DNA from: Micromonospora maritima
GTDB lineage: Bacteria > Actinomycetota > Actinomycetes > Mycobacteriales > Micromonosporaceae
Length of the DNA: 39,685 nt
NCBI RefSeq assembly: GCF_902825405.1
Contig: NZ_CADEAU010000009.1
Span: forward strand, 1 to 39,685
Reading direction: 5' to 3'
The translations under genes were made by a program, and so were the position numbers. The notes beneath the pieces were generated by a model that worked only from the letters and a program-made list of their open reading frames with translations, did not search any database and had not been told where the DNA came from. This document shows, in pieces, positions 1-39,685 of this stretch (the first letter of the stretch is position 1; every line of letters begins with the position of its first letter).

Positions 1-193
1 CGGGGGCCGGTGCCGGCGCGGGGGCCGGGGCGGGCGGGGTGCTCGGCGCCGGGGGCTCACCGGTCGGCTGCGAACCACCCATGACGGGCCAGATCGCGGT
101 ACCGCGCTTGGTGAGGCCGAGGGCCCGCAGCGGCTCGCCCGTGCGCGGGTGAGTCAGGTGCGGGTGAACCGGCAGGTCGGACTGAAACAGCAT
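1..193 (-). CDS. capsid scaffold-like protein, N-terminal part only
   Basis: Partial gene, cut by the left window edge. Its product begins MLFQSDLPVHPHLTHP, continues with TGEPLRALGLTKRGTAIWPVMGG, and then runs into a Pro/Ala-rich tail. An N-terminus of the form 'HPHLxHPxTGEPLRA...PVMGG' followed by a low-complexity acidic or Pro/Ala segment is what I know from scaffold or head-assembly proteins next to the major capsid gene in actinophages. The start ATG at 193 has GGGAG just upstream. It is the next gene after the portal and MuF genes on the same strand, which fits a head module. The assignment rests on the short N-terminus and on position. The major capsid gene would be expected further left, outside the window. 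Confidence 0.6.
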   Translation of the reverse strand, partial: MLFQSDLPVHPHLTHPRTGEPLRALGLTKRGTAIWPVMGGSQPTGEPPAPSTPPAPAPAPAPAP

Positions 194-240
194 GATCTCC
201 CCATGTCGGGTTGGTCGGATAAGCGCCCATGCCGGGCATG

Positions 241-265
241 AAAAAACCCGCCTCGAAGGGCGGGT
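241..265 (-). terminator. Rho-independent terminator of the leftward operon
   Basis: Read on the minus strand this is a GC stem (CCCGCC/GGCGGG) with a TTCG-containing loop followed by six T residues. It lies just after the stop of the gene at 286-666 and before the scaffold-like gene, so it would end or reduce transcription from the packaging/portal operon ahead of the head genes. Confidence 0.85.
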
Positions 266-285
266 GGTCTGTGGAAGCGAGCTGC

Positions 286-666
286 TCAGCGGCCCTGCCG
301 GCCGCTCGCGTTGATGTCGCGCAGGAGCCGCGTCAGCCGGGTGGGGTTGGTCGCGGTCGCGGGCGTGAAGGTCCACTGGACTCGCCGCGCGGCCTGGTGC
401 TCGTCGAGGCGCTTGGTGATCAGCTCGTCGAGCGTCTCGACCACCTCGGCCACCAGCTCAGCGCTCGCCTTCTCGCCGTCCTCGATGTCGATCGGGACGT
501 TGGAGATGAGGCCGCCGCCGGCGCCGGCGCGCCGGGCGAACTTGTCGAACTTCTCGCTGACTTCGGGGTTGCCGGCCACGGGGCAGCTGTCGAGCACCAG
601 GATGAAGTGGTTGTGCATCGCGCCGTCGACCAGCTGGTCGGGCAGGTTCATGATTCGAAGACGCAT
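286..666 (-). CDS. conserved phage hypothetical protein (126 aa)
   Basis: I do not recognise a named family. The protein begins MRLRIMNLPDQLVDG and has a central strand region (HNHFILVLDSCP), a Gly/Ala-rich turn (RRAGAGGGLISNVPIDI) and a C-terminal helix rich in Glu and Leu ending in a basic tail. The start ATG at 666 has GGAG six bases upstream; an in-frame TTG four codons earlier is less likely. Position between the MuF gene and the scaffold gene suggests a structural or assembly role, but that is inference. A hairpin at 703-742 separates it from the MuF gene and a terminator follows it. Confidence 0.75.
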   Translation of the reverse strand: MRLRIMNLPDQLVDGAMHNHFILVLDSCPVAGNPEVSEKFDKFARRAGAGGGLISNVPIDIEDGEKASAELVAEVVETLDELITKRLDEHQAARRVQWTFTPATATNPTRLTRLLRDINASGRQGR

Positions 667-702
667 GGCGGGCTCCAAGCCGGGGATGCGTGGGGATGTA
701 GA

Positions 703-742
703 AGGGCCAGCCGGCGCGCATCCCCTCGCGCCGGCTGGCCCT
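703..742. repeat. 16-bp perfect palindromic hairpin between late genes
   Basis: Arms 703-718 and 727-742 are perfectly complementary (AGGGCCAGCCGGCGCG and its reverse complement) around an 8-nt loop. It occupies the gap between the MuF stop and the next start. There is no T-run on either side, so it is not a classical terminator. It could stall polymerase, protect an mRNA end, or be a mobile palindrome. Its inner arm GCCGGCGCG also occurs in the arm of the hairpin interrupting the terminase gene. Confidence 0.7.
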
Positions 743-758
743 GGTCTCGGTGGTGCGG

Positions 759-2090
759 CTACAGCTGGACGGTCTCGGGGCGCAGCTGGGCGCGGACCTC
801 GTCGACGAGCTTCTCCGCGTAGGTGATGGCGCCGGCAAGGTTCGTCTCGCCCGCGAGGTAGCGCTGCCGCAGCTCGGCGACGTGCCGCTCCAGGCCCGGG
901 ATGCGTTCCTGCGGCGTCAGCGTGCGGTACTTGCCGCGCTTACGCTCCAGCTGCGCGACCCTCGCGCCGCGCCGGCGGGATCGTCCGCCGTCCCTGCGTA
1001 GCGACTCCGGGGCTTCGGCGACGATCGGGCCCAGCTCGCCGTCCTCGGTGATGACCACCCGGACGTACTTCAGGGCGCCGAACTGCCGCTTGCCACCACC
1101 GGTGCTTCCGGCGGCCCTGTAGAGCCGCGCCAGGTCCTCTTCGTTGAGCTGCAGGCCCGGGTCGGCGGTGCGCCGCACCGGCAGGACCGCGCAGTGGCAG
1201 TTGGCGTGGATCTCCTTGAGGTGCTCGCGGTGGTAGATCCGGTCCGCGGCCACCACGCACAGGCCGCAGGAGGTGCCCGACTTGCTCAGCTCCGGCCGCA
1301 GGATCCGGCGGTAGCCGATGATCTCCCGGTCGTCGACCTGCCGGAACACCTCGTACTCCTGCTCGCGGCCAGCGAGGGAGACGTCCATCTGGGCGATCGT
1401 CGCGGCGCGATCCAGGGCGGCCTTCTTGGCCTGCGCCTTCGGCTCCCCCCGCGACACCCGGTAGCGGTACTCCGCGGCGACCCGGGAGTAGACCTCCACC
1501 ATGTCGGCGGGCTCGGCGTCGGCCAGCTCGGGCTCCGGGTACCGCTCGCGCAGTACCGGCTCCCGGGGGCGCTCGACGCGCTTGACGTCCTGGTCCTCAT
1601 CGAAAGCGGGGTCTTCCCAGGCGCCGTCGTCCCAGGCTGCCTCGTCGTCCCAGTCGGCGTCGTCGTCGAACGGGTAGTCGTCGTCGAAGAAGTCGACCAG
1701 GTGCATCTCCCCGGAGGGGATGACCTCCAGGTCGTCCAGGTCGTCGATGACGTCGGCCAGTTCGTCGGTCAGCTCGCGGCGCAGGCGGGTCACGTCCACC
1801 GGGCCGATCGGCCGGTGCGTCGTGCCGGTCATGGTGCTCAGCGCCCGCGCCAGGTAGGCGTCGGTCACCTCGGCCATGCGCCGCTGCGCCGGCTGCACCA
1901 CCCGCAGCGCGTCCAGCGCCGCCACGGTGATCAGGCCGGTGTCGTACCAGTTGGCCAGCGCCCGAAACGGGGCCTGTGCGCCGGCGACCGCGAGCTGGGT
2001 CAGCTGCTCGCGGATCGCCGTGTACGTCTGCACCAGCGCGTAGATCTGCGCCAGCTCGCCAGCAGTGAGCTGGCCCTGCGCGTCCGGCAC
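759..2090 (-). CDS. MuF-type minor capsid protein
   Basis: The 443-residue product carries a Mu gpF/SPP1 gp7-like C-terminal domain. The hallmark is the cysteine/histidine cluster around residues 275-300, with CGLC then ADRIYHREHLKEIHANCHC. This domain is typical of minor head proteins that sit beside the portal and are injected or act in head assembly. The N-terminal half is helical, followed by a very acidic stretch at about residues 126-166 rich in Asp and Trp. I chose the GTG at 2090 because GGTGGAG lies immediately upstream; an open frame extends 19 codons further to another GTG at 2147. The gene lies directly after the portal on the same strand, the usual order. No nuclease or toxin domain is visible after the MuF domain. 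Confidence 0.88.
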   Translation of the reverse strand: MPDAQGQLTAGELAQIYALVQTYTAIREQLTQLAVAGAQAPFRALANWYDTGLITVAALDALRVVQPAQRRMAEVTDAYLARALSTMTGTTHRPIGPVDVTRLRRELTDELADVIDDLDDLEVIPSGEMHLVDFFDDDYPFDDDADWDDEAAWDDGAWEDPAFDEDQDVKRVERPREPVLRERYPEPELADAEPADMVEVYSRVAAEYRYRVSRGEPKAQAKKAALDRAATIAQMDVSLAGREQEYEVFRQVDDREIIGYRRILRPELSKSGTSCGLCVVAADRIYHREHLKEIHANCHCAVLPVRRTADPGLQLNEEDLARLYRAAGSTGGGKRQFGALKYVRVVITEDGELGPIVAEAPESLRRDGGRSRRRGARVAQLERKRGKYRTLTPQERIPGLERHVAELRQRYLAGETNLAGAITYAEKLVDEVRAQLRPETVQL

Positions 2091-2156
2091 CGCTCCACCC
2101 CCGAGAAAGTCCCCCGGCGCGTTGCACGCCCGACGCCGCGGCGGCACTCAACTGGT

Positions 2157-2360
2157 ATGAGCGAACTCAATGCGGCCGAGACCCTGATGCGCCTTGCCCT
2201 GTTCACCGACAGCCCGGCCGTGATGGCCTTCGCGCTACGCCGGATGCAGGTCCTCAACCTCGATCCGGTGCAGACGCTGAACCTGATGGTCGACATCTCG
2301 GAGCTTTCCGCCGGCGACGGCGTCGACGAGGCGCTGCGCGACCTCCTCGACCGTGGGTAG
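2157..2360 (+). CDS. small plus-strand hypothetical protein inside the late cluster (67 aa)
   Basis: A lone plus-strand reading frame fills the gap between the portal and MuF genes, both on the minus strand. The product starts MSELNAAETLMRLALF and is a compact helical acidic protein (VMAFALRRMQVLNLDP, MVDISELSAGDGVDE). Third codon positions are almost all G or C, as in the real genes here, which supports coding. Against it, no clear Shine-Dalgarno precedes the ATG and its strand is opposite to all neighbours. Function unknown. Confidence 0.5.
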   Translation: MSELNAAETLMRLALFTDSPAVMAFALRRMQVLNLDPVQTLNLMVDISELSAGDGVDEALRDLLDRG

Positions 2361-2361
2361 G

Positions 2362-3987
2362 TCAGCCGGCCCGCGCAGTCCGCGCCGGCCGAGCGGTCGC
2401 CGGCGTGGGCGTCGGCAGACCCTGCGCCGGAGTGGCGAGGGGGTCCGCCGGCGTCGGCACCTGAGGCACCTGCGCCGAAGCGGCCGGCACGTCCTGCTGC
2501 GGGCGCGGCGGCCGGGAGCCCGGCGGGCCCTGCGGCGCCAGATCGCTGCCCACCAGCTGCGCGGCCTGCGCGGCCAGCTGAGCCTCGAAGAGCATCTCGT
2601 CGGCCCGCTCGGTCTGCATGCGGTCGATGTCGGCCATCGGGAACTCCCAGATCTTCGACATCCGGGTGCGCCACGGGATGTCCGTGGCCTTCGTGGAGGC
2701 GTCGGCGCGCTCGGCCAGCGACAGGCGCATCGGGGAGCGCCACATCACTTCCAGCTTGGCCAGGTCCGCGCGCTCGCGCATGCCCAGCACCTCGAAGGCC
2801 AGGCTCATCACCCACGCCCACGGGTGCGAGGTGCGGGTGATCCGGTCCTCGCACTTGAACACCAGGTCCTCGCGCTGCGCGCTCGCGCCCTCGGCCGACT
2901 GGTTCTGCCCGCTCGGCATGAACTGCGACATCGGGGTCTTGCTGACCGCGCTGAGGGTCTGGATGTCGTCCTTGGCCTCCTGCAGGATGCCGCTGAGGTC
3001 GACCTGGCCGGACTCCCAGATGTCCGCCGTGGCGGGAAGCAGCCACAGCGCCGCCGGGTCCATGGAGAACACGCCGGTGTAGTCGATGGGCTGGCCGGCC
3101 TTCGGGTGCCCCGCCGGATACTTGTCCGGCACACCCTTGATCGCGCGCTGCTTGTACGCCTGCAGGGTGCTGATCGTCATCCGGTGCAGGACGACGTTGT
3201 TGATCCGGTTGAGGAGATCGATGTGCTCCTCGAACTCGCCCCGGCCGTCCTCGTTGACGAACCGCACCACCGGCATCCGGGAGTGCGGCAGGGCCTGGCC
3301 GCTGGCGCCGCCGCGCTCGGTGTCCCACTCCCAGCTGCGCGGGTCGAAGGACATCACGAACGCCGCGCCCGGGTTCGGCACCGACGTGCCCAGCGGCGTG
3401 CCCACCTGGTTCATCCGGGTGGCCACGTAGACCTTGCCCGGCAGGTACAGGTAGGCCCGGTCGACGCCGTCGACGTCGTCGTGCTGCACCTTCAGCGCCG
3501 CCTGCAGCCGCCACGGGATCGCCGGGTCCGGCTCGCCCACCATCGTGCGCGGGTCCTCGGCGGTGATGACCGGCGCGCCGGTCTCCGCGTCGACGGGCCC
3601 GACGATGACGTAGGCCTCGCCCATCGTCAGCATCAGCTTGTGCAGGTCGGTGGAGCGGACGTCCATGCCGGCGCGCTTCCACAGCGCCGCGGCCTCGCCG
3701 TCGCCGGTCTCGTCGTTGTCGACCGCCGTCCGGAAGCCGGTCGGGGTCATCCGCTGGGCGACCGCGTTGACGATCAGGCCGGCGAAGTTCGAGCGGGACT
3801 GGCGAAGGAAGATCCGGAAGCTCTCGCGGGCGGCCTCCAGCCCGTCGGGCAGCGGGGCCTCGCCGCGCTCGAAGTCGTGCAGCAGCGTCAGCCGGTTGCG
3901 GCGCGTGCGGTCAGCCAGCTGGTTGAACAGCCGCTGCATCCACCACCCCGGGGAGCGCCGCTGGGTCACGTCGATCGCCACCGACAC
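2362..3987 (-). CDS. portal protein, SPP1 Gp6-like
   Basis: The 541-residue product resembles the Gp6-like portal family of siphophages, the dodecameric ring through which DNA enters and leaves the head and on which terminase docks. Visible signs are the N-terminal RRSPGWWMQRLFNQLADRT and YxGE-like LLHDFERGEAPLP segment, the mid-region 'RSWEWD...', 'LLNRINNVVLHRM' (clip/stem region), a long helical region around 'SKTPMSQFMPSGQNQSAEGA', and a disordered Pro/Ala/Gln-rich C-terminal tail of about 70 residues. Size matches the family. The start is GTG at 3987 or GTG at 3981; GGAAGG just upstream suits either. It follows the terminase and one small gene on the same strand. Confidence 0.93.
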   Translation of the reverse strand: MSVAIDVTQRRSPGWWMQRLFNQLADRTRRNRLTLLHDFERGEAPLPDGLEAARESFRIFLRQSRSNFAGLIVNAVAQRMTPTGFRTAVDNDETGDGEAAALWKRAGMDVRSTDLHKLMLTMGEAYVIVGPVDAETGAPVITAEDPRTMVGEPDPAIPWRLQAALKVQHDDVDGVDRAYLYLPGKVYVATRMNQVGTPLGTSVPNPGAAFVMSFDPRSWEWDTERGGASGQALPHSRMPVVRFVNEDGRGEFEEHIDLLNRINNVVLHRMTISTLQAYKQRAIKGVPDKYPAGHPKAGQPIDYTGVFSMDPAALWLLPATADIWESGQVDLSGILQEAKDDIQTLSAVSKTPMSQFMPSGQNQSAEGASAQREDLVFKCEDRITRTSHPWAWVMSLAFEVLGMRERADLAKLEVMWRSPMRLSLAERADASTKATDIPWRTRMSKIWEFPMADIDRMQTERADEMLFEAQLAAQAAQLVGSDLAPQGPPGSRPPRPQQDVPAASAQVPQVPTPADPLATPAQGLPTPTPATARPARTARAG

Positions 3988-4005
3988 CCCCTTCCAGGTT
4001 GGCCG

Positions 4006-4407
4006 TCACCGGCTGCTGGCGTACACGTCGGCGGCGCGCTCCAGAGCGGCCAGGCAGGCGGGGTGGGCCGGCAGTGCGCGGCCAACCCTCCGGCGGGCCT
4101 CGCAGACGTCGCAGACGCCCGGCAGCTCCTCGTCGTGGTCGATCCAGCCCGGGTCGCGCCGCTCGATGCGGTCCCCGACCCAGCGGCTCAGTGCCAGGTC
4201 CCAGGGGCGCGGCAGCGGCACGTGCACGTCGAAGGCGGCGCGGAGCCTCAGCTCCGCGCTCTGCCACTCGTCGACCAGCGCCCACCACAGCCAGTGGCGC
4301 GGGCGACCCACGTAACCCCTGTGCCTGTGCTGCTCCGCGGCTCCCACTCGGCGGAGGTAATGCTCCGCGTGTCGCCGGTAGAGCTGGTAGCCACGAAGCA
4401 CGATCAC
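4006..4407 (-). CDS. small Cys-containing hypothetical protein between terminase and portal (133 aa)
   Basis: No family recognised. The protein is rich in Arg, Trp and Leu, with RHWLWWALVDEWQ near the middle, and has a candidate metal site near the C-terminus (CDVCEARR followed by HPACLAAL). I chose the GTG at 4407 because AGGAGG lies five bases upstream. That Shine-Dalgarno overlaps the terminase stop codon, so translation is probably coupled to TerL. Another GTG at 4413 overlaps the Shine-Dalgarno and is less likely. Its place between terL and portal suggests a packaging-related role, by context only. Confidence 0.8.
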   Translation of the reverse strand: MIVLRGYQLYRRHAEHYLRRVGAAEQHRHRGYVGRPRHWLWWALVDEWQSAELRLRAAFDVHVPLPRPWDLALSRWVGDRIERRDPGWIDHDEELPGVCDVCEARRRVGRALPAHPACLAALERAADVYASSR

Positions 4408-4417
4408 GGGCACCTCC

Positions 4418-6156
4418 TCAGCGGAGCCGGATCGGCACGAAGCCGCCGCCCTCGTCGCCCACGCCGGCGGCGCGGCAGTCGCCGCGCGCCTCGAAGGCCA
4501 GCACGGCGGCCATCGCGCCGTCGATCTTGCGGGGGCTCTTCGGGTAGTCCTTCGAGATGGTGATGCCCGAGCGGCTGACCCGGCGACGGGCGTTGAGGAT
4601 GTGCGCCTTGAGCGTGACCGCCCGCGCCTTCTCCTCGTCCATCAGGTCGTACTCGGGGGTGTAGGACAGCTCCTTGGCGCGGACCGCCTCGTAGAAGCGC
4701 TCCAGGGCGCTGACGATCGCCCGGGGGCGATTCGTCCACCACTCAAGCGGGCGACCCTGCGACGCCTTGACCTGCATCTGCTCGCCGTACTCAGCGGTGT
4801 ACTTGTCGCACAGCTCCTGCATGTACGGGGGGTCCATGTACCAGGCGACCACCCGGAAGCGCTGCATCGTGCTGGCGATGAGCGCATCGACGGCCTGCAG
4901 GTCCACCCGCCAGTCGTCGCCGTGGTAGTCGGCCGGCTTCTGGAACGCGCCGAGCAGTTCGATGTGCCCGTCGGAGACTCGGCAGGCGACGACCGCGAGC
5001 GCGTCGTCGCGGACGGCGCCGTCGAGCCCGAGGGTGACCACGTCGCCGTCGACGAGCCTCTTCTCTGCCTTGCCGCAGGCCGCCCACTCCTCGGCCGTGA
5101 TCCAGGCGTCGGACGCGCTGGTCTGGGCGTTGAGGAAGTAGCGCCGGGAGTCCGCGACCTGCTTGCGCGGGTCGTAGAACTCGTCGATGATCGACTCGAT
5201 GTCCTGCCAGGCAATGGCCTCGCCGAACGCCTCCTCGATCGCGACCCGCAGCTGGTCGGCCTTGGTCAGGTCGGCGACCTCGCCCCAGCGGTGGTCGTAG
5301 AGCAGCCGGTGGCGGCGGGTGCGCCCCTCCTTGATCGCCTCGGCCAGCTCGTACGTGGACTCGGCGACGCTGTTCTCTCCAGGGGCGAACATCGTCGTCG
5401 TCTCCAGGTACCAGGTGCCCTCGGCCTTGCGCTTGAGCAGGTTGCGGCTCGTGGTGTCATACATGCGCCGCAGCTCAGGGGTCGTGTAGAGGTGTGTCTC
5501 ATCGAAGGCCACGAATGTTTCGAGGCCACCGTCCTTCGAGGCGGACGACGCGGTCGACGGCCGAATCTCCCCGCCCTCAGGCAGGAACACGCGGGTCAGA
5601 CCGGCATCAACGCCGGGGACGTGCGACAGCGGGCACTCGGCGTCGGTCAGGTTGTAGTAGACCGAGTCGTAGATGTTCCCGCTCTGGCCCTCCTCCGTGG
5701 CCATGATCCGGATCATGGGATAGGCGACCGGCTTGCCCATCGGCTCACCCGGCTGGTAGCGGTAGGCGAAGCCCAGACCCCACGGGTCCCGGTAGACCTC
5801 ACCGCCCTTGGCCCAGCCGGCGAACCGGCAGGGACCCAGCGCCTCGAACAGCGCGAATCGAGCGGCTAGGCCGCTCTTGTCACAGCCCTTGCCTGGGCCT
5901 GGGGCCGGCACGCCGAAGCGCGCCGGCCCCAGGCCTTAGGGCGGCTGAAAAAGACCGAATCGTAAGGGCTTCGCCCGTTCTCATCCAGGGCGTAGCAGTC
6001 GACGATGAAGCCGAGCATCTCGTCACCGTGGCGGATCGGCTGCCCGATCACGCCGCCCCTGCCGTGGCGCACAAAGTGCTCCATCCAGGCCGAAGCGAGC
6101 CATCCAAGGCTGCGGTTGCGGTCAGTGCCCGGCGCTCGCACCAGGGTCCGCGGCAT
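4418..6156 (-). CDS. terL: terminase large subunit, frame interrupted by a hairpin inside Walker A
   Basis: This is the ATPase/nuclease motor that packages and cuts phage DNA. It is encoded by two overlapping frames. The first (6156 to 5935, 74 codons) ends in FFSRPK. The second resumes at 5887 with GCDKSGLAARF and runs 489 codons to 4418. Joined, they give a 563-residue protein of normal family length with Walker A-like SRPKGCDKSG, Walker B FVAFDE (Asp203-Glu204), the coupling motif TTTMFAPGEN, and an RNase H-like nuclease with Asp363 (LGLDG), Asp426 (YMDPP) and Asp530 (KIDG). Neither frame alone makes a working enzyme: read straight on, the first stops at 5866 after a nonsense tail. The 47-nt step between frames is described at 5888-5937. 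A pseudogene is possible, but every other motif is intact and no other lesion is visible. Confidence 0.93.
5888..5937 (-). other. candidate programmed ribosomal bypass element (AAG to AAG, UUCG hairpin)
   Basis: On the minus strand the last codon of the first terL frame is AAG (5937-5935) and the codon before the second frame is also AAG (5890-5888). The 44 nt between begin at once with a 13-bp perfect stem (5934-5922 with 5909-5897) extended by one G-U and three Watson-Crick pairs to a C(UUCG)G tetraloop. A short AGG-containing linker then leads to the second AAG. Take-off codon, adjacent UUCG hairpin, matching landing codon and a gap near 50 nt are the known features of the T4 gene 60 bypass site. 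Skipping the segment restores SRPK-GCDKSG exactly. A simple -1 shift at AAG would add 16 residues inside the P-loop and lacks a slippery heptamer. DNA or RNA excision between the AAGG repeats is the main alternative. Confidence 0.8.
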
Positions 6157-6159
6157 GGC

Positions 6160-6645
6160 TCAGCCCGCCGCCACCCGGGCGCGGCGGTCGTCCATCTGGA
6201 TGACCTTGCCGCCGCCCTTCGCGGCCGTGCCGCCGGCGCCGGGCTCCGGCTCCTCGACGACGTCCTCGACCGGCTCGACGTAGCGGATCATGAGCTTGCG
6301 GCGAGCCTCCCGCGTGAAGCCCATCTGGTCCTCACGCCGGCGGATCTCCGTCGACTTCGTGGTGTGCACGACGCCGGAGTTGTACTCCAGCCACCAGTCG
6401 TTCTTGGCGTACGCGGTCTCCAGGGCGAACAGCCAGTCGGCCGCCTCCCAGAGCACGCAGTGCGGCATCTTCCGCACGACCTCCCACCACGCCTCGACCT
6501 CGGGCAGCCACTTCGGGCCACCGCGCTTCGCCTTCGGCAGGTCGAGGGACGGTCCGTCGTACGGGATGTTCAGCACCTCGGTCCACTCGCCAACGGCGGT
6601 GGCCCTTCCGTGCTTGTTGGCCTTGCCGGCCGGTCCAGGCTTCAT
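6160..6645 (-). CDS. terS: terminase small subunit (probable)
   Basis: The 161-residue product lies directly upstream of terL on the same strand, its stop three bases before the TerL start. It has a basic Gly/Lys N-terminus (MKPGPAGKANKHG), a middle region PKWLPEVEAWWEVVRKMPHCVLWEAADWLFALETAYA, and a C-terminal IRRREDQMGFTREARRKLMIRY segment followed by a Glu/Pro/Gly linker. This pattern, with a conserved Trp-rich 'W...VR' block, matches small terminase subunits of actinophages as I remember them. Such proteins recognise the packaging site and regulate TerL. The start is ATG at 6645 with GGGAG ten bases upstream; an in-frame TTG at 6654 is less likely. Confidence 0.82.
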   Translation of the reverse strand: MKPGPAGKANKHGRATAVGEWTEVLNIPYDGPSLDLPKAKRGGPKWLPEVEAWWEVVRKMPHCVLWEAADWLFALETAYAKNDWWLEYNSGVVHTTKSTEIRRREDQMGFTREARRKLMIRYVEPVEDVVEEPEPGAGGTAAKGGGKVIQMDDRRARVAAG

Positions 6646-6719
6646 GCTGATCAACTCCCATGGCGGGAAGGAGCAGCGCGCCCATGCCGGGTGTCACCGC
6701 TCGCGAGAAGAAGTAGTGG

Positions 6720-7088
6720 TCAGAGCTGCGCTCGCGGGGTCTCTGCGGTCAGCGGCACCTCGTCGAAGTGCTCGCCCTCCAGGACCAGGTGCAGCAGCTG
6801 GGGGTCGTTGGTGACGTACATCCGCACCGCGCGGGTGCCGGGCGGCAGCTTCAGGGCGTTCACCAGCTGCGGCATCGAGAGCACGACCTTGGCCCGCGGA
6901 GACGTCTCCGGCGTCAGGGCCTTCGTCAGCTCCGCGCACGCCGAGCAGTTCTTGTGCGCCTCGGCCGCGGCGGGGCTCTTCGCCAGCGCCCGCATCGTCG
7001 CGGCCGGATTGGCCTCCATGTCCCGGTGAACCTCGCCCGGGTCGAACGCGCTGTACCGGCGCATCTCGGCGCCGCCGAAGCCGCTCAC
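6720..7088 (-). CDS. hypothetical protein (122 aa)
   Basis: No family recognised. The N-terminus is MSGFGGAEMRRYSAFDP, the centre has KNCSACAELTKAL (a CxxC pair), and the C-terminal half looks like a small beta-rich fold (RAVRMYVTNDPQLLHLVLEGEHFDEVPL). The GTG start at 7088 overlaps the stop of the Ntn-hydrolase gene as GTGA, so the two are probably translated together. It lies between that gene and terS. Confidence 0.78.
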   Translation of the reverse strand: MSGFGGAEMRRYSAFDPGEVHRDMEANPAATMRALAKSPAAAEAHKNCSACAELTKALTPETSPRAKVVLSMPQLVNALKLPPGTRAVRMYVTNDPQLLHLVLEGEHFDEVPLTAETPRAQL

Positions 7089-7651
7089 TGGTCGTCCTCA
7101 TCCGCCGGGCCGAGGACCTCGGCGTTGACCGGGCCCTCGGAGAAACGATCGAGCCGGATGCCGGCCTGCGTCGCCCGGACCACCGCATACGCCGGATCGG
7201 CGCCGTCGTCGAGGAGCACGTCCAGGGCGCCCATCGCCGGCCCCTCGCCTGAGCCGATCGCCGCCCGGCCATCCGGGTGCGCGCACGCGCAGGCGTGGCC
7301 GAGGGTCCAGAGGTGGCCGTTCCAGCCGAGCAGCACGCTGCCGGAGAGGCTGCCGTCCTCCAGTAGGCCCGCCTCGGTGGCGATCTCCGTGATCGCGCAG
7401 GCGATGGCGTGCGCCCAGGCGTCGACGTCCTCATCCTCCAGGGGCACGGAGTCGATCTGCAGGCTCGCCTGAATGCATCCCGGCAACCCGCCGGCGCCGG
7501 CCACACCCAGCAGCACCTCACCCAGCGCGCCGGCCTTGAGCCGCAGCAGCTTGCGGATGCCGCCGACGACCGGCCGCTCGTAGACGTTCGTTGCCGAGTC
7601 AGCGGCCATGAAGACCTTGCCGTCAACCGCGGCAGCAACCACCGTCGTCAC
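7085..7651 (-). CDS. Ntn-hydrolase (HslV/proteasome-like) protease
   Basis: The 188-residue product begins VTTVVAAAVDGKVFMAADSA. Removal of the initiator would expose a Thr, and 'TT-(V/I)-V-A...G-x-V-x-M-A-x-D' is the start of HslV and other N-terminal-nucleophile hydrolases: catalytic Thr1, then the Asp of the MAAD/MAGD motif. Later segments LGVAGAGGLPGCIQ and SVLLGWNGHLWTLG fit the central strands of the same fold, where HslV has a Gly-rich GxxG turn. I chose the GTG at 7651 because GGAGG lies four bases upstream and because it places Thr at position 2. Role unknown; a phage copy could process capsid proteins or act on host proteins. No partner ATPase is visible. Confidence 0.8.
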   Translation of the reverse strand: MTTVVAAAVDGKVFMAADSATNVYERPVVGGIRKLLRLKAGALGEVLLGVAGAGGLPGCIQASLQIDSVPLEDEDVDAWAHAIACAITEIATEAGLLEDGSLSGSVLLGWNGHLWTLGHACACAHPDGRAAIGSGEGPAMGALDVLLDDGADPAYAVVRATQAGIRLDRFSEGPVNAEVLGPADEDDQ

Positions 7652-7673
7652 CGCACCTCCAGAGGTTCGGGGA

Positions 7674-7976
7674 CTACAGCAGCCCGGGGTGCTTCTCGGC
7701 CGGCCGGCGCTCGCGGGGCCGCGCTGCGGCGCCCTCCTGGGCGCTCTTCTTCGAGTGGTGCCCAGGGCAGAGCCACTGAAGGTTCGAAAGATCATGATTG
7801 TCGCCAGGCACGATGTGGTCGCAATCCCGGCCAGCCTCCCGGCAGCGGCGGGCGTCATCGCCGATGAACTCGCACCGGCCGCCGGCGCGCTCGCGCACAT
7901 CCGCGCGCAGCTGCTGCCAGTTCGACGGGAGCCTCGATCGGCGCGTGCTCGACGACCACTTCCCAGACACCGGCAC
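7674..7976 (-). CDS. HNH endonuclease
   Basis: The 100-residue product has SNWQQLRADVRERAGGRCEF followed by CREAGRDCDHIVPGDNHDLSNLQWLCPGHHSKK. The DHIVPG, N..NLQ and CxxHH pieces form the HNH/beta-beta-alpha metal site with an extra Cys pair. Small HNH proteins near terminase genes are needed for packaging in HK97-type phages (HK97 gp74), and this one is in the same operon as TerS/TerL. An alternative is a homing endonuclease linked to the hairpin in terL, as MobA is linked to the T4 gene 60 bypass cassette. The start is GTG at 7976 or at 7970, with GGCGAGGGG upstream. Confidence 0.9.
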   Translation of the reverse strand: MPVSGKWSSSTRRSRLPSNWQQLRADVRERAGGRCEFIGDDARRCREAGRDCDHIVPGDNHDLSNLQWLCPGHHSKKSAQEGAAARPRERRPAEKHPGLL

Positions 7977-8000
7977 CCCCTCGCCGGCGCCGGCGAGAAC

Positions 8001-8228
8001 TCAGTCCCGGCCGCCCTGCTCTTCGTGGACCTGCGACGTGGTGAGGAAGTCCGCGGCGACGATCGTGATCGCCAGCCAGGAGAGGAAGAGCATCAGCTGC
8101 TCGAACGGGTCGAAGCCGCTGCGGTACCACCAGACCCACCAGGCCGACGCCGGCCAGCCGGCGATCGAGCCGACGAGCAGGCACCAGGCGATGCGGGTGC
8201 GGGCCCGCTTGACGCGGGGCGACGTCAT
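8001..8228 (-). CDS. small two-helix membrane protein (75 aa)
   Basis: Basic N-terminus (MTSPRVKRARTRIA) followed by two hydrophobic stretches, about residues 14-34 (WCLLVGSIAGWPASAWWVWW) and 43-63 (EQLMLFLSWLAITIVAADFL), then a polar tail. The ATG start at 8228 overlaps the stop of the upstream gene (ATGA). No family recognised. In a late operon it could be a holin-like or envelope-acting protein, but no lysin lies nearby in the window, so this is only a possibility. Confidence 0.75.
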   Translation of the reverse strand: MTSPRVKRARTRIAWCLLVGSIAGWPASAWWVWWYRSGFDPFEQLMLFLSWLAITIVAADFLTTSQVHEEQGGRD

Positions 8229-8575
8229 GCTGCCGCCAGCAGCCGACGAGAACGCGGCGAGGAGATCTCCTGCGGGGCCGCCTCAATGCTCGGCGCCCGG
8301 CGCCCCGAAGGGCTGGTCGCTCGGAGCTGAGCCGCGGGCCTCGTGCTGCCTCGCCGCGAGTTCGGGTTGAGCGCGGTGTCGCGCTCGGCGTCGAGGATGT
8401 CCCCGAGCCGGTAGAGCAGGTTGCCGTTGGCGAGCCGCTTGGTCCGGAGGTACTGGCGCTCCCCGTCGGCGTTCAACCAGCCACGGGCGCGCCACTTCCC
8501 GATCGAATCGGCGCTCACGGCGGTCACCATCTGGGCCTGGGCGCGGGTGATGTAGGCGTCGCGGTTGATCCTCAC
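8225..8575 (-). CDS. MerR/excisionase-like helix-turn-helix protein (116 aa)
   Basis: The N-terminal half reads VRINRDAYITRAQAQMVTAVSADSIGKWRARGWL, then GNLLYRLGDILDAE. That is a winged-helix layout of the MerR/AlpA/excisionase kind: helix, turn, recognition helix with KWRARGWL, then a short wing and 'Y...DI...E'. The C-terminal third is a disordered basic tail. I chose the GTG at 8575 because GGGGAGG lies five bases upstream. It is the first gene of the leftward operon, so it may control late transcription or bind the packaging site. An 8-nt-or-less overlap with the next gene indicates coupling. Confidence 0.8.
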   Translation of the reverse strand: MRINRDAYITRAQAQMVTAVSADSIGKWRARGWLNADGERQYLRTKRLANGNLLYRLGDILDAERDTALNPNSRRGSTRPAAQLRATSPSGRRAPSIEAAPQEISSPRSRRLLAAA

Positions 8576-8597
8576 CAGCACCTCCCCTGGATGCACT

Positions 8598-8630
8598 GAA
8601 GCCCCAGGTCAGCTGCTGACCTGGGGCTTC
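8598..8630. repeat. 15-bp hairpin in the leader of the leftward operon
   Basis: A perfect inverted repeat (GAAGCCCCAGGTCAG, 3-nt loop, then its complement) lies just upstream of the first leftward start codon. No T-run follows on either strand, so it is not an ordinary terminator. In the leftward transcript it would form a hairpin in the 5' leader. Confidence 0.65.
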
Positions 8631-9088
8631 GTGCGCCGTGTGGGTAGAGATCACCCGTGCACCCACGATGACACGATGCGGGCTGAAGTGCCAAATGCCC
8701 CGAAACTTCGGCACCCAAAGTTTTCGAACCCGTACGCACCGCGAGGCCCAGAACGTTCCGGTGGGCCGGCCACCCCCCGGGGGTGGGTCCCCCCGTGGGG
8801 GCGTGCGCGCTCCCGTTGTCAAGGTGCCGAACGGCCGACCCCTGAAATCATCCGTTCGTCAGGGTGTCCGTTTAGAGGGCATTGCAGCTAATTTCGAGAA
8901 TCATCGAAAAAGGTCTCAGAGCCACGCTGGGCGACTTTCGCGAGGTGGCCGGGGGGATCGTATGCATGGGTTCAAGATCAATTCGATATCGGTAAATGTC
9001 TTCTAGCTCTTGATTACCGGCAGGTAATGGTGTTCGATCGCGCCCGCATGCATACGCACAACGCACAGAAGACAACACAGTGCCCGGT
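8631..9088. promoter_or_regulatory. gene-free control region with an AT-richer patch and inverted repeats
   Basis: No credible gene lies here. From about 8880 to 9060 base composition is clearly less GC-rich than elsewhere. The patch holds inverted repeats TTTCGA-N6-TCGAAA (8892-8909) and ATTACC-GGCA-GGTAAT (9013-9028), and the palindrome CGATATCG. It sits between the divergent leftward late operon and the rightward operon. Operators, a replication origin or an attachment site are all possible. GC-rich inverted repeats also occur near 8764-8800. Confidence 0.5.
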
Positions 9089-9140
9089 CTGAAAACGGGG
9101 GTTGACAGCGGGCAGGGCATGGCTCAGTCTGTAATGGCTC
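9089..9140 (+). promoter_or_regulatory. promoter-like repeat unit R1 (divergent copy)
   Basis: Begins CTGAAAACGGGGG followed by TTGACA at 9102-9107, as in the three better copies downstream. The -10 region is less alike (a possible CAGTCT near 9125), and no GAAA hairpin follows directly. Confidence 0.4.
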
Positions 9141-9279
9141 CGCTTGCGGGGCACGGCACTACCGGCCCCCCGGGTCGGCGCGATTCAAGCGCCACGGGGG
9201 GAAGGGGCGGGAATCTTGCAGAGCCGATCGGCTTAGCTCCCGTCCCCACGGGGGCCAACGGATGACCAATCCGGGCAGG

Positions 9280-9345
9280 CTGAGAACTCAGGTTGACAGA
9301 CTGGCCGGGCACGTGAGAGGGTCAAGGCCCCCGGGAAACCGGGGC
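9280..9345 (+). promoter_or_regulatory. promoter-like repeat unit R2 with GAAA-capped hairpin
   Basis: CTGAGAACTCAGG precedes TTGACA (9293-9298). About 18 bases on comes GAGGGT, then TCAAG and at once a hairpin GCCCCCGG-GAAA-CCGGGGC (9327-9345). With the -35 and -10 read this way the transcript would begin within a few bases of the hairpin. Confidence 0.6.
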
Positions 9346-9407
9346 GGCTAGGGGACTCCGGTCCCACGGATTGCGGCACCTACGGTGCACCTTCCGTAAA
9401 CCTAGCC
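9346..9407 (+). ncRNA. compact three-way-junction RNA downstream of R2
   Basis: A closing stem GGCTAGG (9346-9352) with CCTAGCC (9401-9407) encloses two hairpins: GGAC/GTCC around a short loop (9353-9364) and a two-part stem ACGGA/TCCGT plus GCACC/GGTGC (9366-9397). The nested complementarity is too regular for chance. It could be part of a short RNA from R2 or a module of a longer transcript. Confidence 0.55.
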
Positions 9408-9452
9408 ACCGGTCTGCCCTTTCCTGGGCATCCGGGGCACGGGTCCGGCGAG

Positions 9453-9516
9453 CTGAAAACTCCGGTTGACAGCAAGCGGGGAACGTGAGAGGGTTAAGCG
9501 GCCCGGGAAACCGGGC
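9453..9516 (+). promoter_or_regulatory. promoter-like repeat unit R3 with GAAA-capped hairpin
   Basis: CTGAAAACTCCGG then TTGACA (9466-9471), 17 bases, GAGGGT, TAAG, then hairpin GCCCGG-GAAA-CCGGGC (9501-9516). Shortly after, CCGGATC-ATT-GATCCGG forms a second hairpin near 9521-9537. Confidence 0.62.
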
Positions 9517-9543
9517 GGCGGCCGGATCATTGATCCGGGTGGG

Positions 9544-9610
9544 CTGAAAACTCCGGTTGACAGCACGCCAGGGGATGTGAGAGGGTTAAGACCCCCGGGA
9601 AACCGGGGTC
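9544..9610 (+). promoter_or_regulatory. promoter-like repeat unit R4 with GAAA-capped hairpin
   Basis: Its first 22 bases (CTGAAAACTCCGG, TTGACA at 9557-9562, GCA) equal those of R3. After 18 bases comes GAGGGT, TTAAG, then a hairpin GACCCCCGG-GAAA-CCGGGGTC (9590-9610). Together with R2 and R3 it forms a tandem set facing the rightward operon. Confidence 0.62.
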
Positions 9611-9654
9611 GCCCCCAACGGGAGCGCTCCTGCGCTGCTCAGAGGGTGTGCGGT

Positions 9655-10040
9655 TGCTTTTTGACAAAACAATACAGCGGCTGTGTCAGACAACATCGGA
9701 CGTGGCGGCATGCGAAACCCGCACTACCCTCCGGGATGGACAGAGGTGCGGAAACCCTTTAAGGATGTGGGTCCCGGTGAGAGACCGGGAAGCGCGCAAG
9801 CGCTGTATCCCTTAGAACGCCGATACCGGCAGTCAAACCGCGTGCTAATAGCGCCATAAGGGCGTGCGGCGGAATGACTGCGCCATGGTCGGAGCGTATG
9901 GCTCCCGCCCGGGGCACCGGAGCACGGGAGTAGAACGCGCGCTGAGTCCGGGAGCAAAGCCCGGAATCCGCAACGGCGGGTAAGCGCAAAAGCTGAACGA
10001 TCGCGGGGGCACCGTGCCTAGTTCGCACGGTGCCCCCCGC
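9655..10040 (+). ncRNA. large structured non-coding RNA ahead of the rightward operon
   Basis: No reading frame here has coding character, but the plus strand is dense with short stems and stable loops: CCGCAC...CTC/GAG...GTGCGG (about 9718-9752), TCCCGGT-GAGA-ACCGGGA, AGCGC-GCAA-GCGCT, a closing AAGGAT/ATCCCTT around those two, CAGTCA/TGACTG around CCGC/GCGG and CGCC/GGCG (9830-9880), GGAGC/GCTCC, CTCCCG/CGGGAG, and TCCGGG/CCCGGA (9945-9964). It ends in the 13-bp hairpin at 10005-10037. A possible TTGACA is at 9661. Large ornate RNAs such as GOLLD and ROOL occur in phages in similar settings, but I cannot match this one to either. Confidence 0.7.
10005..10037 (+). terminator. strong terminator-like hairpin closing the structured RNA
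   Basis: Arms GGGGGCACCGTGC (10005-10017) and its exact complement (10025-10037) enclose a 7-nt loop. No T-run follows (CGCTAAATC), so termination may be partial or the hairpin may protect an RNA 3' end. Confidence 0.6.
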
Positions 10041-10164
10041 TAAATCGGACCACGTAAGCGGATGAGACACCGTCGACCGGGCGGGATAGGACGGTCGGCC
10101 GGCGGTGCGTCACCTGCCTGCGTGGGCGAAGCAAATCACTACCCACTAACGACAAGGAGGCACC

Positions 10165-10569
10165 ATGCGTGCAAAGAGCATTCGCCCCGGCCAGACGGTC
10201 GGCGGACAGAAAGTCAAGACCCGGATTCCGGGCATGCGCTACGGGGTGCCGACCGTCACGATCGTCTTTGTCGACGGCACCCGTCGAACGTTTGAAGAGT
10301 GGGACGAGGTGCCTGTAGGCGGGTATGTAGAACCACTCCCGGCCGGGAATGTGCAGTCGAAGCACCAGCGGGTGCCCGGGAAGCCGCGCTACTCCGACGG
10401 CAAGTGGGCCGGCGAGGTGGGCGGATTCTCGGTCCGGACGGGTGGCCGTGAGATCACGGTCGGCAAGTTCAACGCCCGCAAGGTCGACATTACGGCGGGG
10501 AATCGCGGATACGACCTGCCCGGACGCCGGCAGTGGGAGCGCGCCGAAGGTCCGGCCCGGCTCCGCTAG
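10165..10569 (+). CDS. hypothetical protein, first gene of the rightward operon (134 aa)
   Basis: Start ATG has AGGAGG four bases upstream. The product begins MRAKSIRPGQTVGGQKV and looks beta-rich (VTIVFVDGTRRTFEEWDEVPV), with a basic C-terminal half (GGFSVRTGGREITVGKF, NARKVDITAGNRGYDLPGRR). No family recognised. The net basic charge and small strands are compatible with nucleic-acid binding, but that is a guess. Unlike the genes after it, its leader carries no type A element; it follows the structured RNA. Confidence 0.85.
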   Translation: MRAKSIRPGQTVGGQKVKTRIPGMRYGVPTVTIVFVDGTRRTFEEWDEVPVGGYVEPLPAGNVQSKHQRVPGKPRYSDGKWAGEVGGFSVRTGGREITVGKFNARKVDITAGNRGYDLPGRRQWERAEGPARLR

Positions 10570-10707
10570 GAAGTGATCCATCCGTGCGCCCCTGGTGCTG
10601 GGCATGCCCGGCCGCGCTCCGCGGCCTGGTCTGCCCTGTCGCCACCTGCCGCACGGCGGGAGCCTGCCCCGGGCGGGGTGGGTTGTGTCCAGAGAAGGGC
10701 CGAAACC

Positions 10708-10866
10708 ATGGCTGAGCTGTTCGCCCAGTACGTCACGGCGACCTGCACGAAGATCAACGGCGACGGGACCGTCACGCGGCCCACCCCCGCCGGGTTCGTC
10801 CTCTGGGCATGGGACCGGGGGGAGATCATCGACCCGGCCGCCGCGCTGGAACTGTTCGGCGTCTGA
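10708..10866 (+). CDS. hypothetical protein (52 aa)
   Basis: ATG at 10708 with AGAAGGG eight bases upstream. The short product MAELFAQYVTATCTKINGD, then GTVTRPTPAGFVLWAWDRGEIIDP, looks like a small beta-hairpin plus helix. No family recognised. It sits between two type A elements. Confidence 0.75.
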   Translation: MAELFAQYVTATCTKINGDGTVTRPTPAGFVLWAWDRGEIIDPAAALELFGV

Positions 10867-10957
10867 TCCACCCGTGCGCACCTGGTGCGGCGCGTCCCGG
10901 CCCTGCCGGTACCTGCCGTCGCCACCTGCCGCACGGCGGGAGAATCGAGGGAGCATC

Positions 10958-11350
10958 ATGCGCGGAATCGGCCACCACATCGCCCCGGCGGAGACCCTGC
11001 CGGAGCCGGCCGACAACACCAGCCGCTACGTCGACGAGCAGGTGGCGGAGTGCCAGCGGACCGGGATCCCCGTGCACCCCGAGGTGGCGCGGGAGATCGC
11101 GGCGCGCTACAGCAGCCCGGCCATCCGGGACCTGCCGTTCGGCATGTTCGCCACGACGGGCAAGCTGTCGCAGCGGTGCTGCGACCCCGGTCAGGAGTGG
11201 ACCCGGGTGGAGCGGGAGCGTCCGCTGATCCTGGACGCGATCGAGCGGGAGATGGGCGGGCCGGACAACATGACGCCGGAGGTGGCCGACCTGTGGGCGC
11301 TGCGCTATTACGTGCAGCATGCCTGCGTGGCGGCCGGGTGGGCGTACTGA
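10958..11350 (+). CDS. hypothetical protein (130 aa)
   Basis: ATG at 10958 preceded by GAGGGAG. The product begins MRGIGHHIAPAETLPEPAD and is largely helical, with YVDEQVAECQRTGIPVHPEV, a Cys pair (LSQRCCDPGQEW), and a C-terminal helix (ADLWALRYYVQHACVAAGW). No family recognised. Type A elements flank it on both sides. Confidence 0.85.
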   Translation: MRGIGHHIAPAETLPEPADNTSRYVDEQVAECQRTGIPVHPEVAREIAARYSSPAIRDLPFGMFATTGKLSQRCCDPGQEWTRVERERPLILDAIEREMGGPDNMTPEVADLWALRYYVQHACVAAGWAY

Positions 11351-11438
11351 TCGTGCGTGGACGGCGGGGCATCCGGGCTGTGTGCCCGGGTGCCCGTGCC
11401 ACCTGCTGCACGAGCAGGAGATTGGCTGAGGTTTCACC

Positions 11439-11627
11439 ATGCGGAACATCGACACGCTCTACACCCGGCTCGTGAAGGCGGAGGGTGCGGCGGACGCGCT
11501 GGTGCTGGCGGAGTCCTTCACGGAGGGCGAGCTGCGCGCACTGTGCGACCTGAACTACGAGGAGACCGGGGGCCGGAAGGCCACGCTGGTGCGCCGCGTC
11601 TGCCGCGCCGCCGGCTGGGCCGTCTGA
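11439..11627 (+). CDS. small helical protein, SAP-like (62 aa)
   Basis: ATG at 11439 with GAGG seven bases upstream. The product is two or three helices: MRNIDTLYTRLVKAEGAADA, then TEGELRALCDLNYEETGGRK and ATLVRRVCRAAGW. The 'LcdLnye..GGRKatLvrRvcraaG' ending resembles the helix-turn-helix of SAP or Lsr2-type DNA-binding motifs, where L..Y....G.K..LV.R is typical. I see the resemblance but cannot confirm the family. Confidence 0.8.
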   Translation: MRNIDTLYTRLVKAEGAADALVLAESFTEGELRALCDLNYEETGGRKATLVRRVCRAAGWAV

Positions 11628-11720
11628 TCGACCCGTGCGCACCTGGTGCGGCACGTCCTCCGGATGGTGGGGACCTGCCGTGCCACCTGCCGCACGGGCA
11701 GGAGATTGGCTAGGTGAACC

Positions 11721-11990
11721 ATGCGCCACTACCACGTGATCGACGGCGAGACCGGCCGGGCGAAATGCCACACCACCCCCGGGTGGGCGCTGCACCAGTG
11801 GCACCGGATGCTCACCCGGGCGCTCCAGGCGGTCAAGGATGACGCAACCTTCCTGGAGATCGACACCCGGCGCAACCTGACGACGGAAGCCGACCTGGAG
11901 TGCACCGGCCGGGTGGAGGAGACCGTCAACGGCGTGACGTACGTGGTCGAGGCCACGGACGCCTGCGACCGGACGCTGGAGCACATCTGA
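11721..11990 (+). CDS. hypothetical protein (89 aa)
   Basis: ATG at 11721 after TAGGTGA. The product starts MRHYHVIDGETGRAKCHTTP, has a central helix (HQWHRMLTRALQAVKDDATF) and ends in strands VEETVNGVTYVVEATDACD. Alpha/beta, slightly acidic, no family recognised. Flanked by type A elements. Confidence 0.82.
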   Translation: MRHYHVIDGETGRAKCHTTPGWALHQWHRMLTRALQAVKDDATFLEIDTRRNLTTEADLECTGRVEETVNGVTYVVEATDACDRTLEHI

Positions 11991-12071
11991 CCGTGCGCAC
12001 CTGGTGCGGCATCGGACTCCGGTCCGGTGCCGTGCCACCTGCCGCACGGCGGGAGAGAGTGAGGGGCGACC

Positions 12072-12353
12072 ATGCCCGACGTTCCGTACACGCTCGCGTC
12101 CGGGGATCTCGCGTTCTGGGACACGTTCAGCGGGCTCGTGCCCTGCCGGGTCCTGTCCATCGCGGGCACGGAAGGCGACCCGAGCACCGGCCAGAAGTTC
12201 AAGATCAAGCTGACCGCCGAGCGCGGCCCGTACAAGGCCGGGGAGGAGATCGACACGCTCGGCACCAGCGTGGTGCACCGGAAGGGCGTCTACGTCCGGA
12301 ACGGGCAGTACCGGGTGCTGATCAACTGGAGTGTCAAGCCGGACGTGCGCTGA
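12072..12353 (+). CDS. small beta-barrel-like hypothetical protein (93 aa)
   Basis: ATG at 12072 with GAGGGG five bases upstream. The sequence alternates short strands and turns (DLAFWDTFSGLVPCRVLSIA, KFKIKLTAERGPYKAGEEID, RKGVYVRNGQYRVLINWSVK), which suggests an SH3- or KOW-like barrel. No family can be named. Flanked by type A elements. Confidence 0.82.
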   Translation: MPDVPYTLASGDLAFWDTFSGLVPCRVLSIAGTEGDPSTGQKFKIKLTAERGPYKAGEEIDTLGTSVVHRKGVYVRNGQYRVLINWSVKPDVR

Positions 12354-12422
12354 TGGCGGGGCATCGGCCGTAGGGCTGGTGCCCGGCCACCCGTGCATGG
12401 CGGGAGGAATCGAGGAAATGAC

Positions 12423-12662
12423 ATGCCGCACAGCTTCGGGGCGACTCCGCGCAACGATCACCCGGACTTCCCCGGGATCACGATCGGGCTGGATCAGAGC
12501 AACACCCGCAACGAGGGTCGACGGGTGCGCAACTGCGACGGGAAGGAGGGCGTGATCAAGCCCGGCGGGGCGCACTGCACCTACGGTGCGACCGTCAGCT
12601 GGGACGACGGCACCACCTACTACACCGACACCGCCTGCCTGATGTGGGCGGACGAGGGCTGA
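12423..12662 (+). CDS. hypothetical protein (79 aa)
   Basis: ATG at 12423 with GAGGAA five bases upstream; the frame is open for ten codons further back, into the type A element, so I use the ATG with the Shine-Dalgarno. Product MPHSFGATPRNDHPDFPGIT with later strands AHCTYGATVSWDDGTTYYTD. Three Cys, possibly a small stabilised fold. Not recognised. Confidence 0.78.
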   Translation: MPHSFGATPRNDHPDFPGITIGLDQSNTRNEGRRVRNCDGKEGVIKPGGAHCTYGATVSWDDGTTYYTDTACLMWADEG

Positions 12663-12759
12663 CCGTGCGTGGACGGTGGGGCATCCGGGCCGGGGCAGCG
12701 TGCCCCGGGCGGGTGCCCGTGCCACCTGCCGCACGGGCAGGGGATTGCTGAGGTTGACC

Positions 12760-13188
12760 ATGACCACGACCACCGCCGTCACCCACTGGCACGTCGCCAC
12801 CGGTCTGGCCGGGTACGGCCCGGACGGGTCGGACGGGTACGGCACCGCGACCGACATGCCGACGCTGGCGGACCTGATCCGGTCCGAGCTGCGCGACGCG
12901 TCCAGCGCGGAGGACGAGACGTCGCGCAGCATCGCGGAGGCCGGCGACTACGAGGACGCGTGGAAGATCAAGACGCGCTCCGAGGAGCTGGACACGCTGG
13001 CGGCGAACTTCGACAACAAGCGGGCCGACGCGCCGCTGTACGCCGGTCGGCCGGACCTGTGGGCGGAGACCGTGCAGCGGCTGGCGGTCGAGAAGTTCCC
13101 GCTGGACATCAGCTACAACACCCGGCTGTACGTCTGGCCGTGCGAGGAGTCCGGCTGCGAGCACCTGGCCGACTACCTGGCCGACTGA
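12760..13188 (+). CDS. hypothetical protein (142 aa)
   Basis: ATG at 12760 after GAGG. The product opens with a Thr run (MTTTTAVTHWHVATGLAGYG), then an acidic helical centre (TLADLIRSELRDASSAEDET, DAWKIKTRSEELDTLAANFD) and a C-terminal strand region LDISYNTRLYVWPCEESGCE with a CEESGC pair. No family recognised. Confidence 0.83.
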   Translation: MTTTTAVTHWHVATGLAGYGPDGSDGYGTATDMPTLADLIRSELRDASSAEDETSRSIAEAGDYEDAWKIKTRSEELDTLAANFDNKRADAPLYAGRPDLWAETVQRLAVEKFPLDISYNTRLYVWPCEESGCEHLADYLAD

Positions 13189-13270
13189 CCTTCGTGCGCT
13201 GATGGTGGCGCATCGGGCGTGCCCCGGTGCGCTGCCACCCGTCGCACGGCGGGAGAAAGTGAGGGGCGAC

Positions 13271-13444
13271 ATGCTCCGGGTGGAGATCGAGACCGACAAT
13301 GCCGCGTTCCAGAACGGGCAGGCGGCCGAAGAGGCGGCGCGGCTGCTGCGCGAGGCGGCCGACCGGATCGCGGACGGCGCGACCATCGGCGGGCTGCGCG
13401 ACCACAACGGCAACAACGTTGGGCAGTTCATGCTGCTCGACTGA
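13271..13444 (+). CDS. small hypothetical protein (57 aa)
   Basis: ATG at 13271 with GAGGGG upstream. MLRVEIETDNAAFQNGQAAE, then EAARLLREAADRIADGATIG and GLRDHNGNNVGQFMLLD: a strand, a long helix and a short hairpin. The same layout (MxVxIxTxNxAF...AxILRxAAxxIxxG..xGxLxDxNGNxVG) occurs in small actinophage proteins of unknown function, as far as I remember. Flanked by type A elements. Confidence 0.82.
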   Translation: MLRVEIETDNAAFQNGQAAEEAARLLREAADRIADGATIGGLRDHNGNNVGQFMLLD

Positions 13445-13526
13445 CCGTGCGCACCTGGTGGGGCATCGGCCGCGAGGTCGATGCCCCGCCACCTGCCGCA
13501 CGTGCAGGAGATTCGAGGGCTGAACG

Positions 13527-13904
13527 ATGAAGATCGACCTGCCGATGGGTGCCGACCCGGGGATCCTGTACCGGGCCGGCGAGAAGATCGGCGCGCGGGT
13601 CGAGGTCGCCGGGGGCAGCGAGGTCCGCACCCGCGACGCCGGGCAGCGGATCCGGTTCGACGCCAGGATCCAGCCGCTGCACCCGGACCACTACAGGAGC
13701 CGGGGGTACAACGGCCGGCGGCTCAACGCGGTCTGCTGGCACGGGCACCGCGAGTGGATGCGCGCCATCTACAAGGCGCACCCGGACGCCGTGATCCGGA
13801 CCGCGCTCGCCACCTACCGGGGGGCGAAGCACTTCGAGGACACGCACGAGGACACGATCCGGGAGGGGCTGTCCGGCTCGCAGACCTGCACGTGCGACGA
13901 GTGA
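13527..13904 (+). CDS. hypothetical protein (125 aa)
   Basis: ATG at 13527 with GAGGG seven bases upstream. The N-terminal half is strand-rich and basic (KIGARVEVAGGSEVRTRDAG). The centre reads RGYNGRRLNAVCWHGHREWM and a helical segment with THEDTIREGL follows, ending in a CTCDE tail. The His/Cys-rich middle could bind metal. Not recognised as a named family. Confidence 0.84.
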   Translation: MKIDLPMGADPGILYRAGEKIGARVEVAGGSEVRTRDAGQRIRFDARIQPLHPDHYRSRGYNGRRLNAVCWHGHREWMRAIYKAHPDAVIRTALATYRGAKHFEDTHEDTIREGLSGSQTCTCDE

Positions 13905-13982
13905 CCGTGCGCTGACGGTGCGGGCCGGGCGAGAGTCCGGCCCGCGCCACCTCCGCACGGGAGGAGAGAGGCGGGGCCAAGG

Positions 13983-14234
13983 ATGTCGGCACTGGGACAG
14001 GCTCTCCGGGTGGCGCTCGCGGAGCACATCCGGGCATGGGGGCGTGATGTGCGCGAGGTTGTCTCGTGGGCAGGGGGCTACAACGAGGACGGCAACGAGT
14101 GGCCGGACTGCGACACCTGCGAGAACAGCACCGTAGAGGTCCGCTACATCGACTCCGAGGGGGCCGAGGATGTGTGGGTGCACTACGGGGACCTGGGCGA
14201 GCTTGTCGACCGCCTGATCTCTGAGGGGCACTAA
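13983..14234 (+). CDS. hypothetical protein (83 aa)
   Basis: ATG at 13983; the Shine-Dalgarno is weak (GGGG...AAGG almost touching the ATG). The product has an N-terminal helix (MSALGQALRVALAEHIRAWG) and an acidic strand region (CDTCENSTVEVRYIDSEGAE, VWVHYGDLGELVDRLI) with a CDTC pair. Not recognised. Confidence 0.78.
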   Translation: MSALGQALRVALAEHIRAWGRDVREVVSWAGGYNEDGNEWPDCDTCENSTVEVRYIDSEGAEDVWVHYGDLGELVDRLISEGH

Positions 14235-14312
14235 ACCGTGCGCACCTGGTGCAGCACCGGCAGAGCCGGTGCCGTGCCACCTGCCGCACGGCAGGAGATT
14301 CGAGGTGGAGTG

Positions 14313-14582
14313 ATGGAGCACGGTGAAGCGCTGGCGGTCGACCACGACAAGATGCGCGAGGCGCTGTCGCTGTTCAGCCGCGCGCTGGACGAGGTCAGCA
14401 ACGCCGGCTACCAGGTGGAGCACGGCCCGTACGAGCGGATCCGCGACGCGGTGGCGGAGCTGGTCGAGGCGGCCTACCCGGAGGTCTGGGGAGAGCGGGT
14501 CGTCTGCGACCGGGTGCTCTACGACAACGGGATCGTCGGGTCACTGAATGCGGCCCTGACCCGGGCGGGAGTCGCGCGCTGA
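14313..14582 (+). CDS. helical hypothetical protein (89 aa)
   Basis: ATG at 14313 with GAGG seven bases upstream. Product MEHGEALAVDHDKMREALSL is nearly all helix (FSRALDEVSNAGYQVEHGPY, IRDAVAELVEAAYPEVW), acidic, and ends RAGVAR. Not recognised. Flanked by type A elements. Confidence 0.82.
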   Translation: MEHGEALAVDHDKMREALSLFSRALDEVSNAGYQVEHGPYERIRDAVAELVEAAYPEVWGERVVCDRVLYDNGIVGSLNAALTRAGVAR

Positions 14583-14650
14583 CGGTGGCCGCCGGGCCGG
14601 TGGGTCCGGCGGTGCGCCGCCTCCGCGCGGAGGAGAAACGAGGTTCGATC

Positions 14651-14965
14651 ATGGGCAGGTATACGTTCGACGCTCCGGCGACGGTGACGCTGCACGTCGA
14701 CGCGGACAGCGAGGACGAGGCGCGGACGATGGTCTACGCGCTGGGCTCCGACAACCCGGACTGGCACCTCGACGAGGGGGTCACGCTGCACGACCTGACC
14801 ATCGGGCAGGCCAACGTGAAGACGGTCGAGTGCGTCAGCGGCCCCGAGGACGAGTACGAGTACGACGAGGACGACGACGAGAACGAGTGCGAGGGGCACG
14901 AGTCGCTGGACGGAGCCCACGAGGGCGAGAGCGTCTACTGCGACGGGTCGTGCCGCAAGCGCTGA
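14651..14965 (+). CDS. acidic hypothetical protein (104 aa)
   Basis: ATG at 14651 with GAGG seven bases upstream. The first 60 residues form an alpha/beta unit (YTFDAPATVTLHVDADSEDE, ARTMVYALGSDN). A strongly acidic tract follows (Asp/Glu/Tyr-rich, around residues 65-85), then a CDGSCRKR tail. Such Asp/Glu runs can mimic DNA, but there is no further evidence for that here. Confidence 0.82.
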   Translation: MGRYTFDAPATVTLHVDADSEDEARTMVYALGSDNPDWHLDEGVTLHDLTIGQANVKTVECVSGPEDEYEYDEDDDENECEGHESLDGAHEGESVYCDGSCRKR

Positions 14966-15047
14966 CCGTGCGCTGACGGTGGGGCATCCGGCTTCGGCCG
15001 GGTGCCCGCGCCACCACCGCACGGGTGGAGGAAGGCAGGGTGCGGAC

Positions 15048-15674
15048 ATGCCGCGCACCATCACCAAGGAGTGGACCGTCTACACGTTCGAGGAGCTGAC
15101 CGAGGAGGCGCAGGCGAAGGCCGTCGAGAAGCTGCGCGAGCGGCGGGCGAGCTACTTCGACGAGCACGACCGGGAGACCATCGGCCAGGACATCGTCTAC
15201 ACCCTGGCGGAGAAGTTCCGCTCGCCCGGCTGGGACACCTTCGGTGCGGGCGACTTCCCCGGGATCGACCGCGTGCAGATCGACGGGTGGAGCATCGACT
15301 ACCCGCTCTACGTCGAGGCGAGCGGCGCGCTCGACCGGGAGAACGCCCCCGCGCTGCCGTGGGTGGACGAGATCGAGCGGGTCGATCTGGAGGCGGGCCG
15401 GCACTACACCCGGATCAGCGTGGTGGAGGCCGACCCCGAGTGCACCTGCACGTCGGACCCGTACGCCCCGCACGATGAGGGCTGCCCCACGCTCACCGCG
15501 CCGAGGCTCTCGGAGGACGCGGAGGGGGCGATGGAGCAGGCCGTGCGGGACGCGCTGCACGACGCCGCCAAGGCCGGGGAAGCCGAGTGGGAGTACATGA
15601 CCGGCGAGGAGCGGGCGAGGGACGAGGCCGTCGACATGGAGCTGGAGTTCGAGGAGGACGGCACGCCGTTCTGA
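15048..15674 (+). CDS. acidic hypothetical protein of a recurrent phage type (208 aa)
   Basis: ATG at 15048 with AGGG seven bases upstream. It begins MPRTITKEWTVYTFEELTEE followed by AQAKAVEKLRERRASYFDEH. The opening 'vYtFdELseeAqekAiek..' is a pattern I know from phage proteins of unknown function. The middle holds a globular part (DFPGIDRVQIDGWSIDYPLY) and the C-terminal third is acidic and helical (EEGCP-like segment CTCTSDPYAPHDEGCP, then a long helix). Very acidic overall. Function unknown. Confidence 0.86.
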   Translation: MPRTITKEWTVYTFEELTEEAQAKAVEKLRERRASYFDEHDRETIGQDIVYTLAEKFRSPGWDTFGAGDFPGIDRVQIDGWSIDYPLYVEASGALDRENAPALPWVDEIERVDLEAGRHYTRISVVEADPECTCTSDPYAPHDEGCPTLTAPRLSEDAEGAMEQAVRDALHDAAKAGEAEWEYMTGEERARDEAVDMELEFEEDGTPF

Positions 15675-15754
15675 CCGTGCGCTGACGGTGGCCGCCGGGC
15701 CGAGAGGTCCGGCGGCGCGCCACCTCCGCACGGAGGAGAGAGGCAGGGCTCACG

Positions 15755-16339
15755 ATGAGCGAAGCGATCGAGCGGGTGCAGGTCCTCCACGGCCACACGG
15801 GCGAGGAGTCCGCGTACCTGGTCGAGGACTACCCGTACGGGTTCCGGCTGCGGTGCCAGATCCGGTACTGGATCGAGACCGCCGAGAAGGGGGCCAAGAA
15901 GGGGCAGCAGCGGCTCATGTCCCAGACCACGAACCCGAAGAAGCCCGGGGAGCCGTGGAACAAGCCGAAGGGCAGCACCTACGTGCTGATGGCCGTGATG
16001 TACCTGGACGGGGAGGGCCACGTGCAGTGGACCGGCGTGAGCGAGTACGGGCTGACCCCCGTGCACGACGCACGCTGGCGGCTGTGGGGCGTCGTCGACC
16101 AGCTCGACGACGAGCAGCGCCGACTGTACGACCTGCTGCTCAAGGCGTCGCAGCGCTCCGCCCGGCAGTGGGAGGAGTGGGAGGAGCGCGTGAGCCGCGT
16201 CGCCGACCACATCCGCGAGACCGGGCAGGAGCCGGAGCTGGTCAACGGCATCTGGAAGCTGCCCACCGGCGGCACGCTCTACATGCTCGACGCCATGCCG
16301 GAGATCGTCGCGTACGCCCGACAGCGGCTGGACGGCTGA
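15755..16339 (+). CDS. hypothetical protein (194 aa)
   Basis: ATG at 15755 with AGGG six bases upstream. Two parts: a strand-rich N-terminus (SAYLVEDYPYGFRLRCQIRY, WIETAEKGAKKGQQRLMSQT, TYVLMAVMYLDGEGHVQW) and a helical C-terminal half (EEWEERVSRVADHIRETGQE). Proteins with 'A.lV.DYPYGfrLRc..RyWiE...kGqR..sQT.NPK' recur in actinobacterial phages, without an assigned role that I know. Confidence 0.86.
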   Translation: MSEAIERVQVLHGHTGEESAYLVEDYPYGFRLRCQIRYWIETAEKGAKKGQQRLMSQTTNPKKPGEPWNKPKGSTYVLMAVMYLDGEGHVQWTGVSEYGLTPVHDARWRLWGVVDQLDDEQRRLYDLLLKASQRSARQWEEWEERVSRVADHIRETGQEPELVNGIWKLPTGGTLYMLDAMPEIVAYARQRLDG

Positions 16340-16418
16340 CCGCGCGCTGATGGTGGCGCACCGGCCCCCGGGTCGGCGCGCTGCCACCTCCGCGTGGAGG
16401 AGAAAGGCAGGGGCTGTG

Positions 16419-16673
16419 ATGGACAGCATCGAAGTGTGCACGGAGTACCTGGAGAAGTGGCTGCTCAACGACCCTTCGGAGGTGCTGTTCGAGGCGCAGG
16501 AGGTCGCGCGATGCGGCGACCTGGAGGAGCTGGAGCAGTTCGTGGTCGGGGTGCTGGACGACGCCCCGGCGGGATCCTCCGCGTGGCACACCCGCCGGGC
16601 GTTCACCCCGGGCGAGCTGGAGACCCGGATCGACTGGGCGGAGGTGTCCCGGACGATCCTCTGTGAGGACTGA
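16419..16673 (+). CDS. helical hypothetical protein (84 aa)
   Basis: ATG at 16419 with AGGGG five bases upstream. Product MDSIEVCTEYLEKWLLNDPS then EVLFEAQEVARCGDLEELEQ: acidic and helical, ending RTILCED. Not recognised. The next gene's type A element begins straight after its stop. Confidence 0.82.
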   Translation: MDSIEVCTEYLEKWLLNDPSEVLFEAQEVARCGDLEELEQFVVGVLDDAPAGSSAWHTRRAFTPGELETRIDWAEVSRTILCED

Positions 16674-16755
16674 TCGTGCGTTGATGGTGGCGCACCGGCC
16701 CCTGGGTCGGCGCGCTGCCACCCGCCGCACGAGCGGGAGAGAGTGAGGCGACACG
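16674..16755 (+). repeat. type A element copy with compensatory U-A pair
   Basis: Outer stem TCGTGCG (16674-16680) pairs with CGCACGA (16726-16732): where most copies have C-G at the base, this one has U-A. Inner arm GGTGGCGCACCGGCC pairs with GGTCGGCGCGCTGCCACC. Confidence 0.85.
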
Positions 16756-17007
16756 ATGTCGCAGACCGTGCTCCAGAAGGGCGAGCTGTACCCCGTCGCG
16801 CCGGGCGAGCCGCTGCCGCGGGGCGCCGGCCGCCAGAACCTGCGGGTGAAGGCCACCGGCGAGAAGCGTCCGCCGCGCAAGGGCGAGTGGTACCTGTCCG
16901 GCGCGACCATCGAGGGCTACCGGGCACCGAACGACCTGACGCAGGAGCACCAGATCGGCGAGCTGGTCGAGGGCGAGACGGTGACCATCTGGCGCTCGAA
17001 GGGCTGA
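16756..17007 (+). CDS. small beta-rich hypothetical protein (83 aa)
   Basis: ATG at 16756 with GAGG seven bases upstream. Basic, Gly/Pro-rich, strand-turn sequence (QKGELYPVAPGEPLPRGAGR, KRPPRKGEWYLSGATIEGYR, GELVEGETVTIWRSKG), typical of a small barrel. Not recognised. Confidence 0.82.
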   Translation: MSQTVLQKGELYPVAPGEPLPRGAGRQNLRVKATGEKRPPRKGEWYLSGATIEGYRAPNDLTQEHQIGELVEGETVTIWRSKG

Positions 17008-17090
17008 CCGTGCACCGACGGTGCCGCGCGGGCCGAGCTGGTCCGCGCGGCGCCGCCCGTCGCACGGCGGGAGGAAGTGAGGGGCGAGAT

Positions 17091-17504
17091 ATGGCCGAGC
17101 TGACGTACGACGACCTGATGACGGCCCGGGGCGACCGGATCACCCCGTACGGCATCTTCGGGATCCTGCGCGACCTGAAGGCCGAGCTGGCCGACATCCA
17201 GGAGAGCGAGGGCGTCGAGGACCTGGACGTGGCCGAGCGAATCGAGTCGGTCGAGGCGCTGATCGAGGGCATGGACAACTCCACCCTCGGCGCGAAGTGG
17301 ATCGTCGAGAACGGCGGGACGCTGATCAACGACGCCGACTTCGAGGAGTTCTGCGAGGACGACGTCAAGGAGAACTCGGGCCACCCGACGCACCCGGTGT
17401 GGGGTTTCGTCAACTGGGAGGAGTACGCCGACCACGTCCGGACCGACTGGACCGAGGTCACCGTCGGGGCCGGCGAGTTCGAGGGCACCTGGTGGGTTCG
17501 CTGA
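17091..17504 (+). CDS. hypothetical protein, antirestriction-like size and charge (137 aa)
   Basis: ATG at 17091 with GAGGGG six bases upstream. It begins MAELTYDDLMTARGDRITPY and GIFGILRDLKAELADIQESE, is very acidic with long helices, and ends in GAGEFEGTWWVR. Not recognised; acidity alone does not show a DNA-mimic role. Flanked by type A elements. Confidence 0.83.
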   Translation: MAELTYDDLMTARGDRITPYGIFGILRDLKAELADIQESEGVEDLDVAERIESVEALIEGMDNSTLGAKWIVENGGTLINDADFEEFCEDDVKENSGHPTHPVWGFVNWEEYADHVRTDWTEVTVGAGEFEGTWWVR

Positions 17505-17585
17505 CCGTGCACTGACGGTGCGGCACCGGGCTGCGGTCCGGTGCCGGGCCGCCCGTCGCACGGCGGGAGGAGCGGAGGAGTGGAG

Positions 17586-17837
17586 ATGCACGACGAAGAC
17601 GAGCGCGAGGCATACGACGGGCAGGAGGACGCCACGGTCGACCGGGTCGCCCGGTACCTGCGGGACAACTACGGCCCGAACGACGCGCAGCTCACGGAGG
17701 AGCAGCTGCTGGACCTGGTGGCCGCACACGCCAGCACGATCCGGCAGGCCATCGAGATGGGGTCGTTCGCCTACTACGCGGGCGACGAGATCGCCGACGC
17801 GGCGGGGCTGGACTACATCGGCCCCGACGAGAGCTGA
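17586..17837 (+). CDS. acidic helical hypothetical protein (83 aa)
   Basis: ATG at 17586 with GGAGGAG five bases upstream. Product MHDEDEREAYDGQEDATVDR then VARYLRDNYGPNDAQLTEEQ and IRQAIEMGSFAYYAGDEIAD. Helical, strongly acidic. Not recognised. Confidence 0.82.
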   Translation: MHDEDEREAYDGQEDATVDRVARYLRDNYGPNDAQLTEEQLLDLVAAHASTIRQAIEMGSFAYYAGDEIADAAGLDYIGPDES

Positions 17838-17918
17838 TCGTGCGCTGACGGTGGCGGCCGGGCTCCGGCCCGGACGCTGCCGCCGCCGCACGGCGGAGGA
17901 AGACTCAGAGGTTCAGCA

Positions 17919-18239
17919 ATGCGTTTCGTGGCAACGATCAGCGCGCCTGGCCGCCCGCTGGCTGGCAGCGCTTCGCCCGAGTTCAACACCGCACAGGAGG
18001 CGTGGTGGTGGCTGTACCACGCCAGATGCAGCCAAGAGCGCTCCGCTCCCTGCGGCCTGTGCAACGACACCCTGACGCACGGGGTGTTCGGAGACTGCGA
18101 CGACGACAGCGACACGGGGCGCGAGCTAGCGGCCAACGCCAAAGGGGGAACGGGGGAGGGTGTGGTGCTCGCCCTGCTGCCCGGTAGTGGCGACGCCGAG
18201 GCGCAAGCAGAGTACCGGGTCGCGCTCGCGGCCGGCTGA
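17919..18239 (+). CDS. hypothetical protein (106 aa)
   Basis: ATG at 17919 with AGAGG seven bases upstream. Central Cys/His cluster (HARCSQERSAPCGLCNDTLT) with CxxC could bind zinc. Codon use is a little less GC-biased than in its neighbours (for example MRFVATISAPGRPLAGSASP is written with several A/T-ending codons), which may mark a later arrival. Not recognised. Confidence 0.8.
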   Translation: MRFVATISAPGRPLAGSASPEFNTAQEAWWWLYHARCSQERSAPCGLCNDTLTHGVFGDCDDDSDTGRELAANAKGGTGEGVVLALLPGSGDAEAQAEYRVALAAG

Positions 18240-18319
18240 TCGTGCGGGTGATGGTGGCTGCCGGGCTCCGGTCCGGCCGCTGCCACCGCCGCACGGCGGA
18301 GATTGGCAGGGTGGTCGAG

Positions 18320-18526
18320 ATGGCGAGGCTGACGTTCTACGCCTACAACGGGGCACGGTACGTGACGAACGTCGGGGTGTGGGAGAACGTCTCCACGCCG
18401 CCGCGCATCGGGGAGAAGGTGAGCCTGCCCGCGCTGCGGTACGACGAGCGGGTCACGGACATCGAGTGGACGGGACCCGACGAGGCCGACGTGACCCTGG
18501 GCGAGCCGACGCCCCGGGAGGACTGA
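18320..18526 (+). CDS. small beta-rich hypothetical protein (68 aa)
   Basis: ATG at 18320 with AGGGTGG upstream. MARLTFYAYNGARYVTNVGV, then WENVSTPPRIGEKVSLPALR: strands and turns, a compact barrel by eye. The next gene begins three bases after its stop without any type A element, so the pair is probably translated together. Confidence 0.82.
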   Translation: MARLTFYAYNGARYVTNVGVWENVSTPPRIGEKVSLPALRYDERVTDIEWTGPDEADVTLGEPTPRED

Positions 18527-18529
18527 GCC

Positions 18530-18802
18530 GTGGCGGCGCGGCCGGTGGTCGAGGTCGACGTGGTGGGCAACGGACTCGCCCACGTCTACATCGAGGGCGT
18601 CGAGGACGAGGGCGGCCGGCGGCTGCTCCAAGCGGGCAGCGAGCGCGGCCGGGTCTACACCCTGGGCGAGTTCGACGACCCGCGGATCGAGTCGAACAAC
18701 TGGGCGAACCTGGCCCGGAAGGCGGCGAGGCAGTTCGGATTACACGGCACGGTGGAGATCAACAACGAGGTCACCTTGCAGGTGCAGACGTTCGAGGTCT
18801 GA
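18530..18802 (+). CDS. hypothetical protein (90 aa)
   Basis: GTG at 18530, three bases after the previous stop, with GGGAGGA inside the end of the upstream gene. The product (MAARPVVEVDVVGNGLAHVY, then EGVEDEGGRRLLQAGSERGR) is alpha/beta. No type A element precedes it, as is usual for coupled genes here. Not recognised. Confidence 0.82.
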   Translation: MAARPVVEVDVVGNGLAHVYIEGVEDEGGRRLLQAGSERGRVYTLGEFDDPRIESNNWANLARKAARQFGLHGTVEINNEVTLQVQTFEV

Positions 18803-18881
18803 CGCTCGGGTGATGGTGGCTGCCGGGCTACGGTCCGGCGGCTGGCCACCGCCGCGCGGCGGAGAGAGGCAGGGCCGCACG

Positions 18882-19073
18882 ATGGCCAAGGAGCAGGCGC
18901 AGCAGGACGAGCTGCCGGAGACCACCACGGCGGTCGCCGCGAACGGGCACCTGATGGTGTACCGGGTCGTCGGCCGGTGGCCGGACGGCGCGTTCAGGAC
19001 GAGCCAGTGGGACGCCTACTGCGCGCCGAACTGCGGCGCGTGCGCCGAGGGCTACTCGCGGCCCAACTGGTGA
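18882..19073 (+). CDS. small Cys-rich hypothetical protein (63 aa)
   Basis: ATG at 18882 with AGGG seven bases upstream. The N-terminus is Gln/Glu-rich; the C-terminal part has WDAYCAPNCGACAEGYSRPNW, with three Cys in CxxxCxxC order, a possible metal or redox site. Not recognised. Confidence 0.8.
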   Translation: MAKEQAQQDELPETTTAVAANGHLMVYRVVGRWPDGAFRTSQWDAYCAPNCGACAEGYSRPNW

Positions 19074-19163
19074 CGGTCGAGGCTCGCTCGGGTGATGGTG
19101 GGGCACCGGCTCCGGTCGGTGCCTCCGCCACCTGTCGAGCGGCAGGAGGAAGCGAGGTTGATC
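19074..19163 (+). repeat. type A element copy with re-invented outer stem
   Basis: Here the outer stem is CGCTCG (19085-19090) with CGAGCG (19136-19141), a different sequence from the common CCGTGCG/CGCACGG but equally complementary. The inner GGTGGGGCACCGG...CCACC hairpin is kept. Confidence 0.85.
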
Positions 19164-19634
19164 GTGGGTGGGCAGGACATCCGGGGAATGCGCGTTGACG
19201 AGCTGGTCGACGGGTACTTCGCGGCGGCCGAGGTCTGCGAGGAGAACATCTGCGACCACGTGACCGTGGGCGAGGACGGCGACCTGATCCCCGTCACCAT
19301 GGTCGAGATCATCCGGTGGTCGGAGTTCGGGATCGGGCCATGGGCAGGCGCGACGGTGCGGCAGCTCGACGCGGTGACGCGGACGATCTGCAACAACTAC
19401 TCGGCGGCCGGGGTCAATCACCGCGACGAGGACTTCACCGAGGACGGCCTGCTGGAGGTCGAGTGGACGGTGTGGGTGCAGCCGTACCAGACGCTCGACT
19501 ACGCGTTGAGCAGCATCCGGAGCTTCGACCCGAGAGGGCCGGTGGGCTTCCACAACAACTCCAACGGGGCGTACGGCGCGACGGGCAACGTGGTCCGCGA
19601 GGTCCGCGAGGCCGTCGCGGCCCTGGAGGGCTGA
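19164..19634 (+). CDS. hypothetical protein (156 aa)
   Basis: GTG at 19164 with GAGG six bases upstream; an ATG at 19188 (MRVDELVDGYF) is a second possibility without a good Shine-Dalgarno. Alpha/beta protein with DYALSSIRSFDPRGPVGFHN and an acidic N-terminal half. The next gene starts three bases after its stop. Not recognised. Confidence 0.82.
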   Translation: MGGQDIRGMRVDELVDGYFAAAEVCEENICDHVTVGEDGDLIPVTMVEIIRWSEFGIGPWAGATVRQLDAVTRTICNNYSAAGVNHRDEDFTEDGLLEVEWTVWVQPYQTLDYALSSIRSFDPRGPVGFHNNSNGAYGATGNVVREVREAVAALEG

Positions 19635-19637
19635 GCA

Positions 19638-19979
19638 ATGGAGGTCACGCGACCCGCGTACGTGCTTGACCACCCGCGCGGGTGGCGGCACCTGTACCGC
19701 TTCCCCAACGGGCTCGGCGCGTCGGTGATCCCGTACAACCCGGCCGTCGCGGACCTGACGCAGGGCACGGTCGACGTGCTCTTCATCGAGTGGAGCGGCG
19801 CCGGGCCGGACGACTGGACGGAGTGGAAGCCGCAGGACTGGGCGGCCGTGGAGGACTTCATCCGGCAGGTCGACAGTCAGGGGGGTGATGTCTACTACGG
19901 AACGGGCGGCTGCGAGCTGGAGTGCGTGCCGGAGGCCGAGGTGCCGGCGCTGCTCCAGCTCATCGCCGCGCTGCGCTGA
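19638..19979 (+). CDS. hypothetical protein (113 aa)
   Basis: ATG at 19638, three bases after the previous stop; GGAGGG lies in the end of the upstream gene. The fold looks alpha/beta (WRHLYRFPNGLGASVIPYNP, VDVLFIEWSGAGPDDWTEWK, VPALLQLIAALR). No type A element before it, consistent with coupling. Not recognised. Confidence 0.83.
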   Translation: MEVTRPAYVLDHPRGWRHLYRFPNGLGASVIPYNPAVADLTQGTVDVLFIEWSGAGPDDWTEWKPQDWAAVEDFIRQVDSQGGDVYYGTGGCELECVPEAEVPALLQLIAALR

Positions 19980-20055
19980 CGTGCGGGTGATGGTGGCTGC
20001 CGGGCTTCGGTCCGGCCGCTGCCACCGCCGCACGGCGGAGGAATGAGGCAGGACG

Positions 20056-20493
20056 ATGAAGATCACCGATTACATGGCGGCCAGCGAGGAAGACCGGGCG
20101 GCGGCGAGGAAGGCGCTCAGCCGGCGTGCGGACAGTGCGACGCGGCGACTGCGGCGCATGACCGAGGCCGAGATGGCCGAGGTGGCCAGGGCGCGCTTCC
20201 CCGAGGCGGTGAAGCTGCGGGTGGCGGTCGACGACGGCGACGACGCGTGGTGCATGGCGGTGGGCATCTACGGCCCGCGCGGACAGCGGTTCGCCCTGGA
20301 CGACTACGACCGCGACCCGCGGCTCGACCGCAAGCTCCAGACTCTGGTCGAGCAGGCGTGGGAGTTCGAGGGCGGCAAGGAGGAGTGGCCGAACGTCGAC
20401 GACGACGACGCTCGGGACTACGAGTTCGACGGCGACGTCCAGGAGATCCGACTGCCGCGCCGCTCCGGTGCGCCGGCCGGCGACGAGGGCTGA
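20056..20493 (+). CDS. hypothetical protein (145 aa)
   Basis: ATG at 20056 with GAGG seven bases upstream. The first 50 residues are a basic amphipathic helix (EDRAAARKALSRRADSATRR), the middle has strands (VKLRVAVDDGDDAWCMAVGI) and the C-terminal third is acidic. Not recognised. Type A elements on both sides. Confidence 0.83.
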   Translation: MKITDYMAASEEDRAAARKALSRRADSATRRLRRMTEAEMAEVARARFPEAVKLRVAVDDGDDAWCMAVGIYGPRGQRFALDDYDRDPRLDRKLQTLVEQAWEFEGGKEEWPNVDDDDARDYEFDGDVQEIRLPRRSGAPAGDEG

Positions 20494-20573
20494 ACCGTAC
20501 GGGAGATGGTGGCGCGCCGGGGCGACCCGGTGCGCTGCCACCGTCGTACGGACGGAGGGATGAGGTCGATGAG
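20494..20573 (+). repeat. type A element copy with G-C to A-U compensation
   Basis: Outer stem CCGTACG (20495-20501) pairs with CGTACGG (20545-20551). The usual central G-C pair has become A-U on both sides, a clear compensatory change. Confidence 0.87.
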
Positions 20574-20990
20574 ATGGGTGACAAGAGGTTCGAGTTCGAC
20601 GCGCTGGTGACCGCGACCTTCGCGGTGTTCGCGCCGACGTTGCTCGACGCGGCAGCGAAGGTGCGGGCGGTCCAGGAGGAAGACCCGGCCCGCCTCGACG
20701 AGGATGTGGTGCTCCGGGCGATCTCCTGGGGCAACCAGGTGGGCGCGGAGCTGAAGCTGCTGGTCGACGGCGGCATGGGAGACCCGGTCATCCTCGACCG
20801 GATGAGCGACCCGGCAACCCGACCGCCGGACATCGACCCCGAGGAACTGCTGGGCGAGGCGAGCCGCTACCTGCTGGCCGTGCAACGCACGGACGCCACC
20901 GAGCAGATCAACGCGCTGCGAGCCCTGGTCAACCTGGCGCTCGCTCGCTGGCCGGAGGTTGCCGAGCGGGTGCTCGGCGGCCGGATCTGA
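20574..20990 (+). CDS. helical hypothetical protein (138 aa)
   Basis: ATG at 20574 with GAGG eight bases upstream. Almost all helix (ALVTATFAVFAPTLLDAAAK, EELLGEASRYLLAVQRTDAT, INALRALVNLALARWPEVAE). Acidic overall. Not recognised. Flanked by type A elements. Confidence 0.83.
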   Translation: MGDKRFEFDALVTATFAVFAPTLLDAAAKVRAVQEEDPARLDEDVVLRAISWGNQVGAELKLLVDGGMGDPVILDRMSDPATRPPDIDPEELLGEASRYLLAVQRTDATEQINALRALVNLALARWPEVAERVLGGRI

Positions 20991-21069
20991 TCGCGCACTG
21001 ACGGTGGGGCATCGGCGGCAGCGCCGGTGCCCGCGCCGCCCGTCGCGCGACGGGAGGGATGGAGGCGAC

Positions 21070-21426
21070 ATGACCTACGGCTGCGGCAACGAAGAGTGCG
21101 TCGATTGCTACCCGCTGATCTACCGCTGCGAGCACGGGACGGACTTCCCGGAGCCGGTGCCCAACGGGCAGCCGGTGCCGGACTGCGAGGAACTCGGCTG
21201 CGAGGACGAGGGCGGCCACAGCGACGGCGACGGGTGCGCCACCTACTACAGCGAGCACTCCGTCACCCGGGTCTACGAGGAGGCGGAGAGCGACCAGGTC
21301 TACGTCGGTGACCTGGAGCCCGGGGACACGTTCGAGGAGAACGACAGCATCTGGCGAGTCAACGAGGTGACCACGGTTGGACCCGAGGTCCACATCGACC
21401 TCGAATACGTCGGCGAATGCGAGTAG
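21070..21426 (+). CDS. Cys-rich acidic hypothetical protein (118 aa)
   Basis: ATG at 21070 with GGAGG four bases upstream. Cysteines at the N-terminus (MTYGCGNEECVDCYPLIYRC) and again around DCEELGCED suggest a metal site. The C-terminal half is a strand-rich unit (SDQVYVGDLEPGDTFEENDS). Not recognised. Confidence 0.82.
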   Translation: MTYGCGNEECVDCYPLIYRCEHGTDFPEPVPNGQPVPDCEELGCEDEGGHSDGDGCATYYSEHSVTRVYEEAESDQVYVGDLEPGDTFEENDSIWRVNEVTTVGPEVHIDLEYVGECE

Positions 21427-21520
21427 CAGGACGCGACCACCGCGCACTGACGGTGCCGGCCGGGCAGGTGTCCGGCCAGTGCCGCCCGCCGCGCGGCGGG
21501 AGGAAGCGAGGGCACAGACC

Positions 21521-21913
21521 ATGACGGTTCCGACGCAGGGCGAGCTGGAGAAGCTGACCGACGACGAGGTCCTGGAGTTGCTGCACGCCTACCGGGACGA
21601 GTACGACCGGCGGGCGGGAGGCAACCTGCTGACGCTGGTCCGCAAGCTGCTGGCGGAGTCCGACGAGCTGGACGAGAGCGACGTGCCGATCAAGGTCGTC
21701 TTCTTCTCCGACGAGTACGACAACGGCTGGTTCTACAAGGGCTACAGCGCCCGGGCGTACCTGAAGGGGGAGGCCGAGCCGATCGACCTCTACTTCGACG
21801 ACGACGAACTCGAAGCCCTGCTCGCCGACCACAGCGACTCGGCGGGACCGCACAGCCAGCTCATGGTGGACCTGGTGCTCGACTCCATCGACGAGGAGCC
21901 GTGCGACCACTGA
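21521..21913 (+). CDS. acidic hypothetical protein (130 aa)
   Basis: ATG at 21521 with GAGGG eight bases upstream. N-terminal helices (LEKLTDDEVLELLHAYRDEY) lead into a strand region (IKVVFFSDEYDNGWFYKGYS) and an acidic C-terminus. Not recognised. Confidence 0.83.
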   Translation: MTVPTQGELEKLTDDEVLELLHAYRDEYDRRAGGNLLTLVRKLLAESDELDESDVPIKVVFFSDEYDNGWFYKGYSARAYLKGEAEPIDLYFDDDELEALLADHSDSAGPHSQLMVDLVLDSIDEEPCDH

Positions 21914-21992
21914 TCGCGCGTTGACGGTGGCCGCCGGGCCGAGAGGTCCGGCGACTGCCGCCTGCCGTGCGGCAGGAGGAAGGAGCCCGACG

Positions 21993-22256
21993 ATGGGGTC
22001 AACCACGCAGGTGCGCAGGGGTGTTACCAACTGGTCGGTAGACGACATGGCTGGGAGCTTCGAGATCTGCGAGCTGATCGGAGCGACGCGCCAGCAGGTA
22101 ACCAATTGGCAAGAGCGGGCGTCTTCGGGATTCCCGGAGCCGCTGCTTCGCCTGCGGTGCGGACCGGTGTTCAGCCGGACGGAGGTGCTGGAGTGGTGGG
22201 AGTGGTACCAGCACACGCCTAAGCATGTGGCGGCGATGGAGCGCACCGCGCGTTGA
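21993..22256 (+). CDS. AlpA/excisionase-like helix-turn-helix protein (87 aa)
   Basis: ATG at 21993 with AAGGAG seven bases upstream. The segment SFEICELIGATRQQVTNWQE followed by RASSGFPEPLLRLRCGPVFS and RTEVLEWWEWY is the winged-helix layout of AlpA and related excisionase-like proteins: 'EI.e.lGvsrqqV..W..r..FPeP...l..g.vw...eV..W'. It could be a regulator or a recombination directionality factor; no integrase is seen in the window. Confidence 0.85.
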   Translation: MGSTTQVRRGVTNWSVDDMAGSFEICELIGATRQQVTNWQERASSGFPEPLLRLRCGPVFSRTEVLEWWEWYQHTPKHVAAMERTAR

Positions 22257-22327
22257 CGGTGGCCGCCGGGCCGATGGGTCCGGCGGCTCGCCGCCTGCCG
22301 CGCGGCAGGAGGAAGGGGCGCTGAACA
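22257..22327 (+). repeat. type A element copy, outer stem CCGCGCG/CGCGCGG
   Basis: Left outer arm 22246-22252 overlaps the last codons of the upstream gene; right arm is 22299-22305. The inner stem GGTGGCCGCCGGGCC / GGTCCGGCGGC...GCCGCC is kept. Confidence 0.83.
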
Positions 22328-22555
22328 GTGGCGCGAGGAACGGTGACTTTCGAGCTGAGCGGGGATCGCGGCAAGACCTTCACGATCTTGGAGGAGGGGC
22401 TGACCTTCCAGGAGGCGGGGCGGGCGCTGGGCCGCCTGCGGGAGCGGCGCCAGGTCGACCGGGTCGCCCCGAACGCGGGTGTCTACGAGCTGCACTCGGT
22501 CGGCGGCGACACGGTGTGGCGCTGGCGCGAGGAGCCGGCGACGGCCGCTGGGTGA
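22328..22555 (+). CDS. small hypothetical protein (75 aa)
   Basis: GTG at 22328 with AAGGGG nine bases upstream. Product MARGTVTFELSGDRGKTFTI then LEEGLTFQEAGRALGRLRER: strand, helix, strand (VYELHSVGGDTVWRWREE). Basic. The codons at its 3' end form the left outer arm of the next type A element. Not recognised. Confidence 0.78.
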   Translation: MARGTVTFELSGDRGKTFTILEEGLTFQEAGRALGRLRERRQVDRVAPNAGVYELHSVGGDTVWRWREEPATAAG

Positions 22556-22622
22556 CGGTGGGGCGCCGGCCGCGGGTCGGTGCCCTCGCCACCTCCACAG
22601 CGGAGGAGAGAGCGAGGGCGAC
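22556..22622 (+). repeat. type A element copy, outer stem CCGCTG/CAGCGG
   Basis: Left arm 22545-22550 lies within the end of the previous gene; right arm 22598-22603 merges with the Shine-Dalgarno. Sequence differs from the usual arm but pairs perfectly. This is the last copy before type B elements take over. Confidence 0.83.
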
Positions 22623-23030
22623 ATGGGTCGCATGAAGGAACTGAGCATGGCGGTGGAGGACCTGCGGGCGCTCGGGCCGATCGAGCTGGCCGAGCTGGGC
22701 CGGCAGCTCGACCTGGTGTTCCCGTCCGGTCGCGAGTCGCCGGGAGCGCATTTCCTGGCCAGCGTGCGCGACATGCTGGCCGACAAGATCGAGAAGGACG
22801 GGGGTGCGCCGGACCCCGACGAGGTGTCGCCGGTCGAGATCCTGTGGGACGTGATCCCGGACGGCCGGAACGCCTGGGACGTCTTCCTGGACCTGGAGGT
22901 GTTCCGCACCAAGGTCGCGCGGCAGAGCACCCTCACCATGCAGGGGGTGCGCAGCACGCTCAACCTGATCGGCTGCGACCTCTGGCGCGAGCTGCTGGAC
23001 AAGCACATTCCGGACAGGTTCTACCTCTGA
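22623..23030 (+). CDS. hypothetical protein, paralogue of the gene at 25572 (135 aa)
   Basis: ATG at 22623 with GAGGG four bases upstream. Helical, with LGPIELAELGRQLDLVFPSG and SPGAHFLASVRDMLADKIEK; then PDPDEV...AWDVFLDLEVF and a C-terminal LIGCDLWRELLDKHIPDRFY. The product of 25572-25988 shows the same order of segments (GTPGARWLKANRDWL, PDPDED, EAWQAFAELCLFDS, MMADEMFRLLIRRYAP), so the two probably arose by duplication. Function unknown. Confidence 0.84.
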   Translation: MGRMKELSMAVEDLRALGPIELAELGRQLDLVFPSGRESPGAHFLASVRDMLADKIEKDGGAPDPDEVSPVEILWDVIPDGRNAWDVFLDLEVFRTKVARQSTLTMQGVRSTLNLIGCDLWRELLDKHIPDRFYL

Positions 23031-23115
23031 TCCGACCGCTTCCGCCGCGCCCAGCACCGTGCGAGCTGGGCGCGTGCGGTGGCCGCCGGGGCCTGAGCAG
23101 GAGGAGGAGATGGAC

Positions 23116-23415
23116 ATGAAGCTGGCATTCGAGTGGGACGTGGCCGAGCAGCACAGGCTGGAGATCGAGCTGGACGACCTGTTCGACTGGCTGGTCCGGG
23201 AGGGCGTACTCGACGAGGACGCCCCGCGAACCCTGGAGACGCTCCGCGAGGTCTACGAAGAGAGCAACGAGATCGAGCAGCTCCTGTGGATCTCGCAGGG
23301 CAAGGACACCGTCGTCCGTCATGGTGTGCGGGAGCTGACCTCCCACCCGTTCGAGGTGCGCGAGCCTCGGGCGGAACACCCGCACGACTACGGGGACTAC
23401 AGCGACGTGAACTGA
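23116..23415 (+). CDS. hypothetical protein (99 aa)
   Basis: Two ATGs stand six bases apart; I chose 23116 because GGAGGAG then lies six bases upstream, whereas 23110 touches it. Product MKLAFEWDVAEQHRLEIELD then DLFDWLVREGVLDEDAPRTL: acidic alpha/beta, ending HDYGDYSDVN. First gene behind a type B element. Not recognised. Confidence 0.82.
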   Translation: MKLAFEWDVAEQHRLEIELDDLFDWLVREGVLDEDAPRTLETLREVYEESNEIEQLLWISQGKDTVVRHGVRELTSHPFEVREPRAEHPHDYGDYSDVN

Positions 23416-23503
23416 CGCCTGACCGCTTCCGTCCGGCCCGCCTCGTGCGGGCCGTGGCGGTGGCCGCCAGGGCCAACGAGGAAAGACCCGGAAGGGGTTC
23501 GAG

Positions 23504-23779
23504 ATGACCACTCGCAGGGAGTTGTCCGACTGGTTCGACCGGGGCGTTCGAGAGGGCGCCACCCACATGATCGTCGTGGTCGACGAGTTCGACCACGAAG
23601 ACTTCCCCGTCTACGTGAAGCCCGGCGAGGATCCGGTGGCGCGGTATCACCAGGAGGCGGAGGGGCACATGCAGCGCGTGATGGAGGTGTACTGCCTTTC
23701 CCTGGACCGGGACGCGCAGCTCCGTGAGACCCGGGCCTTCCACCTGGACTTGCCCCCGCAGGCAAGCCGGAGCGACTGA
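23504..23779 (+). CDS. hypothetical protein (91 aa)
   Basis: ATG at 23504 with GGAAGGGG six bases upstream. MTTRRELSDWFDRGVREGAT then HMIVVVDEFDHEDFPVYVKP and EDPVARYHQEAEGHMQRVME: a helix-strand-helix protein. Similar small proteins ('..DWFdrGv..gatHmiVv.DtfdyeDYPVyV.....') occur widely in actinobacteria and their phages as proteins of unknown function. Confidence 0.84.
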   Translation: MTTRRELSDWFDRGVREGATHMIVVVDEFDHEDFPVYVKPGEDPVARYHQEAEGHMQRVMEVYCLSLDRDAQLRETRAFHLDLPPQASRSD

Positions 23780-23849
23780 CTGCTTCCGTGACGCCCGGCT
23801 CAGGCCGGGCGTGCGCGGTGGCCGCCAGGCCAGGACGAGGAGAGATGAG

Positions 23850-24098
23850 ATGTTCCGGATCGAGTTGAGTCCCGAGGCTGCCGAGTTGATCGAAGACGCG
23901 GCCAAGCTGCACAGCGGGACCGGCGGCCACCCCGCGATCGAGGTGGCCGGCGTACTGGTGTTCCTCTACATCAAGGACGGCAAGGTGCAGGTCTCCGTGG
24001 ACCTCGACACCGCCATCCCCGAGGTCACGTTCGGCCCCGACCGTGACGTGCCGCTGCACATCACGGTGCAGGGGCAAACGGTCTTCGACGCACCCTGA
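23850..24098 (+). CDS. small beta-rich hypothetical protein (82 aa)
   Basis: ATG at 23850 with GAGGAGAG five bases upstream. MFRIELSPEAAELIEDAAKL then AIEVAGVLVFLYIKDGKVQV and SVDLDTAIPEVTFGPDRDVP. Looks like a small alpha/beta domain. Not recognised. Confidence 0.82.
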   Translation: MFRIELSPEAAELIEDAAKLHSGTGGHPAIEVAGVLVFLYIKDGKVQVSVDLDTAIPEVTFGPDRDVPLHITVQGQTVFDAP

Positions 24099-24173
24099 CC
24101 GCTTCCGCCGTGCCCCGGAACCGTGCGCCCGGGGCACGCGCGGTGGCCGCCAGGCCAGGACGAGGAGGGCGAG

Positions 24174-24503
24174 ATGGGAGACGAGCCACGGCGGTGGCGG
24201 ATGCACGCCGGGAAGGTCGAGCGACCGATTGAGGGTCGACCGTTCCTGAACTTCGGAGATCCGCGCACCGTGCGCTTCAACGGGCGCGAGCCGGTGCCGG
24301 TTGAGGTGGCGGAGGATCCGGAGGGCACCTACTGGGGCTGGATCCGCAAGGAGGCGGGGCGCGCGGATTGCGATGGTGAGCCGATCCTGATCCAGCCGCA
24401 CTTCGGCATGTTCAGCATGCAGTTCCACTGCGGCGCCGAAAAGGAACAGGAGTGGGGCCGGGGCGAGATCGTGCGCCTGTCGGTGCGCGAAGTGACGGAC
24501 TGA
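24174..24503 (+). CDS. hypothetical protein (109 aa)
   Basis: ATG at 24174 with GAGGAGGG four bases upstream. The sequence is rich in Pro, Gly and Trp (EGRPFLNFGDPRTVRFNGRE, DPEGTYWGWIRKEAGRADCD, PILIQPHFGMFSMQFHCGAE), which suggests a compact beta domain. Not recognised. Confidence 0.82.
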   Translation: MGDEPRRWRMHAGKVERPIEGRPFLNFGDPRTVRFNGREPVPVEVAEDPEGTYWGWIRKEAGRADCDGEPILIQPHFGMFSMQFHCGAEKEQEWGRGEIVRLSVREVTD

Positions 24504-24574
24504 CCGCTTCGGTCGGGCTTGGGGCGACCCGAGCCCGGCAGTGGCCGCCAGGGCCTGGATGGGAGATCGAGATC

Positions 24575-25486
24575 ATGACGGAGGACAAGCGGCCGGTGGT
24601 GACGCCCGACAGCGCGCCGCAGGAGATCGACAAGCGGCTGGTTGAGCTGGCGTGGAAGCGGGCGCACCTCCAGGCATTCCTGGAGAGCGACCGCCTCAGC
24701 GACGAGCAGCTCGCCGACTACGAGCGGCAACTGGAGGCGGTGCTCGACGAGGAGGCGCCACTGGAGGCCGCGTACAACCGCCGGCGGTGGTCGCGGTGGT
24801 GGTGGGTGCCCAACGGGCACCTGCACCGGGAGGGCAAGTGCTCGACGCTCTACCAGAGCACCGAGCTGAGGCTGACGCCGGCGGCGAGCGGGCTGAGCGA
24901 CGAGGAGCTGGTCGACAAGTTCGGCTGGTACGTCTGCACCACCTGCTACCCGGACGCGCCGGCCCTGCCGAGCTTCCGGACGCCGGGGACGTACGCGGCC
25001 GAACAGGCCGACGCCGAGGGGTGGTGCCTGAACACGGTCCCCTCGTACGTCGACCGCCGGTACCGCTCCCCGTACGGCGGGTGCAACGACTGCGACGCGA
25101 CCGGTGTGGCGGTGACCAGCCTCGGGAAGCTGCGCAAGCACAAGCACCAGCGGCGAGCGGACGCCGCCGACCGGGAGGCGCGGATCAAGGACCCGAAGCT
25201 GATCGGCACGGCGACCGGCGAGCCGCTCATGGTCGACAGGAGCGAGATCAAGACGCGGCGCACCGCCGAGATCGACTGGGTCCGGCACATGGAGTACGCG
25301 CACCCGGACGGCTGGGGCCGCGACGACGAGGGCAGGGCGGAGGAGCGCAGGTTCGCGCGACAGATCGCCGAGGCGCTCGCCGCGAAGGACCAGGTGACCG
25401 TCGAGGAGATCGAGGCCGAGCTGATGCCGAAGGTCGAGGCGAAGATCCGCAAGGCCAAGCGGGAGTTCGAGCGGTCGCAGCGCTGA
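24575..25486 (+). CDS. hypothetical protein with a Cys pair region (303 aa)
   Basis: ATG at 24575 with GGGAGA eight bases upstream. N-terminal helical coiled region (LVELAWKRAHLQAFLESDRL), a middle domain with GHLHREGKCSTLYQ, YVCTTCYPD and YGGCNDCDATG (candidate zinc knuckles: CxxC at CTTC and CNDC), then a long basic and acidic helix at the C-terminus (AEERRFARQIAEALAAKDQV). One of the longest genes of the operon. Not a family I can name. A nucleic-acid-binding role is plausible from the Cys pairs only. Confidence 0.84.
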   Translation: MTEDKRPVVTPDSAPQEIDKRLVELAWKRAHLQAFLESDRLSDEQLADYERQLEAVLDEEAPLEAAYNRRRWSRWWWVPNGHLHREGKCSTLYQSTELRLTPAASGLSDEELVDKFGWYVCTTCYPDAPALPSFRTPGTYAAEQADAEGWCLNTVPSYVDRRYRSPYGGCNDCDATGVAVTSLGKLRKHKHQRRADAADREARIKDPKLIGTATGEPLMVDRSEIKTRRTAEIDWVRHMEYAHPDGWGRDDEGRAEERRFARQIAEALAAKDQVTVEEIEAELMPKVEAKIRKAKREFERSQR

Positions 25487-25571
25487 GCCGCGAGGGGTGA
25501 CGGTGCTCGCCCGGCCTGGTGCCGGGCGGGTCGCCGCCGGCCGCGCGGTCGGAGATGATGTGAGGTGGAAG
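25487..25571 (+). repeat. type A element inside type B territory
   Basis: Reads GTGACGGTG, a GCCCGG...CCGGGC hairpin, GCCGCC and CCGCGCGG before the start region, like type A copies at 22 kb rather than the type B copies on either side. A second such copy is at 25989-26056. Confidence 0.7.
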
Positions 25572-25988
25572 ATGGATGAGCGTGAGGCCGTGATGCGGGC
25601 GGTCGGCATCATCGAGGGCCTGAGCGTGGACGAGCTGTCGCAGATCGAGGGGTTGCGGATCGGCAATCCGGACGGGCCGGGCACGCCCGGGGCGCGGTGG
25701 CTCAAGGCCAACCGTGACTGGCTCTGCGAGACGACGGCGACCCTGGGGGCGTTCCCGGACCCGGACGAGGATGACTTCGACACCCTGGATAGCAGCGAGT
25801 TGACCTTGCCGGGCGACCGGGAGGCGTGGCAGGCGTTCGCCGAGCTGTGCCTGTTCGACTCCCCGTACATCCGGTCGACCATCGGGGAGCGGCGGTTCCT
25901 CGACACGGACTGCGTGCGGGCGGCGCTGGAGATGATGGCGGACGAGATGTTCAGGCTGCTGATCCGCCGATACGCACCGCAGGGGTGA
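25572..25988 (+). CDS. hypothetical protein, paralogue of the gene at 22623 (138 aa)
   Basis: ATG at 25572 with GAGG six bases upstream. Segment order matches the 22623 product: an N-terminal helix (AVGIIEGLSVDELSQIEGLR), GTPGARWLKANRDWLCETTA, a PDPDED linker, EAWQAFAELCLFDSPYIRST, and a C-terminal MMADEMFRLLIRRYAPQG helix. Both members sit behind type A elements even though this one lies in type B territory, so the element and gene may have moved together. Confidence 0.84.
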   Translation: MDEREAVMRAVGIIEGLSVDELSQIEGLRIGNPDGPGTPGARWLKANRDWLCETTATLGAFPDPDEDDFDTLDSSELTLPGDREAWQAFAELCLFDSPYIRSTIGERRFLDTDCVRAALEMMADEMFRLLIRRYAPQG

Positions 25989-26056
25989 CGGTGCCGGCCA
26001 GGGCGACCTGGCCGGACGCCGCCGGCCGCGCGGTCGGAGATGGGTTGGTTCGAGGA
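25989..26056 (+). repeat. type A element inside type B territory, second copy
   Basis: GTGACGGTG then CCGGCCAGG-gcga-CCTGGCCGG, GCCGCC and CGCGCGG. The apical stem is a perfect 9-bp pair. Confidence 0.68.
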
Positions 26057-26368
26057 ATGGATCTGGTGATCGCGCCGGAGACGGCAGTCGAGCGCGCCGA
26101 GCTGCTGCACAAGCTAGACGCGGCGCTGACCTGGGGCACGTCGTGGCAGGTCGGAACCCAGGTCGAGCTGGTGGCGCCGAACCGGGACCGCTGGACGGTC
26201 CAGGTGCTCGACGAGGAGCGCGCCGAGCTGCAATGGCTTCACCGCGGCTACGGGGTGGCGCAGGTGCTCGGTTGGCCCGGGTCGAGTAGCGGCCTGGCGC
26301 TGCCACCTGATCTGGCCCGCCGGGTCTGGGAGGTGTCGCGCCGGCTGACGGCGAGTGCGGTGAGGTGA
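26057..26368 (+). CDS. hypothetical protein (103 aa)
   Basis: ATG at 26057; the Shine-Dalgarno is weak and close (GAGGA). MDLVIAPETAVERAELLHKL, then a strand region (QVGTQVELVAPNRDRWTVQV, LDEERAELQWLHRGYGVAQV) and a C-terminal helix. Not recognised. The leader of the next gene (26369-26455) has a divergent hairpin that fits neither type A nor B well. Confidence 0.8.
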   Translation: MDLVIAPETAVERAELLHKLDAALTWGTSWQVGTQVELVAPNRDRWTVQVLDEERAELQWLHRGYGVAQVLGWPGSSSGLALPPDLARRVWEVSRRLTASAVR

Positions 26369-26455
26369 CGTGCCGGTTGGGTCGGGCGCCTGGGATGCTG
26401 TCCCGGGTGCCCGGCCCTGGCGGTTCGACGCCGACATGGAACGAGGAGACGAGAG

Positions 26456-26917
26456 ATGATCAAGGAAGAGGCCAGCCGGCTCCAGCGGGAGCTGGAGGCG
26501 TTGAGCGGGGCCAGCGGCGTCGAGGGCATCAAGGCGGCCACCCGGCTGCGCGAGGACATGGTGAAGTCGATTCAGCGGGCGCGGGCGCTCATGGCGGCCG
26601 ACCTGTTCTACCTCAAGGGCATGTCGTCGAGGGAGATCGCAGGCGCGGTCAGCGACGACCACACCAGCGTGACCCAGGCGGGTGTGCTGAAGTGGATGAA
26701 GGAGCAGATCGGCCGCGACCCCCTGGTGTACGTGGGCGCGTGGCGCGACAGCGACGGCTTCCACGTCGACGAGTTCCGCGCGGAGACCCCCAAGCAGATC
26801 CGCGAGGTGATGGACGCCGGCATCCACCTGGCGCCGGCCACCTGGGACCTGGACGTCAGCCAGGTCGACGCCGAGGACCTGTGGCGGCGGCTGACCCGAG
26901 CGGAGGAGGGGCGTTGA
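26456..26917 (+). CDS. helix-turn-helix protein, sigma region 4-like (153 aa)
   Basis: ATG at 26456 with GAGGAG seven bases upstream. An N-terminal helix (EASRLQRELEALSGASGVEG) is followed by ADLFYLKGMSSREIAGAVSD and DHTSVTQAGVLKWMKEQ, a helix-turn-helix of the sigma-70 region 4 or resolvase kind ('l...G.S.reIA......s.vsv...vl.w'). The C-terminal part (VYVGAWRDSDGFHVDEFRAE) is alpha/beta. Probably a DNA-binding regulator. Its stop overlaps the TTG start of the next gene. Confidence 0.83.
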   Translation: MIKEEASRLQRELEALSGASGVEGIKAATRLREDMVKSIQRARALMAADLFYLKGMSSREIAGAVSDDHTSVTQAGVLKWMKEQIGRDPLVYVGAWRDSDGFHVDEFRAETPKQIREVMDAGIHLAPATWDLDVSQVDAEDLWRRLTRAEEGR

Positions 26918-27201
26918 GCGACGGAATGGACAAGCGCATGGTGGGGGCGGTCAGCGACTGGCTGAACCGGCTCCCGTTCGAGCGCGAGGAACTGCTGCGG
27001 GCGCTCGGCGACGAGTACGTGGAGTCGATGGAGCGCGCCGACCATTGGATCGATCGGGAGAGGGAGTTCCGCCTCGGCCGGGTCGACGAGGTGCTGCTGC
27101 ACGCCTACCTGACCGACCAGCTGCGGATGCTGGACCCGGGGACGGTGGGTGATGCGGCGGGGATCGCCGCAGCGCTCGTCATCCGGGCAGCTAAGGGCTG
27201 A
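26914..27201 (+). CDS. hypothetical protein (95 aa)
   Basis: TTG at 26914 overlaps the previous stop as TTGA and has GGAGG seven bases upstream; the ATG at 26926 (MDKRMVGA) is 19 bases from that site, so TTG is preferred. Acidic and helical (VSDWLNRLPFEREELLRALG, DEVLLHAYLTDQLRMLDPGT). It is the last gene before a terminator. Not recognised. Confidence 0.8.
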   Translation: MSDGMDKRMVGAVSDWLNRLPFEREELLRALGDEYVESMERADHWIDREREFRLGRVDEVLLHAYLTDQLRMLDPGTVGDAAGIAAALVIRAAKG

Positions 27202-27236
27202 AGAAGGGGCCACGCATTGACGTGGCCCCTTCTTTC
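27201..27236 (+). terminator. Rho-independent terminator
   Basis: Starts at the last base of the stop codon of the gene at 26914. A 14-bp perfect stem AAGAAGGGGCCACG with CGTGGCCCCTTCTT encloses a 6-nt loop; the 3' side is T-rich (TTCTTTC). Confidence 0.88.
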
Positions 27237-27238
27237 AT

Positions 27239-27259
27239 CTACCTTGGATGTATTGAATG
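27239..27259 (+). promoter_or_regulatory. conserved promoter-like motif P-CTACCTTGG, copy 1
   Basis: CTACCTTGGATGTATTGAATG starts two bases after the terminator. The same 21-bp word with two changes is found right after the only other terminator in the operon (34459-34479). A -10-like TGTATT lies inside. It is likely a promoter, or an operator for a phage regulator, restarting transcription after the terminator. Confidence 0.7.
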
Positions 27260-27358
27260 CTTCTAACGCGACGGAGCCTGGCCGCTTCCGTGCCCGCCGG
27301 CGAGGCCGGCGGGTGCCGTGGCTGCCAGATCGGTGCCAGAGAAAGAAGGGGAGAAACA

Positions 27359-27784
27359 ATGCGGCTCAAGGAATTCGCGGTGGCGGTCGGGGCGCTCATC
27401 GCGCTCGCGGGCTGCGGCGGCGGGGACACTCCCGCCTCCGCTGGCGCGTCGCCGTCCAGCTCGCCGAGCCTGGCGGCGCCCGTCGCGGCGACCAGCTCGG
27501 CGGCGCCCGCCCGAGACGCGGCGACGGAAGCGGCGTGCAAGGCGAACGAAGCCGCCCAGGCGGACGGGATGGACGGCGACCCGAAGGTCATGGCGCGGGT
27601 CGCCGAGCAGGCGCAGCGGTCGGCCGAGGAGGGCGTGGTCTTCCAGGGCAAGTTGCTGGCCGACAGCGCGGAGATGGCGCGCTTGGCGGTGGGCGACTCC
27701 GACGAGTTCGCCATGCAGGCGCACATGATCGCCGGGTCGATCAGCCTGAGCACGGCCTGCATCGAGGCCGGCTACATCTACTGA
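27359..27784 (+). CDS. predicted lipoprotein (141 aa)
   Basis: ATG at 27359 with AAGGGGAG five bases upstream. Signal peptide with lipobox: MRLKEFAVAVGALIALAGCG, Cys at residue 19. A Ser/Ala/Pro-rich linker (about 20-50) leads to a helical domain (ATEAACKANEAAQADGMDGD, AEQAQRSAEEGVVFQGKLLA) with two further Cys. Expected to be anchored outside the host membrane. First gene behind the terminator/promoter block, so it may be expressed separately, perhaps in lysogeny; superinfection exclusion is one possibility. Confidence 0.84.
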   Translation: MRLKEFAVAVGALIALAGCGGGDTPASAGASPSSSPSLAAPVAATSSAAPARDAATEAACKANEAAQADGMDGDPKVMARVAEQAQRSAEEGVVFQGKLLADSAEMARLAVGDSDEFAMQAHMIAGSISLSTACIEAGYIY

Positions 27785-27866
27785 CCTGGCCGTTTCTGTA
27801 GCACCCGGCTGCCGAAGCCGGGTGCTGCGGTGGCCGCCAGGGCCAACGAGGAGGAGATCGAGACAG

Positions 27867-28187
27867 ATGGACACCAATACGCACCAGGCGCAGGACGGCA
27901 ACCCGGACGAGGTGCTGGGAGTCAACCCGGCCTTCGCCGGCAAGCGCATCGTCATGTACGTCGACGAGACGATGCTGACCGAGCGAGGCTACCGGCCGGT
28001 CATGATCGTCGAAGGCGAGCGCGGCTTCCACGAGCAGGGTGACCCGGAGCGGCTCCAGGAGCCGTGGTACTTCGGGCACGACTTCCGGACCGCCAAGCGC
28101 CTCGTGGATGAGGCGAACGAGCGGCTCGGCATCTCGCCGGAGGAGGCGCTGAAGATCGTCTTCGCCTCGATGTTCGGCAACCGCTGA
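27867..28187 (+). CDS. hypothetical protein (106 aa)
   Basis: ATG at 27867 with GAGGAGGAG ten bases upstream. MDTNTHQAQDGNPDEVLGVN then KRIVMYVDETMLTERGYRPV and a C-terminal helix (RLVDEANERLGISPEEALKI). Alpha/beta. Not recognised. Confidence 0.83.
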   Translation: MDTNTHQAQDGNPDEVLGVNPAFAGKRIVMYVDETMLTERGYRPVMIVEGERGFHEQGDPERLQEPWYFGHDFRTAKRLVDEANERLGISPEEALKIVFASMFGNR

Positions 28188-28266
28188 CGCTGGCCGTTTC
28201 CGTCTCGGCCCACCGCAAGGTGGGCCGGTGGCGGTGGCCGCCAGGGCCAAGATGGAGGACGAGATC

Positions 28267-28590
28267 ATGAAGGCAGACCACTACGTCGAGCGCGGGCAGG
28301 ATGAGCAGTTCCTGATCCGCAGCGAGACGGGCTTCGCGGTGTTCGGCATCGGCGAGATCGCGCGCTGGATCGAGGCGTCGCAGTACGACGACGAGGAGCG
28401 CTTCGACCGGGTGTGGCACCTGCCGCCCGGCGGTGAGCCGGTGCCGTGCACGCTCCCCTGCCGGCGCACGCACACCTCGAAGGACGGTGCCGGCTTCGAC
28501 GACTACGCCTGGCACGAGGTCGACGCGGTGCCCGAGAACACCGGCGAGCCGGTGGCGACGGGCGTCTACCGCACCGACCTGCGGAGCTGA
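28267..28590 (+). CDS. hypothetical protein (107 aa)
   Basis: ATG at 28267 with GGAGGA seven bases upstream. MKADHYVERGQDEQFLIRSE then TGFAVFGIGEIARWIEASQY; a CTLPC pair follows, and the end is YAWHEVDAVPENTGEPVATG. Not recognised. The next two genes follow within four bases each and lack type B elements. Confidence 0.83.
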   Translation: MKADHYVERGQDEQFLIRSETGFAVFGIGEIARWIEASQYDDEERFDRVWHLPPGGEPVPCTLPCRRTHTSKDGAGFDDYAWHEVDAVPENTGEPVATGVYRTDLRS

Positions 28591-28594
28591 GGCC

Positions 28595-28984
28595 ATGGCC
28601 ATCACCGTCGAGAGGGTCCGCAGGGCGCTGGAGCAGCTCGCGGCCGAGCGTCCCGACCACCGGGATCCGCGACCCGCTCAGGGGCAGCCGCCCCGGTACG
28701 TTACGAACGGCGAGCCGGCCTGCCTGGTGGCGCACGTGCTGCACCGGCTGGGCATGTCGGTCGGCGCGCTGCGTGAGCTGGACCGGGAGCCGGGGCGGTT
28801 CGGCGCCGGCGTGCGCATCCGTGACAGCCGGCACCCGGCGTTGCGGGTGATGTCCCGGCCGGCGCTCGACCTGCTGGCCTACGTGCAGTTCGTGCAGGAC
28901 GCCGGCTTCGCGTGGGGCGCGGCGGTCGAGGACGCCTTCGCCGAGCAGCACCGGTACGGCCGGTTCACCCGGACGTGGGTGTAG
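28595..28984 (+). CDS. hypothetical protein (129 aa)
   Basis: ATG at 28595, four bases after the previous stop, with GGAG in the upstream gene. The product resembles small proteins with 'itverVrraleqLaaerPdh...ylv..gePaClVahvLhrLG.svg.L..LD', known to me from actinobacterial phages without a function. Mostly helical (SRPALDLLAYVQFVQDAGFA). Confidence 0.84.
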   Translation: MAITVERVRRALEQLAAERPDHRDPRPAQGQPPRYVTNGEPACLVAHVLHRLGMSVGALRELDREPGRFGAGVRIRDSRHPALRVMSRPALDLLAYVQFVQDAGFAWGAAVEDAFAEQHRYGRFTRTWV

Positions 28985-28986
28985 CC

Positions 28987-29322
28987 GTGGCGAAGCTGAG
29001 CACCGAGGACCTGAGGCAGTACCCGGTGATCGTGGCCTGGGGCTGGTACTGGGGCTCGCCGGTCGAGTACATCAGGCGGCAGATCAACCTGGCGCGGCTC
29101 GACGGGGCGCCGGGCGACGTCTACGAGAAGCAGCCGGCCGCCGACTGGGAGACGCACCCGCAGCACAAGCGGGGGTCGCTGAGCGACGGGGACCTCTACT
29201 ACATCGGCAAGGAGGACCGGGTGTGGAGCCGGTGGCGCCCGGACACGATGCTCCCCTACACCAGCGACGGTGTGGAGCGCCGGCTCGCCCGGGTGCGGGA
29301 AGCCGCCGCGGCGCAGTCCTGA
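28987..29322 (+). CDS. hypothetical protein (111 aa)
   Basis: GTG at 28987, two bases after the previous stop. VAKLSTEDLRQYPVIVAWGW then YWGSPVEYIRRQINLARLDG; rich in Trp and Tyr. No good Shine-Dalgarno, so it relies on coupling. Not recognised. Confidence 0.8.
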   Translation: MAKLSTEDLRQYPVIVAWGWYWGSPVEYIRRQINLARLDGAPGDVYEKQPAADWETHPQHKRGSLSDGDLYYIGKEDRVWSRWRPDTMLPYTSDGVERRLARVREAAAAQS

Positions 29323-29390
29323 CCGCTTCCATCCCGGCCCGCCATGGTGGGCCGCGGGTGGTGGCCGTCAGGCCAGGAAGGGAGGCCGGA

Positions 29391-29687
29391 ATGCCCGGCG
29401 AGGACGAACACAAGGACTGGTGCGACGAGCACGACGAGGAGCAGGGCTGCGCCACCGACTGGTCGGGCTGCGCCGACTACGACACGGGGGCGGAGATCCT
29501 CACCAGGATCCTCCAGCGGCCTGGCCAGGCGCCGATCGTGCAGCTGTCGCTTCAGGTGGACGGCAGCGAGGTCGTGGCGGACTTCTCGCCGCACACGCTG
29601 AAGCGCCTGGGCGGCGAGATCGAGGGGCTGGTGTCCGAGGCGCGGGCGCTCGCCTACCAGCACGAGAAGGAGACCGCGAGCAGTTGA
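29391..29687 (+). CDS. hypothetical protein (98 aa)
   Basis: ATG at 29391 with GGGAGG five bases upstream. An acidic Cys/His-rich N-terminus (KDWCDEHDEEQGCATDWSGC) could bind metal, followed by strands and a helix (IVQLSLQVDGSEVVADFSPH, LGGEIEGLVSEARALAY). Not recognised. Confidence 0.82.
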   Translation: MPGEDEHKDWCDEHDEEQGCATDWSGCADYDTGAEILTRILQRPGQAPIVQLSLQVDGSEVVADFSPHTLKRLGGEIEGLVSEARALAYQHEKETASS

Positions 29688-29761
29688 CCCGGCCGCTTCC
29701 GCCGGGCTCGGGGCGACCCGAGCCCGGGCGGTGGCCGCCGAGGGCCAAGAAGGAGGACAAG

Positions 29762-30001
29762 GTGAGCGAGAAGGATGACCGGCTGATCGTGCTGGCCGGC
29801 GGGGACGCGGTGTACGTGTTCCGGCCCGATCAGGACGAGACCGCGCAGGCGCAGCAGGCGGTCCTGGACGTGGCGTACCCGGCCGACGAGACGGCGCGGT
29901 TCCGCGTCGCCCCGGACCGGTGGCCGGCAGCGGAGGCGGCGCTGCTGGCCGAGTCGCCCGACCTGACGATCGTGGACGTGCGAGGCGCCGGCTCCGAGTG
30001 A
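29762..30001 (+). CDS. small hypothetical protein (79 aa)
   Basis: GTG at 29762 with AAGGAGG five bases upstream. VSEKDDRLIVLAGGDAVYVF then RPDQDETAQAQQAVLDVAYP: alpha/beta, acidic. Not recognised. Confidence 0.8.
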   Translation: MSEKDDRLIVLAGGDAVYVFRPDQDETAQAQQAVLDVAYPADETARFRVAPDRWPAAEAALLAESPDLTIVDVRGAGSE

Positions 30002-30081
30002 GCATCGCTGGGCCGCTTCCGTGGCACCTGGCTTCGGCCGGGTGCGCGCGGTGGCCGCCCAGGCCAGGAGGGGAGGGCATC

Positions 30082-30495
30082 GTGCCCACGCAGAAGGAAA
30101 GGTTCGAGGCCGCGTTCGAGCGGCTGCGCCAGCGCAACATCACGCCGACGCTGGTGACCGACTACCGCTCGACGGTCCGCAGTGAGTGCCTGGAGGCGTT
30201 CGTACTGGAGGCCGAGAAGGCTGGCACCCACCTGTGGGCCGGCGCGAGCCACGAGGGTGCCCGCTGGATGGATCGCCGATGGCCCCAGCGGCACGGCCTG
30301 ACGGAGCGCGACACGCGCCTGGCGATGTTCCGCCAGGGCGACAGTGAGCCGACGGCGATCCCCCGCCTGTGGTTCAGCTTCCCGCACCTGCTGCCCGAGA
30401 CGGCGCTGGTCATCGTGGACGCCTTCCAGGCGAAGGACTTCGCCGCCAACTGGGACGGGGACCCGACCAAGTCCGTGACGGTCGATCTGACCTGA
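30082..30495 (+). CDS. hypothetical protein (137 aa)
   Basis: GTG at 30082 with GGGGAGGG four bases upstream. Begins VPTQKERFEAAFERLRQRNI and contains ECLEAFVLEAEKAGTHLWAG and PRLWFSFPHLLPETALVIVD. Alpha/beta, no signature I can name. Confidence 0.83.
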   Translation: MPTQKERFEAAFERLRQRNITPTLVTDYRSTVRSECLEAFVLEAEKAGTHLWAGASHEGARWMDRRWPQRHGLTERDTRLAMFRQGDSEPTAIPRLWFSFPHLLPETALVIVDAFQAKDFAANWDGDPTKSVTVDLT

Positions 30496-30572
30496 CCGCT
30501 TCCGTCGTCCATCCGGCTCGCGTCGGGTGGACGTACGGTGGCCGCCGAGGCCAGGACAAGGAGACGAGAGAG

Positions 30573-30947
30573 ATGAAGGTACTGGTAGCGACCCGCAGGG
30601 GTCAGGGCGAGCGCCCGGGCGACTTCACGTGGGTCCCTGAAGGCGAGCTGGTGTTCCCCGGGTTCGTCTGCGACACGGACCGGCTCAACCCGGAGGGCGG
30701 CTGCGGCTGCGGTCGAGCGCTGGCCGGCGTCGAATCGGCCAAAGCCACCACCACGGCCGAGGTGGTCGAGCGTGACCTGACGTTCGAGCAGCTCCAGGAG
30801 ATCATCGCGAACGCCCTTCTCCGGCAGGGCTGGGGGCGCGACGACGAGTTGGCCGAGAGTATCGCGGATGACATCGAGGGCGCCTGCGAAGACCTGCCGG
30901 TCGGCACGGTCGTCGGCCGGCGGCTCGACGAGCTGTTCGCGCGCTGA
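30573..30947 (+). CDS. hypothetical protein with Cys cluster (124 aa)
   Basis: ATG at 30573 with AAGGAG nine bases upstream. The N-terminus MKVLVATRRGQGERPGDFTW and VPEGELVFPGFVCDTDRLNP, then GGCGCGRALAGVES, gives a Cys-rich strand unit (CDxD, CGCG). A helical C-terminal half follows. The same 'vLvaTr.tQG.r.nDFcw..EGElv....eCd....dpdg.CGCgR...G' layout is found in actinobacterial proteins of unknown function. Confidence 0.85.
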   Translation: MKVLVATRRGQGERPGDFTWVPEGELVFPGFVCDTDRLNPEGGCGCGRALAGVESAKATTTAEVVERDLTFEQLQEIIANALLRQGWGRDDELAESIADDIEGACEDLPVGTVVGRRLDELFAR

Positions 30948-31021
30948 CCGCTTCCGTGGCTCATCCGGGCAACCGGGTGGGCCTCGGTGGCCGCCAGGGT
31001 CAAACGAGGAGGGCGAGAGAG

Positions 31022-31264
31022 ATGGCGTACCTGAAGGACTTCCGTCCCGGCGAGCAGGTGTTCGTCGCCGCCGACGCGAGCGAGTGGATCGGGATCGAGG
31101 TCGACTCGGTCAACCCCGAGGACGGCGTGGTGCGTGGCCGGGTCGTCTGGACCAACGACGTGCCGGGCTTCGAGGTCGGCGACGACCTCGACTTCGACGA
31201 GGGCCTGCTGGCCCACAAGGAGCTGACGGTCCAGGCGGTGATCAACCGCCACAACCAGTCCTGA
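31022..31264 (+). CDS. small beta-barrel-like hypothetical protein (80 aa)
   Basis: ATG at 31022 with GAGGAGGG eight bases upstream. MAYLKDFRPGEQVFVAADAS, WIGIEVDSVNPEDGVVRGRV, VWTNDVPGFEVGDDLDFDEG: alternate strands and turns, acidic. Not recognised. Confidence 0.82.
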   Translation: MAYLKDFRPGEQVFVAADASEWIGIEVDSVNPEDGVVRGRVVWTNDVPGFEVGDDLDFDEGLLAHKELTVQAVINRHNQS

Positions 31265-31332
31265 CTGCTTCCGTCCCGCCCGGCCAGGCGCCGGGCGGGC
31301 TCGGTGGCCGCCAGGGCCAAGAAGGGAGATCG

Positions 31333-31974
31333 ATGAACATGACGGAGACCGATGGCAGAACGGTGCAGATCGAGCGGGTGAGCGAGCCGGCCGAGCTGTT
31401 CCGCCACTACCCCGGCCAGAGTCAGGAGCAGCCCTGCTACCTGGGGCTGGACCTGGAGAGCGGGCGGCTGTTCTGCGCCTACAACCCGGAGCTGGGGCCG
31501 CCGTACCCGACGCCGATGGCGATCCACCTCGGGCGGATCCGGGGCGTGGCGATCCCGTGCCTGACCGCCGACGCGGCGAACCGGCTGATGGAGGAGGTCA
31601 AGCGCCTCGCGCAGCAGGTGCTCGACGGCTCGTCGATCGAGGTCGACGAGCTGACGCTGAACACCGTGGGGCTGCTCGACGAGGACGCCAGCGAGGCGTG
31701 GGGCGGCCTGTGCGACTGGGTCTCGTCGTTCTGCGAGGACCCGGACGCGGAGACGGTCGAGGGTGTCGACGCCGCCGACTGGTACGCCGGCGACGCCACG
31801 CTGCCCGCCACCCTGGGGCTCGGCGCGGCGACCGCCGACGAGCAGCTCGACGAGATGGCCCGGGACGTCGAGGACTGGATGCGCAGCGACTGCGAGGGCG
31901 TCGTGGTGCCCCTGGGCGTGCGGGAGCACCTCGACCGGCTGCGCGCGGAGGCGCGGGCGCTCGCGAGCGCGTGA
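31333..31974 (+). CDS. hypothetical protein (213 aa)
   Basis: ATG at 31333 with AAGGGAG four bases upstream; a second ATG two codons later is also possible. The N-terminal half is strand-rich (QPCYLGLDLESGRLFCAYNP, PTPMAIHLGRIRGVAIPCLT), the rest helical and very acidic (ADEQLDEMARDVEDWMRSDC). Not recognised. Confidence 0.84.
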   Translation: MNMTETDGRTVQIERVSEPAELFRHYPGQSQEQPCYLGLDLESGRLFCAYNPELGPPYPTPMAIHLGRIRGVAIPCLTADAANRLMEEVKRLAQQVLDGSSIEVDELTLNTVGLLDEDASEAWGGLCDWVSSFCEDPDAETVEGVDAADWYAGDATLPATLGLGAATADEQLDEMARDVEDWMRSDCEGVVVPLGVREHLDRLRAEARALASA

Positions 31975-32056
31975 GCGTCGGACCCGACTGCTTCTGTGGT
32001 GCCCGGTGCAAGCCGGGTGCCGCGGTGGCCGCCAGGGCCTGGACAGGAGAAGCGTC

Positions 32057-32482
32057 ATGATCGATCTGAGAGAGCATGCGGCGCGCAGCCCGAAGGAACG
32101 GGCGCGCCGCCTGGGGGTCGCCAAGGTGGTGCGGGAGGTGGCCGCGAAGCAGCACGCGGAGTTCCTGCTCGCCGAGGCGGCGGTGATCGTCCTGGGCGAG
32201 TTCGGCGATGAGGTGGCCCGGATCATCGTGCAGACCTCGCCGTGCCAGATCAGCTTGCACGGGCAGGCGATCATCACTGAGGTGATGGATGCCGACGACG
32301 AGCCGATCTGGTCGGCGCTGGGCCGCGGCGAGGGCGCCGGCCGGCTCTGGGCGGGCGAGGGCGAGGCGGCCGAACTGATCACCCAGGCGTGGGGTGTCTC
32401 GTCGGAGGCGTTCCGTCCCGTCGACGAGCACAAGGGCCTCTACGAGATCCGCCTGCACCGCGCGGCGGGGGCACGGTCGTGA
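32057..32482 (+). CDS. hypothetical protein (141 aa)
   Basis: ATG at 32057 with AGGAGA six bases upstream. The basic helical N-terminus (MIDLREHAARSPKERARRLG, VAKVVREVAAKQHAEFLLAE) leads into strands (VARIIVQTSPCQISLHGQAI). Its stop overlaps the GTG of the next gene (GTGA). Not recognised. Confidence 0.83.
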   Translation: MIDLREHAARSPKERARRLGVAKVVREVAAKQHAEFLLAEAAVIVLGEFGDEVARIIVQTSPCQISLHGQAIITEVMDADDEPIWSALGRGEGAGRLWAGEGEAAELITQAWGVSSEAFRPVDEHKGLYEIRLHRAAGARS

Positions 32483-32718
32483 ACGGCCCCCGGATCGTCG
32501 ACATGGGCATCGGCGCGACCCCCGTCATCCCTGACGGGACCAACGAGTACGACGAGACGTTCGAGCAGGCGTGGGCGCGCTACCGGGCCAACCACCCCGA
32601 GGTGGTCGCCTCATGGGGGCAGCAGAACGGCCGGTGGCCGAAGTGCACCTGCCCGCCCTGCGACCCGGAGAAGCGCCGGCTGCAGCCGGACATCTTCGTC
32701 AACAAGCAGGACGCCTGA
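32479..32718 (+). CDS. small hypothetical protein with CxCxxC motif (79 aa)
   Basis: GTG at 32479 overlaps the previous stop by four bases. Product VNGPRIVDMGIGATPVIPDG with WPKCTCPPCDPEKRRLQPD near the end, a likely metal-binding CxCxxC. No type B element precedes it, as expected for coupled genes. Confidence 0.8.
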   Translation: MNGPRIVDMGIGATPVIPDGTNEYDETFEQAWARYRANHPEVVASWGQQNGRWPKCTCPPCDPEKRRLQPDIFVNKQDA

Positions 32719-32795
32719 CCGCTTCCGCCGGGCTCGACCTCGTCGAGCCCGCGCGGTGGCCGCCCGGCCAGAGCCACAGACACGAGAGGAACCAC

Positions 32796-33272
32796 ATGCA
32801 GATCAAGCGGATCATGACCGCGCTGGCGCTGGCCGGCATGCTCGGCGGCCCGACCGCGGCCCTCGCGGCGTGCGCGCCGGCCGACCAGTCGGCCAGCCCC
32901 GACCAGGTCGAGGTCGAGGACAGCGGCTTCGACACGGACGAGGACGAGGACTGCGACCTCGACGACCAGCGCGAGGGCGACCGGGACTGCGGCTACTACT
33001 CCAGCCCGGGCGTCTGGAGCTGGTACCCCTGGGTCATCCTGCACCGGACCACCACGCCGCCGGCCGGCTGGCACCGGCCGTACTCCTACAGCCGCACCAA
33101 GCCCGGGGTGAACACCCCGAAGACCGGCACGAAGACCCGGTCGACGACCGGCTCCAAGCCGGGCTCCTCGGGCACCAAGGCGGGCTCGACCGGCGGCGGC
33201 AGCAAGACCACCGGGGGCAAGACCACCACCGGCGGCGGCACCCGGTCGTCCGGGGGCGGCGGCCGGCGCTGA
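32796..33272 (+). CDS. exported protein with a Gly/Ser/Thr-rich tail (158 aa)
   Basis: ATG at 32796 with AGAGGA five bases upstream. Signal peptide MQIKRIMTALALAGMLGGPT ending in LAAC, a possible lipobox Cys at residue 26. An acidic patch, then YYSSPGVWSWYPWVILHRTT, then a long low-complexity tail of Thr, Lys, Gly and Ser. It resembles secreted cell-wall or surface proteins. Its type B leader shares about 50 identical bases with that of the lipoprotein gene at 37240. Confidence 0.83.
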   Translation: MQIKRIMTALALAGMLGGPTAALAACAPADQSASPDQVEVEDSGFDTDEDEDCDLDDQREGDRDCGYYSSPGVWSWYPWVILHRTTTPPAGWHRPYSYSRTKPGVNTPKTGTKTRSTTGSKPGSSGTKAGSTGGGSKTTGGKTTTGGGTRSSGGGGRR

Positions 33273-33367
33273 CGCCTTCTGTCATGCCTCGCGCTGCGGC
33301 GCGGGGCATGGCGGTGGCCGCCAGGGCCTGACCGCAGCGGTGGCTGCGGAAGTTCGAGGAGTTCGAC

Positions 33368-34363
33368 ATGGCAAAGATCAAGTACGAGAACTGGAGGCCG
33401 GGCCCGGAGGTCATGTCCGAGATCCGGCGCGCCGAGCAGATCTGTCGGGCGTACGCCGCGCAGGGGTACGACCTCACGCTGCGCCAGCTCTACTATCAGT
33501 TCGTGGCCAGGGACTGGATCCCGAACACGATGCAGTCGTACAAGCGCCTCGGCGACATCGTCAACAAGGCGCGGCTGGCCGGCCTGCTCGACTGGAACTA
33601 CATCGTGGACCGGACCCGGAACCTGCGGTCCAACTCCCACTGGCGCGACCCCGACTCGATCATCAACGCCGCGGCGCGAAGCTTCCAGGTCGACAAATGG
33701 GCCGACCAGGAGCGGCGGGTCGAGGTGTGGGTCGAGAAGGAGGCCCTCGCCGGCATCGTCGAGCGGGTGGCCAGCGAGCACGACGTCGCCTGGTTCTCCT
33801 GCCGGGGCTACGTCTCGCAGAGCGAGCTGTGGGGCGCCGCGCAGCGGCACTACCGCTACATCAAGGGCGGGCAGGGCGTCACGGTGCTGCACCTGGGCGA
33901 CCACGACCCGTCGGGCATCGACATGACCCGGGACATCCGGGACCGGCTGGAGAAGTTCCTGGACTACGACTGGCTCAACGCCCACGTCGACGAGTTCGAG
34001 GGCGACCGGGTGCTGATCCGGGACATCCGGGACGCCATGCGCAGGCACGTGGGCGATCATCCGATCGAGGTGCGGCGCATCGCCCTGAACTACAACCAGG
34101 TCGAGGAGTACGACCCGCCGCCGAACCCGGCGAAGCTGACGGACTCGCGGGCCAACGGCTACGTTGCCGAGCACGGCTACGACTCGTGGGAGCTGGACGC
34201 CCTGGACCCCAACACGCTCGCTGGACTGATCACCGAGCACGTGGAGGGTCTGCGCGACGACGATCTCTACGAGGTGCAGCAGAGCATCGAGGACGAGCAC
34301 CGGCGGCTGCTGGAGCTGGCCTCGTCGCGCTGGGACGACATCGTGGACCTGCTGCGCTCCTGA
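33368..34363 (+). CDS. TOPRIM-domain protein, topoisomerase VI subunit A-like (331 aa)
   Basis: ATG at 33368 with GAGGAG six bases upstream. An N-terminal helical region (EIRRAEQICRAYAAQGYDLT, LRQLYYQFVARDWIPNT) is followed by a TOPRIM core: VWVEKEALAGIVERVASEHD supplies the catalytic Glu, and VLHLGDHDPSGIDMTRDIRD supplies the DxD. The N-terminal 'tlRqLYYqfv' with TOPRIM is the arrangement of Spo11/TopoVIA-like proteins, though the active-site Tyr would have to be one of the two Tyr in LRQLYYQF. This is the clearest nucleic-acid enzyme of the operon. It could nick or process DNA during replication or recombination; no TopoVIB partner is visible. Confidence 0.86.
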   Translation: MAKIKYENWRPGPEVMSEIRRAEQICRAYAAQGYDLTLRQLYYQFVARDWIPNTMQSYKRLGDIVNKARLAGLLDWNYIVDRTRNLRSNSHWRDPDSIINAAARSFQVDKWADQERRVEVWVEKEALAGIVERVASEHDVAWFSCRGYVSQSELWGAAQRHYRYIKGGQGVTVLHLGDHDPSGIDMTRDIRDRLEKFLDYDWLNAHVDEFEGDRVLIRDIRDAMRRHVGDHPIEVRRIALNYNQVEEYDPPPNPAKLTDSRANGYVAEHGYDSWELDALDPNTLAGLITEHVEGLRDDDLYEVQQSIEDEHRRLLELASSRWDDIVDLLRS

Positions 34364-34428
34364 CCGCTTCGGTCCCGGCCGGCTCTGCGCCGGACGGGGT
34401 CGTGGCCGTCAGGGCCAATCGGGATGGC

Positions 34429-34454
34429 GCCGCCCGTTGATCGGGCGGCTTTTC
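34429..34454 (+). terminator. Rho-independent terminator
   Basis: An 8-bp stem GCCGCCCG with CGGGCGGC around TTGAT, followed by TTTT. It closes the transcript behind the TOPRIM gene, after a complete type B element (34364-34428). Confidence 0.87.
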
Positions 34455-34458
34455 TCGA

Positions 34459-34479
34459 CTACCTTGGGTGTATTAAATG
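34459..34479 (+). promoter_or_regulatory. conserved promoter-like motif P-CTACCTTGG, copy 2
   Basis: CTACCTTGGGTGTATTAAATG, 19 of 21 bases identical to the copy at 27239-27259, again just after a terminator. It precedes the small membrane-protein gene at 34494 by 14 bases, so the transcript leader would be very short. Confidence 0.72.
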
Positions 34480-34493
34480 AACCTGGAGGCACC

Positions 34494-34709
34494 ATGAAGA
34501 GCCGGTACAGCGACCCGAACTTCGGACGACCGCGCCCGCAGCGCGGCGTCCGGGGCGGCAAGCTGGTCGCGGCGGTCGTCATCGGCATCCCTGCCGCCGG
34601 CATAATCACCGGCGTCGGCGCGTGGAGCGCGCTCGTCGTCGTGCCGGTCGCGCTGGTCGTCTGGGGCGTGGTCAAGCCCGGCGCTCGACGGGGGGCGCTG
34701 CGTCGATGA
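34494..34709 (+). CDS. small membrane protein (71 aa)
   Basis: ATG at 34494 with GGAGG four bases upstream. A basic N-terminus (SDPNFGRPRPQRGVRGGK) precedes two hydrophobic segments (LVAAVVIGIPAAGIITGVGA and ALVVVPVALVVWGVV) and a basic tail. Expressed from its own motif-driven transcript. Its stop overlaps the next start (ATGA). Function unknown. Confidence 0.82.
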   Translation: MKSRYSDPNFGRPRPQRGVRGGKLVAAVVIGIPAAGIITGVGAWSALVVVPVALVVWGVVKPGARRGALRR

Positions 34710-35035
34710 ACACCGAGGACTACGACTTCCGGGCGGACGTGGCCCGGCTGATCGCCGACCCACCCCTGCAGCCGCGCGCCATCAGCAACTACATGGCGCG
34801 CTCCAAGCCGGGCAGGCAGTACGCCAGCGACCCGTTCCCCCCGCCCACCGCGTACTTCCGCAGTGGCGAGGTGATCCTGGTCGACCCCGAGAAGTTCTAC
34901 GAGGAGGGTCCGCGACTCAACCGCCGCGGATGGTCGCCGATGTGGCACCACAAGACCAGGCAGGCGCGTCGAGAATGGCACGCTCGCGTGCTCGGCGGGG
35001 GCCGTCCCGGCGCCCGCAAGGCAGCGAGCGGCTGA
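34706..35035 (+). CDS. basic hypothetical protein (109 aa)
   Basis: ATG at 34706, overlapping the previous stop. MNTEDYDFRADVARLIADPP, then strands (YFRSGEVILVDPEKFYEEGP) and a basic C-terminal helix (HHKTRQARREWHARVLGGGR). Basic charge fits nucleic-acid binding. Not recognised. Confidence 0.82.
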   Translation: MNTEDYDFRADVARLIADPPLQPRAISNYMARSKPGRQYASDPFPPPTAYFRSGEVILVDPEKFYEEGPRLNRRGWSPMWHHKTRQARREWHARVLGGGRPGARKAASG

Positions 35036-35122
35036 TCGGTCCGCTTCCGTCCGGCCCGCCTGGTGCGGGTCGTGGCGGTGGCCGACCGGCCAGAACCAGG
35101 TTCACCGAATCGAGGCAGAAGC

Positions 35123-35467
35123 ATGACTCAGCAGCAGTCGGGTGCGCCCACCAAGCGATGGGTCGACCCGCCCGAGGGCACTTCGACGATCACCTTCGTC
35201 GCCGACGAGGCGCACGCCCTCCTCGACGACGGCACCAGCCCCGTGGTCGACGCCAACGGCGACCCGGTGGATCTCCCGCCGGAGTTCGAGGTCGACAGCC
35301 TGATCCGCCTGTTCTTCGCCGGCCGCGTGCCCGCCCGGGACTGCCCGCACTACATCGCCAAGAGCGAGGCCCGCGCCGGCTACCGCCGGTGCGAGCACTG
35401 CCAGCGCGGTCGCAGCTTCCAGGTGGGCGTCCACCTCGATGAGACGCCGGCGATGCGCACCGTCTGA
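35123..35467 (+). CDS. hypothetical protein with zinc-ribbon-like cysteines (114 aa)
   Basis: ATG at 35123 with GAGG seven bases upstream. N-terminal acidic strand region (STITFVADEAHALLDDGTSP), then CPHYIAKSEARAGYRRCEHC, a C-H...C-x-x-C pattern that may bind zinc. Not recognised. Confidence 0.83.
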   Translation: MTQQQSGAPTKRWVDPPEGTSTITFVADEAHALLDDGTSPVVDANGDPVDLPPEFEVDSLIRLFFAGRVPARDCPHYIAKSEARAGYRRCEHCQRGRSFQVGVHLDETPAMRTV

Positions 35468-35549
35468 CCGACCCGCTTCCGTGCAGTCCGGGACCTCCCG
35501 GGCTGCCGCGGTGGCCGACCGGCCAGGACCAGAGATTGACAGGAGAATC

Positions 35550-36152
35550 ATGATCGAGAACACCAGCCGCCGGGACCCGCTGACGCATCTCGCCGGCGCC
35601 TGGGGCGACCCGGGCCGGTACATCGAGGAGCAGGAGGCGGCCGGGCAGGCTCAGCTGGTCAACTCCGACCGGCTGCCGACCAAGTTCAACGACTGGGACC
35701 TGAAGGACCCGCAGAAGGCGTACGAGGACTTGGGCTTCATCTTCGGTCCGGTGGACGCCGGCGACCCGATGTTCCGGCAGGCCCAGCTCCCCAAGGGCTG
35801 GAAGCGGCAGGGCTCCGACCACTCGATGTGGTCGTACCTCGTCGACGAGCTGGGTCGCAAGCGGGTGTCCATCTTCTACAAGGCCGCCTTCTACGACCGG
35901 GACGCCTTCATGTCGCTCACCAGCGTCGGCAACTATGCCTACGACGTGCTGCACGGTGAGGTCGAGGAGCCGATCTTCGACGGCGCCTGGTGCACGCCGG
36001 CGGCCTTCGTGGAGGCGCTGCGGAAGAAGCGCGCCGACCGGGTCGGAATCCTGGAGATGTACCAGCGCAACGCCAGCGACGAGACCGATCGGATCGACGA
36101 GCTGAACTCCGAGATCGCCAGGATCGACGAGCTGATCAAGCACCACGGCTGA
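35550..36152 (+). CDS. hypothetical protein (200 aa)
   Basis: ATG at 35550 with AGGAGA three bases upstream. N-terminal helical region, then EDLGFIFGPVDAGDPMFRQA and SMWSYLVDELGRKRVSIFYK, and a C-terminal coiled helix (SDETDRIDELNSEIARIDEL). 'D..Fr...LP.GWkr.gSdHsMWSyvvDelGr.R..iFYKAAFYDR.Af' is a pattern I have seen in phages of actinobacteria, with no function assigned. Confidence 0.86.
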   Translation: MIENTSRRDPLTHLAGAWGDPGRYIEEQEAAGQAQLVNSDRLPTKFNDWDLKDPQKAYEDLGFIFGPVDAGDPMFRQAQLPKGWKRQGSDHSMWSYLVDELGRKRVSIFYKAAFYDRDAFMSLTSVGNYAYDVLHGEVEEPIFDGAWCTPAAFVEALRKKRADRVGILEMYQRNASDETDRIDELNSEIARIDELIKHHG

Positions 36153-36240
36153 CCGCCGCGCTTCCGTCCGGCCTGGGGCATCCCGGGCCGGTGCGGTGGC
36201 CGACCGGCCAGAGCAAGATCGAGATGTCTTGGAGGCATCC

Positions 36241-36489
36241 GTGTTCACGTACATCCAGACTGAGTCTCGCCTGTGGACCGTCGGCTCCCACGGTCCAGGC
36301 GGCAAGTGGGAGCCCGAGAGCGACCACGACAGCCCGGCCGCCGCGGCCAAGCGGGTGGCCTACCTCAATGGTGGCGCCGACCCCGACGCCGGCGACAGCG
36401 AGCTGGGCGAGCGCGTCCAGCAGTTGGAGGAGGAGGTGCGTCAGCTCTGGGCGGCGCTGGAGCGAGCTGGCGTCGCCGTCGGCGCCTGA
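36241..36489 (+). CDS. hypothetical protein (82 aa)
   Basis: GTG at 36241 with GGAGG five bases upstream. N-terminal strand region (VFTYIQTESRLWTVGSHGPG) followed by a coiled helix (ELGERVQQLEEEVRQLWAAL). Similar small proteins with 'YiQte..LwTVGfy.PdG.W..esDh.s..eAA.rVa.LNGG' are widespread in actinophages; function unknown. Confidence 0.84.
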   Translation: MFTYIQTESRLWTVGSHGPGGKWEPESDHDSPAAAAKRVAYLNGGADPDAGDSELGERVQQLEEEVRQLWAALERAGVAVGA

Positions 36490-36577
36490 CCGGCCTACTT
36501 CCGTCCGGCCCGGGGCATCCCGGGCCGGTGCGGTGGCCGACCGGCCAGAACCCCCGAGAAGAGGAGAGGAGAGCGGG

Positions 36578-36892
36578 ATGCACGACACCCGAGCGATGCC
36601 CAACGGCACCGAGCGCGAGGGCGAGCACTGGAACGCGCGGCTGATCCGCGAGAAGGCCGAGCGCAAGGCGGCCGGCGCCTGGGAGATGCCGGACTGGATG
36701 GAGCAGTACCGAGACCTGATCGGCAACACGGGCGGCAACACGGTGGAGGACCTGCTGTACCGCCTGGAGACCACCGAGAGGTTGGCCTTCACCAACATCG
36801 TGGTCTTCACAATGGCCACGGACGTGAAGGCGCAGGTCGGCCTGCTGTACCGGCTGCGCCAGGCCGGGATGCTGCGGGGTGAGCCGCGGTGA
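36578..36892 (+). CDS. hypothetical protein (104 aa)
   Basis: ATG at 36578 with GAGGAGAG four bases upstream. Helical, with EGEHWNARLIREKAERKAAG, DWMEQYRDLIGNTGGNTVED and LLYRLETTERLAFTNIVVFT. The stop overlaps the next GTG. Not recognised. Confidence 0.83.
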   Translation: MHDTRAMPNGTEREGEHWNARLIREKAERKAAGAWEMPDWMEQYRDLIGNTGGNTVEDLLYRLETTERLAFTNIVVFTMATDVKAQVGLLYRLRQAGMLRGEPR

Positions 36893-37161
36893 AACTGATC
36901 CTGACCGAGACCCGCTACGGCACCATCCACGTCAGCACGGAGCAGGGCGCGATCTTCTTCAAGATCGAGCCTGGGGCGATCCCGTCATACCACGCCACAA
37001 TCCGGTCGTACCTGCCCGGCCTGGCCGACTCGCACGCCAGGACTGTCGAGGAGGCAGCCGAGAAGTGCGTGACGTCGCTCAGCAACTGGATGCGTCACCA
37101 CCTGGAGGGTCGTGTACCGATCGAACTGGTCGACGAGCGCGGGAAGCGTCGCACCACCTGA
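36889..37161 (+). CDS. hypothetical protein (90 aa)
   Basis: GTG at 36889 overlaps the previous stop (GTGA). MKLILTETRYGTIHVSTEQG then AIFFKIEPGAIPSYHATIRS; a strand-rich start and helical end (AEKCVTSLSNWMRHHLEG). Not recognised. Confidence 0.82.
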   Translation: MKLILTETRYGTIHVSTEQGAIFFKIEPGAIPSYHATIRSYLPGLADSHARTVEEAAEKCVTSLSNWMRHHLEGRVPIELVDERGKRRTT

Positions 37162-37239
37162 GCGCCTGACCGCTTCCGCCGGGCTCGACCTCGTCGAGCC
37201 CGCGCGGTGGCCGCCAAGGGCCTGGATGGGAGAAGCGAG

Positions 37240-37581
37240 ATGAGCAAGAAGCGGATCGCGGCGCTCGCGGTCGCCGCGGCGCTCGCCGGCGGGACCGTCG
37301 GCTGCGGCGCGGACATGGACTACAACCAGCGGGCCGACTACCTGACGAAGACGGGCCAGCGCGGCGCCGAGGCGCACGAGCGGCTCAAGGTGCAGGGCGC
37401 GAAGGTCGACAAGGACCGGTGCGAGAAGGTCTACGTGGCAACGGTGTACGACGACATCCCCAGCGGCGGCATCGCCGACGGGGGCTGGCGCTCCGAGGTC
37501 AAGAAGACGTTCGTCGAGGCGTGCCTGTCGGGCAACGCGGCCACGCCGGCGCCGAGCGGGTCGTCGACCCCTACAGGGTGA
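37240..37581 (+). CDS. predicted lipoprotein (113 aa)
   Basis: ATG at 37240 with GGGAGA six bases upstream. Signal peptide MSKKRIAALAVAAALAGGTV followed by GCG, Cys at residue 22 as lipobox. The mature part has DKDRCEKVYVATVYDDIPSG and a Cys near the C-terminus, so a disulphide is possible. Its end overlaps the tail of the convergent GntR gene by 11 bases. Its type B leader is nearly the same as that of the exported protein at 32796. Confidence 0.84.
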   Translation: MSKKRIAALAVAAALAGGTVGCGADMDYNQRADYLTKTGQRGAEAHERLKVQGAKVDKDRCEKVYVATVYDDIPSGGIADGGWRSEVKKTFVEACLSGNAATPAPSGSSTPTG

Positions 37582-38284
37582 TTCGGTACGCCGGCTGCAC
37601 CTCGCCGGCGGGCACGACGATGTCGGCGGCCTCCACAGGGAGGCCGCCGGCCAGCATTCGGCGGGCGATGGCCATGACGGCGGCGCCGGCGGGCAGCTGC
37701 AGCGCGCGGGCCTCCTCTTCGGTGGCCGACCTGCAGCTCGGCATTTCGAAGATCTCGTCGACGTGCACGCCGGCGGCGGCCAGCTGGTCGAACGGCTCGG
37801 CCCACAGGGCGTCGCCCTTGGACAGGTCGGTGGCCGTGATCCGTGGGATAGGGATGCGGCTGACGGTGATCCGCTGGGGCCGGCCGTCGCGCTCGTGCAT
37901 CATCGTCTGCTCCAGCAGCACCTCGCCCTCGTCGACGCCGAGCGCGTCGGCGAGGTCGGCGGTGGCCGCCACGCGGGCGCGGGCGCACGTGGCGATGATG
38001 TCGCCCCACCCGGTCAGGTAGCGGTCGTGTGCGAGGCGGCGGGGAGCGCGCCGGGCGCGGACCTGGGTGCCGCGGCCGGTGATGGTCTCGACGAGCCCTT
38101 CGGCGCGCAGCGCGTCGAACGCCTTGGCGATCGTGCCGCGGGCGACGCCGTACTGCTCGGCGAGCGCCGTCTCGCCGCGGAAGGTCCAGCCGGCCGGCAG
38201 CTCGCCCGACTCGATCCGGGCTCGGATCTCGTCGGCGATCTGCCGATAGCGAGCTGGTGTCTCCGCGGGCGACATGGTGATCAC
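37571..38284 (-). CDS. GntR/HutC-family transcriptional regulator (237 aa)
   Basis: An N-terminal winged helix (YRQIADEIRARIESGELPAG, TALAEQYGVARGTIAKAFDA, LRAEGLVETITGRGTQVRA) is the GntR DNA-binding domain. The C-terminal part (VLLEQTMMHERDGRPQRITV to VEAADIVVPAGEVQPAYRIT) is a UTRA effector-binding domain of the HutC subfamily. Such regulators (for example KorSA) control transfer and maintenance genes of actinobacterial integrative elements, and could act as this element's repressor. Start GTG at 38284 (AGAGG seven bases upstream) or ATG at 38275. It is divergent from the membrane-protein gene at 38401; a palindrome between them is a likely operator. Confidence 0.92.
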   Translation of the reverse strand: MITMSPAETPARYRQIADEIRARIESGELPAGWTFRGETALAEQYGVARGTIAKAFDALRAEGLVETITGRGTQVRARRAPRRLAHDRYLTGWGDIIATCARARVAATADLADALGVDEGEVLLEQTMMHERDGRPQRITVSRIPIPRITATDLSKGDALWAEPFDQLAAAGVHVDEIFEMPSCRSATEEEARALQLPAGAAVMAIARRMLAGGLPVEAADIVVPAGEVQPAYRITL

Positions 38285-38345
38285 GGTACCGCCTCTTCTC
38301 CTCGGCTCTGCCCGAGCCGACCTCTACATGACAGCAGACTCTAAC

Positions 38346-38386
38346 CTGTCTGGTCAGACCTGACTAGACAGACCGGCATAGACAGG
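38346..38386. promoter_or_regulatory. candidate GntR operator/promoter between divergent genes
   Basis: CTGTCTGGTCAG, two bases, then CTGACTAGACAG (38346-38371): 12-base arms with one mismatch. A further half-site TAGACAG follows at 38380-38386. GntR/HutC proteins bind such palindromes. Placement over the start region of the rightward gene fits autoregulation and repression. Confidence 0.7.
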
Positions 38387-38400
38387 AGTACGGTGCCCCC

Positions 38401-39685
38401 ATGATGGACACGACGAGGCCGGCCCCCGGGGCCACGGGGCCAGGGGGCCAGGAGGGCCCCGAGGGGGCCAGCGTGGCCCCGCTGATGGGCCAGAACGGGG
38501 CCGGCCCCCTGGTGGGCCAGGGGGCCACGATCGGGGGCCACCCGGGGGCCGCTGCTCCCGCGGCCCCCCAGCAGGCGGCCCCCGCGGCCCCGCTGGCGGC
38601 CTCCCTCTACAAGGCGTCGTCGGGGGCCAGCAAGATCGCCGCGAGGGGCCAGAAGGCCAGGGATGAGGCCGAGGCAGACGCCATTCGCCTGAAGGCCGAG
38701 AGCGACGCGCGACTTGCTGCGGAGGCCACCAGGGAGGCCGCCCGGCTCCGCAAGGAGGCCGCCAAGGAGGCCGCCAAGGAGAAGCGCCGGGAGGCCATGG
38801 GCCGAGTGGTGGGCCGCTTCACGGGGGCCGTGGGCCGCTCGCTGGCCTACACCAAGGCCAACGCCGACGCGGTCTACTCGATGGCCATCTACGCGGCCAC
38901 CGCCACCATCGCGGCGTGGTCGCAGGCCCAGGTCGCGCACGACCTGTTCCAGTGGTCGTGGCTGCGCTCCATTGGCTCCGCCCTGTTCATCGAGGGCCTG
39001 AGCCTGGCGTTCGCCCTGACCGGCCACAAGCTGCGCATGGAGGGCGAACGGGCCTGGTTCTACCGGATCATGACCTTCGCGGCGGCCGGCTTCGGCGCCT
39101 ACGTGAACTTCTTCGCCCACTACGAGGACCCCCGGCTGCCGGCCTGGGTAGCGCAGCTCATGGCCACCCTCCTGGCCGCCAGCTCGGTTGCCGGCATCAC
39201 CCTGTGGGAGGCGCGCACCAACGCGCGGTCCCGCAAGGCGATGCGCAAGGCCGAGAAGAAGGACCAGCCGAAGGCCCGCCTGGGCATTGACCTGCTGCTT
39301 CGCTACCCGGGCACCTTCTTCTGGGCCTGGTCGGCGCAGGTGGCGTACCCGAAGGTGCGCACCCGCGACGAAGCGATTCGGGTCGGCCGGCAGATGCGGG
39401 CCGACCGCCGTGAGCGGCTGGCCCGGGAGGCACAGGAGCGGGAGGCCCTCAAGGTCGACGCGGAGATCCGCGAGACCGCCAAGAAGGCCGCCCTGAAGGC
39501 CGCCAAGAAGGGGGAGGCCGGCCTCGTCCTGACGAGCCTGGCCCACCTGGCCCAGTACGGCTCGGCGGCCCTCGGGGGCCAGCGGGCGCTGGAGGCCGGC
39601 CCCTCGGCCCCGAAGGCCGGCCTCACGATCGAGGGGGCCGTCGTGGCCCCCGAGGCCGGCCCCCGGCCCCCGGCCCACGAGGCCG
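38401..39685 (+). CDS. multi-pass membrane protein of the DUF2637/Spd-like kind, cut by window end
   Basis: ATG at 38401 (another at 38404) with AGGAG 12 bases upstream. At least 428 residues. Order: a Pro/Gly/Ala-rich disordered N-terminus (about 1-75), a charged coiled helix (AEADAIRLKAESDARLAAEA, to about 140), four hydrophobic helices (about 160-280: YSMAIYAATATIAAWSQAQV, SALFIEGLSLAFALTGHKLR, YRIMTFAAAGFGAYVNFFAH, LMATLLAASSVAGITLWEAR), then a basic coiled tail that runs off the window. This layout occurs in membrane proteins of actinobacterial plasmids and integrative elements linked to replication initiation or spread. The DNA is unusually rich in GGCC throughout. Confidence 0.85.
   Translation, partial: MMDTTRPAPGATGPGGQEGPEGASVAPLMGQNGAGPLVGQGATIGGHPGAAAPAAPQQAAPAAPLAASLYKASSGASKIAARGQKARDEAEADAIRLKAESDARLAAEATREAARLRKEAAKEAAKEKRREAMGRVVGRFTGAVGRSLAYTKANADAVYSMAIYAATATIAAWSQAQVAHDLFQWSWLRSIGSALFIEGLSLAFALTGHKLRMEGERAWFYRIMTFAAAGFGAYVNFFAHYEDPRLPAWVAQLMATLLAASSVAGITLWEARTNARSRKAMRKAEKKDQPKARLGIDLLLRYPGTFFWAWSAQVAYPKVRTRDEAIRVGRQMRADRRERLAREAQEREALKVDAEIRETAKKAALKAAKKGEAGLVLTSLAHLAQYGSAALGGQRALEAGPSAPKAGLTIEGAVVAPEAGPRPPAHEA

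Follow-up and report, generated by a model that had tools for sequence, protein, structure and literature searches.

Predicted hairpin inserts at one codon junction of the large terminase gene in related phages, possibly crossed by hopping ribosomes

The gene for the large terminase subunit (terL) in the window, that is, the whole stretch of 39,685 bases analysed here, which is a single contig (G000:C9) of a 6.23-Mb draft genome, is interrupted by a 47-nt block within its Walker A codons. Ribosomes probably hop over this block, from an AAG codon at 5937-5935 to the AAG that precedes the codon GGC, and full-length TerL would then be made with no residue gained or lost. Pfam and PHROG matches give the gene order head maturation protease, portal, TerL and small terminase on the minus strand. 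The terminase small subunit (6160..6654, minus strand; Pfam PF25673, Terminase_7, E 4e-13) lies upstream of terL and the portal protein (2362..3987, minus strand; Pfam PF05133, PHROG 104) downstream, and both are intact. Beside the terminase genes is an ORF (7085-7900) that weakly matches an HslV-family peptidase in PHROG (1e-6). The N part of terL (5935..6156, minus strand) extends over 74 aa from the ATG to the proposed take-off codon, ends in FFSRPK and consists of ordinary conserved TerL sequence, and the C part (4418..5887, minus strand) extends over 489 aa from the resume codon GGC, with which the Walker A residues GCDKSG begin, to the stop. Both parts are TerL according to their matches to PHROG 9 (E 1e-5 and E 4e-50, respectively), and they are 91% and 88% identical to the corresponding parts of L029, the closest relative in IMG/VR. 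The frame is broken only once. The preliminary description had placed this break correctly, with the N part ending CGC CCT AAG (5937-5935) and the C part resuming GGC TGT GAC AAG AGC GGC at 5887, and had also given its size correctly, 44 nt from AAG to AAG and 47 nt from AAG (5937-5935) to GGC (5887-5885).

The insert (5888..5934, minus strand), as delimited by alignment with L029, comprises 47 nt that uninterrupted relatives do not have. A stem-loop is predicted at 5896..5935 (minus strand), with arms at 5918-5935 and 5896-5913, a UUCG loop at 5914-5917, and 18 pairs, of which 17 are Watson-Crick and one is G.U. Pairing begins with the third base of AAG (Lys; 5935..5937, minus strand), the proposed take-off codon; the hairpin directly at take-off and its UUCG loop are as first described, but the stem has 18 pairs rather than 17, with that third base included. 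The predicted energy is -46.9 kcal/mol (z = -6.9), and none of 200 dinucleotide shuffles folded as stably. The stem is the longest among the five hairpins with at most one mismatch listed for the window. The other strong hairpins are at 703-742, 8598-8630, 10005-10037 and 27201-27234, and those at 8598 and 27201, which have look-alikes at matching places of G167, the record that holds L029, are perhaps terminators. In a single fold of the region, the hairpin is accompanied by a weak stem-loop on the 5′ side and a 7-bp stem-loop on the 3′ side. The zero frame is closed by a TAG (5866..5868, minus strand) 22 codons past the Lys, and the frame of the C part by a TAA (5936..5938, minus strand) that overlaps the take-off codon.

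As to the origin of the insert, AAGG stands on both sides of the palindrome, and the insert ends resemble a 4-nt duplication. Because an insertion duplicating AAGG would create matched AAG codons without selection, the match alone is weak evidence for a hop. A repeated mobile hairpin was considered and rejected, since the 135-nt junction matches only itself and its own inverted arm in its own genome, and two exact copies of one arm elsewhere in that genome are not hairpins. No exact match of the 26-nt stem-loop core was found in viral contigs, and 66 nt around the stem-loop gave only weak partial matches (best E 2 in phages and 0.1 in plasmids). The window yielded no Rfam family at gathering score and no tRNA. 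A homing endonuclease stands near T4 gene 60; none was detected by Pfam near terL among ten ORFs each of the window and L178, which were chosen by eye and some of which may be in the wrong frame. Elsewhere in the window, repeats of 60-80 nt are dispersed at 13895-13964, 14573-14642, 15669-15748, 16333-16403, 17003-17083, 19975-20049 and 22245-22314; some of them contain imperfect hairpins, and they cross-match several places of G167.

Among 105 relatives fetched, one of the searches having kept the best 80 of 98, 103 include upstream sequence, while L091 and L092 begin inside the gene. In all 103 (86 of them distinct around the junction) SRPK is directly joined to GxxKSG, in the form GxDKSG or GxNKSG; the search for the uninterrupted motif suggested in the preliminary description therefore identifies the 47 nt as a true extra block in the window. 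L029 is itself uninterrupted, and most of its record is collinear with the window. In the database, the window TerL has its two best matches in Micromonospora strains: P0133 (85% identical) is uninterrupted, and P0134 (77%), whose entry has no first part and starts with MGKP, is possibly broken at the junction too. Between the window and L029, dN/dS is 0.15 in both halves of TerL. Of 146 columns that are conserved across 99 other TerLs, 7 deviate in the window, near the top of the 0-8 range in the set, and 5 in L029, five of the positions being common to the two. By these measures the window terL seems no more visibly decayed than its uninterrupted sister, and the same data would fit a recent hit. 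When window ORFs were compared with those of G167, only terL, among the gene-like matches, needed two frames; the remaining rows in which stops or a second frame occurred were ORFs antisense to genes, a low-complexity match and an ORF extended into non-coding sequence.

The core reading of the preliminary description is strengthened by the presence of different hairpins at this junction in further phages. Viral contigs were scanned in degenerate DNA for RPK, a gap and GxDKSG or GxNKSG, with patterns that covered gaps up to 62 nt (those of 1-31 nt with Ser AGC only) and Arg codons other than CGT, CGA and AGR, and the scans returned 10, 15, 81 and 83 stretches, some of them repeated. Four different inserts were found in this way between SRPK and GCDKSG in five further viral contigs, the insert of L172 being that of L170; further hairpin insertions at this point, which the earlier reading had proposed to look for, thus exist. 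Each begins right after AAG, and they measure 47 nt in L170, L178 and L267 and 50 nt in L183. Unbroken stems of 20 (L170), 18 (L178), 21 (L183) and 18 (L267) pairs are predicted, all starting from the third base of the take-off AAG, and for none of the five inserts, that of the window with its 18-bp stem included, did 2000 simple shuffles give a stem this long. In all five the loop has 4 nt (UUCG for the window and for L267, GCAA for L183), and a tail of 4-8 nt leads to GGC. The codon after take-off is GCC in the window and L178, GGT in L170, GGC in L183 and GCG in L267. The codon before the resume codon is UAG in L170, CAA in L183 and AAG in the other three, so that the proposed landing codon of the window (5888..5890, minus strand) recurs at the same place in L178 and L267, which are homologous to each other. 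The tail CCCGGGTAAG is identical in L178 and L267, and the window insert shares 24-25 of its 47 positions with these two, so that the three may have a common descent. Among candidates that were set aside, L094, L095, L298, L314, L098 and L220 are intact TerLs in which RPK occurs upstream by chance. For other TerL families, a scan for RPK, gap and G(C/R/W)xK, with Arg CGC only, gave 63 loci and no TerL with an insert at this junction.

The bases that depart from Watson-Crick pairing indicate the level at which the stems are maintained. There is one such pair in the window, and there are four in L178, three in L267, five in L170 and two in L183; the three of L267 are shared with L178, which leaves 12 distinct pairs, and in the terL mRNA every one of the 12 is G.U, with no A.C among them. 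Since a palindrome kept as DNA should show both kinds, G.U without A.C points to pairing of RNA and not of DNA. Three of the twelve stand at the stem base (L170 and L183), where the fold program may favour G.U, and the nine inner ones are unbiased. The sense fold is also more stable than the antisense fold in all five inserts. The pairing indicates that selection on the stem acts at the RNA level. Palindromes between short direct repeats are deleted by replication slippage, and the AAGG on both sides of the window palindrome would suit gain or loss of the block in DNA by this route, with a minority of phage genomes being whole. The G.U-only stems are against it, as is the nearest direct repeat in L183, which would remove 51 and not 50 nt, and we regard slippage as a very improbable account.

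In the L178/L267 lineage the block can also be dated relative to its surroundings. Both TerL halves are constrained between the two (pS.57 and.52, pN.16 and.20 for the N and C halves, respectively), and 41 of the 47 insert positions agree; the changes are three in the loop, one compensatory pair from C-G to G-C and one from U.G to C.G. In the flanks, up to 20 codons each way, the third position differs in 14 of 30 codons whose residue is conserved; in the insert, 6 of 47 bases differ (Fisher p 0.0014). Because the flanks are more diverged than the insert, the block is old and conserved in this lineage and did not arrive recently with its flanks. That an essential gene keeps an old out-of-frame block is most simply explained by expression despite it. 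Taken together, the five stems, their G.U pairs, the conservation between L178 and L267 and the constrained halves argue against a pseudogene, an assembly error and readings at the DNA level. Inactivation of terL in a prophage by a selfish or accidental hairpin, so that TerL is not made, would agree with the uninterrupted state of the window's nearest relatives and with the isolation of the window genome: among 394 class genomes searched, 21 match at E 1e-40 and the exact-junction break occurs only in this one, which is also the only one of 160 genus genomes with this TerL subfamily at E 1e-70. A family search, in which 6 of 354 genomes match at E 1e-70, likewise showed the exact-junction break only in the window genome. 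We nevertheless consider inactivation unlikely. Both halves are under constraint in all the genes that carry an insert; L178 and L267, far diverged as they are, have both retained the block, with a compensatory change in it; and in the comparison of the window with G167 the two-frame state is confined, among gene-like matches, to terL. The window insert itself could be recent, as L029 and P0133 do not have it and as its 7 deviant columns come close to the maximum of 8 in the set.

About two dozen more TerLs in the database are probably broken at this junction, to judge from their protein sequences. A search with the C part of L178 gave 1339 relatives, and among the best 120 of these, 92 have a contiguous N part and 28 do not; 19 of the 28 fall in the best 27, mixed with uninterrupted proteins. 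Three of the 28 have other residues before the P-loop (P0003, PGK/GCDKSG; P0015, RGK/GCDKSG; and P0038) and 25 start after it; two of the 28, P0001 and P0025, are L178 and L183 themselves. Some of the shortened entries may be explained by contig ends, start-codon choice or sequencing errors. The N part of L178 gave 12 matches, of which five pass from SRPK into unrelated residues; when the phase is read by hand, the gap is 56 nt in P0121, 47 in P0122 and P0124 and 46 in P0125, and P0123 is unreadable. P0125 with P0027, P0121 with P0041 and P0122 with P0065, each pair from contigs of equal size, are probably the two ends of one gene. As far as the proteins tell, the landing codon is probably not AAG in P0121, P0122 and P0038. 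P0024 and P0043 carry an extra block of about 130 residues between MDE and THLY, which we take to resemble a mini-intein. The C part in L172 (835-2739; 635 aa) is longer than its relatives and perhaps contains a block of the same kind; Pfam found no intein domain in it. If it is of the P0024/P0043 kind, that terL is interrupted twice.

The proposed bypass would proceed as follows. The Lys-tRNA in the P site would leave AAG as the very stable stem, whose first base is the last one of this codon, folds again; once folded, the stem would bring the gap ends within 4-8 nt; and the peptidyl-tRNA would re-pair with the second AAG (in other phages with a codon that nearly matches), whereupon decoding would resume at GGC. 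Non-hopping ribosomes would end 22 codons on and release a fragment of 96 aa, so that the hop rate would set the amount of the packaging motor. This reading is preferred because it has a precedent in T4 gene 60 and, as proposed, in the same gene and motif of phage phiHau3, because AAG precedes GGC in the window and in L178/L267, and because the take-off codon anchors the stem, which is also the case in gene 60. Its weak points are the missing stop or slow A-site codon, the long stem, and the unmatched UAG (L170) and CAA (L183). Minimal pairing can reportedly suffice, as the title of a study by Herr in 2004 has it (cited in PMC3014915), and bypass may not need strictly matched codons.

The main rival to bypass is excision of the block from the mRNA, in which the hairpin would guide cutting and ligation and the ribosome would read a continuous terL. 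The junction is always exactly K/G while the codon before GGC varies (AAG, UAG or CAA), a variation that is no obstacle to excision but hard to reconcile with codon re-pairing; the pairing is conserved at the RNA level, and the gap length appears free (DNA gives 47 and 50 nt, and P0125 and P0121, read by hand, give 46 and 56 nt). We know of no bacterial process that removes a hairpin of 40-50 nt and rejoins the mRNA, however, and the window has no Rfam family at gathering score. Excision would also require neither AAG before GGC in the window and L178/L267 nor the identical CCCGGGTAAG tail of the latter two, and our confidence in it is low.

Reading of the insert by a programmed -1 frameshift, which would add about 16 residues in the P-loop, was called unlikely in the preliminary description, and we find it highly improbable, even if the gap is 2 modulo 3 in all five DNA-verified inserts and such a shift seems to occur at this P-loop in a different TerL family (L118, L121 and L429). 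No slippery heptamer of the form X XXY YYZ was seen by eye in the window insert. The frame of the C part opens 16 codons before GGC in the window, 0 in L170, 9 in L178, 1 in L183 and 16 in L267, and with an overlap of 0 or 1 codon in L170 and L183 there is no shared site; P0125, moreover, implies a gap of 46 nt (1 modulo 3). It is scarcely credible that TerL is made as two chains, with the C part starting alone at an internal codon and assembling with the N fragment. A GTG (5909..5911, minus strand) does open a mechanical C ORF of 497 aa, but it lies in the 3′ arm of the stem, and no ribosome-binding site was seen ahead of it by eye. In L170, GGC is immediately preceded by a TAG, and a chain started on its own would lack the Walker A codons, yet GCDKSG is kept both there and in five aligned C parts (four insert-bearing ones and L029).

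The P-loop codons of terminases are broken in further ways. In the GWGKSP-type TerL of L118, L121 and L429 (G127, G132 and G559, of the window's genus), the frame changes by -1 exactly at GWGK/SP. All three have the heptamer GGGAAAA, an AGGAGG whose end lies 11 nt before it and, after it, a predicted structure of -25 to -34 kcal/mol, and six loci of five relatives (L119, L120, L123, L125, L430 and L431, with L119 and L430 being the same gene) read straight through at GWGKSP. A -1 shift stimulated by a Shine-Dalgarno (SD) sequence is a known mechanism of this shape, and the three genes appear to use a programmed -1 frameshift. In L348 (G432:C1, one genome of the class set), GWGK (AAG), CCAAG and SPLVAAL follow one another, as AAG-CC-AAG with five extra bases, and the break lies a few codons beyond the junction of the window. 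In the TerL of L428 (G736:C111), the frame of the P-loop (SRSKGCDKSG) differs from that downstream, with a break within about 70 codons after the P-loop. The occurrence of different devices at one P-loop motif suggests that their purpose may be to limit TerL synthesis.

To a wider reading we give an even chance. A family of ribosome-hop hairpins would occupy one junction of the packaging ATPase, in which sequences turn over and a take-off-anchored RNA stem is kept; together with the phiHau3 gap and the GGGAAAA shift, the actinophage terminase P-loop would be a recoding checkpoint, invented independently by several lineages to limit synthesis of the motor. If ribosomes do hop at this junction, bypass would be a recurrent route to the expression of an essential gene and not a one-off, and the supply of the packaging motor may be set by recoding. 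Gene callers would also be missing or shortening an essential phage gene, as in the 28 of the best 120 proteins without an N part. With different stem sequences, lengths, loops and landing codons at a single junction, the natural variants would provide a comparative system, in which conservation would reveal the needed parts.

In the literature searched, among the best matches listed and in the available text of PMC5009743, no hairpin bypass in a terminase was found, and the nearest case is phage phiHau3 of Streptomyces, for whose terminase that text describes a likely bypass at KGWG before UUA (PMC5009743). In the phiHau3 record (JX182369; L159 2329-3995), KGWG is followed by 10 extra bases, TTACTCCGGT, and then by KDPLLAV, and the terminase is annotated only as a misc_feature. 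The gene and the P-loop are the same as here, but the gap of 10 nt is too short for such a hairpin, the TerL family is different and the break lies three codons further on; the phiHau3 gap is also tied to the UUA codon in the text cited (PMC5009743), and there is no UUA at the window junction. Short blocks are likewise skipped in translation in Magnusiomyces mitochondria, where 81 bypass sites in 12 of 15 genes are tied to relaxed mitochondrial decoding and landing codons are not always perfectly matched, according to the same text (PMC5009743); here, in contrast, one site of one phage gene family is read by bacterial ribosomes.

T4 gene 60 is described in the available texts as a phage gene in two frames, with a gap of about 50 nt and a take-off stem-loop that has a stabilising tetraloop (PMC5009743; PMC3014915; PMC11194080), and as the one thoroughly studied bacterial bypass over tens of bases (PMC5009743). 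It shares with the window terL the two frames of one protein, the size of the gap (47 nt here), a tetraloop stem-loop that includes the take-off codon (predicted here with 18 bp and UUCG) and, as proposed here, a product with no gap residue. Matched take-off and landing codons are common to gene 60, the window, L178 and L267, unlike L170 (UAG) and L183 (CAA). The preliminary description had called the element T4 gene 60-like, and this holds for an insert in Walker A with matched AAG codons and a hairpin at take-off; it does not hold for the stop that follows take-off in gene 60, in whose place the window has GCC and none of the five inserts has a stop, nor for the GAG six bases 5′ of the landing codon, in whose place the window has CCAGGCAAG, with AGG one base before landing and no GAG, nor, in two of the five inserts, for the landing codon. 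The A-site stem-loop of gene 60 is small as far as the text of PMC11194080 goes, whereas the GC stem of 18-21 bp here fills nearly the whole gap. The codon is GGA for Gly in gene 60 and AAG for Lys here, and a topoisomerase there corresponds to a packaging motor here. By analogy, the insert would work like T4 gene 60, and derivation from the gene 60 element is not claimed. Among T4-related phages with a sequence available by 2010, bypass seems to be confined to T4 gene 60 (PMC3014915), whereas the inserts described here recur in several phages with different sequences.
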